Shown: positions 1-49,730 of the stretch, piece after piece
Layout of the letters: every line of letters begins with the position of its first letter
Position numbering within the stretch: the first letter of the stretch is position 1
Source: a virus
Strand: one strand, 5' to 3'
IMG/VR virus record: IMGVR_UViG_3300045976_000084
Coordinates: 1 to 49,730 of that record
DNA length: 49,730 nt
Made by a program: the position numbers and the translations under genes
Notes under the pieces: generated by a model
Seen by the model: the letters and a program-made list of their open reading frames with translations, nothing else
Databases searched by the model: none
What the model was told of the DNA's origin: nothing

Positions 1-188
1 CGAGCAAGCCAGACGGGCGGCTCTCGTGATTTGGGTAGGCGTTGCGGTAGCCGCCTGGTTCTTGCTCGTATGCTCAGCCTTGGACGACGCGGGGAGGCCG
101 TGATGCAGAACGCGGCCAAAATGCTGGAGCTCTGCCTCGGCGCGCACAAATCGATCTCATTCTCGCGCGTGGACGGGCAGTATCGGTG
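1..188. repeat. Terminal direct repeat, copy 1 (circular closure)
   Basis: Identical to 49543-49730 except at base 70 (A here, G at 49612). The difference falls in the third base of a Val codon of the small membrane gene at 26-103, so it is silent. The overlap most simply shows that the contig closes into a 49,542-bp circle, as expected for a circularly permuted headful-packaged genome or an assembled circular replication form. A true short terminal repeat cannot be excluded. Confidence 0.9.
26..103 (+). CDS. 25-residue single-pass membrane peptide
   Basis: GTG start overlaps the TGA of the upstream gene (seen intact at 49568-49645 in the repeat copy). The peptide is almost entirely one hydrophobic helix (IWVGVAVAAWFLLVCSAL) followed by a short polar tail. 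It is shorter than usual gene-calling cutoffs but lies precisely between two coupled genes. No function is recognised; tiny membrane proteins in phage operons include holin accessories and host-membrane modifiers, but nothing here decides between them. Confidence 0.55.
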   Translation: MIWVGVAVAAWFLLVCSALDDAGRP

Positions 189-462
189 CACGACCTCGGC
201 GGGTTCGCGCGTCGCGCCGGACCTGGAGACGCTTTTGCGCGACCTGGCCTGGGAGACGCACGACTCTCTCTCGTACCAGGCGCACAAGGCGCGCGCGGCC
301 GCGGACGATCAGGACCGACAGCGCGCAGCGCTGCTCGACGAGATTGCCCGAGACGGGTTGCAGGCGGGAGACGTGCCCTTGCCCAACATCGCGCCAGCAG
401 AGGCGCGCGAGACCGAAGGCGAGGCGCTACGCCGCACTGACCTTCTGCGCGACGAGCCATGA
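103..462 (+). CDS. Hypothetical protein, 119 aa
   Basis: The start at 103 is preferred because it overlaps the upstream TGA (TGATG) and has GGGGAGG upstream at 91-97; longer readings upstream lack this. The protein opens with MQNAAKMLELCLG and is charged and helical in its second half (many Ala, Asp, Glu and Arg), with no recognisable domain. It belongs to the operon that starts at 49341 and runs through the junction to the protease at 1894-2589. Confidence 0.7.
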   Translation: MQNAAKMLELCLGAHKSISFSRVDGQYRCTTSAGSRVAPDLETLLRDLAWETHDSLSYQAHKARAAADDQDRQRAALLDEIARDGLQAGDVPLPNIAPAEARETEGEALRRTDLLRDEP

Positions 463-896
463 CCAAGCTTCGCGAGAGAATCTTGTTCGGTGCAAGCCAC
501 GCGCGGCGCTTGCCGTTCGCCTTGCGCGACTTGCGCGAGAGCTGTTTTAGGGCGCGAGAGCTAGGACCCGATCCATTTTTCGAGTTCTTGATCAAGCAAA
601 CCACGAAGGCCATTTGGCCAACGGTCGGCGAGCTCGACGAGCTGAATCAGCTCTTGCGCGCGCGGGGGCTGGCTGAGGTCACGTGCTCGACGCGAGAACG
701 CGTGGTCCCGCCGCAGCCCATCGAGCCGACGGCCGAAGAGCGCAAACGCATGGCGTGCGCTGAGCTCGACGCGATCGCGGCAGCCCGCCCGCTCAAGCCG
801 CCTAGCAAGAGGTCGGAATTCGTCTCGGTCCCGAGCGAAGTGCACAAGCTTCGCGCGAAATACCATCAACGCTATCGAATTCGAGGGGCCGAATGA
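459..896 (+). CDS. Hypothetical protein, 145 aa
   Basis: ATGA overlap with the previous gene indicates translational coupling. The N-terminal third is basic (MTKLRERILFGASHARRL), the middle contains a helical segment (ELDELNQLLRARGLAEV), and the C-terminus is basic again. The pattern could fit a nucleic-acid-binding protein but no known motif is visible. Function unknown. Confidence 0.65.
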   Translation: MTKLRERILFGASHARRLPFALRDLRESCFRARELGPDPFFEFLIKQTTKAIWPTVGELDELNQLLRARGLAEVTCSTRERVVPPQPIEPTAEERKRMACAELDAIAAARPLKPPSKRSEFVSVPSEVHKLRAKYHQRYRIRGAE

Positions 897-973
897 GCTG
901 GCTCTATTGGCTGCCGTTCCTGGCGCTCGTGGGCGTGCTCGCGCTCGGCGCGTACCTGACAGAGGACGAATGA
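893..973 (+). CDS. 26-residue single-pass membrane peptide
   Basis: Coupled on both sides: its ATG overlaps the upstream TGA and its own TGA overlaps the next ATG (ATGA at 970-973). It has one strongly hydrophobic stretch (WLYWLPFLALVGVLALGAYL) and an acidic tail TEDE. Tight packing on both sides is the main evidence that it is translated. Function unknown. Confidence 0.6.
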   Translation: MSWLYWLPFLALVGVLALGAYLTEDE

Positions 974-1131
974 ACAAGATCAAATATAGCGCTTTTGCTA
1001 CTACGTTCTTGCTAGCGGCGTTCTCTATTGCCTTGTCTGGATTCGGGCTCAATTCTCCGAGCGTAGTGGCGCTCGGGCTCGTGCCGGGCTTCGTTGCGGG
1101 CTGGTGCGCGGGAAAGGCGGCTTGGTCGTGA
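970..1131 (+). CDS. Small membrane protein, 53 aa, two predicted helices
   Basis: Starts within the stop of the previous gene. It has a short basic N-terminus (MNKIKYS), two hydrophobic segments (about residues 7-27 and 31-47) separated by a Gly/Asn/Pro turn, and a short tail. A two-helix hairpin of this size resembles holins or small membrane effectors, but position alone does not prove a lysis role: the peptidoglycan hydrolase candidate lies 2 kb downstream in another transcription unit. Confidence 0.6.
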   Translation: MNKIKYSAFATTFLLAAFSIALSGFGLNSPSVVALGLVPGFVAGWCAGKAAWS

Positions 1132-1310
1132 AAAAAGGCGAAACACGCGAATTCGCACTGACAGGTTTGCAGGTTCGCAAAGCAATATTCCACGACGTGG
1201 CGAAGCGCCAAGACCTGCCAAACGGAGAATACGAGTTCCGAGTGGTCGTGGATGACGAAGATTGCTCCTCAGAGTTTTTCGGCACGTTGCTGGTCACGAG
1301 GAAGAGCTAA
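1128..1310 (+). CDS. Hypothetical protein, 60 aa
   Basis: GTG start overlaps the upstream TGA (GTGA) and the TAA overlaps the next ATG. The predicted product is mixed alpha/beta with alternating charged and hydrophobic residues (EYEFRVVVDDEDCSSEFFGTLLV), consistent with a small globular protein. No family recognised. Confidence 0.65.
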   Translation: MKKGETREFALTGLQVRKAIFHDVAKRQDLPNGEYEFRVVVDDEDCSSEFFGTLLVTRKS

Positions 1311-1897
1311 TGACCGCCTCTCCTCTGCACTCGTCAAAGTCCGTCGAGCACTACACCCCGAGCTCGATTGTCGAGCCCGCGCGCATTGCGCTCGGAAAAA
1401 TAGACCTCGATCCTGCCTCGTGCGCGGAAGCAAACAAGGCAGTGCGTGCCCGCACGTATTTCTCTCAGGACGGCGGGCACGGAGGACTAGATCGCGAATG
1501 GCTCGGGAACGTGTTCCTGAACCCACCGGGCGGCAAGCTCGACAAAAACCTGATGCCGATCAAGAAGGGACCGGGCAAGTCCGCGGCCGGCGTTTGGTGG
1601 GCAAAGCTCATGTACGAATGGCACGCGGGCCGCGTTGAACAAGCGATCTTCGTGTGCTTTTCGTTGAACGTGTTTCGGGCTGCAATGTCCGCAGACCCGA
1701 CCGTGCGCGCACCACACGAGTTCCCGTTCGTGATCCCGCGCAAGCGCATTCGGTACGAGCATTTGGACGAGAACGGCGTTCGCGTTCCGGGCGCGAAGAG
1801 TCAGCACGACTCGGCGATCGTGTACGTGCCCCCGTTTGGTCAGCAAGCGGATCGCTTCAAGGCGGCTTTCGAGCACCTAGGCCCGGTGCGTCTATGA
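1310..1897 (+). CDS. Phage orphan DNA N6-adenine methyltransferase (Dam-like)
   Basis: The product resembles the phage Dam-like family: an opening HYTP motif (residues 15-18), a substrate or cofactor segment IDLDPAS (about 30-36), the EWLGN stretch and then NPPG (N71-G74), equivalent to the catalytic DPPY/NPPY motif of amino-methyltransferases. In this group NPP is usually followed by Tyr or Trp; here it is Gly. No restriction endonuclease is seen nearby, so it is an orphan enzyme that probably modifies phage DNA against host restriction. Its recognition site cannot be read from sequence. It is coupled to the protease gene downstream by an ATGA overlap. At 195 aa it has normal length for the family. 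Confidence 0.85.
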   Translation: MTASPLHSSKSVEHYTPSSIVEPARIALGKIDLDPASCAEANKAVRARTYFSQDGGHGGLDREWLGNVFLNPPGGKLDKNLMPIKKGPGKSAAGVWWAKLMYEWHAGRVEQAIFVCFSLNVFRAAMSADPTVRAPHEFPFVIPRKRIRYEHLDENGVRVPGAKSQHDSAIVYVPPFGQQADRFKAAFEHLGPVRL

Positions 1898-2589
1898 GGC
1901 TCCTTGCCGCACTGCTTCTAGTGGCATGCTCGGCCCCGCAGATCGAGCCCGAGCACTTGGTCACGCGGCGAGAGCCGACCGCCTCGAAGCAAGAGCTAGA
2001 GAGCACCGTGGTCATATTGTCGAAAGATGACGGGCACCCGTGCTGCTCCGGGGTCTCGGTGCTCGATCCGATCGGTCTGATCGTGGTGCTCACGGCCGCG
2101 CATTGCGTCGAGCACAAGGCGGATCCGAACGACCAAGACCCCGAGGCGCGGAGAGTGGCAGAGCTCCGTGACTCGATTTGGTTCTTCGCGCACGGCGCAG
2201 GCCAGGCGCAGGTCGCTACGTTGATCGAGTACGACGCTCTCCACGATCGCGCCGTGCTCGCGCCCGACGAGAACCCGCCTTCGCCTCTGGCCGCGCGAAA
2301 GCTCTGCGCCAGCTGCGCGCTCACAGGCATGCCCGTGCATTCGTACTCCGCGCTTTACCAGGAGACGCACGCGGGCCGCGTGCTCGGGCAAATCTGGGCG
2401 GGGCTTGGGTCCGAGTACTGGGAATCTGACCTCTCGATAGAGCCCGGCTGGTCTGGCTCACCCGTGTTCGACTCGTCCGGGGCCGTAGTCGGGCTAGTGT
2501 CCAAGTGCTCGGGCCAGTCCGTGCCAGCCGGCGATCACATGGCGCGGACGTGTCGCCCGCGCTGGTCTTTGTTCACGGATTCGCTCTGA
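1894..2589 (+). CDS. Lipoprotein trypsin-like serine protease
   Basis: The N-terminus is a short lipoprotein signal (MRLLAALLLVAC) with a lipobox ending at C12, so the protein should be exported and lipid-anchored. A chymotrypsin-fold catalytic triad is visible: H70 in LTAAHCVE, D118 in HDRAVL, and S187 in PGWSGSPVF. Cys residues close to the active-site His and elsewhere suggest disulfides. It is the last gene of the operon that starts at 49341. A secreted serine protease is unusual cargo for a phage. Plausible roles are lysogenic conversion, cleavage of envelope proteins or exclusion of other phages; none is proven by the sequence. Confidence 0.85.
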   Translation: MRLLAALLLVACSAPQIEPEHLVTRREPTASKQELESTVVILSKDDGHPCCSGVSVLDPIGLIVVLTAAHCVEHKADPNDQDPEARRVAELRDSIWFFAHGAGQAQVATLIEYDALHDRAVLAPDENPPSPLAARKLCASCALTGMPVHSYSALYQETHAGRVLGQIWAGLGSEYWESDLSIEPGWSGSPVFDSSGAVVGLVSKCSGQSVPAGDHMARTCRPRWSLFTDSL

Positions 2590-2603
2590 TTTCTGACGCA
2601 CGC

Positions 2604-2638
2604 TTGCGTGACTTGCGCAAGTAGCTTAAGTTAGCTAG
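2604..2638 (+). promoter_or_regulatory. Palindromic operator plus promoter, leaderless start
   Basis: The exact 12-bp palindrome ACTTGCGCAAGT lies at 2611-2622. A promoter TTGCGT (2604-2609), 16 bp, TTAAGT (2626-2631) is followed after only 7 bases by the ATG at 2639, so the transcript should be leaderless. It heads the unit for lipoprotein, hydrolase, terminase and heads. Confidence 0.65.
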
Positions 2639-2833
2639 ATGAAGCTAGCTCGCATGCTCGCCTTCGTGGCGATTTGCTCCGTGCCGGCGTGCTCGCACGG
2701 CTGCCCGCCCAAGACCGCAACCAAGCTCGAAGAGTGTCGACAGCGCATCGCGCGTGACTGCGGCGACAACGAGATCACGTCGTGCCCGACGTACAAGGCT
2801 TGCGTGACCGAACTCGAAGGAACCTGCCAATGA
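2639..2833 (+). CDS. Small Cys-rich lipoprotein, 64 aa
   Basis: Basic N-terminus, hydrophobic core and a lipobox-like SVPAC give a lipoprotein signal; the mature part is Cys-rich (CPPK, EECRQ, DCGD, SCPTYKACV, GTCQ), suggesting a disulfide-bonded envelope protein. The second ATG at 2654 would give a signal lacking the basic residues, so 2639 is preferred. It is the first gene after the promoter at 2604-2638. A small outer-membrane-type lipoprotein here might act in superinfection exclusion or as an outer spanin-like component before the hydrolase at 3125; neither is proven. Confidence 0.7.
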   Translation: MKLARMLAFVAICSVPACSHGCPPKTATKLEECRQRIARDCGDNEITSCPTYKACVTELEGTCQ

Positions 2834-3042
2834 ACTCCCAAAACGCACTGCAAGACGCGGCGGACGTGGCCAACATGCTCCTGGACCTGGAGCAGGCAAA
2901 GCACCCCGTGGCCGTGGGCGTGGTCAAGTCGTTCGTGCGCTTGTTCGCGGAGAAGATCAAGGCCGGCGAACCGGTGACGGACGCCGCGCTAAAGAGCGCC
3001 GAGCTCGCCGTGTCCGAAGCCATTTTGGCCGCGGGCGTGTGA
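2830..3042 (+). CDS. Hypothetical protein, 70 aa, helical
   Basis: Overlaps the upstream stop (AATGA) and ends in TGATG with the next gene. Sequence is strongly helical and amphipathic (ALQDAADVANMLLDLEQAK, SFVRLFAEKIKAG). No transmembrane segment or signal is seen. It is packed between a lipoprotein and a membrane peptide in front of the putative endolysin, so a role in the lysis cassette is possible but unsupported by a motif. Confidence 0.65.
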   Translation: MNSQNALQDAADVANMLLDLEQAKHPVAVGVVKSFVRLFAEKIKAGEPVTDAALKSAELAVSEAILAAGV

Positions 3043-3128
3043 TGCGCGCGCTAGCGTTCGGGGCGGGGTGCGTCGTCGTCGGCGTGATCGTCGTGCTGAC
3101 TGCAATTTCCTGGGATTTGTTTGAATGA
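3042..3128 (+). CDS. 28-residue membrane peptide, possible holin-type
   Basis: Overlaps its neighbours on both sides (TGATG at 3040 and ATGA at 3125). It has one hydrophobic helix (ALAFGAGCVVVGVIVVLTAI) ending in an acidic tail DLFE. Placement immediately before the NlpC/P60-like hydrolase is the only hint of a lysis function; most holins are larger. Confidence 0.5.
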   Translation: MRALAFGAGCVVVGVIVVLTAISWDLFE

Positions 3129-3814
3129 TCGCGCCCGTAGACTACCCCAAAGCCGTCTTAGCTCTGACTGAGTACGCGTGCGGCGGCGAGCTCGGGCGCT
3201 CGTACCTCGGCGACCCTGTTTACCAGGCCGTGACCGAGATGCGCCAAGAGCAGACGGAAAAGATCCGTCAGCGCCAGCTCTTGCAAGGCGTGCCACGCGA
3301 AAAGCTCGCGTTCTATTCGTCCTGTGCCGACCTCGTGCACTGGCTCTACTTCAGGCTCGGCGTGCGGCTCGGGTGGATCAATCGCGACGAGATGCGCGCG
3401 TCGACCAACCAAGGGTGGCGCGTCGAGCTGAACATCTCGCTCTTGAGCCAGCCGCGCATGAACTCGTGCGTGGAAATGGCCAAGCCGGGCGACCAGTACG
3501 CGCCCGGCGACTGTCTGCACATCGGTCTCCCGGGCACGAACCAAGACCACGTGATGATCGTGCGCTCGCACGACCCGAAGACGGGCGCCGTGGAAGTGGC
3601 CGAGTATGGCCAGCCCGGCGGGGCCATCCACACTCATCAGCTCGTGACCAAGAGCGGCCGCGTGTACATGGGTCAACGGCAGTTGCTCACGGTGCTCCGC
3701 CTTCAGAACGTTTTGCTGAAGGCAGACGCTCAGAACAAGCTCGAACCGCCGGACCTGTTCGCGCTCGACACGGCCGAGGACTGGGCGCACGAGCCGCCGA
3801 CCTTGCCGGGGTGA
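3125..3814 (+). CDS. NlpC/P60- or CHAP-like peptidoglycan hydrolase, candidate endolysin
   Basis: This 229-aa protein has the core of a papain-like amidase/peptidase: C67 in SSCADLVHWLYFRLG at the start of a helix, then a Gly-rich strand region and H142 in NQDHVMIV, as in NlpC/P60 and CHAP enzymes where Cys and His form the catalytic dyad. No signal peptide is present, so a holin or other export would be needed if it is an endolysin. It lies just before the large terminase. An alternative is a virion-associated or morphogenesis peptidase. The family call is moderately sure; the lysis role is inferred. Confidence 0.65.
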   Translation: MIAPVDYPKAVLALTEYACGGELGRSYLGDPVYQAVTEMRQEQTEKIRQRQLLQGVPREKLAFYSSCADLVHWLYFRLGVRLGWINRDEMRASTNQGWRVELNISLLSQPRMNSCVEMAKPGDQYAPGDCLHIGLPGTNQDHVMIVRSHDPKTGAVEVAEYGQPGGAIHTHQLVTKSGRVYMGQRQLLTVLRLQNVLLKADAQNKLEPPDLFALDTAEDWAHEPPTLPG

Positions 3815-3815
3815 C

Positions 3816-5357
3816 GTGAACGCGCGCGTTTCGTTTCGCGAGCAGGCGCACAGGCAAGCGCCCGAAGAGCCGATCGCGTCCGCGCTCGAGATGAGCGAGG
3901 AAGAGCAAATCGCGTTCGATCGCGAATACGTCGCGCGCTTCGGGCTTCACGGATTCGTCGAGCTGGCTTGGAGCCACGTCGAGCCCGCGGCGCACTTCGA
4001 GGATAACTGGCATCTCCAGCTCGTCGCGAACAATCTCGAAGCGGTCTCGTGGGGGCTGCAACGCGACCTCGTGATCAACGTTCCGCCGGGCACCGGCAAG
4101 AGCTTGCTCACGTGCGTTTTCTGGCCCGCGTGGACGTGGATCGAGCAGCCCGGTAAGAAGTGGATCTTCGCCTCGTACGCGCCGGGCTTGAGCGCGCGTG
4201 ACGCGCGCCGTTGCCGCGATCTGATTCAGAGCGACTGGTTCCAGAAACGCTGGCCCCAGGTTCAGCTCTTGGGCCACGCGGAGACTCTCTACGACACGAG
4301 CGCGGGCGGTTTTCGGTTCAGCACGAGCGTGCGCGGCGAGGTCACGGGCCGACACGCGGACATCATTGTTTGCGACGATCCAATCAAACCCAAGGACACG
4401 CAAGGCACCGCGAGCGTAACGAAGAACGAGCTCGAGTTCGTCAAGACTTGGTGGGGCGGGACCATGTCCACGCGCCGCGCGGACCCCAAGACCACGGCGC
4501 GCGTGATCATCATGCAGCGCTTGCATCAAGAGGACTTGGCGGGGCACGTGCTCGCGCAAGGCGGCTACGCGCATGTGTGCTTGCCGATGCGCTTCGATCC
4601 CGAACGCGCGTGCGTGACCCCGTTCGGCGCCGACCCGCGCACGCGCGCGGGGGAGCTCTTGCACCCGAACCGCATCGACGAAGCCGCCGTCAAATCGCTC
4701 GAGGCCGAGCTGAACGTCTACGCGCCAGCGCAGTTGCAGCAACGTCCCGCGCGCGAAGGCGGCGCGATCTTCCGCAAGGCGTGGTTCAAGTTCTGGAACC
4801 ACGCGACCCGCCCCGCTGTGTTCGACGAGCTCGTGTGCTCGTGGGACATGACTTTCAAGGACACGCTAGGCTCGGACTACGTCTGCGGCCAAGTCTGGGG
4901 ACGTGTCGGGGCCGACTACTATTTGCTAGATCGAATCTACGAGCGCTTGTCGTTCCCGAGCACGTTGCTCGCGGTCAAAAGCCAATTGCGCAAATGGCCA
5001 GACATCGGCCCCAAGCTGATCGAGGACAAGGCCAACGGCCCCGCCGTGATCAGCGTGCTCGAGCGCAAGGTCCCGGGCCTGATCGCCAGGACTCCAGAAG
5101 GCTCGAAAGTCACTCGAGCGAACGCCGTGAGCTATCTGCATCGCTCTGGGAACGTCTGGTATCCCGACCCTGAAATGGGCCCAGAGTGGGCGTGGGTGCG
5201 CGAGCACATCTCGCAAATGACTGATTTCCCCGTCGCGTCTCATGACGATTCGGTAGATGCCGAAACGCAAGTGCTTCTCTATTTCGTCGAGCAGCACAAC
5301 GAGCTCTTGGACGCGCTCGACCGTCTCGTGAAGGAAAAAAACCGTGGCAGATCTTGA
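3816..5357 (+). CDS. terL: Terminase large subunit
   Basis: The 513-aa product carries a packaging ATPase with Walker A PPGTGKSLL (about residues 88-96) and Walker B IIVCDDP (about 182-188). A C-terminal RNase H-like nuclease follows, with acidic residues in SWDMTFKD (about 341), IEDKANG (about 404) and SHDDSVDAET (about 474). It cuts concatemeric DNA and pumps it through the portal into the prohead. The GTG start at 3816 sits two bases after the previous stop and gives normal length. Its small partner is not adjacent; the best candidate is the gene at 44768-45355. The end overlaps the portal gene by 14 bp. Confidence 0.95.
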   Translation: MNARVSFREQAHRQAPEEPIASALEMSEEEQIAFDREYVARFGLHGFVELAWSHVEPAAHFEDNWHLQLVANNLEAVSWGLQRDLVINVPPGTGKSLLTCVFWPAWTWIEQPGKKWIFASYAPGLSARDARRCRDLIQSDWFQKRWPQVQLLGHAETLYDTSAGGFRFSTSVRGEVTGRHADIIVCDDPIKPKDTQGTASVTKNELEFVKTWWGGTMSTRRADPKTTARVIIMQRLHQEDLAGHVLAQGGYAHVCLPMRFDPERACVTPFGADPRTRAGELLHPNRIDEAAVKSLEAELNVYAPAQLQQRPAREGGAIFRKAWFKFWNHATRPAVFDELVCSWDMTFKDTLGSDYVCGQVWGRVGADYYLLDRIYERLSFPSTLLAVKSQLRKWPDIGPKLIEDKANGPAVISVLERKVPGLIARTPEGSKVTRANAVSYLHRSGNVWYPDPEMGPEWAWVREHISQMTDFPVASHDDSVDAETQVLLYFVEQHNELLDALDRLVKEKNRGRS

Positions 5358-6933
5358 TTTCGTCGCCAATTGGCTGGGCAATACATGGCAGTTCGCACCC
5401 CGCGAAGACGGCTGGGAGAACTGCAATACAGGCTTCGGCACCGCGCGCGACAAGACCATGGCGACGCACTACGCCGGGTTCTTCCAGCTCGGAGACGCCG
5501 AGCTCGAGGCCATCTATCACGGCGACGATATGGGCGCGCGCATGATCAATACCGTGCCCGAAGAAATGCTCCGGAAGGGCTTCTTTTTGGGTTTCGGAGC
5601 GGACGCCAAAAAGAGCGACAAGCCAGGCGAGTCTCGGATCCCAGTAGCGCCGCAAGACGGCGCGAAACTGGCGGACGACATCGAAGACGAGATTCTGAAG
5701 CACAACGCGCGCGAAAAAGTAATCGAGGGAGATTGCTGGGGCGGGCTGTATGGCGGATCCGGGCTCGTTCTGGGCGCGGACGACGGCTTGCCGGCGTGGA
5801 AACCACTCGATCTGACACGCGTCCGAACGCTCGATTTTTTGCAAGTGATCGATCGCCGCTACCTGTTTCCCGAATCGTTCTACGCGACCGGGCCGAAGAG
5901 CGGCGAGCCAGAGATCTACATGCTCGGGAACGCGAACAACTTCTTGAACTCGCCTTTCCGGATCCACGAGTCGCGCTTGATCCTCTTCCGCGGCGCGCGC
6001 ACTAGCCTGCAAGAGCGCCGACGCCGGAACTGGTGGGACCATTCGCGTCTGCAACGCCCGTACGAGGTGATGACCATGTTCGCCACGTCGTACAAAGCGA
6101 TTTCGGTGCTCCTGACGGACGGCCCGCAAGGCGTCTACAAGCTCAAGGGCTTGGCCTCGCTGATCGGCGGGCAAGGTCTGCAAAAGCTCAATACCCGGCT
6201 CGAGCAAATCGAGATGTTCCGGTCGGTCATGCGCGCGATCGTCGTGGACGCCGAGGCCGAGTCTTTCGAGCGCGCGGCGTTCTCGTTCGCTGGCATCCCG
6301 GACGTGATTCAGCAACTCGTCTTGCGCATGGCTGCGGCCGCGGAGATGCCCGCCACGATCCTCATGGGTCAAAGCCCGGCGGGCATGAACGCGACCGGCG
6401 AGAGCGATTTTCGCTGGTTCTACGACAAGATTGAGACGCGGCAACGGAACTACCTCGCACCGCGTCTGAAGCGCCTGATCGAGGTTATTTGCGCCGCGAA
6501 AGACGGCCCGACGAACGGCGAGGGCATCCCGAAGGTCAAGATCGAGTTCGAGCAACTCTGGCGCCTGGACCCGTTGCAAGAGTCGCAGCGCGAGCTTGCG
6601 GTCGCGCAACGCGACCAGATCTATTTCAACATCGGCGCGATCACGCCCGAAGAGATCATGTTGTCGCGCGTGGACCGGCGCGGACAGTTTCGCGACGATT
6701 ACACGGCTTTCGATCACGACCTCCGAGAAGAAGCTCTCGCGCTCAAAGAAGACGAGATCGTGAACGGTCCTCCTGACCCGACTACGGATGAAAATGGCAA
6801 TCCGATTGACCCCCGAGCACCAGGCGCACCAGGAGCAACTAGCGGGAACCGTCCGGCAGGCAGCAAATCGCCGAGCCCAGGCGCTGGCGCTCCTGCGAAA
6901 TCAGGTAATCCCAAATCGCAAAAAGATTCCTGA
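5344..6933 (+). CDS. Portal protein (DUF1073-type)
   Basis: The 529-aa product matches the DUF1073 portal type: an N-terminal region ending in a conserved YHGDDMGARMI stretch, a central GDCWGGLYGGSGLVLG segment, and an RMAAAAEMPATILMGQSPAGMN-type clip/stem region split here as AAEMPATILMG and GMNATGES. Twelve copies normally form the ring at the capsid vertex through which TerL pumps DNA. The last ~50 residues are low-complexity (Pro, Gly, Ser, Ala) and overlap the next gene in another frame. The GTG start overlaps terL. Confidence 0.9.
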   Translation: MADLDFVANWLGNTWQFAPREDGWENCNTGFGTARDKTMATHYAGFFQLGDAELEAIYHGDDMGARMINTVPEEMLRKGFFLGFGADAKKSDKPGESRIPVAPQDGAKLADDIEDEILKHNAREKVIEGDCWGGLYGGSGLVLGADDGLPAWKPLDLTRVRTLDFLQVIDRRYLFPESFYATGPKSGEPEIYMLGNANNFLNSPFRIHESRLILFRGARTSLQERRRRNWWDHSRLQRPYEVMTMFATSYKAISVLLTDGPQGVYKLKGLASLIGGQGLQKLNTRLEQIEMFRSVMRAIVVDAEAESFERAAFSFAGIPDVIQQLVLRMAAAAEMPATILMGQSPAGMNATGESDFRWFYDKIETRQRNYLAPRLKRLIEVICAAKDGPTNGEGIPKVKIEFEQLWRLDPLQESQRELAVAQRDQIYFNIGAITPEEIMLSRVDRRGQFRDDYTAFDHDLREEALALKEDEIVNGPPDPTTDENGNPIDPRAPGAPGATSGNRPAGSKSPSPGAGAPAKSGNPKSQKDS

Positions 6934-7759
6934 TCGTGCGCAGCGCTACGCCGGATCGATGCGTCCGCCGGACGGCGCTTCGCTCCGGTACCGCGCGGCG
7001 CTGCGCAAGCTCGTGAAGGGCTGGCAGGCGCAGCTCTTGAGCGAGCTCGAGCCGGCGATTACGCGCGCGCTCGCGCGACAGGACGCGGCCGAAGACACGC
7101 CAGACGACGTGCTCAAGCGCACCCGTCTGAAGATCCGTGCGCGCACCGAGCGCGCGAAGCCAGTCGTTTCTAGGACGGCTCAGGACACGGCTTCACACAA
7201 CGCGCGCGAGTTCCAGCGCGTTATCGGCGTGCCGATCAAGGCTGTCCAGGCAGGCATAGCGCCGAAGCTCGAGACGTTCCAGGCCCAAAACTTGGACCTG
7301 ATCACGAGCCTGCAAGACACCGAACTAGATCAGCTCGGGGAAGTGATCGGCGAGGCGATCGATCAAGGCCTTCGCGTAGAAGAGCTGCGCGATCTCATTC
7401 TCGAGAGATTCGACGTGACCCAAAGCCGCGCTGATCTCATTGCACGCGATCAAGTGCTCAAGCTCAATGGGCAGCTCTCGCAAATTCGCCAGACCTCGGC
7501 GGGGATCGTGGAATACGTGTGGACCACGTCCGGTGACGAGCGCGTGCGCGGTAACCCCGCTCTGAAGCGCCGCGGGGGCGGGGACCACTACCACCTAAAC
7601 GGGACCACGTGCCGATGGGACGCTCCGCCGGTCACGAACCCGGACACGGGCGAGACGCACAACCCGGGCGAGGACTATCAATGCCGCTGTGTCGCGTTTC
7701 CCGTGATCCCCGATTACTCGGACGAGTCAGACGACGGGGAAGTGGTCGCGGCGGAATAA
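6788..7759 (+). CDS. Head morphogenesis protein (SPP1 gp7 / Mu gpF-like)
   Basis: The C-terminal half shows the family signature: ADLIARDQVLKLNGQLSQIRQ, then a Cys/His-containing region (GTTCRWD, GEDYQCRCVAFPV). These proteins are minor head components made next to the portal and may act in genome ejection. Reading from 6788 overlaps the portal gene by 146 bp in another frame; neither that start nor the ATG at 6959 (MRPPDGASLRYRAALRKL) has a strong ribosome site. The conserved region starts near 6959, so the shorter form is quite possible. Confidence 0.85.
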   Translation: MKMAIRLTPEHQAHQEQLAGTVRQAANRRAQALALLRNQVIPNRKKIPDRAQRYAGSMRPPDGASLRYRAALRKLVKGWQAQLLSELEPAITRALARQDAAEDTPDDVLKRTRLKIRARTERAKPVVSRTAQDTASHNAREFQRVIGVPIKAVQAGIAPKLETFQAQNLDLITSLQDTELDQLGEVIGEAIDQGLRVEELRDLILERFDVTQSRADLIARDQVLKLNGQLSQIRQTSAGIVEYVWTTSGDERVRGNPALKRRGGGDHYHLNGTTCRWDAPPVTNPDTGETHNPGEDYQCRCVAFPVIPDYSDESDDGEVVAAE

Positions 7760-7762
7760 AAA

Positions 7763-7791
7763 AGCCCGGGACCCTTTTCGAGTCCCGGGCT
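7763..7791 (-). terminator. Rho-independent terminator (minus direction)
   Basis: A perfect 10-bp stem (AGCCCGGGAC / GTCCCGGGCT) with a 9-base loop is followed on the minus strand by a run of Ts (the A-run at 7757-7763). It lies 25 bases past the stop of the minus gene 7817-8215 and abuts the stop of the head morphogenesis gene. There is no T-run on the plus strand. Confidence 0.85.
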
Positions 7792-7816
7792 ACGTGCACG
7801 GGGTAGTAAAACGAAA

Positions 7817-8215
7817 TCAGCTCGCGGTCGAGGTCGAGCCTGCGCCCGGATCGGCAGGCGTGCTCACCGGATCGGGACTCGGTGCCGGCGCGGGGGCAGG
7901 GCTCGGAGCAGGAGCCGCGACCGTATTCTCGGCGACTGCCGAGGCCAGTTTCGCGGTCTTGGCCGCGAGGTCCGCGCGGAGCGCGACGAGCGCGCTCGTG
8001 TCCGAACCCTGGTCGGCGAGCTGTTTCTTGAGCTGATCGAGCTGCGCGCCGAAGCCATTGATCAGCGTGATCGCGGAATCCACGACCGAGTCGGTTTGCG
8101 AGATTTGATTGGCAAGTGCGTCGAGTTGAGCGGACATGATTTCTTGACCTTTCGCAATTTTGGCGAGCAGCCGGATCACGAGATCCAAGCGGGCGCTCAC
8201 CTTCGTCCAAAACAT
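7817..8215 (-). CDS. Reverse-strand coiled-coil protein with Ala-Pro tail, 132 aa
   Basis: This is the only minus-strand gene inside the structural module. It has a basic amphipathic N-terminus (MFWTKVSARLDLVIRLLAKI), a central coiled coil (about residues 25-95, with spaced Leu/Ala heptads such as LDALANQISQ and LKKQLADQG) and a C-terminal Ala/Pro/Ser tail (AAPAPSPAPAPAP). A GAGG ribosome site precedes the start, an operator-promoter lies upstream at 8230-8257, and a terminator lies downstream. Isolated single-gene units like this in a phage late region are typical of morons expressed in the prophage, but no domain gives a function. Confidence 0.75.
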   Translation of the reverse strand: MFWTKVSARLDLVIRLLAKIAKGQEIMSAQLDALANQISQTDSVVDSAITLINGFGAQLDQLKKQLADQGSDTSALVALRADLAAKTAKLASAVAENTVAAPAPSPAPAPAPSPDPVSTPADPGAGSTSTAS

Positions 8216-8229
8216 CGGACCTCGAAGCT

Positions 8230-8257
8230 ACCATAGCACATTGCGCAAGTCACTAAA
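8230..8257 (-). promoter_or_regulatory. Operator-promoter for the minus gene
   Basis: The plus strand reads TTGCGCAAGTCACTAAA at 8241-8257, one mismatch from the common half-site. On the minus strand TTTAGT (8257-8252), 16 bp and TATGGT (8235-8230) form a promoter preceded by TGC (extended -10). It directs the minus gene starting at 8215. Confidence 0.65.
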
Positions 8258-8321
8258 TCAAAGCGCTTGACCGCGTGCCCGTGTGGGCATATCTTCAAGA
8301 CTCGAAGCTCGTTCGCGAAAG

Positions 8322-8365
8322 GGCCCTTTCAGGGCTTTCACTCCTTTCACCTGAAAGGGCCTTTT
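8322..8365 (+). terminator. Rho-independent terminator before the prohead protease
   Basis: A 12-bp perfect stem, GGCCCTTTCAGG (8322-8333) and CCTGAAAGGGCC (8350-8361), with a 16-base loop is followed by TTTTC. Its position before the next structural gene suggests attenuation of, rather than a complete stop to, late transcription, or termination of transcripts from the portal block. Confidence 0.75.
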
Positions 8366-8366
8366 C

Positions 8367-8398
8367 GCCAACGAGCCCGCAAGGGCTCTCTCGTTGGC
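8367..8398 (+). promoter_or_regulatory. Hairpin enclosing the start of the prohead protease gene
   Basis: GCCAACGAG (8367-8375) pairs with CTCGTTGGC (8390-8398), with an inner CCC/GGG pairing round GCAA. The AAGGG ribosome site (8381-8385) and the TTG start (8394) lie inside this hairpin, so folding would hide the initiation region. Confidence 0.6.
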
Positions 8399-9011
8399 AG
8401 AACTGCGTTACGACGTAGATCGTCTCGGCAAGGCCGAGCGCACACCCTCGGGCGGCGTTAAGGTGCCGGCCGCGTTGTCGCGCGTTGGTATTTTCCCATA
8501 CCGGCGCGCGGACGGCTCAACGCGGCTCGAGTTCCGTCCGCCTGAAGAAGTGTTCCACGAGGACTCGCTTGCGAGCTTCGGCGGCGCGCCCGTGACGGTT
8601 GGCCACCCGCCGCAAGGCGTGACCCCGGCGAACTGGGCGCAAGAGTCCAAAGGGCACATCGTAGAAGGCACGATCCGCAAGGACGGCACGCACGTTGCGG
8701 CTGCCTTGACCGTGCAAGACGGCGCGACGATCGCGCGCGTGGATTCGGGCGAGCTCTGCGAGCTCTCGCTCGGGTACTCGGTGGACTACGATCCGACGCC
8801 CGGCGAGTACCAGGGCCAACGCTACGACGGCGTCCAGCGGAACATCCGCGGCAATCACGTCGCGCTCTTGCCCAAAGGCGCTGGCCGCGCCGGGCCGGAC
8901 TGCGCGCTGAGACTCGACTCGAATTCAGCAGTTCTCGACGAGCTGCCCTCAAACGCGGGCAGGCCCGCAGAACAAGCCGGGAAAGTCCCGGAAAGGTACT
9001 GGTTTCTATGA
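8394..9011 (+). CDS. Prohead protease-like protein (DUF2213)
   Basis: The 205-aa protein resembles the DUF2213 phage family, which occupies the capsid maturation protease position. Visible features are PYRRADGSTRLEFRPPEEVF followed by GGAPVTVGHPP (about 57-67) and a later segment RGNHVALLPKGAGRAG (about 143-158) similar to the His/Ser-bearing regions of herpes-type maturation proteases. The role is cleavage of scaffold and capsid N-termini in the prohead. The TTG start is used because it gives the first conserved residue and has AAGGG eight bases upstream. The last four bases overlap the scaffold-like gene. Confidence 0.8.
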   Translation: MAELRYDVDRLGKAERTPSGGVKVPAALSRVGIFPYRRADGSTRLEFRPPEEVFHEDSLASFGGAPVTVGHPPQGVTPANWAQESKGHIVEGTIRKDGTHVAAALTVQDGATIARVDSGELCELSLGYSVDYDPTPGEYQGQRYDGVQRNIRGNHVALLPKGAGRAGPDCALRLDSNSAVLDELPSNAGRPAEQAGKVPERYWFL

Positions 9012-9556
9012 TCATTCGACACGACGGCAAAGACTACGATTTGAGCAAGCCGGCCGAGCTCGCCTCGTTCACGCTCGCGCTCGAAGGCGCAAATCGCACG
9101 TATTCCGAGAACCTCTCGAAAGAAAAGGCGCGTGCGGACAAGGCCGAAGCTGAACGCGACGCGGCGCGCGCCGAGGTCACTGCGCTCAAAGACCCCAAGC
9201 GCTTCGACTCGGCCGTGTCGGCTCGCGTGTCATTGCTCGTGACCGCCGGCAACGTGCTGGGCGCCGAGTACCGCGCGGACGGCAAGACCGATCGCCAAGT
9301 CCAAGTGGACGTGATCAAGAAGGCCGATCCGAAGTTCGACGACGCGAACCGCACGGACGCGTACGTCCAAGCACGTTTCGACTTGATCGCGGAGAGCGGC
9401 GCGCGCGCTGACTCGATCGTGAACGCGCCTGCCGCGATCGCCGCGGTGCAGAGCCAGGGCCGCACCGACTCCGGCGAATCTGCCGAGGCCAAGGCCTACC
9501 GCGAGATGTGCGAGCGCAACCGCAACGCCTGGAAGCCCGCCCCGGCGAAGAACTGA
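9008..9556 (+). CDS. Scaffold-like head protein, 182 aa
   Basis: Located between the protease and the capsid. Residues about 35-70 form a charged coiled coil (YSENLSKEKARADKAEAERD), followed by a helical C-terminal half ending in a basic ERNRNAWKP tail. This composition and position are typical of internal scaffolding proteins that are degraded by the protease and whose C-terminal basic helix contacts capsid subunits. No specific family motif was recognised, so the function is positional. Confidence 0.65.
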   Translation: MIIRHDGKDYDLSKPAELASFTLALEGANRTYSENLSKEKARADKAEAERDAARAEVTALKDPKRFDSAVSARVSLLVTAGNVLGAEYRADGKTDRQVQVDVIKKADPKFDDANRTDAYVQARFDLIAESGARADSIVNAPAAIAAVQSQGRTDSGESAEAKAYREMCERNRNAWKPAPAKN

Positions 9557-9566
9557 GAGCTGACCC

Positions 9567-10067
9567 ATGACCATTCAGACTTCTTTTTCCGTCGATCACG
9601 TGATCGCGTTCCCGGGCCAGCCCGCGGATCTCACTCACTCGACCGTCATCAGCAAGATCAATACGTACAGCGCGGCGATCCCGTTCGGCTCGTTCGTCTG
9701 CCGCGCGGCGGCCGGCGTGGACGAGTCTTGCGCTCTGCCCGTGGCTTCTGCCGACGTAACCGCTCGTCCGCGTGGCGTGGCGATCAAGGACCAGACGCAT
9801 CGCGGCTCGAACAACCTCGACAACGAGGTGAACGACATGGTCCCGATCATGACCAAAGGTCGTGTTTGGGTGACCGTCGAAGGCGCGGTGACCGAAGGCT
9901 CGGCCGCGTTCGTGCGCTTCGCGTCAGGTGCCGGCGGCTCGATTCTGGGCCTGTTCCGGGCGGACGCGGACAGCGCGACTGCTGTCGCCATTCCGAACGG
10001 CGCGGGCATCTTCCGCACTTCGACCACTGGCGCGGGGCTCGCGCTGCTCGAGCTGAACCTCCCGTGA
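9567..10067 (+). CDS. Capsid decoration / structural cement-like protein, 166 aa
   Basis: Lies directly before the major capsid gene. It is rich in Ala, Gly, Val and Thr with short beta-strand segments (GRVWVTVEGAVTEG, SAAFVRFASGAGG, LALLELNLP), typical of capsid cement proteins. Segments such as ARPRGVAIKDQ and GIFRTSTTGAGLALLEL resemble phage cement (Gp24-like) proteins. Preceded by a spaced GAGAGCTGA ribosome site. Structural role probable; exact family less sure. Confidence 0.65.
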   Translation: MTIQTSFSVDHVIAFPGQPADLTHSTVISKINTYSAAIPFGSFVCRAAAGVDESCALPVASADVTARPRGVAIKDQTHRGSNNLDNEVNDMVPIMTKGRVWVTVEGAVTEGSAAFVRFASGAGGSILGLFRADADSATAVAIPNGAGIFRTSTTGAGLALLELNLP

Positions 10068-10088
10068 TCTCGGGCTGAGGACTAACCA

Positions 10089-11114
10089 ATGAAGACTTTT
10101 GCTCACATTTGCTACGAAATGGGCATCACGCCCGACGAAGTGCGGAACAGCCCGGGGTTCTTACGCAAGGACTGGCGAGACGGAACGCGTCTCGACGCTG
10201 GCGACACTGCGTTTCTGAATCGCCAGATCGAAATCGTGCGCAGCAAGGTGTATGAGAAGAAATACGCCGCGCTGCTCGCGCGCCAGTTCTTGCCAACGGC
10301 AACCGACATTCCGGCGTTTGCAACGGTCGGGATCGAGGTCGTGTACGACACCGCGGGCCGCCCTCGGATCATCTCGAACGGCGGCGAAGACCTCCCGCGC
10401 GTGGACGTGATCGCGAGCGAGCTCTCATTCAAGGTCGCGAGCCTCGGCGCGAGCTACGGCTACACGCTCATGGATCTGCGCCAAGCGATCGGCCTCGGCA
10501 TTCCGCTGACCGACAAGAAGGCGCTCATGGCCTCGCGCGCGATCAATACTGGCATCGACGAACTCTTGGCGATCGGCAAGCTCTCGACCGTCGGCCAAGA
10601 CTTGGGTATGACTGGCTTCATCAACGCAGGCTCGGTGCCGATCCTGACCTCGGGCGCTGCCAGCCAGTCGTGGGACAACGCGTCCACTACGCCGCTGCAA
10701 ATTCTTGCGGATTTGATGGCGCTCGCCAACGCGCCGAGCAAGCAAACGCTCCAGATCTACACGGATTGCAACATCATTCTTGCGCCGCACGACTACGAAG
10801 TCGCAAACGCCGTGGTGATGCCGAATCAGCTCGACACTGTGCTCTCATTCTTCCTCCGGACGAACAAGCACGTTCAAGGTGTCGATCAATGGCACCGGCT
10901 CACCGCGGCCGGCGCTGGCGGCAAGAACCGCGCGATCTCGTACTGCAAGGACCCCGAGGTCATCGAGGCGATCGTGCCGCAAGAGTTCGAACAGTTGCCC
11001 CCGCAGCTGAAGAACCTGGAGACAGTCATTCCGTGCCACGCGCGATGCGGCGGTGTTCGCCTGCATCAGCCGCAAGCCATGGCGTACATGGATCTGACTG
11101 CGACCAGCCCGTGA
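10089..11114 (+). CDS. Major capsid protein (DUF2184-type)
   Basis: The 341-aa protein has features of the DUF2184 major capsid family: N-terminal FLNRQIEIVRSKVYEKKYAA (about residues 44-63) followed by ARQFLP, the segment TVGIEVVYDTAGRPRI, a middle ASYGYTLMDLRQA, and a C-terminal CGGVRLHQPQAMAYMD. It should form the HK97-fold shell around DNA. It follows the cement gene by 21 bases with GAGGA upstream. The short N-terminus before the conserved region suggests little or no cleaved delta domain despite the protease gene upstream. Confidence 0.85.
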   Translation: MKTFAHICYEMGITPDEVRNSPGFLRKDWRDGTRLDAGDTAFLNRQIEIVRSKVYEKKYAALLARQFLPTATDIPAFATVGIEVVYDTAGRPRIISNGGEDLPRVDVIASELSFKVASLGASYGYTLMDLRQAIGLGIPLTDKKALMASRAINTGIDELLAIGKLSTVGQDLGMTGFINAGSVPILTSGAASQSWDNASTTPLQILADLMALANAPSKQTLQIYTDCNIILAPHDYEVANAVVMPNQLDTVLSFFLRTNKHVQGVDQWHRLTAAGAGGKNRAISYCKDPEVIEAIVPQEFEQLPPQLKNLETVIPCHARCGGVRLHQPQAMAYMDLTATSP

Positions 11115-11509
11115 TCGTCTACAATAAGCGAGGCGGTCAGATCGTGGGACCCCGCCCGGCAAAGGGCGGGGGCGCCTACGTGTTCCAACCCGGCGCAAAC
11201 GACGTGCCCGAAGAGTACCTCAAAGGGCTCGACGAGCACGGGATCGCGGCGCTGGATTCGTACTTCGAGGAGGGTTGGCTCGACGCCGAATTGCCCGAAG
11301 AGAACGACGCGCCAGCGCCTGTCGCGAGCGAGCCGACCTCGGGCGATCAGTTGCCCGAGGATGCCGAAGTCGCAATCGCTAAGGTCAAGGCCTCGAAGGA
11401 TCGCAAAGAGCTCGCAGGCTGGCTCGAACACGAGCAGCGCGAAAACGTGTTCGAGGCGCTCGTGGATGCCCTGAATGCGCTCGACGGCGGCTCTTCGCTG
11501 AAGGCGTGA
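11111..11509 (+). CDS. Hypothetical head-region protein, 132 aa
   Basis: The GTG start overlaps the stop of the capsid gene (GTGA). The N-terminus is beta-like (VIVYNKRGGQIVGP), the middle acidic (EENDAPAPVASEPTSGDQ), and the C-terminal ~50 residues are helical and charged (AKVKASKDRKELAGWLEHEQ), a shape seen in small HeH/LEM-like modules at the ends of head proteins. Likely a minor head or connector component by position; no firm family. Confidence 0.65.
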   Translation: MIVYNKRGGQIVGPRPAKGGGAYVFQPGANDVPEEYLKGLDEHGIAALDSYFEEGWLDAELPEENDAPAPVASEPTSGDQLPEDAEVAIAKVKASKDRKELAGWLEHEQRENVFEALVDALNALDGGSSLKA

Positions 11510-11510
11510 C

Positions 11511-11783
11511 GTGGACCTCGCCGGATTTCGTGCTCGATTCCCGGAGTTTCGTACCGCGCCGGACGCGGTCGTAACGGCGGCTCTGACGGCCGCAGCCGGC
11601 GAGACGAGCACGGATTTCGGCGACTCGTACGACGAAGCCCACGGGCTACTTGCAGCGCACAAGCTCGCAATCAGCCCGTTCGGACAGAGCGCGCGAATGG
11701 TCTCCGATAAGGGAGAGACCACGTACCAGCGCGAACGCGACGCGGTCATGGCTCGAATGATTGCCCCGATTGCTGTGATCTGA
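11511..11783 (+). CDS. Head-tail connector protein (DUF4054-type)
   Basis: The 90-aa protein begins FRARFPEFRTAPDAVVTAAL, a hallmark of the DUF4054/Gp6-type adaptors, and continues with a second helix carrying HGLLAAHKLA. It should form the ring that attaches below the portal. GTG start one base after the previous stop; order portal-capsid-DUF4054-gp10-like matches other contractile phages of this class. Confidence 0.8.
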   Translation: MDLAGFRARFPEFRTAPDAVVTAALTAAAGETSTDFGDSYDEAHGLLAAHKLAISPFGQSARMVSDKGETTYQRERDAVMARMIAPIAVI

Positions 11784-11784
11784 A

Positions 11785-12309
11785 ATGCCCGGCGCTTCTC
11801 AAATCGAAGATCTAGACCGCGGCGCGCGCCAGTTTCTGGCCGCGCTAAAGCGCGCGAAGATCACGATCGAGGTCGGGCTGCTCGACGGCACCGCGGCAGA
11901 TCAGGAGCACAACGCACCGAAAGGCAAGATCGGCAAGTTCTTGCGCAAGGCCGCGGGCACCTCGCGGCTTACTGTGCGTGAGATCGGCGCGATCCACGAG
12001 CTGGGGCTAGGCGTGCCGAAACGCTCGTTCATCGCCGCATGGGTGGACGAAGACGCGAGTGCGATCAATTACCAACTGACCAACATGGGCAAAGGGCTAG
12101 TTCGCAAGAACAACCCTGTCCCGCTCGAGACGCTCGCGAATCAGTTCGGACTCTGGTCCGTGGGGCGGATTCAGCAGCGCATCTCCGACGGCATCGATCC
12201 GCCGCTCGCGCCGAGCACGATCGCACGCAAGGGGTCGAGCACGCCGCTGATCAATACGGGGCAGCTCCGCAGCTCAATCACGTACCGGCTACTCGAAGGG
12301 CTGCGCTGA
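11785..12309 (+). CDS. Head-tail joining / tail completion protein (HK97 gp10-like)
   Basis: The 174-aa product carries the family pattern ITIEVGLLDG (about residues 29-38), IGAIHELGLGVPKRSFIAAW (about 71-90) and a C-terminal ISDGIDPPLAPSTIARKGSS followed by TPLINTGQLRSSI. This pattern is typical of virion morphogenesis proteins that seal the head-tail interface. Order and coupling support this. Confidence 0.85.
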   Translation: MPGASQIEDLDRGARQFLAALKRAKITIEVGLLDGTAADQEHNAPKGKIGKFLRKAAGTSRLTVREIGAIHELGLGVPKRSFIAAWVDEDASAINYQLTNMGKGLVRKNNPVPLETLANQFGLWSVGRIQQRISDGIDPPLAPSTIARKGSSTPLINTGQLRSSITYRLLEGLR

Positions 12310-12891
12310 ATGCTCTGGGCGCAGATAGCCCCGGTCTTGGTCAGCGCAGTTACTCAGGCGGCGCTCGAGCCAAACACGACCACCGGCCCGAACTATTCCG
12401 CGCTTTGGCAAAATCAAGAACGGCCGTTCGCGGACACACAAGTTCAGGCCGAGATCTTCTTGTCGATCGGAAAAAGCACTCGAATCGACTGGGGTTATAC
12501 GGACACTTTCAACGCGACCACGAACAAGATCGATCGCTCGATCAAGAGTCAGCACGAGTTCACCTTGAGCGTGCAAGTTCGCTCCTACGAGCAAATCGAA
12601 GCCAACTGGGCTTTCGAGTACGCCGAGCGCATCCGCACACGAATCGACCGCGAAGACATCTACGAGACTCTACTCTCTGCAAACGTGGTCGTGATCGAGG
12701 ACCTCGGCATCGTAGCTGCCGACGCCGCGATCGACGGACGTCAGTGCAGCGTCGCAAACCTCGATCTGCGCCTTCGTTGCGCGTTCGATGACGCAACCTT
12801 TCCGCTCGACTGGATCGAGCAAGTTCAACTCAGCGGCGCGGTATCGGGTGGCAAGAACCCGATCACGTTCCCTGCGGCGGTTATCCAATGA
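12310..12891 (+). CDS. Neck / tail terminator protein, 193 aa
   Basis: Starts on the base after the previous stop and overlaps the sheath gene by 4 bp. It lies exactly where the neck or tail terminator protein of DUF3383-sheath phages is found. Visible segments include NYSALWQNQERPFADTQVQA and a middle stretch EFTLSVQVRSYEQIEANWAF. Such proteins cap the tail tube and sheath and allow head attachment. Assignment rests on position and loose similarity. Confidence 0.7.
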   Translation: MLWAQIAPVLVSAVTQAALEPNTTTGPNYSALWQNQERPFADTQVQAEIFLSIGKSTRIDWGYTDTFNATTNKIDRSIKSQHEFTLSVQVRSYEQIEANWAFEYAERIRTRIDREDIYETLLSANVVVIEDLGIVAADAAIDGRQCSVANLDLRLRCAFDDATFPLDWIEQVQLSGAVSGGKNPITFPAAVIQ

Positions 12892-14219
12892 GCACACTCG
12901 ACCAAATCGTCAATCTGCAAATCACGCTCACGAGCTCGACGCCGACCAAGGACGGCTTCGGTAGGCCTCTGATCGTCGCGTATCACACGCGGTTCCCAGG
13001 CCGCACGAAGCTGTACACCGATCCGTCGCAAATGCTCACGGACGGGTTCGCCGTGGACGATCAGGCGTACAAGCTGGCGCTCGCGATTTCGCAACAGAAC
13101 CCGCGACCCAAAGACTTCAAGGTCGGTCGGCGCGCGCTCGCTCCCACGCAGATCGTCAATTTCACTCCAACGAACTTGACTGCGGGTTTCGTTTACTCCG
13201 GTTCGGTCAATGGCAAGTACTCTTGGACGTACACCGTACCGGGCTCCGCCACGCTCGCGGCCGTGTGTACGGGCATCGCGGCCGCGCTCCAGACCGCGAT
13301 GGTCTCCGCCGCGGTCGGTTCCACTGCCGTGGGCTCGAGCGGAACCATGGTCGTCGCTACCTGCGGCATCGCCGGCAAGATTCTTCAGTTCCTGGGCCAC
13401 CCTGCGGAGCTCCAGACTGCGGACGTGACGACCGACCCGGGCATCGCAACCGACCTCGCCGCGATCTACGCCGCTGATTCGGACTGGTACGGCATTCTGC
13501 TCGACTCGAATTCGAAGGCGGAAATCTCCGCGGCGGCCGCTTGGGTCGAGACCGTCCGACGCATGTTCGCGTCCGTCACGGCCGACTATGCGTGCAAGAA
13601 CCCCGCGAGCACGACCGATGTCATGTATGTGAACCAACAGCAGAAGTGGTTCCGTACGGGCATCTTCTTCCGGAACGACGTGGGCTCGACGTTTGCAGCT
13701 GCGCTCATGGCGCAGCGCTTCACCGATCCACCGGGTTCGGACACGTGGGCACACAAGCAAGTCGTCGGGCAAGCGACTGACACCACGCTCTCGGACGCCG
13801 ATCAGGCCGCAATCTGGGGAAAGAACGGGAACACCTATCTGACCGTCGCGCAGCAAGGCGACGTGATGTGGGGCACCGTTTGCTCGGGCGAGTTCTTCGA
13901 CGTGGTTCGCGGGATCGATTGGCTCTACGCCGCGCTCCAAACGAGCGTGGTCAACGCAATCCGCGCGCAAAAGAAGCTGTCATACACGCGCGGCGGCGCG
14001 CAGGCGATCTACGCGGCCGTCCAAAACGTACTGAACGCGGCGACCAAGCCGCCGAACCAATTCCTTTCTCCGGACAATCCGCCTGTCACGCTCGTGCCGG
14101 ACGTGACCACGCTAGATCCGAGCGTTCGCCAAACGCGCGTGCTGCCGAACGTCACGTTCTCCGCGCAGCTCTCGGGCGCAATTCACGCGACCAACATTAG
14201 CGGCACCGTGTCGCACTGA
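12888..14219 (+). CDS. Contractile tail sheath protein (DUF3383-type)
   Basis: The 443-aa product opens MSTLDQIVNLQITLTSSTP and continues GFGRPLIVAYHTRFPGRTKL, the usual beginning of DUF3383 sheath proteins. The C-terminal part (YTRGGAQAIYAAVQNVLNAA, then TLDPSVRQTRVLPNVTFSA) matches the conserved C-terminal domain that interlocks sheath subunits. It forms the contractile cylinder outside the tail tube, the main reason for calling this phage a myovirus. Confidence 0.9.
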   Translation: MSTLDQIVNLQITLTSSTPTKDGFGRPLIVAYHTRFPGRTKLYTDPSQMLTDGFAVDDQAYKLALAISQQNPRPKDFKVGRRALAPTQIVNFTPTNLTAGFVYSGSVNGKYSWTYTVPGSATLAAVCTGIAAALQTAMVSAAVGSTAVGSSGTMVVATCGIAGKILQFLGHPAELQTADVTTDPGIATDLAAIYAADSDWYGILLDSNSKAEISAAAAWVETVRRMFASVTADYACKNPASTTDVMYVNQQQKWFRTGIFFRNDVGSTFAAALMAQRFTDPPGSDTWAHKQVVGQATDTTLSDADQAAIWGKNGNTYLTVAQQGDVMWGTVCSGEFFDVVRGIDWLYAALQTSVVNAIRAQKKLSYTRGGAQAIYAAVQNVLNAATKPPNQFLSPDNPPVTLVPDVTTLDPSVRQTRVLPNVTFSAQLSGAIHATNISGTVSH

Positions 14220-14228
14220 GGCTAGACC

Positions 14229-14654
14229 ATGGCTACGAAAACCTACTCCGCAAACGAAGTTACGTGCTTGGTCGCCGGTCTCAGTCTCGACTCAGGCCGT
14301 GGCGACGACACTTTCATCAAGATCAGCCAAAAGACGAAACGCTTTTCGTCCAAAGCGGGCATCGACGGCGAAGTCACTCGCACCGAGAGCAAAGACGACA
14401 CGCACACCGTGGAAATCACGCTCATGCAGACGAGCGACGGTAACGCGATCATGTCCGCGCTTCACCAGGCCGATCGCCTGACTCGCCAGGGCATCGTGCC
14501 GATCATGATCAAAGACCGGCAAGGTAACTCAGTGTTCGGCTCGCTCGAGGCGTGGATCACGGGCTGGCCCGATCGCACGTACAAAAAAGAAGCGGACGTG
14601 ATCGTCTGGGAGCTCGAAGTAGCCAACCCGGACCGCTTCGAAGGCGGTAACTGA
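14229..14654 (+). CDS. Tail tube protein (DUF3277-type)
   Basis: 141 aa, immediately after the sheath. It carries the pattern of DUF3277 tube proteins: N-terminal TYSANEVTCLVAGLSLDSG, a central GIDGEVTRTESKD, MQTSDGNAIMSALHQAD, and C-terminal WELEVANPDRFEGGN. Hexamers of this protein stack into the inner tube through which DNA passes. It ends TGATG with the tail assembly chaperone. Confidence 0.9.
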   Translation: MATKTYSANEVTCLVAGLSLDSGRGDDTFIKISQKTKRFSSKAGIDGEVTRTESKDDTHTVEITLMQTSDGNAIMSALHQADRLTRQGIVPIMIKDRQGNSVFGSLEAWITGWPDRTYKKEADVIVWELEVANPDRFEGGN

Positions 14655-15130
14655 TGGCTAGCGAAATTCTCGATACCACGAAAGTCACGGTGGACGGGTT
14701 CGAGTACACGCTCCAAGCTCTGGACACGGTCAAGGCCCGCAAGGTCTTGTTCAAGGTCATGGGCGCACTCGCGCCAGTTCTCCAGGCGCTGGCAAAGGCT
14801 CAGAGCGAGCCCGAGCAGGCGCTTGCGCAAGCGGCTTCGGCGCTCGTCGAGCACTTGCCCGAAAGCGCATACGCGGAGCTTTGCGACGTGTTCGCCGCGA
14901 ATACGATCGTCGAGCTGCCGGACGGCCGCTCTCCGCAACTCAAGGACGTTCTCAGATTCCATTTCTCGCGCCGGCTCTCGGCCGAGGCCCGCTGGCTCTT
15001 CGAGTGCTGCAAGTTCAACTTCGCCGATTTTTTAGACGGCAAAGCGCTTGGAGACCTCCGAGCGCTGATGCCAAAGGCCTCGTTGAAATCGACTGCCCCC
15101 CTGAGCTCGACTGGTTCGTCACCCGCCTAA
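14654..15130 (+). CDS. Tail assembly chaperone, unshifted product
   Basis: 158 aa, mostly helical, lying between tube and tape measure where the tail chaperone is found in contractile and siphophage genomes. This is the shorter product, equivalent in role to lambda gpG: it binds the tape measure and helps recruit tube subunits. The last ~30 residues after the slippery site are low-complexity (KSTAPLSSTGSSPA). A second product is made by a -1 shift, described separately. Confidence 0.8.
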   Translation: MASEILDTTKVTVDGFEYTLQALDTVKARKVLFKVMGALAPVLQALAKAQSEPEQALAQAASALVEHLPESAYAELCDVFAANTIVELPDGRSPQLKDVLRFHFSRRLSAEARWLFECCKFNFADFLDGKALGDLRALMPKASLKSTAPLSSTGSSPA

Positions 15131-15261
15131 TTACTGATCCGCGCTGCTCACTCTCGTACGTGGACTTGCGTGCAATGACTTTGTGCGATGCGCTCGACGT
15201 GCACATCGGTCTCGACATTAGAGACGAGCTCGAGCGCCTCGCACGTGAACGTACGGAGTAA
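14654..15261 (+). CDS. Tail assembly chaperone, -1 frameshift fusion (about 202 aa)
   Basis: At 15028-15034 the sequence T TTT TTA is in the canonical X XXY YYZ phase (GAT TTT TTA GAC). A -1 shift continues from AGA CGG through a second open frame encoding RRQSAWRPP, then GLVEIDCPPELDWFVTRLI and a helical charged C-terminus ending ERLARERTE at 15261. That second frame has no plausible start of its own and ends three bases before the tape measure start. This is the arrangement of lambda gpGT: the fusion is made as a minor product. Confidence 0.8.
15028..15034 (+). promoter_or_regulatory. Slippery heptamer for -1 ribosomal frameshift
   Basis: TTTTTTA read as GAT TTT TTA in the chaperone frame; after slippage the tRNAs re-pair on TTT TTT. 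Downstream the sequence is GC-rich, so a stimulating structure is possible but was not folded. Confidence 0.75.
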
Positions 15262-15264
15262 CTC

Positions 15265-16965
15265 TTGGCCTCGGCTCTTCGACAAATCTTCGCCTCTTTT
15301 GGTGTCGAGTTCGACGCGGAAGCGCTCGAAAAAGGCAACAAGAAGATCGACGAATCCAAGAAGAAGCTCCGCGAGCTTGGAGAGTTCGTGCTCGAGGCCT
15401 TCGCGGTCGAAAAGCTCGGCGAGTTCACGCTCGGCATGGCCGAGCAAGCCGAGCAGATCGAGCACACCGCACAAGCTACCGGCCTCGCGACGGAAGAACT
15501 CCAGGCCTGGCAGTTCGGCGCTAAAAAGGCGGGGCTCGAGAACGAAGAGTTCACAGCGGCCCTCCGCCGCTTGAGCCTCGCGCTCGCGGGCGGCAAGAAC
15601 GAGCTCGGCACGCAATCCGCCTTGCTCACGAAGCTCGGAGCGACCACGCAAGGCGCGCACGGGCAGGCCGTTTCCCTCGCGGACGTTCTGCCCAAGATCG
15701 CGGACGAGTTCGCGAAGATGCCCGACGGCCCGAAGAAAGCGGCCGAGGCAACCGCGCTCTTTGGGCGCCAGGGCGCACGCCTGATCCCGCTCCTGAACAA
15801 GGGCGCGGAAGGCGTGCTCGCGCTCAAGGAAGAGCTCAACGAGCTCGGGGGCGGGTTCTCGCCAGAATTCATCGAAGAGTCCTCGAAGCTGATCGAGCAG
15901 ACTCGCCGGCTCGAACAGGGCTGGACTTCGCTCAAGGTCAAGCTCGCCGGCTACTTGCTCCCGGCCGTGGACGCGGTAGTCGGCGGCTTGATCAAGTTCG
16001 TTTCTTGGGGCGGCAAGCTCGCCCAAGAAACGAACATCGTCACGGCCGCACTCGTCGCGCTCGGGATCAAGGGTGCTGCTTCGTTGATCTCGTTGGCCGT
16101 AGCGAACGCGCCGCTCTTGCTCGAGTTCGGGCTGATGGCGGCGGGGATCGGTCTAGTCGCGCTCGCGATCGACGAGCTGATCACTACATGGCAAGGCGGA
16201 GACTCGCTCATCTCGCGCGCTATTGACAAGATCTTCGGCGCGGGCTCGACCGCGCGCGCGGTCGCGTGGATTAAGTCGATCGGCAACGGCATCGCGGAGA
16301 TGTTCTCCGAAGCCGCGAACGATACTGAGGCCTATCACGAGACCTGGCAAAAGGCGCTCGCGGGGATCGAGAGCGATACGGACGGTTTCGGCGGGTACTG
16401 GTCGGGGTTCCTTGCTGCGGCCACGGACACGTTCTTTGCGACCGTCAACGGACTCTCGAACGGGTGGGAAGGCTTCGGCAATTTCATGTCCGGGATCATT
16501 GACGGTCTCGGGTTCTCGTTCGAGGTCGTTTGGGACAACATCAAATATGCCGGGCTCGGTGTGGCAGCTGCGCTGTCCGATGCGTTCCAAAACTTCTTGG
16601 CGAGCCTAGGCCCAGTCACGGACCTGGCGAAGAAGCTCGGCGTGGACGTGAGCGCGGGGCACGCGGGCGCCGATCTGGCCGCAGACAAGGCCTCGCACGA
16701 CAAGGCGCGCTTGGCGGAAGCGGAGGACATAGACGCGCGCATCCGCGGCACCGGCAAGTATGCACCGAAGGCCAAGCCCGGCTCCGCGGCGCCCGAAGGC
16801 GGCGGAGACACGACCGTCAACGTCAACCACGTGACGAACGTGACCGTGCCAGGCGGCACGCCTGGCCACGTGGCGAAGCAAGTCGGCCGCGCGTCGTCGC
16901 AAGGTGCCGCGAACACGCACCGAGCGGCAGCTAACGCTCTCGCGCAAGGAGCGCCGAAGAAATGA
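15265..16965 (+). CDS. Tape measure protein, 566 aa
   Basis: The N-terminal ~150 residues are helical and Lys/Glu-rich (EKGNKKIDESKKKLRELG). A hydrophobic central region (about 228-310, including AALVALGIKGAASLISLAVA and LMAAGIGLVALAIDELI) is typical for tape measures that later enter the host membrane. The C-terminus is Ala/Gly-rich. It follows the frameshifted chaperone and precedes baseplate genes. Its short length implies a relatively short tail. The TTG start is supported by GGAG seven bases upstream and by lying three bases after the fusion stop. Confidence 0.85.
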   Translation: MASALRQIFASFGVEFDAEALEKGNKKIDESKKKLRELGEFVLEAFAVEKLGEFTLGMAEQAEQIEHTAQATGLATEELQAWQFGAKKAGLENEEFTAALRRLSLALAGGKNELGTQSALLTKLGATTQGAHGQAVSLADVLPKIADEFAKMPDGPKKAAEATALFGRQGARLIPLLNKGAEGVLALKEELNELGGGFSPEFIEESSKLIEQTRRLEQGWTSLKVKLAGYLLPAVDAVVGGLIKFVSWGGKLAQETNIVTAALVALGIKGAASLISLAVANAPLLLEFGLMAAGIGLVALAIDELITTWQGGDSLISRAIDKIFGAGSTARAVAWIKSIGNGIAEMFSEAANDTEAYHETWQKALAGIESDTDGFGGYWSGFLAAATDTFFATVNGLSNGWEGFGNFMSGIIDGLGFSFEVVWDNIKYAGLGVAAALSDAFQNFLASLGPVTDLAKKLGVDVSAGHAGADLAADKASHDKARLAEAEDIDARIRGTGKYAPKAKPGSAAPEGGGDTTVNVNHVTNVTVPGGTPGHVAKQVGRASSQGAANTHRAAANALAQGAPKK

Positions 16966-17675
16966 TCACGATCACGTACGAGGACGACTCGGGCGCGGTC
17001 GTTTCGATCAAGTTCGACGTGGACACGCAAGAGACGCACGAGCTAGCGAACATCATTACAGAGCACCCGGTCGAAAAAGGCGCGGACATCTCGGACAACA
17101 TCCAGCCCCAACTCGACCAGTTCACGATCGAGGGATACGTCTCGGACGCGCCCACGTTTTCGAACCCGGGCATCGTGGACGTAGCTACGTTCTCGGGGGT
17201 TGAGCTCCAGATTTCTGCACACCCATTGCCGCAGCAGTTCACAGCGGCCGCAGCCGTTGGCGCGCTAGGTAACCTCGTGTTCGGCGGGGGAGGCAACCCG
17301 ACCGCTACCATGATGACGTTCGACGAGCTGCCCTCGCGCAAAAAGGCGCTCTACGACCTCTTGCGCGACGTGCGCGACAACGCGCGAGTGTGTCGCGTGA
17401 TCACTGCAATGCACGAATACGAGGACATGGTCTTGCAGTCGCTCACGTCGACGCGCACGCCGGAAGCGGGCTCGGGCGCTGTGTTCTCCGTGGTTATGAA
17501 ACAGATCCGTTTCGTCACGAGTGACGTGACCGTCGCGCCCGAGCCCACGGAAAAGCTCGGCGCCGCACCGGTTTCGGTCGGCTCGAAGAACGCGGACGAA
17601 GACAAGCTCGCCGAGAAAAAGAAGAGTCTCGCCGCGAAGATCTTCGACGCTGGGACAAGCGCGCTGGGGTTCTGA
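16962..17675 (+). CDS. Distal tail (Dit-like) baseplate protein, 237 aa
   Basis: Comes right after the tape measure with ATGA overlap. The N-terminal part is beta-rich (ITITYEDDSGAVVSIKFD), the middle contains DNIQPQLDQFTIEGYVSDAP, which resembles Dit-like phage tail proteins, and the C-terminus is Lys-rich. It should help join tube, tape measure and baseplate hub. Confidence 0.75.
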   Translation: MITITYEDDSGAVVSIKFDVDTQETHELANIITEHPVEKGADISDNIQPQLDQFTIEGYVSDAPTFSNPGIVDVATFSGVELQISAHPLPQQFTAAAAVGALGNLVFGGGGNPTATMMTFDELPSRKKALYDLLRDVRDNARVCRVITAMHEYEDMVLQSLTSTRTPEAGSGAVFSVVMKQIRFVTSDVTVAPEPTEKLGAAPVSVGSKNADEDKLAEKKKSLAAKIFDAGTSALGF

Positions 17676-18049
17676 TGATCGTCGTCATACCGACCGTTAC
17701 CGATCAGCCATATTACTCGTTCCGAGTGCGGCTCGAGGGGCGCGATTTCGGTTTCTCTGTCCAGTACTCGACGCGGCAAGACCTCTACTATTTATCGATC
17801 GCCGATTCATCGGGCACGCCGCTCGTGACGGGGCTGAAGCTCGTCACAAACTGGCCCTTGCTCGAGTACTACCAGGCTGATCCGCGGCTGCCTCAGGGGG
17901 AGCTCTTCGCCATGAGCACCACGACCAACACCAGCCCCGCACACTTCGGCGAACTCGGCGCGGGCAAGCGTGTCGAGCTAACCTATTTCGAGCAAGCGGA
18001 CGCGCTTGCCTTCCGCGCGCAGCGCGACGCGAGCACGTCCGGTGCCTAA
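17675..18049 (+). CDS. Baseplate plug-like protein, 124 aa
   Basis: Small beta-rich protein between Dit-like and hub genes; segments QPYYSFRVRLEGRDFGFSVQ, YSTRQDLYYLSIAD and TGLKLVTNWPLL match the phage baseplate plug family found at this place in DUF3383-type myophages. It overlaps neighbours by TGATG upstream and by 8 bp downstream. Confidence 0.8.
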   Translation: MIVVIPTVTDQPYYSFRVRLEGRDFGFSVQYSTRQDLYYLSIADSSGTPLVTGLKLVTNWPLLEYYQADPRLPQGELFAMSTTTNTSPAHFGELGAGKRVELTYFEQADALAFRAQRDASTSGA

Positions 18050-18917
18050 GCTTTTCGGACGCAAGGCGCGCATCGTTGTGGGCACGAGCGCTACCGAAGG
18101 GATCGACGTATCCCAGCACCGATGCTCGTTCGAGGTCACGAAGACGCTCAAGCCGCTACCGAATTCGTGCACGCTCAAGATCTACAATCTGAGCCAAGAC
18201 CAGCGTGGGCAGATCGCCAAGCTCGCTCCGCCGACCGCTTCCGGCAACGCAAACTCGGCACTCGCGGGCGTGCCCGTGCTGATCGAAGCTGGCTATGTCA
18301 CGACCGACCTAGCCCAAATATTCTTGGGCGATTTGCGCGTCGCGTACTCGGCGAAAGAAGGCGCGAACGATTGGGTGACGACGATCGAGTCAGGCACCAA
18401 CGAGAAAGCGATCAAGACGGCGCGCGTGAACGTCACGATCGGGCCGAAGGCCGGCGCGGACACGGCGCTGCGCGCGATCGTCAAAGCGCTCGGGGTGGGT
18501 GATGGCAACGTGGCCGGGACCGTCGCGAAGCTCAAGAGCGCGGGAGTCGCGCGGATGCTCACGAACGGGCTCGTCCTGTCGGGGCAGGCCTCGTTCCACA
18601 TGACGAACTTTTGTAAGTCCGCCGGACTCGAGTGGTCGATCCAAGACGGCGCGCTTCAGATTCTGGACAAGGACAAGGCCTTGTCCACGTTTGCCGTTCT
18701 GCTTTCTCCGGATACGGGCCTGCTCGAGAGCCCGAGCGTGGATCACATGGGCCTGATGAGCGCCAAGTGTCTGCTCAATCCGAATATTCGCCCCGGTACT
18801 TTAGTGACCATTGACTCACAGCAAGTCAAGGGCACGTACCGAGTAGTGAAGTGCAAATACGAGGGGGACACGTACGACGATCCATGGTGGATCATGCTCG
18901 AAGGCAAGCGTTACTGA
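18042..18917 (+). CDS. Baseplate hub protein, 291 aa
   Basis: Start at GTG 18042 is chosen because it overlaps the preceding TAA and gives PKLFGRKARIVVG as a natural N-terminus. The region CSFEVTKTLKPLPNSCTLKI followed by YNLSQDQR is typical of phage hub proteins, and later strands with GTLVTIDSQQVKGTYRVVKC fit a gp27/gp44-type beta-barrel. The hub holds the spike and opens the tube upon contraction. Confidence 0.75.
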   Translation: MPKLFGRKARIVVGTSATEGIDVSQHRCSFEVTKTLKPLPNSCTLKIYNLSQDQRGQIAKLAPPTASGNANSALAGVPVLIEAGYVTTDLAQIFLGDLRVAYSAKEGANDWVTTIESGTNEKAIKTARVNVTIGPKAGADTALRAIVKALGVGDGNVAGTVAKLKSAGVARMLTNGLVLSGQASFHMTNFCKSAGLEWSIQDGALQILDKDKALSTFAVLLSPDTGLLESPSVDHMGLMSAKCLLNPNIRPGTLVTIDSQQVKGTYRVVKCKYEGDTYDDPWWIMLEGKRY

Positions 18918-18953
18918 CTTTCGCAAGTCGCTAAACGGTGCTATCTTACGTGG
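18916..18953 (+). promoter_or_regulatory. Operator-promoter inside the baseplate block, leaderless start
   Basis: GACTTTCGCAAGTCGCTAAA at 18916-18935 is one base from the perfect palindrome. TTTCGC (18919-18924), 17 bp, TATCTT (18942-18947) then only six bases to the GTG at 18954. The hub stop codon overlaps the element. Confidence 0.7.
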
Positions 18954-19580
18954 GTGACTCTGTCCGACTTGGAGCTGCCCGATCTGCTTTCGCAGGTTCA
19001 AGAGTCGCGGCTGCTCGACGTGTGGACGGCGCTGCCTGGAATAGTGCAGAGCTACGACCCGAGAACGAACACGGCGAGCGTTCAGCCTGCCGTCAAGCGC
19101 CGTCTCGAAGACGAAGACGGCGATCCCGTGCACGAGCAAATACCGGTGTTGCCGAGCGTGCCCGTCGTGTGGCCCGGCGGGGGCGGCTTCGAGCTCCGGT
19201 TCCCTCTGGCGAAGGGCGATTCCGTGCTTTTGGTGTTCAGCCAATGGGCGGACGGAGCATGGCGCGAAACGGGACAGGTCTCCGAGCCCGTGGACGTGAC
19301 GAAGCACGGCCCGAGCTACGCCAAGGCATTCGCCATGTCGCGTGCGGCGAGCTACCCGAGCGCAGATCCGCAGCTGATCGCGCCGAGTCCGTTCGTCGTG
19401 GGCGACTTGGCAGCCGCAAAGCTCTTGGCAGTAGCGGAAAAGGTCGACCAGAACCTGAACTCACTCAAGACCTGGCTCGATGCTCACACGCATCCGGCGC
19501 CCGGCGGCGCGACTAGTCCGCCTGCCGCCCCGTCTCCCAGCCCCGCCGCGACCGCGTGCGCGAAGCTGAAATCCGAATGA
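18954..19580 (+). CDS. Baseplate spike protein (Gp138 N-terminal-like), 208 aa
   Basis: Segments PGIVQSYDPRTNTASVQPAV, IPVLPSVPVVWPGGGGFELR and PLAKGDSVLLVFSQWADGAW form the conserved OB-like N-terminal domain of Gp138-type spike proteins. The C-terminal part has HTHPAPGG, a motif common at the ends of spike proteins where His residues can bind a metal ion at the tip. The spike pierces the outer envelope. The gene has its own promoter immediately upstream and no ribosome site, consistent with leaderless translation from GTG. Confidence 0.8.
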   Translation: MTLSDLELPDLLSQVQESRLLDVWTALPGIVQSYDPRTNTASVQPAVKRRLEDEDGDPVHEQIPVLPSVPVVWPGGGGFELRFPLAKGDSVLLVFSQWADGAWRETGQVSEPVDVTKHGPSYAKAFAMSRAASYPSADPQLIAPSPFVVGDLAAAKLLAVAEKVDQNLNSLKTWLDAHTHPAPGGATSPPAAPSPSPAATACAKLKSE

Positions 19581-19936
19581 TCGCCGTACGCTATCCAGCG
19601 GGCGATCTTGCCCTCACGTCCGGTTCAGCTCGGGCAATCGACGGGTCAGCCTACGCGAAGCAGAAAGTAGCCGTCCGCTGCCAGTTCTATTTGGGCGAGT
19701 GGTTCCTGAACTCGAAAGAAGGCATTCCCTATTTCCGTGACGTGCTCGTGAAGAACCCGAATCCGGACACGGTCCGCTCGGTGTTCCGGCGCACGATCTT
19801 GTCAGTGCCCGGAATCGTTTCGGTCGACTCGCTCAAATACTCGCTCGACTCCCAGACGCGTATTGCGTCGATTTCGTTCCAAGCGACCTATCAAGACGGC
19901 CAACCCGAGCCCGTCTCTCTGGAATTCGTGCTTTGA
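19577..19936 (+). CDS. Baseplate wedge protein (gp25 / gpW-like), 119 aa
   Basis: Start ATG 19577 overlaps the TGA of the spike gene. Segments VAVRCQFYLGEWFLNSKEGI, PYFRDVLVKNPN and VPGIVSVDSLKYSL match the gp25-like lysozyme-related wedge fold, which initiates sheath assembly; the family has usually lost lysozyme activity. Order spike-gp25-J matches P2, Mu and related phages. Confidence 0.85.
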   Translation: MIAVRYPAGDLALTSGSARAIDGSAYAKQKVAVRCQFYLGEWFLNSKEGIPYFRDVLVKNPNPDTVRSVFRRTILSVPGIVSVDSLKYSLDSQTRIASISFQATYQDGQPEPVSLEFVL

Positions 19937-21117
19937 CTTACGGACTCACCCCGACCGGCTTCGCGCCGAAGCCGTTGCAAGTGATCTTGCAAGAGCTCTC
20001 GGACGACCAAAAAGCGGATATCGATCCGAACTGGGATACGTCCAGTGACTCTCCGACCGGGCAGCAAAACGGCACGTTTGCTCGGCAGATCGCGCTCGGC
20101 TGGGAAGCACTGCAAGCGGCAAACGACGGCTTCGATCCGGATAAGGCCGAAGACGATTCGCTGATTGCCGTGTGCAAGATCACTGGCACTGTGCCGCGTA
20201 CGGCATCTCTGACGACGGTCGTTTGCTCGTGCAACTTGGACTCGGGCACTGTGCTCCTATCAGGCGTGCATTTCGCCAACGTGGCGGGCAAGCCGGACGT
20301 GCGCGTGACGCCCGTGAGCGACTACACGGCCGCGACCAGCGGGTTGCAAGACGTGACTTTCCAGGCAGAAGTGGCCGGGCCAGTCGTGATCGACGCGGGG
20401 AGCGTGACCGTAATCAATGTCGGCCCGACTGGCTGGCACTCGGTGACGAACGCGCTCGACGGCGTGACTGGCCTCGCCCAAGACACCAACGAGACGCTAC
20501 GCGCCCGGCGCTTCGCCGAGCTCTCCAAAGCCGGCAAGACCACTGCGAAGGCGTTGCGCGGCGCTCTGCTCTCGCTTGTCGTGGGCGGCGTGCAACCAAT
20601 CCTCACGTGCACGATCAACGTGAACGAGACGGACGCGACGGACGCGAACGGCCTAGCTCCGCACTCGCTCGAGTGTGTGATCCACGACTCGCCCGCAGTC
20701 GACAACAATCTGATCGCACAAACGATCTGGGACAACAAAGTCCCCGGCTGCCCGGCGCGCGGGACCTCTTCGGGCACTGCAACCGACTCGGACGGGGACA
20801 CGCACGTCGTGGGCTTCTCTCGCCCCACGGCCCGCCCGATCTATTTGTCGTATCGCATCAAGGTCAGTTCCGTTTCGGCGTACGTCGGAGACGCGGCGTT
20901 CAAAGACGCGGTCGTCTCCGCGCTGCGCGCCAAAGCAGGCGCGGGGAATCCGGTGCTCTTCTGGGACGCGTCGAACGCGGCGCAACAATCTGGCGTGTCG
21001 AACGCGTCTGTCACGCTCGGGTTCTCCGCAAGTCCAATCGGAACAGCAGACCTCGTGCTCAATTCACGCGACCTCGCCGACTTCGACACTTCACGAATCG
21101 TGGTGACGCATGTCTAA
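19933..21117 (+). CDS. Baseplate J-like wedge protein, 394 aa
   Basis: The TTG start overlaps the upstream stop (TTGA). The sequence MTYGLTPTGFAPKPLQVILQ and NGTFARQIALGWEALQ is the characteristic N-terminus of Mu gp47/P2 gpJ homologues. GVTGLAQDTNETLRARRFAE (about residues 175-194) is the most conserved motif. It forms wedges around the hub and connects to the fibres. Confidence 0.9.
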   Translation: MTYGLTPTGFAPKPLQVILQELSDDQKADIDPNWDTSSDSPTGQQNGTFARQIALGWEALQAANDGFDPDKAEDDSLIAVCKITGTVPRTASLTTVVCSCNLDSGTVLLSGVHFANVAGKPDVRVTPVSDYTAATSGLQDVTFQAEVAGPVVIDAGSVTVINVGPTGWHSVTNALDGVTGLAQDTNETLRARRFAELSKAGKTTAKALRGALLSLVVGGVQPILTCTINVNETDATDANGLAPHSLECVIHDSPAVDNNLIAQTIWDNKVPGCPARGTSSGTATDSDGDTHVVGFSRPTARPIYLSYRIKVSSVSAYVGDAAFKDAVVSALRAKAGAGNPVLFWDASNAAQQSGVSNASVTLGFSASPIGTADLVLNSRDLADFDTSRIVVTHV

Positions 21118-21526
21118 CGGACAAGTCGGCTTTGCTCTGTCGACGGAGGAATATCTCCAGATCCTGACTACGTTTTCTTCGCAGCAATATCCGATCGCGG
21201 CGGTTTCTGCGGAGCCAGGGTGGGAGGTTGTCAGCTCTTTTTCGATTCCCACGACCGCGCAAGCTTTGCTCGATCTGGTCGGACTGGTCTCAGATTCATC
21301 GCTCACCCTGACCGTTCGTCTGTACTGCGTGACCTCTGGCAGAGAGGGCGAGGTCTTGGGGTCTCGGATCTCGCTCACGAGCACGCTCGACACAGAACAG
21401 ATCTCGCAGCTCTTCACCCTTCAGGGTGGGGGAACTCTGTATCAGCTGCAAGCACAAGTAGTCGGTAATTCTGGCGACGACTACTTCGGGATCGTTCGAC
21501 GCTGCTTCCCGGTCGGAGTGCGATGA
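21110..21526 (+). CDS. Hypothetical baseplate-region protein, 138 aa
   Basis: ATG overlaps the J gene by 8 bp. The protein is beta-rich, with repeating Thr/Ser/Leu strands (SLTLTVRLYCVTSGREGEVL, TLYQLQAQVVGNSGDDYF). Position between wedge J and the fibre genes suggests a virion protein linking baseplate to fibres. No family recognised. Confidence 0.65.
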   Translation: MSNGQVGFALSTEEYLQILTTFSSQQYPIAAVSAEPGWEVVSSFSIPTTAQALLDLVGLVSDSSLTLTVRLYCVTSGREGEVLGSRISLTSTLDTEQISQLFTLQGGGTLYQLQAQVVGNSGDDYFGIVRRCFPVGVR

Positions 21527-21762
21527 ACACTGCGAAGTTCCTGATGCAGGCTCGCTCGAGCGCGGACGGTCATTTGTACACGTGGCGCGCGCTGACTCGA
21601 GACTTCCTTGGCGTCGGCTACACGGGACCGGGCTCCCCGTTGGACGTGTGCGTCGCGGGCGGGGGCTTCGAGTATGTCCCGACAGTGCCGGACAAGTCGA
21701 TCACTCTTTCGGACGGCTCCTACGTCGTTCTCTCTGATGGCTCCTACGCGGTGACAACATGA
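21523..21762 (+). CDS. Small tail protein sharing the fibre N-terminus, 79 aa
   Basis: The first ~42 residues (LMQARSSADGHLYTWRA, FLGVGYTGPGSPLD) are clearly paralogous to the start of the esterase fibre at 22952. The rest is short and contains a repeated LSDGSYVV / LSDGSYAV unit. This looks like an attachment module on its own, possibly a fibre adaptor or the stub of a former fibre whose distal part was replaced by the next gene. Coupled on both sides by ATGA overlaps. Confidence 0.65.
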   Translation: MNTAKFLMQARSSADGHLYTWRALTRDFLGVGYTGPGSPLDVCVAGGGFEYVPTVPDKSITLSDGSYVVLSDGSYAVTT

Positions 21763-22952
21763 CCACGACTCTGCACAAAGTAGCTCCGACCGCCGATATT
21801 CACGCGATCACGGGGCTGTCCTACGCGAACGCAAGCGCGCGGCTGACCGCGGGCGCGACACTCGACTCCACAAACATCGATCGAGTTGCGCACCAGACGG
21901 ACAATGATACCTATTGGGTGTTCTTGGGCGCAGGAGTGTGGCGTCTGCTCGGCACGAATCGCCCGATCATCACGGATTCGACCACGGCGCGCACGTTCGG
22001 CATGTCAGACGCCGAAGCGTACTTTCGTTTCACGAATGGCGCTTCGATCACTGGAACCATTCCGCCGAACTCTTCTGTAGCTTTTCCGATCGGTACGGTC
22101 CTGGAGTGCTGCCAGGCGGGTGCTGGTCAGTTCTTGTTTGCAGCAGGCGCAGGCGTCACGTTGGGACCTGGCACGAACTTCGGCACGGCTGGCGTGGGCA
22201 AAGTGATCCGCGCGCGCAAGGTCGCAACCGACACTTGGGATATTTCTGGGGACACCGCGGCCGGCGGCTTTGCTGGGAACTTCGCAAGCCTGTTCTCAAG
22301 CGTGAGCGTGCTCCAGTATCTGCGCTCGGACCTCGGCTTGAGCGTCACGGGCTCGGTCGTGAATTCTTGGGCGGATCAGAGCGGCAACGCGCGCAACGTA
22401 TCAGAAGGCACCGCAGGCGTGGGCATCGGCGGCGTGACGACGGGTCTCAGCAGTCACGCGGGCATCGGCTCGAACGGGTCTACTCAGTTCGGCAAATATA
22501 CCCAGTTCGAGCCCGCGAATCCATATTGCATTCTTTGGGTCGGCCGTTTGCTCGCGACTCCGAGCTCTCCGGGTCAGCTCTTTGGCGATAACGGCGGCGC
22601 AGCGGGTAACGTGACCTTCGCAACGGGCGGCTCGAACAATCTCTACATCAACAACGGCGGAACGCTAGGGCCGTTGCTGCAGACCACCAGTCAATGGATC
22701 CGCGGCATCGCGCGCTTCGTGAACGACGGAAACGACTACCTAAAGGCAGGCTCTTCGACTTCGTCCACTGGCTCCGCGGGCAACGCGGCTGGCTCGGGTC
22801 CGCGTGGCATCTTCGCACGAGGAGGAGGTGGCGCTCCTTTGAGCTACGAGCTGCTTCTGCGCCTTGTTCTGTCGGGCGAGCCGAACTCGAGTGAGAAGAC
22901 TGCGTTCGATTCCGCGGTGACTTCGTTCTACGGCGCTTCAGTGCAGGTTTGA
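21759..22952 (+). CDS. Tail fibre with LamG/concanavalin-like domain, 397 aa
   Basis: The N-terminal ~150 residues contain TYWVFLGAGVWRLLG and FAAGAGVTLGPGTNFGTAGV, a beta-structured shaft seen in phage fibres. From about residue 190, LGLSVTGSVVNSWADQSGNA and the later YELLLRLVLSGEPNSSEKTA fit a jelly-roll LamG-type domain (a carbohydrate-binding fold). It is a probable receptor-binding protein. It ends TGATG with the esterase fibre. Confidence 0.7.
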   Translation: MTTTLHKVAPTADIHAITGLSYANASARLTAGATLDSTNIDRVAHQTDNDTYWVFLGAGVWRLLGTNRPIITDSTTARTFGMSDAEAYFRFTNGASITGTIPPNSSVAFPIGTVLECCQAGAGQFLFAAGAGVTLGPGTNFGTAGVGKVIRARKVATDTWDISGDTAAGGFAGNFASLFSSVSVLQYLRSDLGLSVTGSVVNSWADQSGNARNVSEGTAGVGIGGVTTGLSSHAGIGSNGSTQFGKYTQFEPANPYCILWVGRLLATPSSPGQLFGDNGGAAGNVTFATGGSNNLYINNGGTLGPLLQTTSQWIRGIARFVNDGNDYLKAGSSTSSTGSAGNAAGSGPRGIFARGGGGAPLSYELLLRLVLSGEPNSSEKTAFDSAVTSFYGASVQV

Positions 22953-24493
22953 TGTCTGTATTGATGCAAGCTCGCTCCAGCGTCGACGGCCGCGTCTATT
23001 CGTGGCGCGCTGCGAGTGTCGATTACGCTGGCGCGGGCTTCCCCGGCCCAGGGCTGCCTTTGGATCCGGCTGTGTGTACGCGCGGGATCCGGCCCAGGCC
23101 GTTTCAAGCCTTGAGCCTGATTGGCGTGGCTTCGGCCGAGGCAATCGGTTTGCCTACTGTCGTTCGCGCGCCCGCTTTGCCTCTCGCGCCAAGCGACGTG
23201 ATCGCGTGGTTCGACGGCGATCAGCAAGCCTATTCCGATCTGGCGGGCACGACTCAGCAGAACACGCCTGGCGGCACGCTCGGCCGCGTCAACGAGACAT
23301 CTCCACTCACCGCGAACTGGCAGGGCGCGAGTTCAGCGCAGCGCGCGCTGAAAGACGCCTACGGCGTGCGCTCGTATTTCTACGGTTCTAGCTACCCCGG
23401 GATGCAACTGGTTCGGGGCGCGGCAACCGTGAACATGCAGGACGTTACGATCGTTGCGTCCTACCTCGAGCGAGACGGTCTGGGCGGGCCGACGATGGGT
23501 CTGCTCGGCACGACCAGCGCGCCATTCTGGGGAATGTACGGCGGGGCCGGGGGTCTCGGCGGATACGTGAACCAAAGCCCGCTAGCTTCTGGCCTGACCC
23601 CGCCACGCGGGCAGAAATGCTCTGTCGTGATGCGCATGACTCCGACTGCGCTCAAGACTTCGCTCTTGACGGGCGGCGTCACTACCTCGAGCACGGTTGC
23701 CGTTACGGTCACGGCGGGGTCTGCAGGCGCGGGCGGCTTTGCCCTGTTCCACGCAGGCGGCGGTGCGCAGGGCTACTATGGATCGGTTGCGCAACTCGTG
23801 ATCATCGGGCGTGCCGTGAGCGACTCGGAGGCAACCAGTTTGCTTGCCTGGGCCGATTCCAAGGCCATGCCCGAGGCATACCCAATCGGTCAGCCGCTGA
23901 TCGGGATCGTCGGGGACTCTATTGCTCGGGCTGGCGTGGGTGTGCAGTCGAATCAGGGTTGGTGGTCGCTGATGCTCCAGTCGCTACGCGGCGGCGTGGC
24001 TCCAGGCGCCGAGGCGTGCAATGTCGCGATCGTCGGCTCGGGTGTTGGCTCAGGCGGATCCGCACCATACTCCGCGCTGCTTCCGTTTCTGTCTTCGAGC
24101 CGAAAAAAGCAAGTCACGGTCGTCGCGATCGGCACGAACGATCTCGCGAATGGCAATAATACGGCCACGACGATCGCTAACATCTATGCCGTCTGTGACG
24201 CGCTCCGCGCGGCTGGTTCGAAGGTCGTGCTGCAAAACATCTTGCCGCGACAAGGGCTTTTCAACCTGCCCGGGACGCAAGCTTCTTTCAACGCGGCGCA
24301 AGCCACAGCGAACGCCGACTTTGCTGTCAATTGGGCTTCGCACGCCGATGCGTTCGTGGACGTAGCTTCCCTCACGGGCCTGAACGACCCGACGAACACG
24401 ACCTACTACCAATCGGACAAGGTTCACCCGACCGCGGCCGGAATGTCTGCGATGGCAACCCCGATCACGGCGGCTGTTGCCGGGCTTCTCTGA
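22952..24493 (+). CDS. Tail fibre/spike with C-terminal SGNH (GDSL) esterase domain
   Basis: Residues 1-45 are the attachment module shared with 21523-21762. A jelly-roll-like middle (about 80-300) begins DVIAWFDGDQQAYSDLAG and includes FWGMYGGAGGLGGYVNQS. The last ~200 residues are an SGNH hydrolase: block I GDS at about 318 (IVGDSIARAG), a Gly-rich block II (GSGVGSGGS), block III GTND at about 392 (IGTNDL) and block V DKVHPTAAG at about 489 giving the catalytic Asp-His. It should remove acyl groups from host surface polysaccharide during adsorption. Confidence 0.85.
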   Translation: MSVLMQARSSVDGRVYSWRAASVDYAGAGFPGPGLPLDPAVCTRGIRPRPFQALSLIGVASAEAIGLPTVVRAPALPLAPSDVIAWFDGDQQAYSDLAGTTQQNTPGGTLGRVNETSPLTANWQGASSAQRALKDAYGVRSYFYGSSYPGMQLVRGAATVNMQDVTIVASYLERDGLGGPTMGLLGTTSAPFWGMYGGAGGLGGYVNQSPLASGLTPPRGQKCSVVMRMTPTALKTSLLTGGVTTSSTVAVTVTAGSAGAGGFALFHAGGGAQGYYGSVAQLVIIGRAVSDSEATSLLAWADSKAMPEAYPIGQPLIGIVGDSIARAGVGVQSNQGWWSLMLQSLRGGVAPGAEACNVAIVGSGVGSGGSAPYSALLPFLSSSRKKQVTVVAIGTNDLANGNNTATTIANIYAVCDALRAAGSKVVLQNILPRQGLFNLPGTQASFNAAQATANADFAVNWASHADAFVDVASLTGLNDPTNTTYYQSDKVHPTAAGMSAMATPITAAVAGLL

Positions 24494-24500
24494 GGCGATC

Positions 24501-24905
24501 ATGTCTTTTCGATACAATTCCGCAAAGGAAGCCGAATACGCTGGGACGCTGAACTGGATTTCGGACACTTTCCGGGCCGTCCTGATCAATCTGTCGCTCT
24601 ACACCCCGAGCGCCGCGCACCAGAATTTGAGTGACATTCCCGCAGGCGCGCGCGCCGCGCTATCCGGTGTGCTGACCGGCAAGACGAACGTGGCTGGCGC
24701 GTACAATTGCGATCCGTTCCAGTTCACTGCCGTTGCTGCCGGCCCTGCGTGCGGCGCGATTGCAATCTACAAGGACACTGGGGTCGCGTCGACTTCCGCC
24801 CTGCTCTTGTACATCGACACAGCGACGGGCCTGCCCGTCACTCCGAACGGGACTGACATCGTGTGCACTCCCGATTCGAGCGCGAACAAGCTCTTCAAAA
24901 CCTGA
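24501..24905 (+). CDS. Conserved phage tail-region protein, 134 aa
   Basis: Start ATG 24501 with GAGGCGATC upstream. It shows a pattern widespread in phage fibre regions: NWISDTFRAVLINLSLYTP, LSDIPAGARAALSGVLTGKT, AIAIYKDTGVASTSALLLYI, TATGLPVTPNGTDIV and a final NKLFKT. These are found beside fibre genes and are likely virion or fibre-associated; their biochemical role is unknown. Confidence 0.75.
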   Translation: MSFRYNSAKEAEYAGTLNWISDTFRAVLINLSLYTPSAAHQNLSDIPAGARAALSGVLTGKTNVAGAYNCDPFQFTAVAAGPACGAIAIYKDTGVASTSALLLYIDTATGLPVTPNGTDIVCTPDSSANKLFKT

Positions 24906-24912
24906 GGCCCGC

Positions 24913-25098
24913 ATGTCCAACAAAGCAAAATCGTTCGCTCTCACCGCGCTCTTCGGCGCAATCTCCGGCGCGGTCTACGCGCTCGCGCACGGCACCGCGC
25001 TTGAGCCGTATGCCCCCGCAATCTCTTCGGCACTCGTCGGCTTTGCCGCCGGCGCTTTCCACGTCTCCAAGCCTGGCGACGTTCCGGCAAGCAAATGA
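24913..25098 (+). CDS. Small membrane protein, 61 aa, holin candidate
   Basis: Starts MSNKAKSFALTALFGAISGA with a second hydrophobic stretch AISSALVGFAAGAFHV, giving two helices joined by a short acidic loop (TALEPYAP). The length and topology fit a class II holin. Its neighbour at 25095 is also a membrane protein with coiled coil. If correct, lysis genes sit inside the tail block, away from the hydrolases at 3125 and 48861. Confidence 0.55.
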   Translation: MSNKAKSFALTALFGAISGAVYALAHGTALEPYAPAISSALVGFAAGAFHVSKPGDVPASK

Positions 25099-25430
25099 AA
25101 GAGGGCACAGTGGCAGCCGCCGCGTTTCTTCAGTACGGCGCGCTCGGGTTGCTTGCGCTCGTGCTCGTCGGGCTCGGCGTGGGTGGATACTTCTTCTTGA
25201 ACTACTTCCGAGACCTGATCGAAGTAATGCGCAAGACGGGGGAGGCGACCGCGGCCGCGTTCGCGCGTTTCACTGAGAAACTAGATCAGATCTCCGAAGA
25301 GCAAGAGCGCACGAGCGAAGAGCTCAAGCGCGCGCACGAAGCAAGCTCGCAACGTGACCAGCAAACGCACATGTTCCTGATGCGTTCTGCGCGCATGTCT
25401 CCGCCTCCGTTCCCGGCCGTCAAGAAATGA
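25095..25430 (+). CDS. Membrane-anchored coiled-coil protein, 111 aa
   Basis: One N-terminal transmembrane helix (FLQYGALGLLALVLVGLGVG), then a charged helical segment of ~60 residues (EKLDQISEEQERTSEELKRA) and a Pro-rich end. This resembles inner-membrane spanins (Rz) or holin-like DUF proteins. It overlaps its neighbours by 4 bp. An inner spanin is a reasonable hypothesis but no outer spanin is seen next to it. Confidence 0.65.
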   Translation: MKEGTVAAAAFLQYGALGLLALVLVGLGVGGYFFLNYFRDLIEVMRKTGEATAAAFARFTEKLDQISEEQERTSEELKRAHEASSQRDQQTHMFLMRSARMSPPPFPAVKK

Positions 25431-26020
25431 TCGAGCAGATCACGGACCACTATCAGCAAGCGCTGGACAAGCTGATCCAGCGCTACAAGGGCAAGCCGCG
25501 CTTTGCGGCCATGCTCAAGAGCTACATTCGTCAAGTCCAAGACTTGGAAAATGCGACGTGGGATGTGATCAACTCGCGCGACGTAGACACGTGTGACGAG
25601 ACCCGGCTCGAAGTGATCGGCAGGATCGTAGGACAGCCTCCGGCGGGACAGAGCACCGAGACGTATCGGCTCTACGTCAAGGTCCGAATCAAGGTGAATC
25701 GCTCGGACGGGTCGCCAGAGACCATGAAGAGCATTGCGCGCCTGCTTCTCGGCCAGGGCACGACTCTGACCGAGCTGCCCATGCTCCAGAAGATCGCTCC
25801 GAAGGGTCCGATCGACCCGATCGCCACTGACCCGAATGTCGTGTTCGAGCTCTTGCACGAGGCGCACGGGGCGGGGGTCACGTTCCAATTCGAGTTTTTT
25901 GCCGAGCCCGTCTCGAGCGTTTTCCACTTCATCACTGGGGCGATCCCAGCCGTGGACGGTCGCGGCTTTTCCAAATCTGACGGCACGCAGGGCGGCGTCT
26001 TCTCAAGGATTCGAGCATGA
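25427..26020 (+). CDS. Baseplate protein (DUF2612 / P2 gpI-like), 197 aa
   Basis: Segments IEQITDHYQQALDKLIQRYK, VINSRDVDTCDETRLEVIGR and QSTETYRLYVKVRIKVNRSD followed by SIARLLLGQG are typical of DUF2612 tail proteins, which pair with baseplate J at the wedge tip and anchor fibres. In most relatives it lies directly after J; here six fibre and membrane genes are inserted between them. Confidence 0.75.
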   Translation: MIEQITDHYQQALDKLIQRYKGKPRFAAMLKSYIRQVQDLENATWDVINSRDVDTCDETRLEVIGRIVGQPPAGQSTETYRLYVKVRIKVNRSDGSPETMKSIARLLLGQGTTLTELPMLQKIAPKGPIDPIATDPNVVFELLHEAHGAGVTFQFEFFAEPVSSVFHFITGAIPAVDGRGFSKSDGTQGGVFSRIRA

Positions 26021-27222
26021 GCTTTCCAGTCACCCCGGTCCCCCAGATCGCAACCGACCCCACGTGGACGAGCGGACCCGAAACAGGCCAGCCCACGCGC
26101 GTTACTGTGCCCCTGTCGGCACAAAAACAAGGCTTGGTCGCCGGGCAGAGCTACCCGGCAGCTTCAATGAACGGCCTTATCGGGCCGATTTCCGACCACG
26201 TGGTCGCGTTGTCCGAGATCGCATTGCGTAACCCACGGCAGTTGCCGACGGTTTCGACGAGCGTTTTCCCGGCGAACTACGGCAGCGGCCTGCTCGGGAT
26301 CTTCGCTTGCGCGGTCGACTCACATAGTTCGAAGGTGTTCGTCTACGGAACGAACTTTGCCGGCGCTCCCCAGTTCGGCTGGACGCGCTCTGCGGGCACC
26401 GATTGGACACCGGCAACTTCGATGCCCGGCGCCACTACCGCTCTGCGTGGCATGGCCGCGAGCTTGAGCACTCTTGTGCTGGTGGGTGACATCTCGCATC
26501 AAGCGCTTTACTCGACGGACCAGGGCGCGACCTGGTCAGCGGTCAGCGCACACGGCGCGTTCGACTACTTCGATGTCTGTTACTCGAACGGCTCTTTTTA
26601 CGCGATTTGCTCTGGTAGCAGTAGCCAAGTCGGCAAAAGCGCTGGCAACGTGAATTATGTGGCCACCGCGGCAGACCCGAGCGCGGTTTCTCTTGGCGGG
26701 ATTCGCGCTGGACAGGTCGGCGCCTCGCAAGCCGTTCTCGTGTGGACGACCGGCGGCGGAACGTCCGTCTCCACGGACGGAGGCGCCACGTGGGCGCACA
26801 GCGTTGGCGGCGTGTTCTCTGCGGACATTCCCCGAGATATTCGATACTGCGCGAGCCAGGGCATTTGGATGGCAGTCTCCGGCAAGCTCGAGTTCGCCAC
26901 GTCGCAAGACGGCGTGACGTGGACTTCGGTCAGCGCGCCGCTCGGGTTCTCGGTCTCGCCGAGTCTGGCAACGGACGGCGGGGGCGCTTGGGTCGTGGTC
27001 TATGGAAGCGCCAGCAATCAAACTCGCTACGCATACAGCACCAACGGCGGCGTGACTTGGAAACAGATTCTTTTGCGCGACGTGCCGTGCTGGACTCCCA
27101 AGATCTGCTACAGCCCGCTCGAGGACTGCTTTTATTTGTACTCGAAAGCGGTTTCCACGACGGACGAAATCAAGGTCTACAAGACCTTCAGCACCGGCAC
27201 GAACTGGGCCTCGTTGGGCTAA
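26017..27222 (+). CDS. Tail spike/fibre with Asp-box beta-propeller, 401 aa
   Basis: Four Asp-box repeats of the S-x-D-x-G-x-T-W type are visible: STDQGATWSAV, STDGGATWAHS, TSQDGVTWTSV and STNGGVTWKQI. They lie between Gly-rich beta strands and suggest a BNR/sialidase-like propeller. The N-terminal 80 residues resemble a fibre attachment region with a helix (LIGPISDHVVALSEIALRN). No clear sialidase catalytic Arg triad was identified, so binding rather than cleavage is the safer guess. Its stop overlaps the stop of the convergent gene 27219-27815. Confidence 0.75.
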   Translation: MSFPVTPVPQIATDPTWTSGPETGQPTRVTVPLSAQKQGLVAGQSYPAASMNGLIGPISDHVVALSEIALRNPRQLPTVSTSVFPANYGSGLLGIFACAVDSHSSKVFVYGTNFAGAPQFGWTRSAGTDWTPATSMPGATTALRGMAASLSTLVLVGDISHQALYSTDQGATWSAVSAHGAFDYFDVCYSNGSFYAICSGSSSQVGKSAGNVNYVATAADPSAVSLGGIRAGQVGASQAVLVWTTGGGTSVSTDGGATWAHSVGGVFSADIPRDIRYCASQGIWMAVSGKLEFATSQDGVTWTSVSAPLGFSVSPSLATDGGGAWVVVYGSASNQTRYAYSTNGGVTWKQILLRDVPCWTPKICYSPLEDCFYLYSKAVSTTDEIKVYKTFSTGTNWASLG

Positions 27223-27815
27223 GCCCGCGTCGAGACGCGCATCGTCGGAGTGATCCGGACACCCGGCACGGCCGATGCTCCGTTCGTCTGCCGCACGTAG
27301 GCCTCAATCTTCGCCAAGTCGGGGCTCAAGAACTGATAGGGCACGAGGTCCGGCGCGATCACTTCGATCTGCCAGTCCGGCGCGAGGCTCGTTCCCTGGA
27401 GCGTAGCCGCCTCAGGAATGGCCGCGAGCGCGCGGTGGCCAGCGTCCACGTCTCCGTGCGCAAACGCTTGCCCGGCGGCTTGCTGTGCCCGCGTCTGGGC
27501 CTCGCGCAAGCGTACGGCGTACTCGGCAAGTTTGAGTTTTCCCACGCGCTCGAGCTCTTTCAGAGCCGTGCGCTTCGGCCGGAACCAGTCGCGCATCGAC
27601 TCGAGTCGTTCGAACGTCGAGCGCGTCGTAGCTTGACAGTCCGTCTCGAGCTGCTTCAGATCGCGCTTGACCTCTTTGACGAGCTCGTTCAGCTCTTCGG
27701 CCTGCTCATTGGTCGTGATCGTCGAGCTCTGAAGCTGCGCGAGGACTTCGCGCAGTTGCTCCGCTTCGGTCGCAAGGGCCAGGGCTTCAGGTTCTTGGGC
27801 GAGTGCTGCGGTCAT
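27219..27815 (-). CDS. Coiled-coil protein at the end of the replication operon, 198 aa
   Basis: Start at 27815 is chosen because AAGGAG precedes it at good distance. The N-terminal 100 residues are a charged coiled coil containing ITTNEQAEELNELVKEVKRD and a following FRPKRTALKELERVGK; the second half is more globular, ending AYVRQTNGASAVPGVRITP. This is the pattern of a common phage protein next to recombination genes; a Gam-like nuclease inhibitor is possible. Last gene of the minus operon. Confidence 0.7.
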   Translation of the reverse strand: MTAALAQEPEALALATEAEQLREVLAQLQSSTITTNEQAEELNELVKEVKRDLKQLETDCQATTRSTFERLESMRDWFRPKRTALKELERVGKLKLAEYAVRLREAQTRAQQAAGQAFAHGDVDAGHRALAAIPEAATLQGTSLAPDWQIEVIAPDLVPYQFLSPDLAKIEAYVRQTNGASAVPGVRITPTMRVSTRA

Positions 27816-27838
27816 ATTTGTGTTCTCCTTTTCGCGGG

Positions 27839-28309
27839 TCAGCGCCCGCCGTGCATGCGTCCGCAAGCCCACAAAAACAGGCCTACGGCGTCGATCGCGT
27901 TGTGTAGCTTGCTCTGGGGCAAGTCGGGAATGAGCGCCCGTTCCTGGGGCGCGAGGGCGCTCAGAATGCGCGGCTGATGAATCCGCTTCGGAACTGAGCC
28001 TTTCCACTCTTTCGGGTGCGGAGTCAGTACTTGCACGTCTTGCCCTGCGCGCTGGAGCCAACGGCCATGGTTCACGGCCAATGTGATTTGGTCGTTCGGA
28101 TCTTCTTTGCGCGGCCCCGGGTAGATTTGGGGAAGCTCGACCACCAATACTGAATGCGGGCAATGATCAAAAGGCAGCATGAGATCGTTGATCGAGCACA
28201 CGCCGCAGCCCAGGAGCATCGAATACAAGCCGAGCCCGTCCGCGCCGCGGATTTGGCCGACAGCCCAGCCCGAGCAGAGGCCCGGATCGATTGCGAGGAT
28301 CGTGCTCAT
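27839..28309 (-). CDS. RuvC-like Holliday junction resolvase
   Basis: The 156-aa product begins TILAIDPGLCSGWAVG, giving the first catalytic Asp of RuvC-like RNase H-fold nucleases; E in VVELPQIYPG and the acidic residues of KLHNAIDAVGLFLWA complete the metal site. The family cuts four-way junctions made during replication or recombination so that the genome can be packaged. Start at 28309 overlaps the stop of the polymerase gene (ATGA). Confidence 0.85.
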   Translation of the reverse strand: MSTILAIDPGLCSGWAVGQIRGADGLGLYSMLLGCGVCSINDLMLPFDHCPHSVLVVELPQIYPGPRKEDPNDQITLAVNHGRWLQRAGQDVQVLTPHPKEWKGSVPKRIHQPRILSALAPQERALIPDLPQSKLHNAIDAVGLFLWACGRMHGGR

Positions 28310-29325
28310 GCTGCCAGCCTTTCGATCTTGTCCTTTTCGACGATCTCGATCGTGCGCCCGTCGAGCTTGAACTTCGCTTTCGGCCGCGTGCGCTTGAGCT
28401 CGACAATCTTTTTGCCGATCGCGCGCTCGTAATAGTCCGAACCAAGCACGATTCCTTCGTCGTGCGCGGCGGGCTTGAGTTCTTTGCTCTTCGGCAGGGC
28501 CTGAACGATCGCGCCGAGCTCGTGATCCCACGGGAACAAGCGCCGGTCCGCGTCGAACAACGGAAACGCCTCTTTGGACCAGTACGCCGAGAGCAGAGGT
28601 TTGGCGGTCGCTGGTACGTGAGGCAGATACGGCGCGGCGCCGGCAACCATCACCCGCACGAGCTCGTGCGCTACGTCGTGCCCGCGCTCGCGAGCGCACT
28701 CGAGAATAAACTCATCGTGGATATAGTTCACCATGCGCGAGCCGAAGAGCGGGCTTTCTGGACGCACGTAGCAAGCCTCCGAGATCAGGAACGCGGCGTT
28801 CCCGGTCGCGTCCGCGCCGAGCCCCTGAAACCGCGAGTTGCACGCGGCCGAGTACGAGGCCCCGCCGCGCACGCGGTTCGAAAAGAAGTGCGTGAGAGTG
28901 ATCCCCGCCGCGCCCGCGCTCAGAGCAAGCGCCGCGTGGATCTTGAAGTATTCGACGAACTCCGGCCACGTCGCGAGCCATTCGCGCTTGAGCTTCTTGG
29001 CTTCGTCCAGAGTGAGAGTCACCTTGTACGCTTTGCGCGCGAACAAGACGAATTTCTCCGCGCCGAGTCCGCCGGCAAACCCGAAGTTTGCGACCTTAGC
29101 AGTCTGCCGCGCATCGTCTACTGACTTGTCCCCGGCCTCTTTGCGCTGTTCTGCTTCCTCGTACGAGATCTTGAGAATGGTTGCGGCTAGCGCAAGGTGC
29201 ACGTCGCGCCCAGAGTTCAGCGCCTCGGCCATTCGCGAGAAGCCGACGAGCTGAATACACGCCTCCGCCATCGTGCGCAGCTCGAGCCCGTCGTAGTCGG
29301 CAGACGCGTAGAGATTGGCGCTCAC
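28306..29325 (-). CDS. DNA polymerase family A, palm/fingers half (split gene)
   Basis: This gene begins exactly at motif A: after MSANLYA comes SADYDGLELRT, with the metal-binding Asp. Motif B is RQTAKVANFGFAGG (R, K and F-G of the O helix) and motif C is YIHDEF. The exonuclease and thumb domains are encoded separately at 31143-32204. The GTG start overlaps the stop of a 27-aa ORF. About 60 residues after the normal C-terminus are Lys-rich and unusual. The two halves must associate to make the replicative polymerase if this phage makes its own. Confidence 0.9.
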   Translation of the reverse strand: MSANLYASADYDGLELRTMAEACIQLVGFSRMAEALNSGRDVHLALAATILKISYEEAEQRKEAGDKSVDDARQTAKVANFGFAGGLGAEKFVLFARKAYKVTLTLDEAKKLKREWLATWPEFVEYFKIHAALALSAGAAGITLTHFFSNRVRGGASYSAACNSRFQGLGADATGNAAFLISEACYVRPESPLFGSRMVNYIHDEFILECARERGHDVAHELVRVMVAGAAPYLPHVPATAKPLLSAYWSKEAFPLFDADRRLFPWDHELGAIVQALPKSKELKPAAHDEGIVLGSDYYERAIGKKIVELKRTRPKAKFKLDGRTIEIVEKDKIERLAA

Positions 29326-29405
29326 TTGCGCACCGCCCGCGCGAGTCGAATCAGGTACTGTGTGCCGTATTCAACTCGCAGGTCGAGCGCTTCAAGGTCC
29401 GTCAT
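29322..29405 (-). CDS. 27-aa leader-like ORF before the polymerase palm gene
   Basis: MTDLEALDLRVEYGTQYLIR and then LARAVRK. Its ATG overlaps the upstream stop (ATGA) and its TGA overlaps the polymerase GTG (GTGA), so it links translation of the cassette to the polymerase half. No domain. Confidence 0.5.
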   Translation of the reverse strand: MTDLEALDLRVEYGTQYLIRLARAVRK

Positions 29406-29608
29406 CGACTCTTCTCCTCGGGCTCATCTCTAAACCAGCAAAAACGCTCGCGAGGCCAGTGGACGTAGCGATGATTCGCTCCGTCGGTGTACTGCGACAC
29501 CACGAGCACTGTGTTGCCAGCCGTCCAAAAGACGGCTTTCACACGCTCGTAGACTACTTGAACCGTTGAATCGTCGCGGTACAGCGTTAGCGTTCTACCT
29601 GCAGCCAT
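29402..29608 (-). CDS. Hypothetical protein, 68 aa
   Basis: ATG at 29608 is preferred over the GTG three bases earlier because GGAGG lies upstream. The product is basic and beta-like (RTLTLYRDDSTVQVVYERVK, FWTAGNTVLVVSQYTDG) with several Trp/Tyr/Phe residues near the end (WPRERFCWFRD). Part of the cassette between the polymerase halves. Function unknown. Confidence 0.6.
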   Translation of the reverse strand: MAAGRTLTLYRDDSTVQVVYERVKAVFWTAGNTVLVVSQYTDGANHRYVHWPRERFCWFRDEPEEKSR

Positions 29609-30129
29609 CACTCCTCCTTCTCCGGCGGTGCCGGCACGGGTGGCTTTACGCGGGGCATCCAGTGGGTGACCGAACTACTGGGCCACGTGCACACGCCGTC
29701 TTGGTCATCAAACCAATACTGATTGTTGCGATCGATCTCGACGGCGCCCCAAAAGACACCCCAGCCGTCCACGAAAAACCAAACAGCCTCACCGTGAACA
29801 GGCATGCGCTCGCTGAGCGGTATCCACTCCTGCTTCGGTTGCGCCGCCTTCAGTCCCGCAATCTGCGCTTCTAGCGCGTGGCATTGAGCTTTGTAATGGT
29901 CGCGGTCAATGCGCATGACCCGCACGTTAGTCGTTAGCTCAGCCTCCGCAGCTTCGGCGCGCTTCCGTAGCTCATCTATTTGCTGGTCGCGCCACGCAAG
30001 CTGCTCGGCAATCGCAGCCTTATGGTGCAGATTCTCGGTCGTCATTGCCGCGATGTGCTTGCAGTAGTGTGGTTCCAATTCCCACGGCTTTAGGTTCGGG
30101 TAGACAGGCCCAGGGTTACGCGTGCTCAT
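29608..30129 (-). CDS. DUF551-containing protein, 173 aa
   Basis: The N-terminal 95 residues include a coiled coil (IDELRKRAEAAEAELTTN). The C-terminal ~70 residues match DUF551: WIPLSERMP, then VWFFVDGWGVFWG, and a final VTHWMPRVKPP. DUF551 occurs in many phage accessory proteins but has no established biochemical function. It is the largest gene of the cassette inserted in the polymerase. Confidence 0.75.
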   Translation of the reverse strand: MSTRNPGPVYPNLKPWELEPHYCKHIAAMTTENLHHKAAIAEQLAWRDQQIDELRKRAEAAEAELTTNVRVMRIDRDHYKAQCHALEAQIAGLKAAQPKQEWIPLSERMPVHGEAVWFFVDGWGVFWGAVEIDRNNQYWFDDQDGVCTWPSSSVTHWMPRVKPPVPAPPEKEE

Positions 30130-30305
30130 CGGCTCTTCTCCTGACGGGCGCGCTCGGCTTCGACGTCGTATAGCCGCGCGTCGCGCGAGGCATCCCAGCA
30201 GTCGATAAACCGAGCCGTGGCCCCGAGAGCGAACTGCTCATAGCGCTTGAGCGAAAGCGCCGGATACGGCCCGCGCGGGTCGATGTAGAGCGCGGCAACG
30301 GTCAC
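30126..30305 (-). CDS. Hypothetical protein, 59 aa
   Basis: GTG start overlaps the upstream TGA. Sequence begins VTVAALYIDPRGPYPALSLK and contains RFIDCWDASRDARLYD. The pairing of YIDPRGPYP with D-A-S-R-D-A resembles a widespread small phage protein of unknown function. No catalytic motif is established. Confidence 0.6.
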   Translation of the reverse strand: MTVAALYIDPRGPYPALSLKRYEQFALGATARFIDCWDASRDARLYDVEAERARQEKSR

Positions 30306-30487
30306 GGCACGACCCGGCGCCACGTGAAATGTAGTCGCCCGCCATAAGCCGTCGTGTGCAATAACTCCCACGGATGATCGCCGTCAGTGTCCTGAGGCGC
30401 GGACGGGGCGTAACAAGACGCCGGACCCGTGCACAGATAGCCTTTGCTTAGGTCCAGACCCTCGGTAACTCGATATTCGTATTTCAT
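30302..30487 (-). CDS. Hypothetical protein, 61 aa
   Basis: ATG at 30487 overlaps the upstream TGA; a longer reading upstream only shadows the previous gene. The product starts MKYEYRVTEGLDLSKGYLCT and ends LHFTWRRVVP. Small mixed alpha/beta protein with two Cys. Function unknown. Confidence 0.6.
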   Translation of the reverse strand: MKYEYRVTEGLDLSKGYLCTGPASCYAPSAPQDTDGDHPWELLHTTAYGGRLHFTWRRVVP

Positions 30488-30621
30488 TCTTGACCCCTCT
30501 CGCAAGGCCACTTGAAGCCCGCTCTGACGTAGTCCCACGAGATCAGCACGAGGAACCCGATCAACAGACATACGCTGGCCAAGACAAACTTGGCCCGCTC
30601 GCGCAGCGTGCACCGAATCAC
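30484..30621 (-). CDS. Small membrane protein, 45 aa
   Basis: GTG at 30621 overlaps the previous stop. Basic N-terminus (IRCTLRERAK) then one hydrophobic helix (FVLASVCLLIGFLVLISW) and a short tail ending CERGQE. The positive-inside rule suggests N-in topology. Membrane peptides like this in early cassettes often alter host envelope or block other phages, but that is only a general expectation. Confidence 0.6.
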   Translation of the reverse strand: MIRCTLRERAKFVLASVCLLIGFLVLISWDYVRAGFKWPCERGQE

Positions 30622-31112
30622 GTGCAGACCTCGACCCAAAGGCGCTTGGCGTCGTCTCGCAGACCTGCGATCAGATTGTTGTGATCGTCCAGATCTTCGA
30701 TTTCTTCTGACAAGCGATCGTTCAAGTCGCACGCGACCTGAAAGAGCTTCTTCGCTTCTTCGACCGATCGCGAATAGAGCTCTCGCCAAACGCGGGCTTC
30801 GTCCCACGTGTTCGGTTCGTCATTTCCGCGCATTTGGCGCAAGGCGTACCGAGCGTTATCGAGATCTGTCTCCGCGTTGTCCGGCTCTTCGAACTCCCCT
30901 TCCCAGCGCTTGGGCTGCTCCAAGCCTTCCAGGGCTTGGACTCGGTCTAGTAGTCGCTCAAAACGCGAGGCTCGGTCTTGGTGGGCCAAGTCCAGCAAAA
31001 ACGCCCGGTCAGGTTCGGGCAGAGGTTTCGAACGATCGAAGGGCTCGATCTTGCGCGGGGTAGGTTGGGGCCACGGAGCGAGCGCGGGGGCTGCGCCTTT
31101 TCGTCTCGGCAT
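30618..31112 (-). CDS. Hypothetical acidic coiled-coil protein, 164 aa; first gene of the inserted cassette
   Basis: Starts at ATG 31112, only six bases after a strong -10 box, so probably a leaderless mRNA. N-terminus is basic and Pro-rich (MPRRKGAAPALAPWPQPTP), the rest acidic and helical (EEPDNAETDLDNARYALRQM, DLNDRLSEEIEDLDDHNNLI). No known domain. It leads seven coupled small genes that end in the polymerase palm gene. Confidence 0.7.
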   Translation of the reverse strand: MPRRKGAAPALAPWPQPTPRKIEPFDRSKPLPEPDRAFLLDLAHQDRASRFERLLDRVQALEGLEQPKRWEGEFEEPDNAETDLDNARYALRQMRGNDEPNTWDEARVWRELYSRSVEEAKKLFQVACDLNDRLSEEIEDLDDHNNLIAGLRDDAKRLWVEVCT

Positions 31113-31154
31113 GCCAACTAATTAGCACTTTAGGAAATTGCGTCAAGTGCTAAA
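31113..31154 (-). promoter_or_regulatory. Promoter with degenerate operator between the polymerase halves; leaderless
   Basis: On the minus strand TTGACG (31146-31141), 16 bp, TAATTA (31124-31119), six bases, then ATG at 31112. The TGA of the upstream polymerase half lies inside the -35 box. A degenerate copy of the dispersed operator (plus strand TTGCGTCAAGTGCTAAA, 31138-31154) overlaps the -35. Confidence 0.75.
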
Positions 31155-32204
31155 GCCACGCGGGACATAGCATTCACGAACGCCCGGCAATCTGCGGGGA
31201 TTCTGGACGCTCGGGCTTGAGCTCGTAGTGCGGCCGGTCTCCGCTAAATCGAAGTGCGTGTGTACCGGGTGGACCGTGCCGAGCTTTAGCCACTTCACGT
31301 CATTCGAGAGCACCTTTTTAGCGCTCGAATATTCGGTGTAGGCCTCGAGCGCAGGGTCTCCGGACGAGTTGCACGCGTCGGAGTCTAAAGACAGTTTCCC
31401 GCCTTTGGTCTTGCGCGGCGGCAGACCGAGCTCTTCCCAAGCGCGCGCCATGCGCGCCTCGGCTGCTTTCGTGTCTCTGGAGCCGTCCGGGCGCACCAGC
31501 CCGAGCTCGATCAGCCATTCCTTGAGCCGGTCGATCTCGGCTAGGGTCGCTGCTTCGAGCGACATGACCCCGCGCAAACTCGTGCGTAGGCCCCACGTCG
31601 CGCACAAATGAAGAGCGAAGAACTTGCGCGTCTGGCTGAACTCGTCCACCAAGAGCGCGGGGTCGTAGCGGTCGCGCTGGCCCTCGTACGCGGCCAAAGT
31701 CGCAACGGGATCCTTGAGCGCGTAAGACAAAGCCTCTGGGGGCCACTCCTGGACGGGCACGTCAATCAGCTCTCCGTACCGAAGCCGCCAAGGGTCCTCT
31801 TTGTCCACGGGCACGCCGTGCCTACGCCCGACTGCGCCTAGGTCGTATTGGAGCGGAATCCACGCGCCGTTCTTTGAAAAACCGCGGTAGCAACCCCGCC
31901 CGATGTCCGCCAATTTCTGGCGCCACATCGTGTCCGTGATTCGGTTCTCTCGCAGCGCGCGGAAGATCAGGGGCAAGAGCTCGGGCTCGAGCGCGGCGAG
32001 CACGGCAAGATCGTACGAGGCGTTATGCCAGATCGTGATCAAGTCCGGGTCTTCGAACCATGCCCTGGCAATCCTGGCCGCGTCCCACCTATTGGCAAGA
32101 CACGCTTGGCGCCCGGGCTCGACCCACTGCAAACACACGAGCGGCGGGGCCATGTTGCCAGGCCCGAAGAGCTTCGTCTCTGTATCGGCGGCTACGAGGC
32201 GCAT
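31143..32204 (-). CDS. DNA polymerase family A, 3'-5' exonuclease and thumb half (split gene)
   Basis: The 353-aa product has exonuclease motifs DTET (residues 7-10), WHNASYDL (about 59-66) and YALKDPVATLAAY. Near its end is the conserved thumb-to-palm region VHTHFDLAETGRTTSSSPS, then VQNPRRLPGVRECYVPR. It stops with GFST, the point at which normal polymerases continue directly into motif A. The remaining catalytic part is at 28306-29325. ATG 32204 overlaps the nucleotidase stop (TGATG); a GTG three bases earlier is the alternative. Confidence 0.9.
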   Translation of the reverse strand: MRLVAADTETKLFGPGNMAPPLVCLQWVEPGRQACLANRWDAARIARAWFEDPDLITIWHNASYDLAVLAALEPELLPLIFRALRENRITDTMWRQKLADIGRGCYRGFSKNGAWIPLQYDLGAVGRRHGVPVDKEDPWRLRYGELIDVPVQEWPPEALSYALKDPVATLAAYEGQRDRYDPALLVDEFSQTRKFFALHLCATWGLRTSLRGVMSLEAATLAEIDRLKEWLIELGLVRPDGSRDTKAAEARMARAWEELGLPPRKTKGGKLSLDSDACNSSGDPALEAYTEYSSAKKVLSNDVKWLKLGTVHPVHTHFDLAETGRTTSSSPSVQNPRRLPGVRECYVPRGFST

Positions 32205-32761
32205 CACTTCATCGTCAAACGATCCAGCTCATCGATCGCCGCGTCGTATCCAAAGCACCGAGTCACGTGCTCGGGCAGCTTGTCCGCGCGGTTCCAGGGT
32301 CGATCGATCAGCAAGACGGGCCCGGGGAAGTCTTGGGCGTTGTGCAACGCGTCGTCGATCAGCACATCGCCGCGCACGAGCTCTTTTCGTTTGCAAAAGA
32401 CCACGTCCTTTTTGGGGACCTCAAAGTGAGTCTTCAGCCAAGCCAAGCGCTCGTGCGTCCACAACTTGGCCGATTCGTACGGCGCCGTTACTACGACCAC
32501 TTCGCCGCGCATCCGGAGCCGATCGAAGAACAGGCGCGCGCCAGGCAGGACGGTCAAGTTTTGGCAAAAGCCGGGCGTGCTGGCGTGCGCATCGAATTTG
32601 TCCTGCAAGTGCTCTTGCTTGAGCGCGGCGAAGATATCCCAGTTCGTCACGTGCTTATGCTGGAACGGCGACCAGACACGCGGAATTTCGTAGTTCACGA
32701 ACTTGAGCACGCTGGCCACGAAATCGGCCAGCACGCCGTCTACATCGCACAAGATCCTCAC
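32204..32761 (-). CDS. 5'(3')-deoxyribonucleotidase-like HAD phosphatase
   Basis: The 185-aa protein shows the HAD core: DVDGVLADF (nucleophile D6 and acid D8), VVTAPYESAK (Thr of motif II) and DVLIDDALHNA (motif III/IV acidic pair). The family removes phosphate from deoxynucleoside monophosphates. In phages it tunes dNTP pools, consistent with its place among replication genes and with the DUF5664 pyrophosphatase at 36856. Confidence 0.8.
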   Translation of the reverse strand: MRILCDVDGVLADFVASVLKFVNYEIPRVWSPFQHKHVTNWDIFAALKQEHLQDKFDAHASTPGFCQNLTVLPGARLFFDRLRMRGEVVVVTAPYESAKLWTHERLAWLKTHFEVPKKDVVFCKRKELVRGDVLIDDALHNAQDFPGPVLLIDRPWNRADKLPEHVTRCFGYDAAIDELDRLTMK

Positions 32762-33159
32762 GACAGACCCCGTGCGCGGCGCAAGCGCTTCGCCTTGTTC
32801 TTGGCCTTTCGTTGTTCGAGCACCCGCGCTTGTTCGTCAGCGTCTTGTAACAAAGCCGCGCGCACTTTGGCCCTGATCGAACGGGCTTCGCTTACGTGCA
32901 GTGCAGAAGAGTCACTGAGCCCGCGCGACTTGAGCCGCGCTTTCTTCGACTTTCTGAAAAGTCTCTTGCTCGCGTTCTTGCTGAGCGCCTGCGCGTGCTT
33001 GAACTGCTTCGGGCCAGGCGAGGCGGTCTTGATCTTGGCGACGCGCTGCAAGCTCGAGTAGCTCGCGCCGGGCGTAGTGCTGCGCTTGAACGAGAGCTCG
33101 CGATACTGCTCGGCGCGCAGCCAGGGGCGGCGCGGGTCGACTTGAATCGAGGCGTTCAC
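32758..33159 (-). CDS. Highly basic hypothetical protein, 133 aa
   Basis: The GTG at 33159 is preferred because it overlaps the previous stop; a longer upstream reading is a shadow of the repeat region. The product contains many Lys/Arg (SKNASKRLFRKSKKARLKSR, ending EQRKAKNKAKRLRRARGLS). Likely nucleic-acid binding, no specific family. Coupled to the nucleotidase gene. Confidence 0.7.
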   Translation of the reverse strand: MNASIQVDPRRPWLRAEQYRELSFKRSTTPGASYSSLQRVAKIKTASPGPKQFKHAQALSKNASKRLFRKSKKARLKSRGLSDSSALHVSEARSIRAKVRAALLQDADEQARVLEQRKAKNKAKRLRRARGLS

Positions 33160-34016
33160 TGCACACCCGCCTTGCAGATCTTGAGCACTTCCGTGGCTAC
33201 TTGCGCGGCTTTGATCAGGATCTGATCCGCCGACTCCGCCGCCCACACCGCCGCCGACACCGCCGCAGCCTCCGCCGACTCCGCCGCCGACTCCGCCGCC
33301 GACTCCGCCGACTCCGCCGACTCCGCCGCCGACTCCGCCGCCGACTCCGCCGACTCCGCCGACTCCGCCGCCCACGCCGCCGCCCGCGCCGACTCCGCCG
33401 CCCACACCGCCGCAGCCTCCGCCGCCCACGCCGCCGACCGCGCCGCCGACCGCGCCGCCGACCGCGCCGCCGACCGCGCCGCCGACTCCGCCAACCGCGC
33501 CGCCGACTCCGCCAACCGCGCCGCCGACCGCGCCGCCGACCGCGCCGCCGACTCCGCCAACCGCGCCGCCGACTTGGCGCTGATCGGGTCCGTCACTTTT
33601 TCGCAGGCCTCGATCGCGGCCCACAAAGAGGCCTTGATCTCTGCGGACAACACTTCCAATGCCGCGAGCGATCGCAAGCTCAACGGCAAGACCTGACGCA
33701 CGTTCTCAATCACCAATCGCTTCACGAACTCGTGCGGATCGATTTGCGTGCACCCGAGTTGTTCGAGCGCATAAGCGCGCAGCGAGTCCGCGCGCACTTT
33801 CGGGCTGCTCCAATACGAGCAATCGTTCAGCTCGATCGCGTGCGCACGCACGACCGGGTGCACGCACGAGGGGTTGTCAGAGAAAGTCTCCCCGGTCGCG
33901 ATGCAAATGGCCGCTTCCACGCACATCTCGCCCTTTTCAGAGCCGATTCCGGCGCACAATCCGCGGTCGAAAATCTCGTTCAATTTGTCGAGGGTCTCAG
34001 TCGAAATCTGGTTCAT
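33156..34016 (-). CDS. Protein with long Ala-rich tetrapeptide-repeat tail, 286 aa
   Basis: The first ~145 residues are globular with several Cys (DRGLCAGIGSEKGEMCVEAA) and QLGCTQIDPHEFVKRLVIEN. Residues about 146-260 are built from SAAR, SAAE and LAES-type units that should form a long amphipathic helix or coiled coil. The C-terminal 25 residues (ADQILIKAAQVATEVLKICK) are again ordinary. Related Ala-rich repeat proteins are known in phages but have no clear function. Start 34016 has AAGGACAAG upstream, the same leader as the gene at 34960. Confidence 0.75.
   Translation of the reverse strand: MNQISTETLDKLNEIFDRGLCAGIGSEKGEMCVEAAICIATGETFSDNPSCVHPVVRAHAIELNDCSYWSSPKVRADSLRAYALEQLGCTQIDPHEFVKRLVIENVRQVLPLSLRSLAALEVLSAEIKASLWAAIEACEKVTDPISAKSAARLAESAARSAARSAARLAESAARLAESAARSAARSAARSAARSAAWAAEAAAVWAAESARAAAWAAESAESAESAAESAAESAESAESAAESAAESAEAAAVSAAVWAAESADQILIKAAQVATEVLKICKAGVQ
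33225..33580. repeat. GC-rich 6/12-nt tandem repeat inside a gene
   Basis: About 350 bp of imperfect repeats of GCCGCCGACTCC and GCCGCCGACCGC on the plus strand, with shorter GCCGACTCC units. The unit lengths are multiples of three, so gain or loss keeps the reading frame. All six frames stay open here, which produces spurious ORFs. Confidence 0.9.
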
Positions 34017-34116
34017 GACCTTGTCCTTTCAAAAGGTGTCGGCCTCTCCCGGCTGTCACCGCTTGCTGCCTATTCCCTTGACGGTTACGGGTAGTGTCTG
34101 GGCAGCTCGACCCAAA

Positions 34117-34137
34117 GCGACGGAGCCCGCTCGTCGC
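34117..34137 (-). terminator. Possible weak terminator between 34190 and 34016 genes
   Basis: On the minus strand GCGACG and CGTCGC (34137-34132 and 34122-34117) pair around a 9-base loop and are followed by only TTT. It lies in the 173-bp gap after the SSB-like gene. The short stem and T-run make it doubtful. Confidence 0.35.
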
Positions 34138-34189
34138 CGCTTCGGAAGTGCACCAGGCTCGCGCCTGCGCGGGGCACTGACTCTCTTCC

Positions 34190-34960
34190 TCAGCGCGGGT
34201 TCACCGGAATGAACTTCAGATTCGGATACGCCGGCTTCGTAGGATCCGCGGGCCGCTTGGGGTTCGGCGCCTTCGGCGTGGCCTTGCAATAGACCTCGAA
34301 CGTTTCTAGGGGACGGCCTTCGAGAGTGTTCGTCCCGAACACGTCCGCGAGCGCGCGCGACTTATAGCCCTGCGCGCCGAGCGCTTGGATCTTGGCTTTC
34401 GCCTCGGGCGTGTCCTCGACCGAGAACCCGGCCAACGGGAGCACGCACGCCAAGAGCGCGGCATCGCGCGTTTTGTCGCCACCGTGCTGCGCCGCAACGA
34501 TCCGATTTTGCTTCATCGCCACGACCGCCCCGGGTTGCAGCGTCGAGCTCTGCTTGACCGTGAACTGGATGATCATGAGCGAGTCCGTTACGATCGCGCG
34601 CGGGCTCACGAGATGATGGTCCCCGATCGGAATGTTCTCCGTGCGCGTCGAGAGCTCGGTTGCGTCGGCACCAGCGAAGCTCGGCAAGCCTGCGCCTGGT
34701 TGCGGCGCGTAGCCTTGCGGGGGCTGGTATCCGCCTGGCGCTTGCGGAGGCGCGTAGCCTTGCGGCTGGCCGTAGCCAGCGGGCGCGGGCGCTGGATAGC
34801 CTTGCGGGGGGCCGTAGCCTGCGGGCACTGGATAGCCTGGCGCCGGAGCGGCGGCAGGCGCACCGGGCGGGGAGTAGCCGCCCGGCATGGGTTGCGGTTG
34901 GTTCGGGTTTGGTGCGAAGCCTTGCGGTGCTGCGGGGTAGCCAGGAGGGGTGAAGTTCAT
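34190..34960 (-). CDS. Possible ssDNA-binding protein with low-complexity N-terminus, 256 aa
   Basis: Residues 1-105 are Pro/Gly/Gln/Tyr-rich with repeats like GYGPPQGYPAP and GYQPPQGYAP. Residues ~110-256 form a folded domain: DSLMIIQFTVKQSSTLQPGA, VVAMKQNRI, then a helical ALLACVLPLAGFSVEDT. The folded part resembles phage proteins called ssDNA-binding or DUF669-like in replication modules. If so, the disordered part is at the N-terminus, opposite to usual SSBs. The start at 34960 has AAGGACAAG upstream; longer reading to 35035 crosses the leader. Confidence 0.6.
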   Translation of the reverse strand: MNFTPPGYPAAPQGFAPNPNQPQPMPGGYSPPGAPAAAPAPGYPVPAGYGPPQGYPAPAPAGYGQPQGYAPPQAPGGYQPPQGYAPQPGAGLPSFAGADATELSTRTENIPIGDHHLVSPRAIVTDSLMIIQFTVKQSSTLQPGAVVAMKQNRIVAAQHGGDKTRDAALLACVLPLAGFSVEDTPEAKAKIQALGAQGYKSRALADVFGTNTLEGRPLETFEVYCKATPKAPNPKRPADPTKPAYPNLKFIPVNPR

Positions 34961-35059
34961 GATCTTGTCCTTGATCTTGTTTTGGTTCGGTTTTTGTTTC
35001 GGTACGCGGTCGAGTACTAGACTCACTCCGTGCATAAAGTGCTCGGAGCCAGTGCTAAC

Positions 35060-35099
35060 TGATTAGCGCGCTTTAGCGACTTGCGCAATAGTCTATTTT
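35060..35099. promoter_or_regulatory. Operator-promoter upstream of the SSB-like gene
   Basis: Plus-strand TTTAGCGACTTGCGCAA (35072-35088). Minus-strand promoter: TTGCGC (35088-35083), 17 bp, TAATCA (35065-35060), giving a ~100-base leader to 34960. On the plus strand TTTAGC, 16 bp, TATTTT (35094-35099) could also fire into the helicase gene antisense. It gives the distal replication genes their own control. Confidence 0.65.
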
Positions 35100-36856
35100 A
35101 CAAATCGCGGGCTGTGTGTCGGGAAATCGTCCGCGGCGCGCAGCGTCAAGTCCGCATAACAGAGCTTTTGCGGCTGGCGCTGGATTGTCTGCTCGTACTG
35201 CGATCGGCTGTAAGCCCGCCAAAACGCAGCCAAATCTTCCGCGCAGCCGAGCAGCACGTCACACAAGACTTCGTCCTCTTTTTGCCCGAGCCGGTGCGTG
35301 CGCGCGAGTAATTGTTCCCAGGCTAGCCCGTCGCTAGGCGAGCTCGTTACGAGATTATCCGACCACTTGTGCTGAAGATTCAGCCCGTCCCGGCATGAGT
35401 CGACGGACGCAATCACGGGGCCGTTCCAGTCTTCGATATATCGGCCCTTCTTGTCGCGAGCTTGCTGCCGGAAGTACGGCACGCCGGTCAGCTCTTCGAG
35501 CCGGTCCCCTAACGCGACGTGATCAACCCACACGATCCCTCGTGGGTGCTCTTCGATCCAAGCCGCGCACGCACGCAGAGCGGAGTCGCAGATCCACACG
35601 GGCTTTTGGTTCGGCTTGAACGTGGGCTCGGTGCGGCGCCAATCCACGACTTCTTCGGCGTTCGGGAAATGCTGACAAATGTCCAGCATCGAGTCGCCTT
35701 TGCCGTGCTTGATCTGCTCGCGAACGAAGACGTTGAAATTGTACCGAGCCTCGAGCCAGCGCACAGGCGGGCGGGGGTCCCACACGTAATAGAATCCGAG
35801 CGCTAGCTCTCGCGCTTTCTGTGCGACCGCTGCCCCGTCTACCAGGGGCCACCGATCGGGAAGCTTCCACTCGTCGCGCAGCAACCGAAACGCCTGGTCG
35901 ATCGCCGAGCTCGACGGGCTCACAATCTCGGAGATCTGGATCGACGCGCCAAGGTTCTCGTCCACGTCGCTTGTGGACACAACGCCTGGGGTTTGGTGTA
36001 GCCGGCGCGAGAACCCCACGCGCGCGGCTTGAGTCGGCTCGAGCCCGTTTTCTGAGGCGGACGCGAGCTGCAAGAGCGCGCCGGGCTCGTAGCGGCTGCC
36101 CTCGTTCACGAGCTCGTCGAGCGCGTACGACCATTCTTCGAGTTCAGCCCACACCCACGGGATTGGCGAGTGTCGAGGAATGCACCACTGAATGATATGG
36201 GCAAAGTCCTTGATCGACTTGCTCGTGATCGTCCCGCTCATGGCGCAGACGCGCAATGGCACCACGCGCCCGACCTCGTGCGCGTTCTGGTTCGCGGCGA
36301 TCTCTGCTTGCCGGCGCTCGGCGATGTACCTCGAAAACTCTTTCGTTCGCGAGGCCTTCTTGTCCTTCAGCTTGTGCACTTCATCGAACACCACCAAGTC
36401 GGGCGCGTACCGGTCGAGCGTGCCCCACTGGATCACTCGGTTCGTGTTCGGGTCGTAGCGGCGCTTATACCGGACCTGCGAAAAGTGCTCGTACGATTCA
36501 ATTCGAATCCAGTTCGGGATTCTCCAATGCCTCGAGAGCTCGCGCTGCTCGCGCTTCGTCTTTTCGACGAGCTTCGCCGGCAGCACGAGCAAGGGTCGGC
36601 GTGACTCGAGCACTAGAGCCAAGAGCAAAGAGAGCAAGGTCTTGCCACGACCCACGCCGATCGGGCCGAAAAAACCTTGGTTCTCCCAAGCTTCCTTGAG
36701 CCCCGCGGCCTGGATCGGAAACAGGCTCATCGAGCCGCACGGCCGCTTAAGCAGCGAGGTCAGCTCTTTTGCTAGCTCGGGCGCACCTTCGGACCACTCG
36801 CGGCGCGGAATGGCCAAGATGCGCCCGAGCTCGGCGCTGTTTCGGACGGCTCGCAC
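35093..36856 (-). CDS. SF2 (SNF2-like) helicase, 587 aa
   Basis: Motif I GVGRGKT (about residues 67-73), motif II DEVH (in LVVFDEVHKL, about 158), motif III-like MSGT, and C-terminal RecA-lobe residues including SVDSCRDGLNLQ and motif VI LLARTHRLGQKEDE. This is a DEAH-type SF2 protein, close in style to phage SNF2 helicases that remodel DNA-protein complexes or help start replication. GTG start overlaps the TAG of the upstream gene. Confidence 0.85.
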   Translation of the reverse strand: MRAVRNSAELGRILAIPRREWSEGAPELAKELTSLLKRPCGSMSLFPIQAAGLKEAWENQGFFGPIGVGRGKTLLSLLLALVLESRRPLLVLPAKLVEKTKREQRELSRHWRIPNWIRIESYEHFSQVRYKRRYDPNTNRVIQWGTLDRYAPDLVVFDEVHKLKDKKASRTKEFSRYIAERRQAEIAANQNAHEVGRVVPLRVCAMSGTITSKSIKDFAHIIQWCIPRHSPIPWVWAELEEWSYALDELVNEGSRYEPGALLQLASASENGLEPTQAARVGFSRRLHQTPGVVSTSDVDENLGASIQISEIVSPSSSAIDQAFRLLRDEWKLPDRWPLVDGAAVAQKARELALGFYYVWDPRPPVRWLEARYNFNVFVREQIKHGKGDSMLDICQHFPNAEEVVDWRRTEPTFKPNQKPVWICDSALRACAAWIEEHPRGIVWVDHVALGDRLEELTGVPYFRQQARDKKGRYIEDWNGPVIASVDSCRDGLNLQHKWSDNLVTSSPSDGLAWEQLLARTHRLGQKEDEVLCDVLLGCAEDLAAFWRAYSRSQYEQTIQRQPQKLCYADLTLRAADDFPTHSPRFVK

Positions 36857-37230
36857 TAGGCGGCTTTCTTGAGCTCGGGGCGATCGTCCAAATCAGTGCG
36901 GCCGCGCACAACGAATGCCAGCGCGAACATGAGCTCGCAAATCGCGTGCGCGAGATGGTTGAGCCCAGTCTCCGGATCGAGGTCTTCTCTCAGCCACCAA
37001 GCGGTCATGTGCCTTTGAGCGGCCGCGAAACACCGAGAGAACGAGATGCCTTTCTCCCAGTTCCGTTCAGCGTACTTGGCCGCGCCGAACTTGAGCACGA
37101 GGACCACGAGCAGGATCGCGTCCCACGCAAGCAAGTGCCAAGGCGCTTTGCCTCCGTCGAACTTCGTTCCAGAAGTCTCGGCAGGTATGACCCGTTGGCT
37201 GTCCTCGCATGCCTTGCGATTGAAGCTCAC
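36856..37230 (-). CDS. dATP/dGTP pyrophosphohydrolase-like protein (DUF5664)
   Basis: Pattern KFDGGKAPWHLLAWDAI, LKFGAAKYAERNWEKGI, AAAQRHMTAWWLREDLDPET and GLNHLAHAICELMFAL is typical of DUF5664 all-alpha MazG-like enzymes. They hydrolyse (d)NTPs and may adjust nucleotide pools for replication or counter host nucleotide signals. 124 aa is normal length. Confidence 0.85.
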   Translation of the reverse strand: MSFNRKACEDSQRVIPAETSGTKFDGGKAPWHLLAWDAILLVVLVLKFGAAKYAERNWEKGISFSRCFAAAQRHMTAWWLREDLDPETGLNHLAHAICELMFALAFVVRGRTDLDDRPELKKAA

Positions 37231-37535
37231 AACTTCACCCCGACCGCTTCAGCCAAGTCTTTGACCGCTTCTGTCTTGGGTAACATCAAAAGAGCGAGCT
37301 CTTTGATCGCTACGTCCAAGTCCTCGTTCTTCACCTTGTGCACGATCTTGCGTTGCGGCTCGAACGCGATCGCAACGATGTCTTTCGGATACCGATGTAG
37401 CGCAACGTACCAAAAAGCCGTTGAGCCCTCGATTACGTGCGCGATTTGCACGCCCGGCGCGAGCCGGTCCTCGGGGTAGCGCTCGGTAGCCGCCTTGCAA
37501 ATCAGAGCCAGTAAGTCGTCCGTCTTGGTTTTCAT
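37227..37535 (-). CDS. Hypothetical protein, 102 aa
   Basis: Mixed alpha/beta with a helix DLLALICKAATERYPEDR, a strand region FWYVALHRYPKDIVAIAFEP and helical C-terminus DVAIKELALLMLPKTEAVKD. ATG 37535 or TTG 37541 (overlapping the upstream stop) may be used. Function unknown, part of the replication operon. Confidence 0.65.
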   Translation of the reverse strand: MKTKTDDLLALICKAATERYPEDRLAPGVQIAHVIEGSTAFWYVALHRYPKDIVAIAFEPQRKIVHKVKNEDLDVAIKELALLMLPKTEAVKDLAEAVGVKL

Positions 37536-37537
37536 GA

Positions 37538-38098
37538 TCAAGCCGCCTGCAAGTACTTAGCGCACAAGCTCTCGAGCACTTGCGCGGTAGTCGCCACGTC
37601 ACCTTGGCTAGTGTGCTGCGCCGGGTTCGTGATCCCGAAATGACTGGCGAGCGAGGCGAGCGACACGCTCTGGAGCTCGCCAGACAAGAGCAGGGGCAGG
37701 GCCAAGCTCTGCACGTCCACCATGCGATGCGACATCTTCGGAAGACTGGCTCGCGCGCGCTTGTACAAGCCCTTGAGAAAGGCCACGTCGAACGCCGTGG
37801 CGGCCCCTGCCCACATGTCGGGCTCGTGGTGCGTCAGCCATTGATTGAGCTCGTACAGGTCTTCGACTACCAAGGGGCGAGCCCCGCGCGCGGCCCACGC
37901 CTCGCGCGAGTAGCCGTTCACCTTGGCAGCACCTTCTGAGCACGACCCTTGGGGCATCCAAAGGCGATAGAACACGCCGCCTTGCTCCGCTGGCACGAGT
38001 CCTTGTTCTGGAGTCCAGATCTGAATGAAAAGCTCGATCGATTCATCGTAATCCGGATCGAACCCCGTCGTTTCGTGGTCCAAGATTGCAAGCTTCAT
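37538..38098 (-). CDS. DnaQ-like DEDDh 3'-5' exonuclease
   Basis: Exo I: DHETTGFD (D7, E9), Exo II around AGAATAFDVAFLKGLY (Asp), Exo III around HTSQGDVATTAQVLESL (catalytic His and Asp). Length 186 aa fits stand-alone proofreading or RNase T-like exonucleases. The polymerase half at 31143 has its own exonuclease domain, so this enzyme probably works in recombination or RNA/DNA end trimming. ATGA overlap with the upstream gene. Confidence 0.85.
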   Translation of the reverse strand: MKLAILDHETTGFDPDYDESIELFIQIWTPEQGLVPAEQGGVFYRLWMPQGSCSEGAAKVNGYSREAWAARGARPLVVEDLYELNQWLTHHEPDMWAGAATAFDVAFLKGLYKRARASLPKMSHRMVDVQSLALPLLLSGELQSVSLASLASHFGITNPAQHTSQGDVATTAQVLESLCAKYLQAA

Positions 38099-38661
38099 TT
38101 GGCCCCCGTGCGCGCTTCGAACGCCTCGAGACGAGCGATCACGAATCCCGCAAAGTCTTCCGCGCTCAACGAGGTCAAGTGCGGATTGGCGAACGCGCCT
38201 TGCAGCGCGGCGCACTGCCGCGCGTGGTGCTCCAGGTAGTCGTCGCTCGGCACGAGCGGCGCCGCGGGCGCGGCCGAGCCTTTCTTGCCCTTCTTCGCGC
38301 CTTTCGCGGCTGCTTCGGGCAAGGGTTCCGGCGCTGGCGTGGGCGGCTCTTCCGCGGGCAGGGGAGGCGGCGGCAGAGTGCTCTCGGGCGGGTTCACCGC
38401 GAACGGCGCTGCGACTTGTCCGGGCGGTACTGCGGGCGCTGGAGCCGGCACGGGCACGGGCGCTTGGGTCGGTGCCCCGATCACGAACCCTGCCGCTTGC
38501 GGGGCCGGAGCCGCGCTCGGGTCGGGGATCGAGAACCCGCTAGGCGCGGGCGCTTGCGCGGCGACGGGTGCGGGTGCCGTGACCGCAGGCGCGGACACTT
38601 GGTTTGCCGGCGCGGCTCCGCCGATGTTCTTCATACGAGCCATAAACCCTGAAGCACTCAT
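38095..38661 (-). CDS. Pro/Ala-rich protein with basic linker, 188 aa
   Basis: After MSASGFMARMKNIGG a ~100-residue Pro/Ala tract (APAPVAAQAPAPSGF, VPVPAPAPAVPPGQ), then a Lys-rich stretch AAAKGAKKGKKG and a helical C-terminus YLEHHARQCAALQGAF. Similar arrangement of low complexity plus short conserved helix occurs in phage recombination partners. No domain recognised. Confidence 0.65.
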   Translation of the reverse strand: MSASGFMARMKNIGGAAPANQVSAPAVTAPAPVAAQAPAPSGFSIPDPSAAPAPQAAGFVIGAPTQAPVPVPAPAPAVPPGQVAAPFAVNPPESTLPPPPLPAEEPPTPAPEPLPEAAAKGAKKGKKGSAAPAAPLVPSDDYLEHHARQCAALQGAFANPHLTSLSAEDFAGFVIARLEAFEARTGAK

Positions 38662-38682
38662 TCTGTTTTTCTCTTTCCCCTG

Positions 38683-39420
38683 TCAGTAGACAGGCAAATC
38701 AGTACACAAGGGCCTGTATTCACAGCCCCCGAAATTGCCGCACGCACTCGGGTTAGGCTCGATTTGCATCGCGCTCGTAATCCGCCCCTCGTTGGTCGCC
38801 CTAATCAGATCGAGAATGTCGTGAGCCACGTCCGCAGCCGCGTAGACTGCCGGCATGATCTCGCTCTCGTGTACGACGTGCCACGAAGCCAAAGGTTTTG
38901 GTCTGCCTTTCGTCGTCGCGTAGTTCCAGCGCAGTTGCGTCCACTCGCTCCCGTACCAGCCCATTGCCCACCGCGCATATATCGGGGCTTGTGGGTGCTG
39001 AATCAGCGCCTCTTTCGTGTCCTTCGCCCACGCAAGATCCCCGCAAGTCTTGTGATCGAGAACGACGGGTAAACCCTGTTCATTCCAATGTCCGTCGAGT
39101 TTGCCGCCGAGTACGACAGCACCCCTAAGGGTTACGACAGTGAAGCAGATTTCCTGCTCTATAGTCGCCACTCCGGGATCTGGGAGTAAATGTAGGGTAG
39201 CCGCCGCTATTTCACCCGCGCGGGTGGTCCGGTCGTACGGAATGCCGTCCCGCAGCCAGTTCTCGTGCTGCTCGTGCACTGCGGAACCTGTCTCAGCCGC
39301 TTTGCTCTGACGCTTGGGCTTCCCCTCGAGCTTCGGCCAGGCCCATTTCCTGGGGCAATCGCAGAACGTCTCGCACGCGCTCGGCGAGACGTAGTCGATC
39401 AGGATCGGGAGCGAGCGCAT
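38683..39420 (-). CDS. Cas4/RecB-like PD-(D/E)XK nuclease
   Basis: The 245-aa product starts YVSPSACETFCDCPRKWAWP, typical of the RecB-like superfamily. Catalytic residues are D in LGGKLDGHW and D-x-K in VVLDHKTCGD. A C-terminal Cys cluster (SACGNFGGCEYRPLC) with an upstream Cys resembles the 4Fe-4S cluster of Cas4/AddB. It is likely a 5'-3' exonuclease for recombination. TTG 39462 is an alternative start with 14 more residues; ATG 39420 begins nearer the conserved region. Confidence 0.8.
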   Translation of the reverse strand: MRSLPILIDYVSPSACETFCDCPRKWAWPKLEGKPKRQSKAAETGSAVHEQHENWLRDGIPYDRTTRAGEIAAATLHLLPDPGVATIEQEICFTVVTLRGAVVLGGKLDGHWNEQGLPVVLDHKTCGDLAWAKDTKEALIQHPQAPIYARWAMGWYGSEWTQLRWNYATTKGRPKPLASWHVVHESEIMPAVYAAADVAHDILDLIRATNEGRITSAMQIEPNPSACGNFGGCEYRPLCTDLPVY

Positions 39421-39573
39421 CGGTGGGCAATCTGCGCCACCGCTAATACTTTTGCAACTCAATTATGCGATTGCATAATTTAACTCAGTAAATTCGCCAC
39501 GCTAGAAACGCCGATTTTTTCGTGCGGCGATTTCGCTAGCCAGTTCGCAAGGCTTAAGCTACTTTTGCAAACC
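39421..39573. promoter_or_regulatory. Divergent control region between the replication operons
   Basis: A 153-bp AT-rich gap separates diverging genes. It holds a perfect inverted repeat ATTATGC-GATT-GCATAAT (39462-39479) and, before the plus gene, TTTCGC (39531-39536), 17 bp, TTAAGC (39554-39559). The sequence TTCGCAAGGCTTAAGC (39544-39559) resembles the dispersed operator. Minus-strand promoter elements were not clearly assigned. Confidence 0.55.
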
Positions 39574-40863
39574 ATGGCTAAGGCGTTCAGTGCGGATCTC
39601 GAAAACGTGCGATTTCTCAGGCAGTTCGCCACCCCGACGGAATCCGCCACACTGGACGCGCTAATAGAGCACGGCTCTTGTCGCGCCGCAGCGCGCGCTC
39701 TCGGCAAGAACAACACGAGCGTGTTGCGCGCACTCGAGCGAGTTAAGCGCCGCGCCGAACAAGGCATCGCCCCCAAAGTGCCCAACGGCCACCGGCTCAA
39801 GGGGATAAGCACCCTATCCAACCCGACGGGTGAAACGATCGAGCAGTGGGTCAAGACCGAGCGAGACTCCGACGATCCGCCGCGCTTCGAGCCGGTTCCG
39901 GCGGGTCATCACGTGTCGAAAGTTTCGACGCTCCTGGACGCGCAAGGGCAAGTCCGTGCGCAATGGATCCAAAGCCCTCACGACAAGATCGCCCAAGAGC
40001 AAGCGCTGATTGCCGCGCTGCGCGAGAGCATCGCCGAGTATGTGCGGCCCGTCGAGCCCGTCGACGCGCCGAGCTTCGTGGACTCCGATCTCTTGGCCCT
40101 GTACCCGCTCGGAGATCCGCATATCGGCATGCTCGCGCACGCGCTCGAGTGCGGCGAGGACTTCGACCTGAAGATCTGTGAACGAGACATGCTCGGGGCC
40201 ATGGATCGACTGGTCGCGGGAATGCCGCCGGCCGAAACCGGCGTGCTCGTGCCCATGGGGGACAATTTCCACGCCGATGACGACAATCAGCGCACGCCGG
40301 CACATCATCACAAAGTGGACGTGGACTCGCGCTCACACAAGGTCGGGGCGGTCGGTGTGAACATCATGCGTCGTCTGATCGATCGGGGCTTGCAAAAGCA
40401 CCGCAAGATGATCGTGCGCGTGATCTCGGGAAACCACGACCCGGTGACGAGCATGTGGCTTCGGCTCTGTCTCGAGGGCTGGTACGCGCACGAGCCGCGC
40501 GTCGAAGTAGTGACGGACGTGTCCGCCGTTCAAGTATTCGAGTTCGGCAAGAACATGGTAGCGCTCGCGCACGGCGACGGGGTCAAGCCAGAGAACATGC
40601 CAGGCGTGATGGCAGCGCGTCACGGCGAGATGTGGGGCCGAACGAAGTTCCGCTACGCCTTGCAGGGGCACAAGCACCAGGCCCAGCTCTTCGAAAAGCA
40701 CGGGGCCATGGTCCGCGTGGTGCGCACGCTTGCCGGCAAGGACTCGTTTGCCGCGAAGTTCGGTCACGAGTCGGGGCGGAGCGCGATCGGGATCACGCTT
40801 CACAAGCTCTATGGCGAAATCGACTTGAAGACTGTCGACGTGAGCCTTGCGAGGGTAGCTTGA
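39574..40863 (+). CDS. HTH-metallophosphoesterase, 429 aa
   Basis: The N-terminal ~60 residues look like an HTH (TLDALIEHGSCRAAARALGK, NNTSVLRALERVK). From about 170 a calcineurin-like phosphoesterase: GDPHIGM, MGDNFHAD, SGNHD, AHGDG and GHKH, the complete set of metal ligands. Such HTH-phosphoesterase fusions are frequent in phages near primases; the substrate is unknown, DNA ends or nucleotides being plausible. ATG 39574 starts the plus operon with the primase-helicase. Confidence 0.85.
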   Translation: MAKAFSADLENVRFLRQFATPTESATLDALIEHGSCRAAARALGKNNTSVLRALERVKRRAEQGIAPKVPNGHRLKGISTLSNPTGETIEQWVKTERDSDDPPRFEPVPAGHHVSKVSTLLDAQGQVRAQWIQSPHDKIAQEQALIAALRESIAEYVRPVEPVDAPSFVDSDLLALYPLGDPHIGMLAHALECGEDFDLKICERDMLGAMDRLVAGMPPAETGVLVPMGDNFHADDDNQRTPAHHHKVDVDSRSHKVGAVGVNIMRRLIDRGLQKHRKMIVRVISGNHDPVTSMWLRLCLEGWYAHEPRVEVVTDVSAVQVFEFGKNMVALAHGDGVKPENMPGVMAARHGEMWGRTKFRYALQGHKHQAQLFEKHGAMVRVVRTLAGKDSFAAKFGHESGRSAIGITLHKLYGEIDLKTVDVSLARVA

Positions 40864-41135
40864 TTCGCCAGGTTCGTCCGCCGCTCGTGATCGTCGAGTG
40901 GCTCGACGCGGCGAGTTCGATCGAGGACGTGGAAGCCTCGAGCATGCACACGATTGACAAGAACATGACCTACTCCGCGGGCTGGCTGATCAAGCGCGAC
41001 CAGAAAGGCGCGTACCTCACGAGCGATTGGCTCGAGTCGGGGGAGATGCGCATTTTGCACTTTATTCCGAACGGGATGATTCGGGTCGTGCGCACCGTGC
41101 GCGCAGCGGCACCGCGAACGAGGACAAAGAAATGA
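40860..41135 (+). CDS. Hypothetical protein, 91 aa
   Basis: TTG start overlaps the upstream stop (TTGA) with GAGGG upstream. Contains IVEWLDAASSIEDVEASSMH, an SxxG-like beta region YSAGWLIKRDQKGAYLTSDW and a basic tail. Similar small proteins next to phage phosphoesterases are of unknown function. Confidence 0.65.
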   Translation: MIRQVRPPLVIVEWLDAASSIEDVEASSMHTIDKNMTYSAGWLIKRDQKGAYLTSDWLESGEMRILHFIPNGMIRVVRTVRAAAPRTRTKK

Positions 41136-41347
41136 GCCGCTACCTCTTGAGCCAACGAAAACGAATTGCAGCGCAAATCCGCGCGTGGCGTGGTGCGTGT
41201 AGCCAGCAAGAAGTGGCGGACGCGGCCGGTGTGTCGCGCGCGACCGTAGGCAACTGGGAAAACGAGCTCGCGCAGGTGCCTGACACGGAACACGTGTATT
41301 GGCTCGAGCAGTTCAAGCCAGGCTTTGAGAGAGCGGTGCGGCCGTGA
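41132..41347 (+). CDS. XRE-family HTH DNA-binding protein, 71 aa
   Basis: A typical five-helix Cro/CI-type HTH: IAAQIRAWRGACSQQEVADA, then recognition helix AGVSRATVGNWENE. There is no extra oligomerisation or cleavage domain. It is a candidate regulator of the palindromic operators, but also could be an internal Cro-like switch. Lies in the operon with the primase. Confidence 0.8.
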   Translation: MSRYLLSQRKRIAAQIRAWRGACSQQEVADAAGVSRATVGNWENELAQVPDTEHVYWLEQFKPGFERAVRP

Positions 41348-41418
41348 ACTGGCGCGAGCGTGATTACGAGATCCCGAGCGAACACCGCGCCCTTTCAAGT
41401 GGAGCGCTCAAACGGTGA
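41344..41418 (+). CDS. 24-aa coupled ORF
   Basis: GTG overlaps the stop of the XRE gene and its TGA overlaps the GTG of the primase gene. It reads MNWRERDYEIPSEHRALSSG and then ALKR. Only its tight coupling supports it; it may serve to deliver ribosomes to the primase gene. Confidence 0.45.
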   Translation: MNWRERDYEIPSEHRALSSGALKR

Positions 41419-43808
41419 AAGTCTCAATCTTCGCGCACGCGTTCGATCCGAATCCAGAAGTGATCGAATGCTCCTGGTCCGAATTCGTCGCCACTCTCAA
41501 GGAACCCGAGTACCGCGCCGAAAAGCTGCGCGGGCCCTTGTTTTCGCCCACTGAGTTCGTTGGTGGCAAAAAGCAAGAGCACGCAAAGCTCGTGCACTTC
41601 GGCGTGTTGGATGTGGACGACGCCTCGCCAGATCAAATGATGGCCGCAATGCGCCTAGCGGCTCAGTATGACTCTTTTGCTTACACGACGTGGCGACAGC
41701 CCGAAGCATCGCAGCAAGGCCTATTCCGCGCGCGTATGCTGGTCCGGTTCTCGCGTCCGTGCGTGCCCGCAGAGTGGCCTGCTGTCTGGGCTCGATTTGC
41801 TGCGCAGTTCGGCAACTCGCACGACGTGTGCAAGGACGCGACGCGCCTCTATTTCTCGCCCGCCCTGCCGATCGGTTGTGACTGGGCTTGGCAGTGCTGG
41901 GAGCACTCGACCGGCGTAGCCTGGGACGTGGACGAAGCGCTCAAGATGCCGATCCCTGCGAGCGCGATCGCTGCGCAAGCAAAGACTTACGTCTCGAACG
42001 ATCCTGTCCCGCCGGATGCTTTACCCGGGCTGGCCGCGCGCCTCGCCAAACGTGCGGACCCGTACGCCGCGCGCATGGGTGGGCTCCTGAAAGAGGCCTT
42101 GAACGGGCACTCGATCGCTTCGGCCGGCTCGCGCAATACGACCTTGTTCGAGGTCGCGGGGCTACTCGCCAAGAATTTCCCGCTCGCCTCGCCCCAGGCC
42201 CTGGCAGAGTTCTTTTCCGTGTCGCTTGACCGAATGGCGGAAGAAGCCCCCGGCGCGCCCACGGCGATCGACTTTGCCGGAATGATCTCGCGCTGCCAAG
42301 CGCGCGAGCACTTGAACCGAGAGACCAAACGCGCCGAGGGTCCCACCGCGCGCGCCAACAAGATCTCAATCGCGTTTTGCGGCGAGCGCGCGCAGCCCTA
42401 CACAGAAGCCGAGATCGAAGCGTGGGGCGTCCAAAATAGTCAGTGGATCTTGCGCAAAGGCGCGTGGTTTTGGTTGTTCTTCAACGGAACCTATTCCGAA
42501 GCGTACGCCGTCAAAGACTATGCAAACGTGGTCGAACAAACGCTTTCGCCCGCGCCGATCGAGCTTCACGAGGTAGACAAAAACGGCAACTCGTCAATCA
42601 AGCGCTTCGAAAAGCTCGTGAGCCAGTACGGGACCGTGCTCAACGGAGTAGAACAAGACCTGCGCGCGCAGAAGAGTTTCTTGGACACCAAGCGCAATGT
42701 CTTGGTCGAGGCTCCGTGCCCGTTGCGCGAGCTGGAACCAGTGCACGATCCGGAAGTTGCGGAGTGGCTTACGCTCCTGGGCGGGTCGAAGCATCAGGCA
42801 CTGCTTGAGTGGCTCGCGGCTTCGACGCGGCTCGATTTGGCCGCGCCCGCCCTGTACTTGTACGGCGCGCCACAAGCCGGCAAGACTCTGCTCGCGCTTG
42901 GGTTGGCTGCTCTCTGGGGCAAGGAGCCGACCGGCCTCAGCCAAGTCATGGGCGGGTTCAACCAAGCCTTGCTCGAGTGTCCGCTCGTGCTCGCAGACGA
43001 AAAGATCCCGTGCGACTTTCGCGGCAACCCGCGCACGGAAGAACTGCGCGAGCTGATCACAGCAACCGGTTTCCCGCTCACGAGGAAGTTTCTTCCAGAC
43101 TCCAGGGTCAAGGGCGCTGCGCGGTTCGTCTTGACCGCGAACAATCTCAAGCTCATTTCGAGGAACGAAGACCTAACCCCCGAAGACGCTCAAGCGCTCG
43201 CGGATCGGTTCTTGTTCGTGTCGCCGAAGGCAGACACGCGGGATTGGTTCGAAGCGCGCGGCGGGCTCAAGTGGTCCTTGCGCGTGGGCTTCGTCGAGCG
43301 CATCGCCAAGCACGTCTTGTGGCTCCGGGATCACGTCGCGTTACCCGAAGGGTCTAGGCTCGCGGTGCCGGGCAACGCTTTGGAACTCTTGCACCGAATG
43401 CAATCGGGCTCCGGACTTCGTTGGTCAATCCTGTTTTGGGTGCACTCGTTTTTGCGCGACGCGCAGCGGCACCTGGTACGGCGCGGTGCCGCTGGGAGCG
43501 CGTGCGTTGTGCGCGGCGGACAGGTTTGGCTGTCTTTGCCGGCCCTCGTAGAGTCGTGGGATCACTACCTGGCAGGCGAGCGCGTGCCGCGACAGGAGAG
43601 CGTTCACGCGGCCGTCAAAGGGCTACTCGCTACCGCGCGCGAAGCTCGATACCGCCCGCGTATTGCAGGCGTGCAAGTGCGATACTCTCAGCTGGAGCTC
43701 GAGCACTTGCGTTCGTGGTGCACGCAAGAAGACGAAGACATGCCTGACTTGGCCGTCGATTTGGGCATGCCGAGCACGATTCCGGCGCAAGCCGCTGCAC
43801 CGAATTAG
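41415..43808 (+). CDS. Primase (AEP-like) - SF3 helicase replication protein, 797 aa
   Basis: The N-terminal part (about 55-160) resembles an archaeo-eukaryotic primase: HFGVLDVDD with acidic metal ligands at 66-69, TTWRQPEASQQGLFRARMLV, then the basic LVRFSRP and DATRLYFSP. The C-terminal domain is SF3-like: Walker A LYGAPQAGKT (about 480-490), Walker B VLADEKIP, and motif C VLTANNL, with RFLFV after it. It unwinds and primes the origin; the phage polymerase probably follows. The GTG start is coupled upstream. Its stop overlaps the convergent HTH gene by 4 bp. Confidence 0.85.
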   Translation: MKVSIFAHAFDPNPEVIECSWSEFVATLKEPEYRAEKLRGPLFSPTEFVGGKKQEHAKLVHFGVLDVDDASPDQMMAAMRLAAQYDSFAYTTWRQPEASQQGLFRARMLVRFSRPCVPAEWPAVWARFAAQFGNSHDVCKDATRLYFSPALPIGCDWAWQCWEHSTGVAWDVDEALKMPIPASAIAAQAKTYVSNDPVPPDALPGLAARLAKRADPYAARMGGLLKEALNGHSIASAGSRNTTLFEVAGLLAKNFPLASPQALAEFFSVSLDRMAEEAPGAPTAIDFAGMISRCQAREHLNRETKRAEGPTARANKISIAFCGERAQPYTEAEIEAWGVQNSQWILRKGAWFWLFFNGTYSEAYAVKDYANVVEQTLSPAPIELHEVDKNGNSSIKRFEKLVSQYGTVLNGVEQDLRAQKSFLDTKRNVLVEAPCPLRELEPVHDPEVAEWLTLLGGSKHQALLEWLAASTRLDLAAPALYLYGAPQAGKTLLALGLAALWGKEPTGLSQVMGGFNQALLECPLVLADEKIPCDFRGNPRTEELRELITATGFPLTRKFLPDSRVKGAARFVLTANNLKLISRNEDLTPEDAQALADRFLFVSPKADTRDWFEARGGLKWSLRVGFVERIAKHVLWLRDHVALPEGSRLAVPGNALELLHRMQSGSGLRWSILFWVHSFLRDAQRHLVRRGAAGSACVVRGGQVWLSLPALVESWDHYLAGERVPRQESVHAAVKGLLATAREARYRPRIAGVQVRYSQLELEHLRSWCTQEDEDMPDLAVDLGMPSTIPAQAAAPN

Positions 43809-44176
43809 GACTGGGCCGCGTTATACTCTTTGAGCTTCTTCAAGATCCTCGAAGCGTGCGCGGCCGAGTACGTCACCCCGTAGAACACGCGGATCAAGTC
43901 CACGAGGCCTTGCGAGGTTAGGTTCACGCCTTTGACCCGCACGGCGAGCTCGGCCATTTGCTCGTCCGTCAAGTGCCCCGGACGCCCGCTACTCGTGCGC
44001 GCGTCGAGCGCGTCGCCTTGGCGTACAGCGCGCGCCCATTGGCTTACTGCCCCTTGGGTCACGCCCAGAGCGAGCGCGATCGCGCTTTGTTGCCAGCCCT
44101 GTTCAAGCAACTCAAGCGCGCGCTTTCGGCGGAATTCTTTCTGTTCGACTGTAAGTCTCTCGACGGGCTGGATCAT
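43805..44176 (-). CDS. HTH / winged-helix DNA-binding protein (transposase-type HTH), 123 aa
   Basis: ATG 44176 is chosen because AAGGAG lies nine bases before it; readings from 44272 lack this. First HTH: ALELLEQGWQQSAIALALGV, TQGAVSQWARAVRQG. Then SSGRPGHLTDEQMAEL and a winged-helix-like SQGLVDLIRVFYGVTYSAAH. This is the N-terminal architecture of IS630-type transposases without the DDE nuclease. In a phage it may be a repressor or domesticated regulator. It borders the repeat-rich gap 44177-44767. Confidence 0.75.
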   Translation of the reverse strand: MIQPVERLTVEQKEFRRKRALELLEQGWQQSAIALALGVTQGAVSQWARAVRQGDALDARTSSGRPGHLTDEQMAELAVRVKGVNLTSQGLVDLIRVFYGVTYSAAHASRILKKLKEYNAAQS

Positions 44177-44767
44177 TTTTCGGATCTCCTTGGCGTCGGG
44201 CGGCTTAGGCGGGGGCCTTTTCTTCGCTGCCACTAAAGCTTGCCTACACTCAGCCGAGGCGTGAGGCAACACTGAACGCCCGGACAGCGGGCCAAAAACC
44301 CGAACATTTTGAGGAACATGAGGCGCGTTTTAGTAGCGCGTTCCTCAGCTCGTGCCTCACGAAAACGATCTAATATATTAGTGACTTAGCAGTATTTGAG
44401 GCACTGAGGATCAATCTTAGGGTCAAGTAATTGTACGAGTTAAAATGACTAGATTTTTATATGATCTTTATTCTAGAAATTAGGGTTTGTATTACAAATA
44501 TAGACCCCAATTTTCAAAACGGGGCATTTTTCGGGGCCAAGTTCTCGAAATCGTTGAACAAAGTCCGTGAGGCATGAGGCGAGGCGCGTTTGTGCCTCTG
44601 AAAAGCGCCTTGCGCAAGTCGCTGAATTCGTGCCGGTTCGTGCAAGCCTCTGAGGCAGGTCATCTGAGGCACCGAGCCCGCCGAGGTCGAGTGACCATAT
44701 ACGCCTTGCCATTTCGGCCGCCGGGGTGCAGCTTAGGTGTGTGTTACCCCCGCAACCTAAACCCGTC
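44177..44767. other. Gene-free repeat-rich region: candidate replication origin or pac site
   Basis: No credible gene. Contains TGAGGC(A/G) heptamers at 44262, 44319, 44397, 44568, 44575, 44651 and 44665, with inverted copies TGCCTCA at 44353 and TGCCTCT at 44593. An inverted repeat TGAGGAAC (44310-44317) and GTTCCTCA (44340-44347) can form a hairpin. 44370-44520 is strongly AT-rich compared with the rest of the genome. A dispersed operator lies at 44610-44626. Location between the primase-helicase and the terS candidate fits either an iteron-type origin or the packaging start. Confidence 0.55.
44610..44626. promoter_or_regulatory. Copy of the dispersed operator in the origin-like region
   Basis: TTGCGCAAGTCGCTGAA, one mismatch to the consensus half-site. 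It lies 142 bases upstream of the terS candidate. No convincing -10 follows it on the plus strand. Confidence 0.6.
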
Positions 44768-45355
44768 ATGGCCCCGAAGCTCGCCGAGCCGCTCTGGCAG
44801 CGCCAGGCCGGCGAGACGGAAGCCGAGTTCGACGCGTTCGGGGCGTGGGTTGATTTCCGGGACTGGCACCGCGTGGGGGCGATTGCTGGCCTAAGCCAGC
44901 CCGAGGCGCTCGAGCTGGCCACGCGCTGGGCCTGGCATGCCCGTACGCGCGCCTGGGACGCCGAGCAGGCCTCCGAGGCCGACTCCGAGCGCAAAGCGCA
45001 CCAGAAGGTCGCCCAGGTGGCAAGGAATGCCCTCCCCGAACTGCTCCGGGTGGATGCGGCCATCGTCCAAGAGCTTGGTGAGCTCGTGCACGAAGAGCTC
45101 GCGGCCCACCATGCCCTGGCCCGCGCCTCGGCCAAAGGCGAGCCTGGGGCAGCCCTGCCCACGCTCTCGTGGGGGGATGTGCTGCGCGGCGCGCGCGTGG
45201 TACAGCAAGGCGTCCGTGACCTCGAGCGCATCGCGCGACCAGTCACGCCTGAGACAGCGGGCGAGGCGCGCGAGCCGGGCTGGGATTTTTCTCGCGCTAG
45301 CTCGGAACAGCTCAAAGCGATCCAAGCGGCTCGTGCCGCTGCGCGCGGGGGCTGA
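44768..45355 (+). CDS. terS: Terminase small subunit candidate, 195 aa
   Basis: The N-terminal section LWQRQAGETEAEFDAFGAWV, followed by a helix DWHRVGAIAGLSQPEALELA and then RWAWHARTRAWDAEQ, matches a phage small-terminase HTH pattern (W-x-R-Q-x-x-E, later W-x-x-R-x-x-A-W-D). The remainder is helical, suitable for oligomerisation. It would bind the pac site and bring TerL (3816-5357, about 8 kb away through the junction). Start at 44768 is the first ATG that contains the motif. Confidence 0.7.
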   Translation: MAPKLAEPLWQRQAGETEAEFDAFGAWVDFRDWHRVGAIAGLSQPEALELATRWAWHARTRAWDAEQASEADSERKAHQKVAQVARNALPELLRVDAAIVQELGELVHEELAAHHALARASAKGEPGAALPTLSWGDVLRGARVVQQGVRDLERIARPVTPETAGEAREPGWDFSRASSEQLKAIQAARAAARGG

Positions 45356-45362
45356 AAGTATT

Positions 45363-45379
45363 TTGCGCAAGTCGCTAAA
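45363..45379 (+). promoter_or_regulatory. Dispersed operator upstream of 45494 gene
   Basis: TTGCGCAAGTCGCTAAA, exact consensus half-site plus centre, eight bases after the terS candidate stop. TTGCGC (45363-45368) with 17-bp spacing ends at TTGCAC, a poor -10, so this site may work more as a repressor-binding or stop site than as a promoter. Confidence 0.65.
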
Positions 45380-45431
45380 TAGTTCTTGCACGCCCGGCCC
45401 CCTTGAACTAGAACAAATCTTGTCAGCAACG

Positions 45432-45463
45432 AAAAAGCCCGGCGCTGGTGAGACAGCCCGGGC
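45432..45463 (-). terminator. Hairpin with minus-direction terminator shape
   Basis: GCCCGG (45437-45442) and CCGGGC (45458-45463) form a stem with a 15-base loop. On the minus strand it is followed by TTTTT. No minus gene ends nearby; it might stop leftward readthrough from the lipoprotein operon or act as a leader hairpin. Confidence 0.45.
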
Positions 45464-45493
45464 GTGGTCACAACCTGAATTGGAGATTGGACA

Positions 45494-45889
45494 ATGGAAC
45501 TAGTAGCTCAGATCGAGAAACTCCGCACGCTCTCCGAGAACCTCTGGGATGCCGCTTGCGAGGATGACAGAGATTTCCGCGAGCAAGCCGACGTATGTGA
45601 TGACCGCTACGCGGACGCGATCGCGGCCATCGAAAACGCCAACTGGAAGGCGGCCCGCAAGGCGCTCGAGGCGGCCAAATCGCTGGAGGACGAGGGCGGT
45701 GACAGCCAGCACGCTCAGTCCGCGCTCAAGGCGCTGGACGAACACCTGGAGACGCTGTGGTGGGCCTGGCACGACGCGGACAGCGATCGTTGGTCGCCAG
45801 GTGAGGACGCCGACGCGGCGACGGTAGACGCCAACCGCCGCTGCGCGATGTGGGTCAAAGGCTACAACAGCGACGGCCCCGAAGCCTGA
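45494..45889 (+). CDS. Hypothetical acidic helical protein, 131 aa
   Basis: GGAG eight bases before ATG. All-helical, acidic (LDEHLETLWWAWHDADSDRW, ENANWKAARKALEAAKSLED). Tetratricopeptide-like spacing of A-N-W-K-A-A is seen once but no repeat family is clear. Unknown function; expressed behind the operator at 45363. Confidence 0.65.
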   Translation: MELVAQIEKLRTLSENLWDAACEDDRDFREQADVCDDRYADAIAAIENANWKAARKALEAAKSLEDEGGDSQHAQSALKALDEHLETLWWAWHDADSDRWSPGEDADAATVDANRRCAMWVKGYNSDGPEA

Positions 45890-45955
45890 TCACCCCACCA
45901 ACTAACCACGCCCCTGCTCTCGCGTGACAACGCGGGCCCGGGGCTTGGGCGCGTG

Positions 45956-46213
45956 ATGGCACAGAGAACCCCCGACGATCCCCGCTGCAAAGACTGCCCT
46001 GAACCACGCGCGGAAGGCCGCGCACGTTGCGCAGCGTGCCTCGAGCGCAAGCGCCTCGAGAACCAAAAGCAGAACAAGGCCCGGCGCAAGTCCGGCGCGT
46101 GCCTTACGTGCGGCGCCCCGGCAGGAAAGCGCAAGCGCGACGGACAGCGTGCTAAATACTGCGCGAGGCATTTGGCCTACTACGCGGCGCGTGCCGCTGC
46201 GCGTGGTGCTTGA
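45956..46213 (+). CDS. Small zinc-finger-like protein, 85 aa
   Basis: Three Cys pairs: CKDCPEP, CAACLERK, CLTCGAP, then YCARH near the end. Basic linker NKARRKSGA. Likely two zinc-binding modules contacting nucleic acid. It is similar in style to small zinc proteins in phage lysogeny regions. ATG 45956 (GTG 45953 also possible); no strong ribosome site. Confidence 0.65.
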   Translation: MAQRTPDDPRCKDCPEPRAEGRARCAACLERKRLENQKQNKARRKSGACLTCGAPAGKRKRDGQRAKYCARHLAYYAARAAARGA

Positions 46214-46246
46214 ACCGACGAGTTTCTCGTGTTAGAGACTTGTGCA
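46210..46246 (+). promoter_or_regulatory. Promoter for 46247 gene, near-leaderless
   Basis: TTGAAC (46210-46215), 17 bp, TAGAGA (46233-46238), eight bases to ATG 46247. No ribosome site. The TTGAAC box overlaps the preceding stop codon. Confidence 0.5.
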
Positions 46247-46573
46247 ATGGGATATTTCCTACATCACGTGATCGCCGTAGTAGGCGACTATCAAACCCTG
46301 GTGGATGCGCGCATGTTCGCGGAGGGCACGGGAGCTCAACTCACTGCGATCAGCCAAACAGGCATGAACAATATTTGCTCTTTTTTCGTCGTGCCGGATG
46401 GCTCGAAAGAGGGCCGTGAGGCATCGAACAGAGGCGACCAGCGCCGCGCTAAGATCATAGGATATTTGCGCGAGCAAGGTTTGATGTTTGCAGAAATAGC
46501 GATGCCTGAAGACGGTGAGGCGCGGATCGAGAGCGCATGGCGTAGAGACCCTCCCGAATTAGAGAATTTCTAG
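46247..46573 (+). CDS. Conserved hypothetical protein, 108 aa
   Basis: Begins MGYFLHHVIAVVGDYQTLVD and has CSFFVVPDGSKEGREAS, GDQRRAKIIGYLREQ. The pattern S-F-x-V-x-P-D-G-S-K-E-G followed by G-D-x-R-R is familiar from small phage and plasmid proteins of unknown function. Stands alone between two promoters. Confidence 0.65.
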   Translation: MGYFLHHVIAVVGDYQTLVDARMFAEGTGAQLTAISQTGMNNICSFFVVPDGSKEGREASNRGDQRRAKIIGYLREQGLMFAEIAMPEDGEARIESAWRRDPPELENF

Positions 46574-46577
46574 AGGG

Positions 46578-46595
46578 ACTTGCGCAAAGCGCTGA
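46578..46595 (+). promoter_or_regulatory. Dispersed operator upstream of the integrase
   Basis: ACTTGCGCAAAGCGCTGA, a diverged copy retaining the palindrome centre. The integrase ATG is at 46649. TAGATT (46618-46623) could be a -10 for integrase transcription, but a matching -35 is weak. Confidence 0.55.
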
Positions 46596-46648
46596 TACAG
46601 GCTCAAAAATCGGTGGACTAGATTCGTGTCCTCGCTCATTGCTTGAGC

Positions 46649-47614
46649 ATGGGCAAACTCTACAAGCGCGGGAAGATTTGGTGGTACCAGCATCGAGGCG
46701 AGCGCACTTCGACGCACTGCCACGACAAGCAAGCGGCCGAGGCCGAGGCCAAGAACATCGAGCGGCGCGCAGCGGATCCGAACTACAAGGCCTCAGAAAG
46801 GCGCTTGGACGACGCGCTGGATCTGTACGTCCAAGAACAAAAGAAGCGCAAGCGCTCGGCTGGCACGCTGCGCATGTACTCGTACCACGTGCAAAACTTC
46901 ACGCGGATCTTGGGTGCTTCGATGCGCCTCAAGGACTTGAACAGCAAGGCCGTGGACAAGTACTTGGCCAAGCGCTCGGCCGAAAAGATCGAGCTCACGA
47001 CCCAAGCCAAAGAGCTCACTACGCTCCGCGGCACGCTGCGCATGGCTGCGCGCCGCGGTGAGTACCCGTACCCGCTTGAGCAAGTCATGCCGTACAATTT
47101 CAGTCAGAAGTACGTGCCAGGTAAGCGACACTTGACGCTCGAACAGGTCTGGAAGCTGATCGAGGTCTTGCCCCAGCGTCGTGCCGCGGTCGTGGCGTTC
47201 ATTGTGATGACCGGCGCGGACTGGCAAAGCGTGGCCTTGGCCGAGCCCCCAGACGTGCACGAGCACGACGTACTCGTCCGAGGCTCGAAGAACCCGAAGC
47301 GCTGGCGCACGATCCCGATCCTGGAACCGTTTGCGTTCATGGCCCTGCTCGCGGTGCCCCCATTCGAGCCTTGGGGGAACGTGCGCCGCGACTTGCGCGT
47401 GTACTGCAAAAAAGCCGGCGTACCCTACGTGACCCCGCGTGACCTCAGGCGCTCGCACGGGATGATTCTTCGAGCTCGCGGCGTCGAACCGCACTTGATC
47501 GCGGGCATGCTCGGGCACGCGGACTCACGCATGGTTGAGGTCGTCTACGGAACTTTGCCGGCGGACGCGCTAGCGAAGCTCATGCGGGCGCGGCTCGAGT
47601 CGGCCGCTGAGTAA
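46649..47614 (+). CDS. int: Tyrosine recombinase (phage integrase), 321 aa
   Basis: N-terminal arm-binding-like region (GKLYKRGKIWWYQHRGERTS), SAM-like core-binding domain (about 55-140: LDDALDLYVQEQKKRKRSAG) and a catalytic domain. Visible catalytic motifs are the Lys beta-hairpin VRGSKNPKRWRTIPI, PRDLRRSHGMI (second Arg), MLGHADSRM (His) and VEVVYG with Tyr about residue 300. The first catalytic Arg, expected in TG-x-R, is replaced: the sequence is TGADWQSVALAE (about residue 191). It lies beside attP. ATG 46649 preferred to TTG 46643. Confidence 0.9.
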   Translation: MGKLYKRGKIWWYQHRGERTSTHCHDKQAAEAEAKNIERRAADPNYKASERRLDDALDLYVQEQKKRKRSAGTLRMYSYHVQNFTRILGASMRLKDLNSKAVDKYLAKRSAEKIELTTQAKELTTLRGTLRMAARRGEYPYPLEQVMPYNFSQKYVPGKRHLTLEQVWKLIEVLPQRRAAVVAFIVMTGADWQSVALAEPPDVHEHDVLVRGSKNPKRWRTIPILEPFAFMALLAVPPFEPWGNVRRDLRVYCKKAGVPYVTPRDLRRSHGMILRARGVEPHLIAGMLGHADSRMVEVVYGTLPADALAKLMRARLESAAE

Positions 47615-47616
47615 GT

Positions 47617-47633
47617 GTACGCAGAACGCACAG
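47617..47633 (+). repeat. Arm-type direct repeat 1 (left of attP core)
   Basis: GTACGCAGAACGCACAG. Three 17-bp copies with common ends GTAC and GCACAG flank the tRNA-like core and are likely integrase arm sites. Confidence 0.65.
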
Positions 47634-47684
47634 CGTTTTTGAAAAGTGCTGTTTTAGGCCTAGATTTGCCGCGCGCCCGGTATT

Positions 47685-47726
47685 TTGAAAATCCACGTGT
47701 CGTCAGTTCAATTCTGACCCTGGACA
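47685..47726 (+). other. attP: attP core: 3' half of a tRNA-Phe(GAA) gene
   Basis: Matches canonical tRNA numbering from position 32: anticodon loop TTGAAAA (anticodon GAA), stem TCCAC, variable GTGTC, T-arm GTCAG-TTCAATT-CTGAC, acceptor 3' strand CCTGGAC and discriminator A. The 5' half is absent. Integration at a host tRNA-Phe would restore the gene by the phage-borne 3' part. The encoded CCA is not present (CTA follows). Confidence 0.8.
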
Positions 47727-47752
47727 CTAAACGAGCTGAAAATAAGGCCGAA

Positions 47753-47788
47753 CTGCATAAGTCGCTGAAGTAACTTAAGTCGCTAATA
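47753..47788 (+). promoter_or_regulatory. Two tandem half-sites of the dispersed operator in attP
   Basis: TAAGTCGCTGAAG (47758-47770) and TTAAGTCGCTAATA (47775-47788) are two direct half-sites. Each lacks the opposite arm, so binding would be weaker. They lie between the attP core and the right arm repeats. Confidence 0.5.
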
Positions 47789-47801
47789 TATTGGCACACA
47801 A

Positions 47802-47818
47802 GTACACCGAGCGCACAG
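47802..47818 (+). repeat. Arm-type direct repeat 2
   Basis: GTACACCGAGCGCACAG, to the right of the attP core; similar to repeats at 47617 and 47839. Confidence 0.65.
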
Positions 47819-47838
47819 GTTTTTGGGCTTGCTCGGAG

Positions 47839-47855
47839 GTACACAGGGCGCACAG
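47839..47855 (+). repeat. Arm-type direct repeat 3
   Basis: GTACACAGGGCGCACAG, 37 bases after repeat 2. The pair on this side fits a P' arm with two integrase sites. Confidence 0.65.
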
Positions 47856-47876
47856 ACTGGTCGGGAATGGAGGTCA

Positions 47877-48146
47877 TCATGGCGTACAGCACCAGACCAA
47901 GCCATCAGGCATGCCCGCGCCCCCGACACAGCGCCGATAGTCCGGGCACGCCTCGGGCACGCCGCACATGAGCACGAGCAAGTGGTCCGAGTCGCACAGC
48001 GTCGAGCTCTGCTCGAGCTCGGTCGTGCAATTCGGGGAGTCGTCGATCGTTGCGTGCAAGCTCGGGCGCCAGTCCTGGACCGGGGCTGGTTCTTGGGTAC
48101 TGGAAGAGCAACCGACCAGTAGCAGCAAGAGGGCAAAGAGCTTCAT
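47877..48146 (-). CDS. Cys-rich lipoprotein, 89 aa
   Basis: Lipoprotein signal MKLFALLLLLVGC with lipobox LVGC; mature part has eight or more Cys (NCTTEL, TLCDSD, MCGVPEACPDYRRC, WCCTP), typical of small disulfide-bonded envelope lipoproteins. Last gene of the minus operon beside attP. A surface lipoprotein expressed from a prophage might block phage receptors. Confidence 0.75.
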   Translation of the reverse strand: MKLFALLLLLVGCSSSTQEPAPVQDWRPSLHATIDDSPNCTTELEQSSTLCDSDHLLVLMCGVPEACPDYRRCVGGAGMPDGLVWCCTP

Positions 48147-48493
48147 AGTTCGACTCCAGTCAATTCAAGATATCGGCGCCTGACCAGCGCGTGTTTCCAG
48201 TCTGGCGCGTTCCAGAAGGTGCTTTCAGGGTCTCGCATGTCCGCCACCCACGACTCGATCTCGGCCAGGGTAGCGCGCTTGACCAGCCGAGCAAAGGCCT
48301 TGTTTCGGGCGACCTGCACGGCGCGCCGCGCCAAAGCTTGGGTCTCGTAAACTGACACGCGCGGCACGAACCGCACCCCGGCGGGACTCGCCACTCGGAC
48401 CACGTCCTCGGCCAAGAACGTGATCTGCACGTCGAAGAACGAGGGCTGTTCCAAGGAGCCCGAGACCAGGCAAGCGGTCTGGCCCAGGATCAC
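48143..48493 (-). CDS. Hypothetical protein, 116 aa
   Basis: GTG start overlaps the preceding stop; longer upstream frames are shadows. N-terminus is hydrophobic/beta (VILGQTACLVSGSLEQPSFF), then FDVQITFLAEDVVRVAS, and a helical basic C-terminal half (ALARRAVQVARNKAFARLVK). No family recognised. Confidence 0.6.
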   Translation of the reverse strand: MILGQTACLVSGSLEQPSFFDVQITFLAEDVVRVASPAGVRFVPRVSVYETQALARRAVQVARNKAFARLVKRATLAEIESWVADMRDPESTFWNAPDWKHALVRRRYLELTGVEL

Positions 48494-48618
48494 GACGGCA
48501 CCCGCGCCGGCTTGAGAGCTTGGTGCTGGCCCTTGGATACCGCCTGGTAGAGCTCCAGGGCTTCCACGTGCAAGGGCGGGAGCTCGATCGGGGGCGCCGG
48601 GGCGGGAGTGGTCTTCAT
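48490..48618 (-). CDS. Short Pro-rich peptide, 42 aa
   Basis: MKTTPAPAPPIELPPLHVEA then a helix LELYQAVSKGQHQALK. Coupled by ATGA on both sides within the operon 48773-47877. Function unknown; possibly only a translational link. Confidence 0.5.
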   Translation of the reverse strand: MKTTPAPAPPIELPPLHVEALELYQAVSKGQHQALKPARVPS

Positions 48619-48773
48619 TTGGACACGCACTCCACAAGACCAGACGAGCCCGTCATCATGTTGCCGCCGAGCTCGTGGCAGCGCACTTGCCCGTAGCCCT
48701 GAATCAGGGCCGCAGAAACCACGAACCCGACCAGGGAGAGAATCACAATCACCAAGCGCGTCGTGCTGTTCAT
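48615..48773 (-). CDS. Small membrane protein, 52 aa
   Basis: One hydrophobic helix LVIVILSLVGFVVSAALIQG near the N-terminus, then a periplasmic-looking tail with two Cys (VRCHELGG, GLVECVSK). First gene of the operon, starting six bases after a -10 box, so probably leaderless. Could be an immunity or exclusion protein; no homolog recognised. Confidence 0.65.
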   Translation of the reverse strand: MNSTTRLVIVILSLVGFVVSAALIQGYGQVRCHELGGNMMTGSSGLVECVSK

Positions 48774-48808
48774 ACTGAGATAGTACGGACTGGCCAGTAC
48801 TTTATCAA
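48774..48808 (-). promoter_or_regulatory. Strong sigma70-like promoter, leaderless start
   Basis: Minus strand TTGATA (48808-48803), 17 bp, TACTAT (48785-48780), six bases, ATG 48773. Best promoter in the genome by match to TTGACA/TATAAT. The operator at 48816-48832 lies directly upstream rather than over it, so this promoter could stay active in the lysogen. Confidence 0.75.
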
Positions 48809-48815
48809 GATCTAA

Positions 48816-48832
48816 TTTAGCGACTTGCGCAA
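48816..48832. promoter_or_regulatory. Dispersed operator in the divergent 48.8-kb region
   Basis: TTTAGCGACTTGCGCAA, exact consensus. Plus-direction TTTAGC, 16 bp, TCATAC could act as a promoter for the lysozyme-like gene at 48861, which has no ribosome site. Confidence 0.7.
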
Positions 48833-48860
48833 ATAACTCATACATGGTCAGTTGCGCAGC

Positions 48861-49325
48861 ATGTCCGCCACGCTTGCGCTCATCCTGGCCTTGACCCCGT
48901 GCTACGCGGAGCACGCGGACCCGGCGCAGCCTGCGCACCTGGCGGTGATTGCCGAGGCCATCGACCAAGTCACGGACAAGCCCGAAGAGCGCGCGGCGCT
49001 CGCCACGATCGCCAAGTTCGAAAGCTCGTTCTGCTGGAGTGTTGCGTCCGGTCGGGTGCGCGGCAGCTCGGGCGCGGGCCCGTGGCAAATCGAGCCTGGC
49101 TCGAACCGCCCGCCACCGTATGCGGGCGAGTCCTTGCCTGAGCTCACGCACGCGGCCAGACAAGCCCTCTGGCTCTGGCGCCACTCGTGGCAGTGCGGAC
49201 ACTCGCCCGAGGCACGGTTCCGCGCGTACGCAGGCACGTCGTGCTCGAGTGCTTGGGCCGGCGCACACGCTCGCACTCAAGTTCTCTTTTTCGCCACAAG
49301 TTACTTGAAGCGACTTGCGCAATAA
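48861..49325 (+). CDS. Secreted lysozyme-like / lytic transglycosylase, 154 aa
   Basis: Short signal peptide (MSATLALILALTPCYA). Catalytic-type Glu E54 in TIAKFESSFCW, then the Gly-rich GRVRGSSGAGPWQIEPGS typical of the SLT fold, and C-terminal helices with RFRAYAGTSC. Several Cys suggest disulfides and periplasmic action. It could digest peptidoglycan during entry or lysis. TTG 48852 is an alternative start. Behind the operator at 48816. Confidence 0.8.
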   Translation: MSATLALILALTPCYAEHADPAQPAHLAVIAEAIDQVTDKPEERAALATIAKFESSFCWSVASGRVRGSSGAGPWQIEPGSNRPPPYAGESLPELTHAARQALWLWRHSWQCGHSPEARFRAYAGTSCSSAWAGAHARTQVLFFATSYLKRLAQ

Positions 49326-49340
49326 GCTAAAGCCTTGCGT
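49305..49340 (+). promoter_or_regulatory. Operator-promoter for the 49.3 kb-2.6 kb operon; leaderless
   Basis: TTGAAG (49305-49310), 17 bp, TAAAGC (49328-49333), seven bases, ATG 49341. The operator core AGCGACTTGCGCAA (49309-49322) fills the spacer, so a bound protein would block polymerase. It heads the chain of genes ending with methyltransferase and protease. Confidence 0.75.
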
Positions 49341-49571
49341 ATGGGTAACCCGAAAAGGCACAGACAAGAGGTCCGCGCACTCGTAAGCGAGTGGAACGAC
49401 CTCGTAGAAAAGAACGAGCGGAACACGTTCCGCCAAGAGCAAATCATGCGTCGGCTACAAGCCATCGGCGCCTGGCAAGACGTGCCGGTCGGGTACGCGG
49501 TCACGCGGCGCGGGCGGGCCTCGAGCGTGAGCGGCCAGCTCTCGAGCAAGCCAGACGGGCGGCTCTCGTGA
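49341..49571 (+). CDS. Hypothetical protein, 76 aa
   Basis: Starts MGNPKRHRQEVRALVSEWND with a helical charged N-terminal half and a basic Ser-rich end. No ribosome site; leaderless transcript inferred. First gene of the operon; its stop overlaps the GTG of the next gene (GTGA). Function unknown. Confidence 0.65.
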   Translation: MGNPKRHRQEVRALVSEWNDLVEKNERNTFRQEQIMRRLQAIGAWQDVPVGYAVTRRGRASSVSGQLSSKPDGRLS

Positions 49572-49730
49572 TTTGGGTAGGCGTTGCGGTAGCCGCCTGG
49601 TTCTTGCTCGTGTGCTCAGCCTTGGACGACGCGGGGAGGCCGTGATGCAGAACGCGGCCAAAATGCTGGAGCTCTGCCTCGGCGCGCACAAATCGATCTC
49701 ATTCTCGCGCGTGGACGGGCAGTATCGGTG
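49543..49730. repeat. Terminal direct repeat, copy 2
   Basis: Same sequence as 1-188 apart from 49612 (G, against A at 70). Genes in it are 49568-49645 (same as 26-103) and the start of 49645 onward (same as 103-462, truncated by the window end). Confidence 0.9.
49568..49645 (+). CDS. 25-residue membrane peptide (repeat copy of 26-103)
   Basis: Same gene as at 26-103 read across the circular junction; here the upstream neighbour and the GTGA overlap are visible. The single-base difference in the repeat is silent in this gene. Confidence 0.55.
   Translation: MIWVGVAVAAWFLLVCSALDDAGRP

What the first reader, a model, noticed from the sequence alone, without database searches (positions are those of the whole stretch)
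28306..32204. Family A DNA polymerase split exactly before motif A by a seven-gene cassette
The exonuclease/thumb part ends at VRECYVPR-GFST (31143) and the palm part begins with motif A SADYDGLELRT (29325). No conserved residue is lost. Between them lie seven coupled small genes with their own promoter whose -35 contains the TGA of the first half. There is no endonuclease, intein or intron signature. The palm half is translationally coupled to the cassette (GTGA), so polymerase stoichiometry depends on accessory-gene expression. Splits are known in T4-like gp43 of some phages, but there they are linked to homing endonucleases; insertion of a moron-like cassette here would be a different route.
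Basis: partly seen in the sequence, partly recalled or inferred. Interest (0 to 1): 0.8.

Follow-up and report, generated by a model that had tools for sequence, protein, structure and literature searches.

The report
Phage DNA polymerase split by cassette
A bacterial virus carries its DNA-copying enzyme as two separate genes with seven small genes wedged between them, cut just before the active site where several other viruses have independently cut theirs, so the two pieces probably assemble into one working enzyme.

Summary
A family A (Klenow-type) polymerase is encoded by two minus-strand genes, exonuclease/thumb (32207-31143) and palm/fingers (29325-28306), separated by seven small overlapping ORFs (31112-29322). 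It keeps 17 of 17 and 19 of 19 highly conserved columns. No intron, intein or endonuclease was found in the insert. Of 113 related contigs or records with both parts detectable, 107 have one open frame; the window's tree sister (L042) is intact. Six are also split, and the tree needs at least five changes. Their breaks and the window's fall in a 41-residue stretch before motif A. Two are filled by an endonuclease gene and another relative has an intein-like insert there, so the stretch looks like a homing hotspot. Phages MEP401 (cultured; its split is published) and QDWS535 are split at the same turn as the window; genome ct2os315, split there too, holds seven genes in the gap. Best reading: a functional two-subunit polymerase whose gene gap collects cargo, a new variant of a known kind. 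A cassette promoter is not supported and dependence of the palm on coupling is unproven. Assembly and activity of the halves are inferred, not shown.

The parts
31143..32207 (-). First half of family A DNA polymerase: 3'-5' exonuclease and thumb, ends ..RECYVPRGFST
   Evidence: 17 of 17 highly conserved columns kept
31113..31142 (-). 30-nt gap between first half and ORF1; overlapped by a 9-bp inverted repeat (31122-31153), no promoter match by scan
30618..31112 (-). cassette ORF1, 164 aa, no family at E <= 0.01 (weak Rz-like spanin match, E 0.083)
30484..30621 (-). cassette ORF2, 45 aa, one hydrophobic stretch (read by eye), GTG start overlapping ORF1 stop; not scanned against Pfam
30302..30487 (-). 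cassette ORF3, 61 aa, no family
   Evidence: (longer frame)
30126..30305 (-). cassette ORF4, 59 aa, GTG start, no family
   Evidence: (longer frame)
29608..30129 (-). cassette ORF5, 173 aa, DUF551 (PF04448, E 1.2e-6) and phrog_924 (E 4.5e-12); part of it matches 64 phage records, mostly Klebsiella and Escherichia phages (in the 15 rows listed the match is to roughly residues 9-57)
29402..29608 (-). cassette ORF6, 68 aa, no family, strong SD-like sequence (-11.7 kcal)
   Evidence: (one codon longer)
29322..29405 (-). cassette ORF7, 27 aa, stop overlaps the palm-half GTG; no family
28306..29325 (-). Second half of family A DNA polymerase: palm and fingers with motifs A, B and C (motif names recalled), plus a C-terminal tail
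   Evidence: 19 of 19 highly conserved columns kept
27839..28309 (-). RuvC-like gene by eye, start overlaps the palm-half stop; a homologue follows the polymerase in several relatives
   Evidence: MW202816 has a gene annotated RuvC downstream of its polymerase; no PHROGs hit
32204..32761 (-). NT5C-type deoxynucleotidase (PF06941, E 1.8e-26), stop overlaps the first-half GTG

Best explanation
A single family A polymerase gene was broken in this phage lineage at the turn R-P-G-Y | V-F just before (by DSSP one residue into) the beta-strand that carries motif A. Both pieces kept start and stop codons and are translated separately; the exonuclease/thumb polypeptide and the palm/fingers polypeptide associate without a covalent link into one Klenow-like enzyme (inferred). 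The gap between the two genes is a tolerated landing place in which accessory genes accumulated as an overlapping chain; ribosomes reach the palm gene by re-initiation at the GTGA overlap and/or its own SD-like site (inferred). Shown: two intact halves, colinearity with intact relatives, retention of conserved residues, recurrence of such splits, purifying selection on both halves where three phages share a split. Not shown: association, activity, expression.
For: Colinear with intact relatives: 28 of 54 loci with both parts matched by tblastn have exactly 9 nt (3 codons) between the aligned ends, 43 of 54 have 0-18 nt; palm 53-59% identical to the five closest intact relatives. 17/17 and 19/19 columns conserved in at least 95% of intact rows are kept; intact rows tested the same way keep 97% and 98% on average. 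Window end branch 0.54 against 0.73 for its intact sister L042, so no acceleration is seen. No PolB or PolIII-alpha found in the record. Relatives sharing one split (L025/L026/L028): dN/dS 0.16-0.22 in the first half and 0.08-0.27 in the second. MEP401/402 are cultured phages with split polymerase (PMC10580990 passages), MEP401 at the same turn; Alcaligenes phage QDWS535 has abutting halves. Split 43A/43B of phage 25 co-purify with activity and Aeh1 split NrdA is fully functional (PMC2988022 passages). The AlphaFold2 model of intact L029 (pLDDT 93.5) is Klenow-like and the break lies at the end of a 4-residue turn.
Against: No experiment on this phage. No relative sharing the window's own split or cassette was found, so selection after this particular split could not be measured and a very recent, inactivating insertion is not excluded. 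By DSSP the break is one residue inside the motif A strand. L025/L026/L028 depart at 3 of 19 conserved palm columns, so not every split palm is fully canonical. The conserved-column test is weak: few columns, and intact rows also score high. The record is a linear contig that may be incomplete.
Confidence: 0.78

Rival explanations
1. How the split arose: a homing endonuclease gene entered the polymerase gene and was later lost or replaced by the accessory cassette (fission by a mobile element first, cargo second). This concerns origin and can be true together with the best explanation.
For: Relatives L033 and L089 have a phrog_3322 endonuclease gene (E 7e-36 and 2e-27) in a break 12 residues upstream, with intact sisters L035 and L036; L107 is broken at that same place but holds only two tiny ORFs, as if the endonuclease had been exchanged; L011 carries an intein-like insertion in the same stretch.
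Against: The window's break is at a different residue from the endonuclease breaks, and no endonuclease remnant is recognisable in the seven ORFs.
Confidence: 0.4
2. The insert is a self-splicing intron (or a bypassed or spliced segment) and the two exons give one polymerase.
For: Group I introns are known in phage polymerase genes (said in PMC10580990; PMC2993671 for gene 43 of phage 25).
Against: No Rfam match in the window at gathering score nor an intron family in 29200-31300 at E <= 10; the palm half has its own start codon overlapping the previous stop and seven ORFs fill the insert.
Confidence: 0.03
3. The polymerase is inactivated and decaying; the phage relies on another polymerase.
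For: No relative with the same split is known, so selection after it is untested.
Against: No stop or frameshift in 693 codons, all tested conserved columns kept, codon-position GC alike in both halves (third position 0.77 and 0.79), branch not longer than that of its intact sister.
Confidence: 0.08
4. Assembly artefact joining unrelated DNA.
For: Virus contig from a public collection; raw reads not available here.
Against: The halves resume in register with stop and start codons in place and the gap is filled by overlapping ORFs in the same orientation; the same kind of architecture recurs in other contigs and in GenBank phage records.
Confidence: 0.03

Closest known systems
Split family A polymerase of OM43 phages MEP401/MEP402 (Zobellviridae; PMC10580990, OP830906)
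   Same: Exonuclease/N-terminal part and C-terminal palm in two ORFs; the MEP401 break aligns with the window's, directly before motif A; small insert not recognised as an endonuclease.
   Different: Distant polymerase lineage (first halves share only short BLAST matches, best E 0.004); one 77-aa ORF instead of seven; the authors leave open an intron. MEP402's break was not aligned here.
Split polymerases in GenBank records of Alcaligenes phage QDWS535, Caudoviricetes ctOsX528 and ct2os315
   Same: Break at the same turn; ct2os315 has seven annotated genes (3.6 kb) between the halves.
   Different: MEP401-like lineage by palm similarity; QDWS535 has no insert; ct2os315 cargo includes genes annotated cytosine methyltransferase and stomatin-like; ctOsX528 appears to have a one-base shift inside motif A.
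Split gene 43 (PolB) of T4-like phages 25 and 44RR
   Same: Replicative polymerase encoded as two polypeptides that co-purify and are active (phage 25); the 44RR break holds an untranslated sequence (PMC2988022, passages).
   Different: Family B enzyme, no multi-gene cassette described in the passages seen.
Aeh1 nrdA split by mobE
   Same: Essential enzyme split by an inserted gene, still functional (PMC2988022, passages).
   Different: Ribonucleotide reductase; the insert is a homing endonuclease.
MIJ3 split PolB with intein and HNH gene (PMC6892783)
   Same: Phage polymerase in two ORFs around another gene (passages).
   [quoted passage not shown] family B.

Membership tests
Two-gene split family A phage polymerase (MEP401 type) | exo/thumb and palm in separate ORFs, break directly before motif A | tested here: met
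   alignment of window, MEP401, QDWS535, ctOsX528 and ct2os315
Two-gene split family A phage polymerase (MEP401 type) | descent from the same split polymerase lineage | tested here: not met
   window is nested among intact relatives of another lineage; first halves barely similar. It works like MEP401 but is most simply convergent; no joint tree was built
Split T4-like gp43 | family B polymerase | tested here: not met
   PF00476 match, no PF00136 in the record
Endonuclease-mediated gene fission | homing endonuclease gene in the break | tested here: not met
   none among the seven ORFs: PHROGs all seven, Pfam six, NCBIfam six; met in relatives L033 and L089
Group I or II intron | intron RNA signature in the insert | tested here: not met
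Split intein | intein splicing blocks at the ends of the halves | tested here: not met
   by eye only: the first half ends four residues after VPR and the second starts a few residues before motif A, leaving no room; relative L011 shows an intein-like insert for comparison
Functional two-subunit polymerase | halves associate and polymerise DNA | not testable with these tools
   needs protein work
Functional two-subunit polymerase | both halves under purifying selection after the split | tested here: inconclusive
   met for L025/L026/L028; no relative shares the window's split

The most novel reading that the evidence does not exclude
The turn before motif A is a general, repeatedly used fission point of phage family A polymerases. 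Once cut, the gene pair becomes a stable two-subunit enzyme and the gap a protected cargo slot, because losing the cargo by imprecise deletion would damage the polymerase; translational coupling through the cargo then ties palm-subunit supply to accessory-gene expression.
Probability: 0.3. Interest if true: 0.7.

Novelty: new variant of a known kind. Interest (0 to 1): 0.52.

Why it matters
It turns an isolated oddity into a testable rule: at least five separate breaks in one polymerase family fall in the same 41 residues, and a distant lineage is cut at the window's own turn. That offers a natural set of split polymerases (two of them with intact sisters 71% and 86% identical) for studying how enzymes become two-subunit machines, a possible design for split polymerases, and a route by which phage essential genes acquire embedded cargo.

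Tried and rejected
Intron: Rfam over the whole window and, laxly, over the insert gave no intron family; nothing at gathering score over L033, L025, L026, L028, L011; nothing of the kind in MEP401's break at E <= 1. Own promoter: scan negative. The inverted repeat TTAGCACTT-N14-AAGTGCTAA at the stop of the first half looked like an operator, but 24 perfect 9-bp inverted repeats with spacer 3-20 occur in the window and the element is not repeated elsewhere: set aside. Flanking direct repeats of the insert: longest shared word 6 nt. Cassette homologues: none convincing in 131 other loci (best E 0.053); none for ORF1 in the phage collection or IMG/VR; ORF5 only partial matches in phages and no pattern match in IMG/VR; ORFs 2, 3, 4, 6 and 7 were not searched in the collections. 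Close relatives by single sequence: none; alignments were needed. Survey blind to breaks elsewhere? Checked: only the six split loci have the parts in more than one frame. Papers: ten searches; passages read in PMC7824862, PMC6892783, PMC10580990, PMC10354031, PMC10448857, PMC2988022, PMC2993671; PMC6302109 on phage family A polymerases holds none of the words split, interrupted, intein, truncated.
Full report
Observation. The window is a whole IMG/VR virus record of 49,730 bases, classed linear. It encodes matches to TerL, portal, major capsid protein, tail sheath, an integrase, a helicase and exonucleases. The polymerase lies on the minus strand in two ORFs: 32207-31143 (354 aa) and 29325-28306 (339 aa). 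Pfam assigns the second to DNA_pol_A (E 2e-19); the first has weak exo1 and DNA_pol_A matches below the curated cut-offs but is clearly homologous to the first part of intact relatives. Between them lie seven ORFs of 164, 45, 61, 59, 173, 68 and 27 aa whose stops and starts overlap by 4 nt (once by 1 nt), the last overlapping the palm GTG; only the junction from first half to ORF1 has a gap, 30 nt.

No removable element found. No Rfam family reaches its gathering score in the window, and at E <= 10 the insert region gives one microRNA model, E 1.2. No endonuclease family was matched: PHROGs for all seven ORFs, Pfam for six (not ORF2), NCBIfam for six (not ORF7). ORF5 is DUF551/phrog_924. The palm start has an SD-like score of -7.1 kcal, similar to ORF5's -7.4, so it need not depend on coupling alone; the host's own anti-SD is not known.

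Relatives. The nearest annotated phage in the collection, MW202816 (Manatee Spring), has one continuous polymerase gene, about 30% identical. Alignment-based scans of IMG/VR and of GTDB genomes gave 126 loci. Of 132 loci held, one is the window itself and ten repeat contigs already held; of the remaining 121, eight show only the second part (seven in a long open frame, one cut by the contig end), and 113 show both: 107 in one open frame, six split (L025, L026, L028, L033, L089, L107). The 113 include near-identical contigs and 20 loci in which only the end of the first part matches, 19 of them distant relatives and one (L047) cut by its contig. Breaks elsewhere in the gene were looked for and not found. 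In several of the 17 loci listed, helicase, polymerase and RuvC-like gene come in this order.

Tree. Of the 113 plus the window, 30 rows were left out by score (C match not over 125 bits or N match not over 90 bits; none of them split) and L130, L127, L047 were dropped as near-copies or fragment, leaving 81 rows. The short-search tree needs five changes between split and intact, and starred branches alone force five. The window sits with intact L042 (98, starred), L089 with intact L036 (86% identical), L033 with intact L035 (71%), L107 with intact L114 (90, not starred), and L025/L026/L028 beside intact L027 (92, not starred). By path length the nearest row to the window is intact L031; its highest identity is 54%, to intact L029. 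The window's end branch (0.54) is shorter than L042's (0.73).

What fills the other breaks. L033 and L089: an ORF of 199 and 145 aa matching phrog_3322 endonuclease (E 7e-36, 2e-27), 45% identical to each other over 91 columns; neither has a Pfam or NCBIfam match. L107: two ORFs of 44 and 48 aa at the same place. L025, L026, L028: a small ORF resembling sigma-70 region 4, below Pfam's cut-off. In L033, L089, L025 and L026 the second half's first start codon overlaps the previous stop; in L028 it follows directly; in L107 a GTG overlaps the stop by eye, although the open frame has an earlier GTG. L011, counted intact, has an in-frame insertion beginning CVSGDTLV and ending FSHN before C, an intein by its recalled end motifs, in the same stretch. 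On the AlphaFold2 model of intact L029 (pLDDT 93.5; Klenow-like by Foldseek) the breaks, placed by eye, lie at bonds 325, 354 (three times) and 366. A 41-residue span for five random bonds has P 7e-5, or 2e-4 if only loop-touching bonds are allowed; counting L033 and L089 as one event gives 1.3e-3 to 1.7e-3. By DSSP the window's bond is one residue past the turn, inside the motif A strand.

Function. The window keeps 17 of 17 and 19 of 19 columns conserved in at least 95% of intact rows; intact rows scored against the others keep 97% and 98% on average. For three phages sharing one split, dN/dS is 0.16-0.22 (first half) and 0.08-0.27 (second half); for split L089 against intact L036 it is 0.15 and 0.09, for L033 against L035 0.18 and 0.08, the last with saturated dS. 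No PolB or PolIII-alpha was found in the window, though the record may be incomplete.

Comparison with what is known. MEP401/402 (PMC10580990; passages read) have the polymerase in two ORFs around one small unknown ORF, and the authors leave open an intron; they also report split polymerases in most of their group I genomes. In OP830906 the first ORF ends ..NLQNFDGEIKTLFLSRYGE and the second begins MILNADAKALE, the same turn as the window. Of 441 phage records matched by its palm half I looked at the best five, MEP402 by listing only: QDWS535 has abutting halves, ctOsX528 one small ORF annotated R67 dihydrofolate reductase and apparently a one-base shift in motif A, ct2os315 seven annotated genes over 3.6 kb. 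First halves of this lineage and the window share only short matches (best E 0.004), and the window is nested among intact relatives, so the shared site is most simply convergence; no joint tree was built. T4-like phage 25 and 44RR gene 43, and Aeh1 nrdA, show that split phage enzymes can be functional (phage 25, Aeh1) and that a split gene need not hold an endonuclease (44RR) (PMC2988022, passages). MIJ3 is a split-intein case (PMC6892783, passages). In ten paper searches I saw no description of recurrent fission before motif A; most subscription papers are not in that library.

Verdict. The finding is real and the enzyme is probably a working two-polypeptide polymerase. As a kind it is known; the seven-gene cassette, the shared break with MEP401-type phages and the clustering of at least five independent breaks are the parts I did not see in print. 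Whether the window's break began with an endonuclease cannot be decided here.

Noticed in passing
L011:9173-10080: Relative with an intein-like in-frame insertion in the polymerase between GRTS and C..NLQN, in the same stretch as the breaks.
   Followed up: partly
L092, polymerase from 5001: Polymerase match spans 886 aa, about 260 more than most relatives, suggesting a large in-frame insertion; its place was not determined.
   Followed up: no
window 31122-31153: Perfect 9-bp inverted repeat straddling the stop of the first half; 24 such repeats occur in the window, so probably chance.
   Followed up: yes
window 33156-34016: ORF rich in repeated SAARSAARLAES-like units with 9/12-nt spacing; overlapping frames on both strands are also open.
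   Followed up: no
window 36856-37230: T7-lysozyme-like homologue (phrog_801, phrog_2252) sits in the replication module next to the helicase; homologues lie near the polymerase in several relatives.
   Followed up: partly
window 37538-38215: Match to phrog_192, DNA polymerase exonuclease subunit (E 4e-23), in a phage whose polymerase first half already carries an exonuclease domain.
   Followed up: no
window 28306-28524: The palm half has a C-terminal tail of about 70 aa, absent from 7 of the 8 aligned relatives; L036 and split L089 have a partly similar tail, so it is not tied to the split.
   Followed up: partly
window 22949-24493 and 46643-47614: ORF with lipase match (phrog_6102) and an integrase match (phrog_1), so the phage may be temperate.
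   Followed up: no
L136:2489-2530: In ctOsX528 the palm half seems to carry a one-base shift in an A-run within motif A; sequencing error or real change not decided.
   Followed up: partly
L033:5700-6260: A second endonuclease (Endonuclease_7, E 8e-19) lies directly upstream of the split polymerase.
   Followed up: no

Follow-up and report, generated by a model that had tools for sequence, protein, structure and literature searches.

Introduction

The use of tRNA genes as attP/attB sites by phages and islands that encode tyrosine integrases is well described for the Islander-type elements (PMC4383910): attP carries the 3′ half of a tRNA gene next to the integrase gene, integration restores the gene, and the displaced fragment marks the far end of the element. 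In the architecture known from lambda, the core is flanked by arm repeats to its left and right. The Myxococcus phages Mx8 and Mx9 are temperate and have a single int gene with an adjacent attP; in Mx8, attP lies inside int and integration alters the end of the protein (PMC6070905). As for the enzymes, the first arginine of the RKHRH pentad can be absent or shifted: IntDOT of CTnDOT has a downstream substitute arginine, and in IntDes the first arginine is shifted (PMC8138268).

Here we analyze a region of IMG/VR record IMGVR_UViG_3300045976_000084, whose whole stretch of 49,730 nucleotides is referred to as the window. With a probability of about 95%, positions 47617–47855 are the attP of a temperate, contractile-tailed Myxococcota phage, which would integrate into the tRNA-Phe(GAA) gene by means of the integrase encoded immediately upstream. 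The evidence consists of the identity between the core and a host tRNA gene, an intact empty site, a relative bounded by the duplication, closure of the phage map and a computed restoration of the tRNA. The locus shares with the Islander-type systems the tRNA 3′ half in attP, the adjacent integrase gene, the expected restoration of the gene upon integration and the displaced fragment predicted at the far end, and with lambda the repeats on either flank of the core, here putative arms. Unlike in the Islander-type examples, the copied tRNA half ends without CCA, and the target is tRNA-Phe in Myxococcota; otherwise nothing differs in principle from a known tRNA-targeting attP, of which this site is an ordinary and well-supported case. 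Few temperate phages of this phylum have been sequenced, and the assignment shows a previously unassigned metagenomic phage to be complete and temperate and allows both its integration site and its host group to be named.

The ends of the window overlap

Positions 1–188 and 49543–49730 (both on the + strand) are 99.5% identical, with one mismatch in the 188-nt overlap as determined by BLAST, which corresponds to a unit genome of approximately 49,542 bp. This overlap makes the window a complete map of the unintegrated form carrying attP, either terminally redundant or circular, though the record is classed as linear. The left end of the map is taken up by the terminase and structural genes. A tail sheath gene is found at 12888–14219 (PHROG_205, 7e-77), and the tail would therefore be contractile. 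Downstream of the sheath gene, a 514-aa ORF (22949–24493) shows similarity to a family of phage lipases (PHROG_6102, 8e-17). A helicase-like ORF at 35093–36856 on the − strand (PHROG_62) and a DUF5906/primase-like ORF at 41415–43808 on the + strand probably form the replication module.

The closure of the map also bears on the nature of the tRNA fragment described below, which lies 2 kb from the contig end, a frequent position for a prophage boundary. The fragment could accordingly be read not as attP, but as an attL or attR remnant, or as host sequence at the margin of a contig that carries a prophage. We regard this as very improbable, given that the window closes on itself, that it has just one copy of the tRNA half, that the putative arms lie on either side of the core, and that the terminase and structural genes at the left end fit a circular phage map. 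The initial annotation, which had taken the tRNA-Phe 3′ half for part of an attP, was correct in its facts and in its interpretation.

The attP core matches tRNA-Phe(GAA)

The core spans 47685–47727 on the + strand, TTGAAAATCCACGTGTCGTCAGTTCAATTCTGACCCTGGACAC, and is a 43-nt copy of the 3′ part of tRNA-Phe(GAA). Starting with the anticodon loop, it comprises the 3′ side of the anticodon stem, the variable loop, the T arm, the 3′ acceptor strand, the discriminator A and one further C. All 43 of 43 nt are identical in the tRNA-Phe(GAA) gene (7840–7915) of locus L002, which belongs to a metagenome-assembled genome (MAG) described in the next section. The initial annotation had traced the match from the anticodon loop to the discriminator base at 47726; these coordinates are right, and the identity extends one nucleotide more, stopping where the window reads CTA and the host CCA. 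The 5′ half of the tRNA is missing, as had also been noted, and a scan of the window with ARAGORN gave no tRNA. The integrase reading frame stops at 47612–47614, 70 nt before the core, and the core is thus not inside the int frame, a layout that would have resembled that of Mx8 (PMC6070905).

When the 31 5′ nucleotides of the MAG tRNA gene were joined to the window from 47685 onward, ARAGORN recognized a tRNA-Phe in this computed attL, while the predicted attR and attP alone gave no tRNA. Since the identity with the host tRNA has its left limit at the anticodon-loop heptamer TTGAAAA (47685–47691, + strand), strand exchange probably takes place there. A crossover near the anticodon stem-loop is also suggested by three integrated relatives (G216, G190 and G375, see below), because their duplications begin there as well, at tRNA position 29.

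Phages can carry tRNA genes, and so the fragment might be the decayed remainder of a phage-borne tRNA gene that has no role in integration. We find this hardly credible, as the 3′ part is perfect and the 5′ part is gone, with an abrupt boundary at the anticodon loop. Furthermore, the segment recurs next to homologous integrases and is duplicated at the ends of elements, and relatives of the integrase were found integrated at tRNA-Phe.

A Myxococcota host

In a GTDB-based genome collection, the 43-mer has exactly one exact match, in the L002 genome, Myxococcales bacterium Lichen_MAGs_lobaria2, where it sits inside an intact, unoccupied tRNA-Phe(GAA) gene. This genome has no second copy of the 43-mer and, in a single-protein search, no close relative of the integrase; we therefore consider its tRNA-Phe gene to be an empty attB. 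A bacterial tRNA-Phe with the same 3′ part, which the initial annotation had proposed to search for, thus exists. The match in an intact gene, together with relatives whose tRNA-Phe is duplicated, bears out the predicted integration site. No lysogen of the window phage itself was found.

Among 108 genomes from the family of the MAG, just 3 contain the 43-mer when up to 3 mismatches are allowed, and for this reason it is a narrow marker. In two of these three genomes (G118 and G400), the discriminator is followed by CTA, as in the window, and many Myxococcota tRNA-Phe genes lack an encoded CCA. The lichen MAG does encode CCA at the position of the window's CTA, and this CCA would no longer be encoded after integration there. 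A host in Myxococcota is supported by these data, and the host probably belongs to the family of the lichen MAG. The earlier expectation that attP can identify the host thus holds for the phylum and probably for the family, but does not reach the species. Independent pointers to a Myxococcota host are a syntenic contig and the relatives sited at tRNA-Phe, both of which are described below.

The flanking repeats and the integrase

Three 17-mers in one orientation (+ strand) flank the core: GTACGCAGAACGCACAG at 47617–47633 on the P side, and GTACACCGAGCGCACAG at 47802–47818 and GTACACAGGGCGCACAG at 47839–47855 on the P′ side, so that the core lies between the first and the second. The first begins 3 nt after the end of the integrase ORF at 47614, consistent with the integrase being immediately upstream, as annotated. 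The triple has 43 of 51 pairwise identities, compared with a maximum of 38 in 2000 dinucleotide shuffles (0/2000 as good). A matrix built from the three repeats scores them at 25.0, 25.0 and 24.7 bits, and the next site in the window at 16.7. The repeats, one left and two right as first described, are therefore real and unique in the window; they were not among the repeat families reported by a seed-based search. The window's matrix detects no clear arms in the related elements G092 and L003, and the arm sequences are thus not clearly common to relatives. In G092:C39, arm-like direct repeats of its own, CACAACCAGTGCACAG and CACAACCAGTTCACAG, flank the core with one on each side (0/2000 shuffles), and an arm pair in L003, taken alone, was matched by 125 of 2000 shuffles and is not significant.

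The integrase gene extends from an ATG at 46649 to 47614 (+ strand) and encodes 321 aa; residue numbers in the following refer to the 323-aa ORF starting at 46643. The protein matches PF00589 (27.8 bits, cut-off 27.1), PF02899 and the PHROG_1 integrase profile (4e-39). In an AlphaFold model (pLDDT 90.4), an N-terminal β-β-β-helix domain is accompanied by core-binding and catalytic domains, and the nearest solved folds according to Foldseek are XerA, Tn1549 Int and lambda Int. The predicted N-terminal fold, with three strands plus a helix, is of the arm-binding kind, and from the repeats and the model we infer that the three 17-mers are arm sites bound by this domain.

Integration would follow a lambda-like plan, which the sequence supports. 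The N-terminal domain of the integrase would bind the three 17-bp arms, and the core-binding and catalytic domains would bind the anticodon stem-loop core, where the stem-loop would provide two paired core sites surrounding the loop. The integrase would then catalyze recombination between the core and the tRNA-Phe(GAA) gene of the host, with strand exchange in or beside the anticodon loop. At one end of the prophage, the host 5′ half and the phage-borne 3′ half would form an intact tRNA-Phe, and the displaced host 3′ half would come to lie beside int at the other end.

Relatives at tRNA genes

Outside records very near the window, the 43-mer has a single match in IMG/VR, in IMGVR_UViG_3300020119_000106 (L003), where the core is exact and 49 nt of tRNA-Phe (5059–5107), an attP-like segment, adjoin an integrase 57% identical to that of the window. 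A single-protein search of IMG/VR with the window's integrase gave no match; a profile built on three sequences recovered both L003 and G092. No relative was found among isolate phages, and members of the integrase family tried against phages and plasmids gave distant matches only. Integrase matches were present in 58 of 379 sampled genomes of the MAG's phylum, and many of these adjoin tRNA-Phe.

The best relative in a bacterial genome, with about 40% identity, is encoded on contig G092:C39 of a Myxococcota assembly (also IMGVR_UViG_2820111668_000001). This contig is 36,725 bp long, and its first and last 51 nt are an identical tRNA-Phe segment. Three further Myxococcota genomes, with integrases of the wider family, contain an intact tRNA-Phe next to the integrase and a second copy of its 3′ part at a distance: 47 nt at 36.7 kb in G216:C98, 67 nt at 8.6 kb in G190:C35, and 54 nt at 14.3 kb in G375:C40. 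Prophages bounded by the duplication, which the initial annotation had suggested looking for, are thus represented by G092:C39, with 51 nt at both ends, and by these three elements, with duplications of 47–67 nt. The 8.6-kb element is below the size of a tailed phage; it may represent a satellite or an island.

The core lies on the same strand as int in the window and in G092, and on the opposite strand in L003 and most relatives. In 13 relatives (L014, L013, L073, L017, L074, L015, L023, L029, L019, L075, L025, L028 and L031), the int frame continues through an antisense tRNA gene (Phe, Met or Lys), in whose D arm it ends at a TGA. The D arm belongs to the host-derived half, and therefore integration would supply the stop codon of these integrases. 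Many Myxococcota relatives of the window integrase thus have an Mx8-like layout.

The nearest members of the integrase family are found at tRNA-Phe and some others at tRNA-Met or tRNA-Lys, so the integration target varies across the family. An example is the syntenic contig G090:C130 (L106–L108) from another Myxococcota genome, which is 41.5 kb long with end repeats of about 100 nt. Its terminase (43–46% identity), portal (37%), sheath (35%) and tail genes follow the order of the window, and a related integrase lacking the box I arginine (Arg I) lies beside the 3′ half of tRNA-Met(CAT), as read by eye.

An apparent relocation of the catalytic arginine

Most tyrosine recombinases need the box I arginine. 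The window integrase has the catalytic lysine (K216), the second arginine (R269), the second histidine (H292) and the nucleophilic tyrosine (Y302), but its box I reads TGADWQSV, with D193 at the Arg I position. In a set of 60 family members drawn from Myxococcota and viral contigs, with six rows scored by eye (GQK loop; short hairpins), 28 lack Arg I, mostly with Glu or Asp in its place, and all 28 have an arginine four residues after the catalytic lysine (Lys +4). The other 32 have Arg I, and none of them has the Lys +4 arginine. The association is strong (Fisher 1e-17, a value that ignores shared descent). In a tree calculated without these columns, both traits switch at least 6 times, and in independent pairs on well-supported branches the change was coupled in 3 of 3 cases, a number too small for a significant sign test. 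In the window integrase, the Lys +4 arginine is R220, the only arginine column that separates members with and without Arg I. The alternative substitute R213 was ruled out, as it is also present in members with Arg I. Taken together, the alignments suggest R220 as the candidate substitute for Arg I.

One could argue from D193 that attP is genuine but the integrase inactive through loss of Arg I, so that the phage no longer integrates. We consider this unlikely. The Lys +4 arginine accompanies the loss in 28 of 28 cases among the 60 members, the integrases of G092 and G190 lack Arg I and sit at duplicated att sites (51 and 67 nt), and a downstream substitute arginine has a precedent in IntDOT (PMC8138268). 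It seems fairly probable that, within this Myxococcota family, Arg I has repeatedly changed place between box I and Lys +4 on the β2-β3 hairpin, usually leaving an acidic residue behind. Possibly, the new arginine is positioned by a salt bridge with this acidic residue.

The combination of Arg I loss with a Lys +4 arginine was not found described in the literature searched, which covered few subscription papers. The family resembles IntDOT and IntDes in that the first arginine of the pentad is absent or shifted. In IntDOT, the substitute precedes the catalytic lysine, while the candidate in the window's family follows it by four residues on the β2-β3 hairpin. If the relocation is true, an active-site residue regarded as nearly invariant can change its place among members of a single integrase family while function is retained, and its new place is not the one known from IntDOT. 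The family would then be a natural experiment on relocating a catalytic arginine, and it is a possible source of integration tools for myxobacteria. Lastly, the first histidine of the pentad, which is Tyr in IntDes (PMC8138268), is Asn, His or Arg in the window's integrase family.
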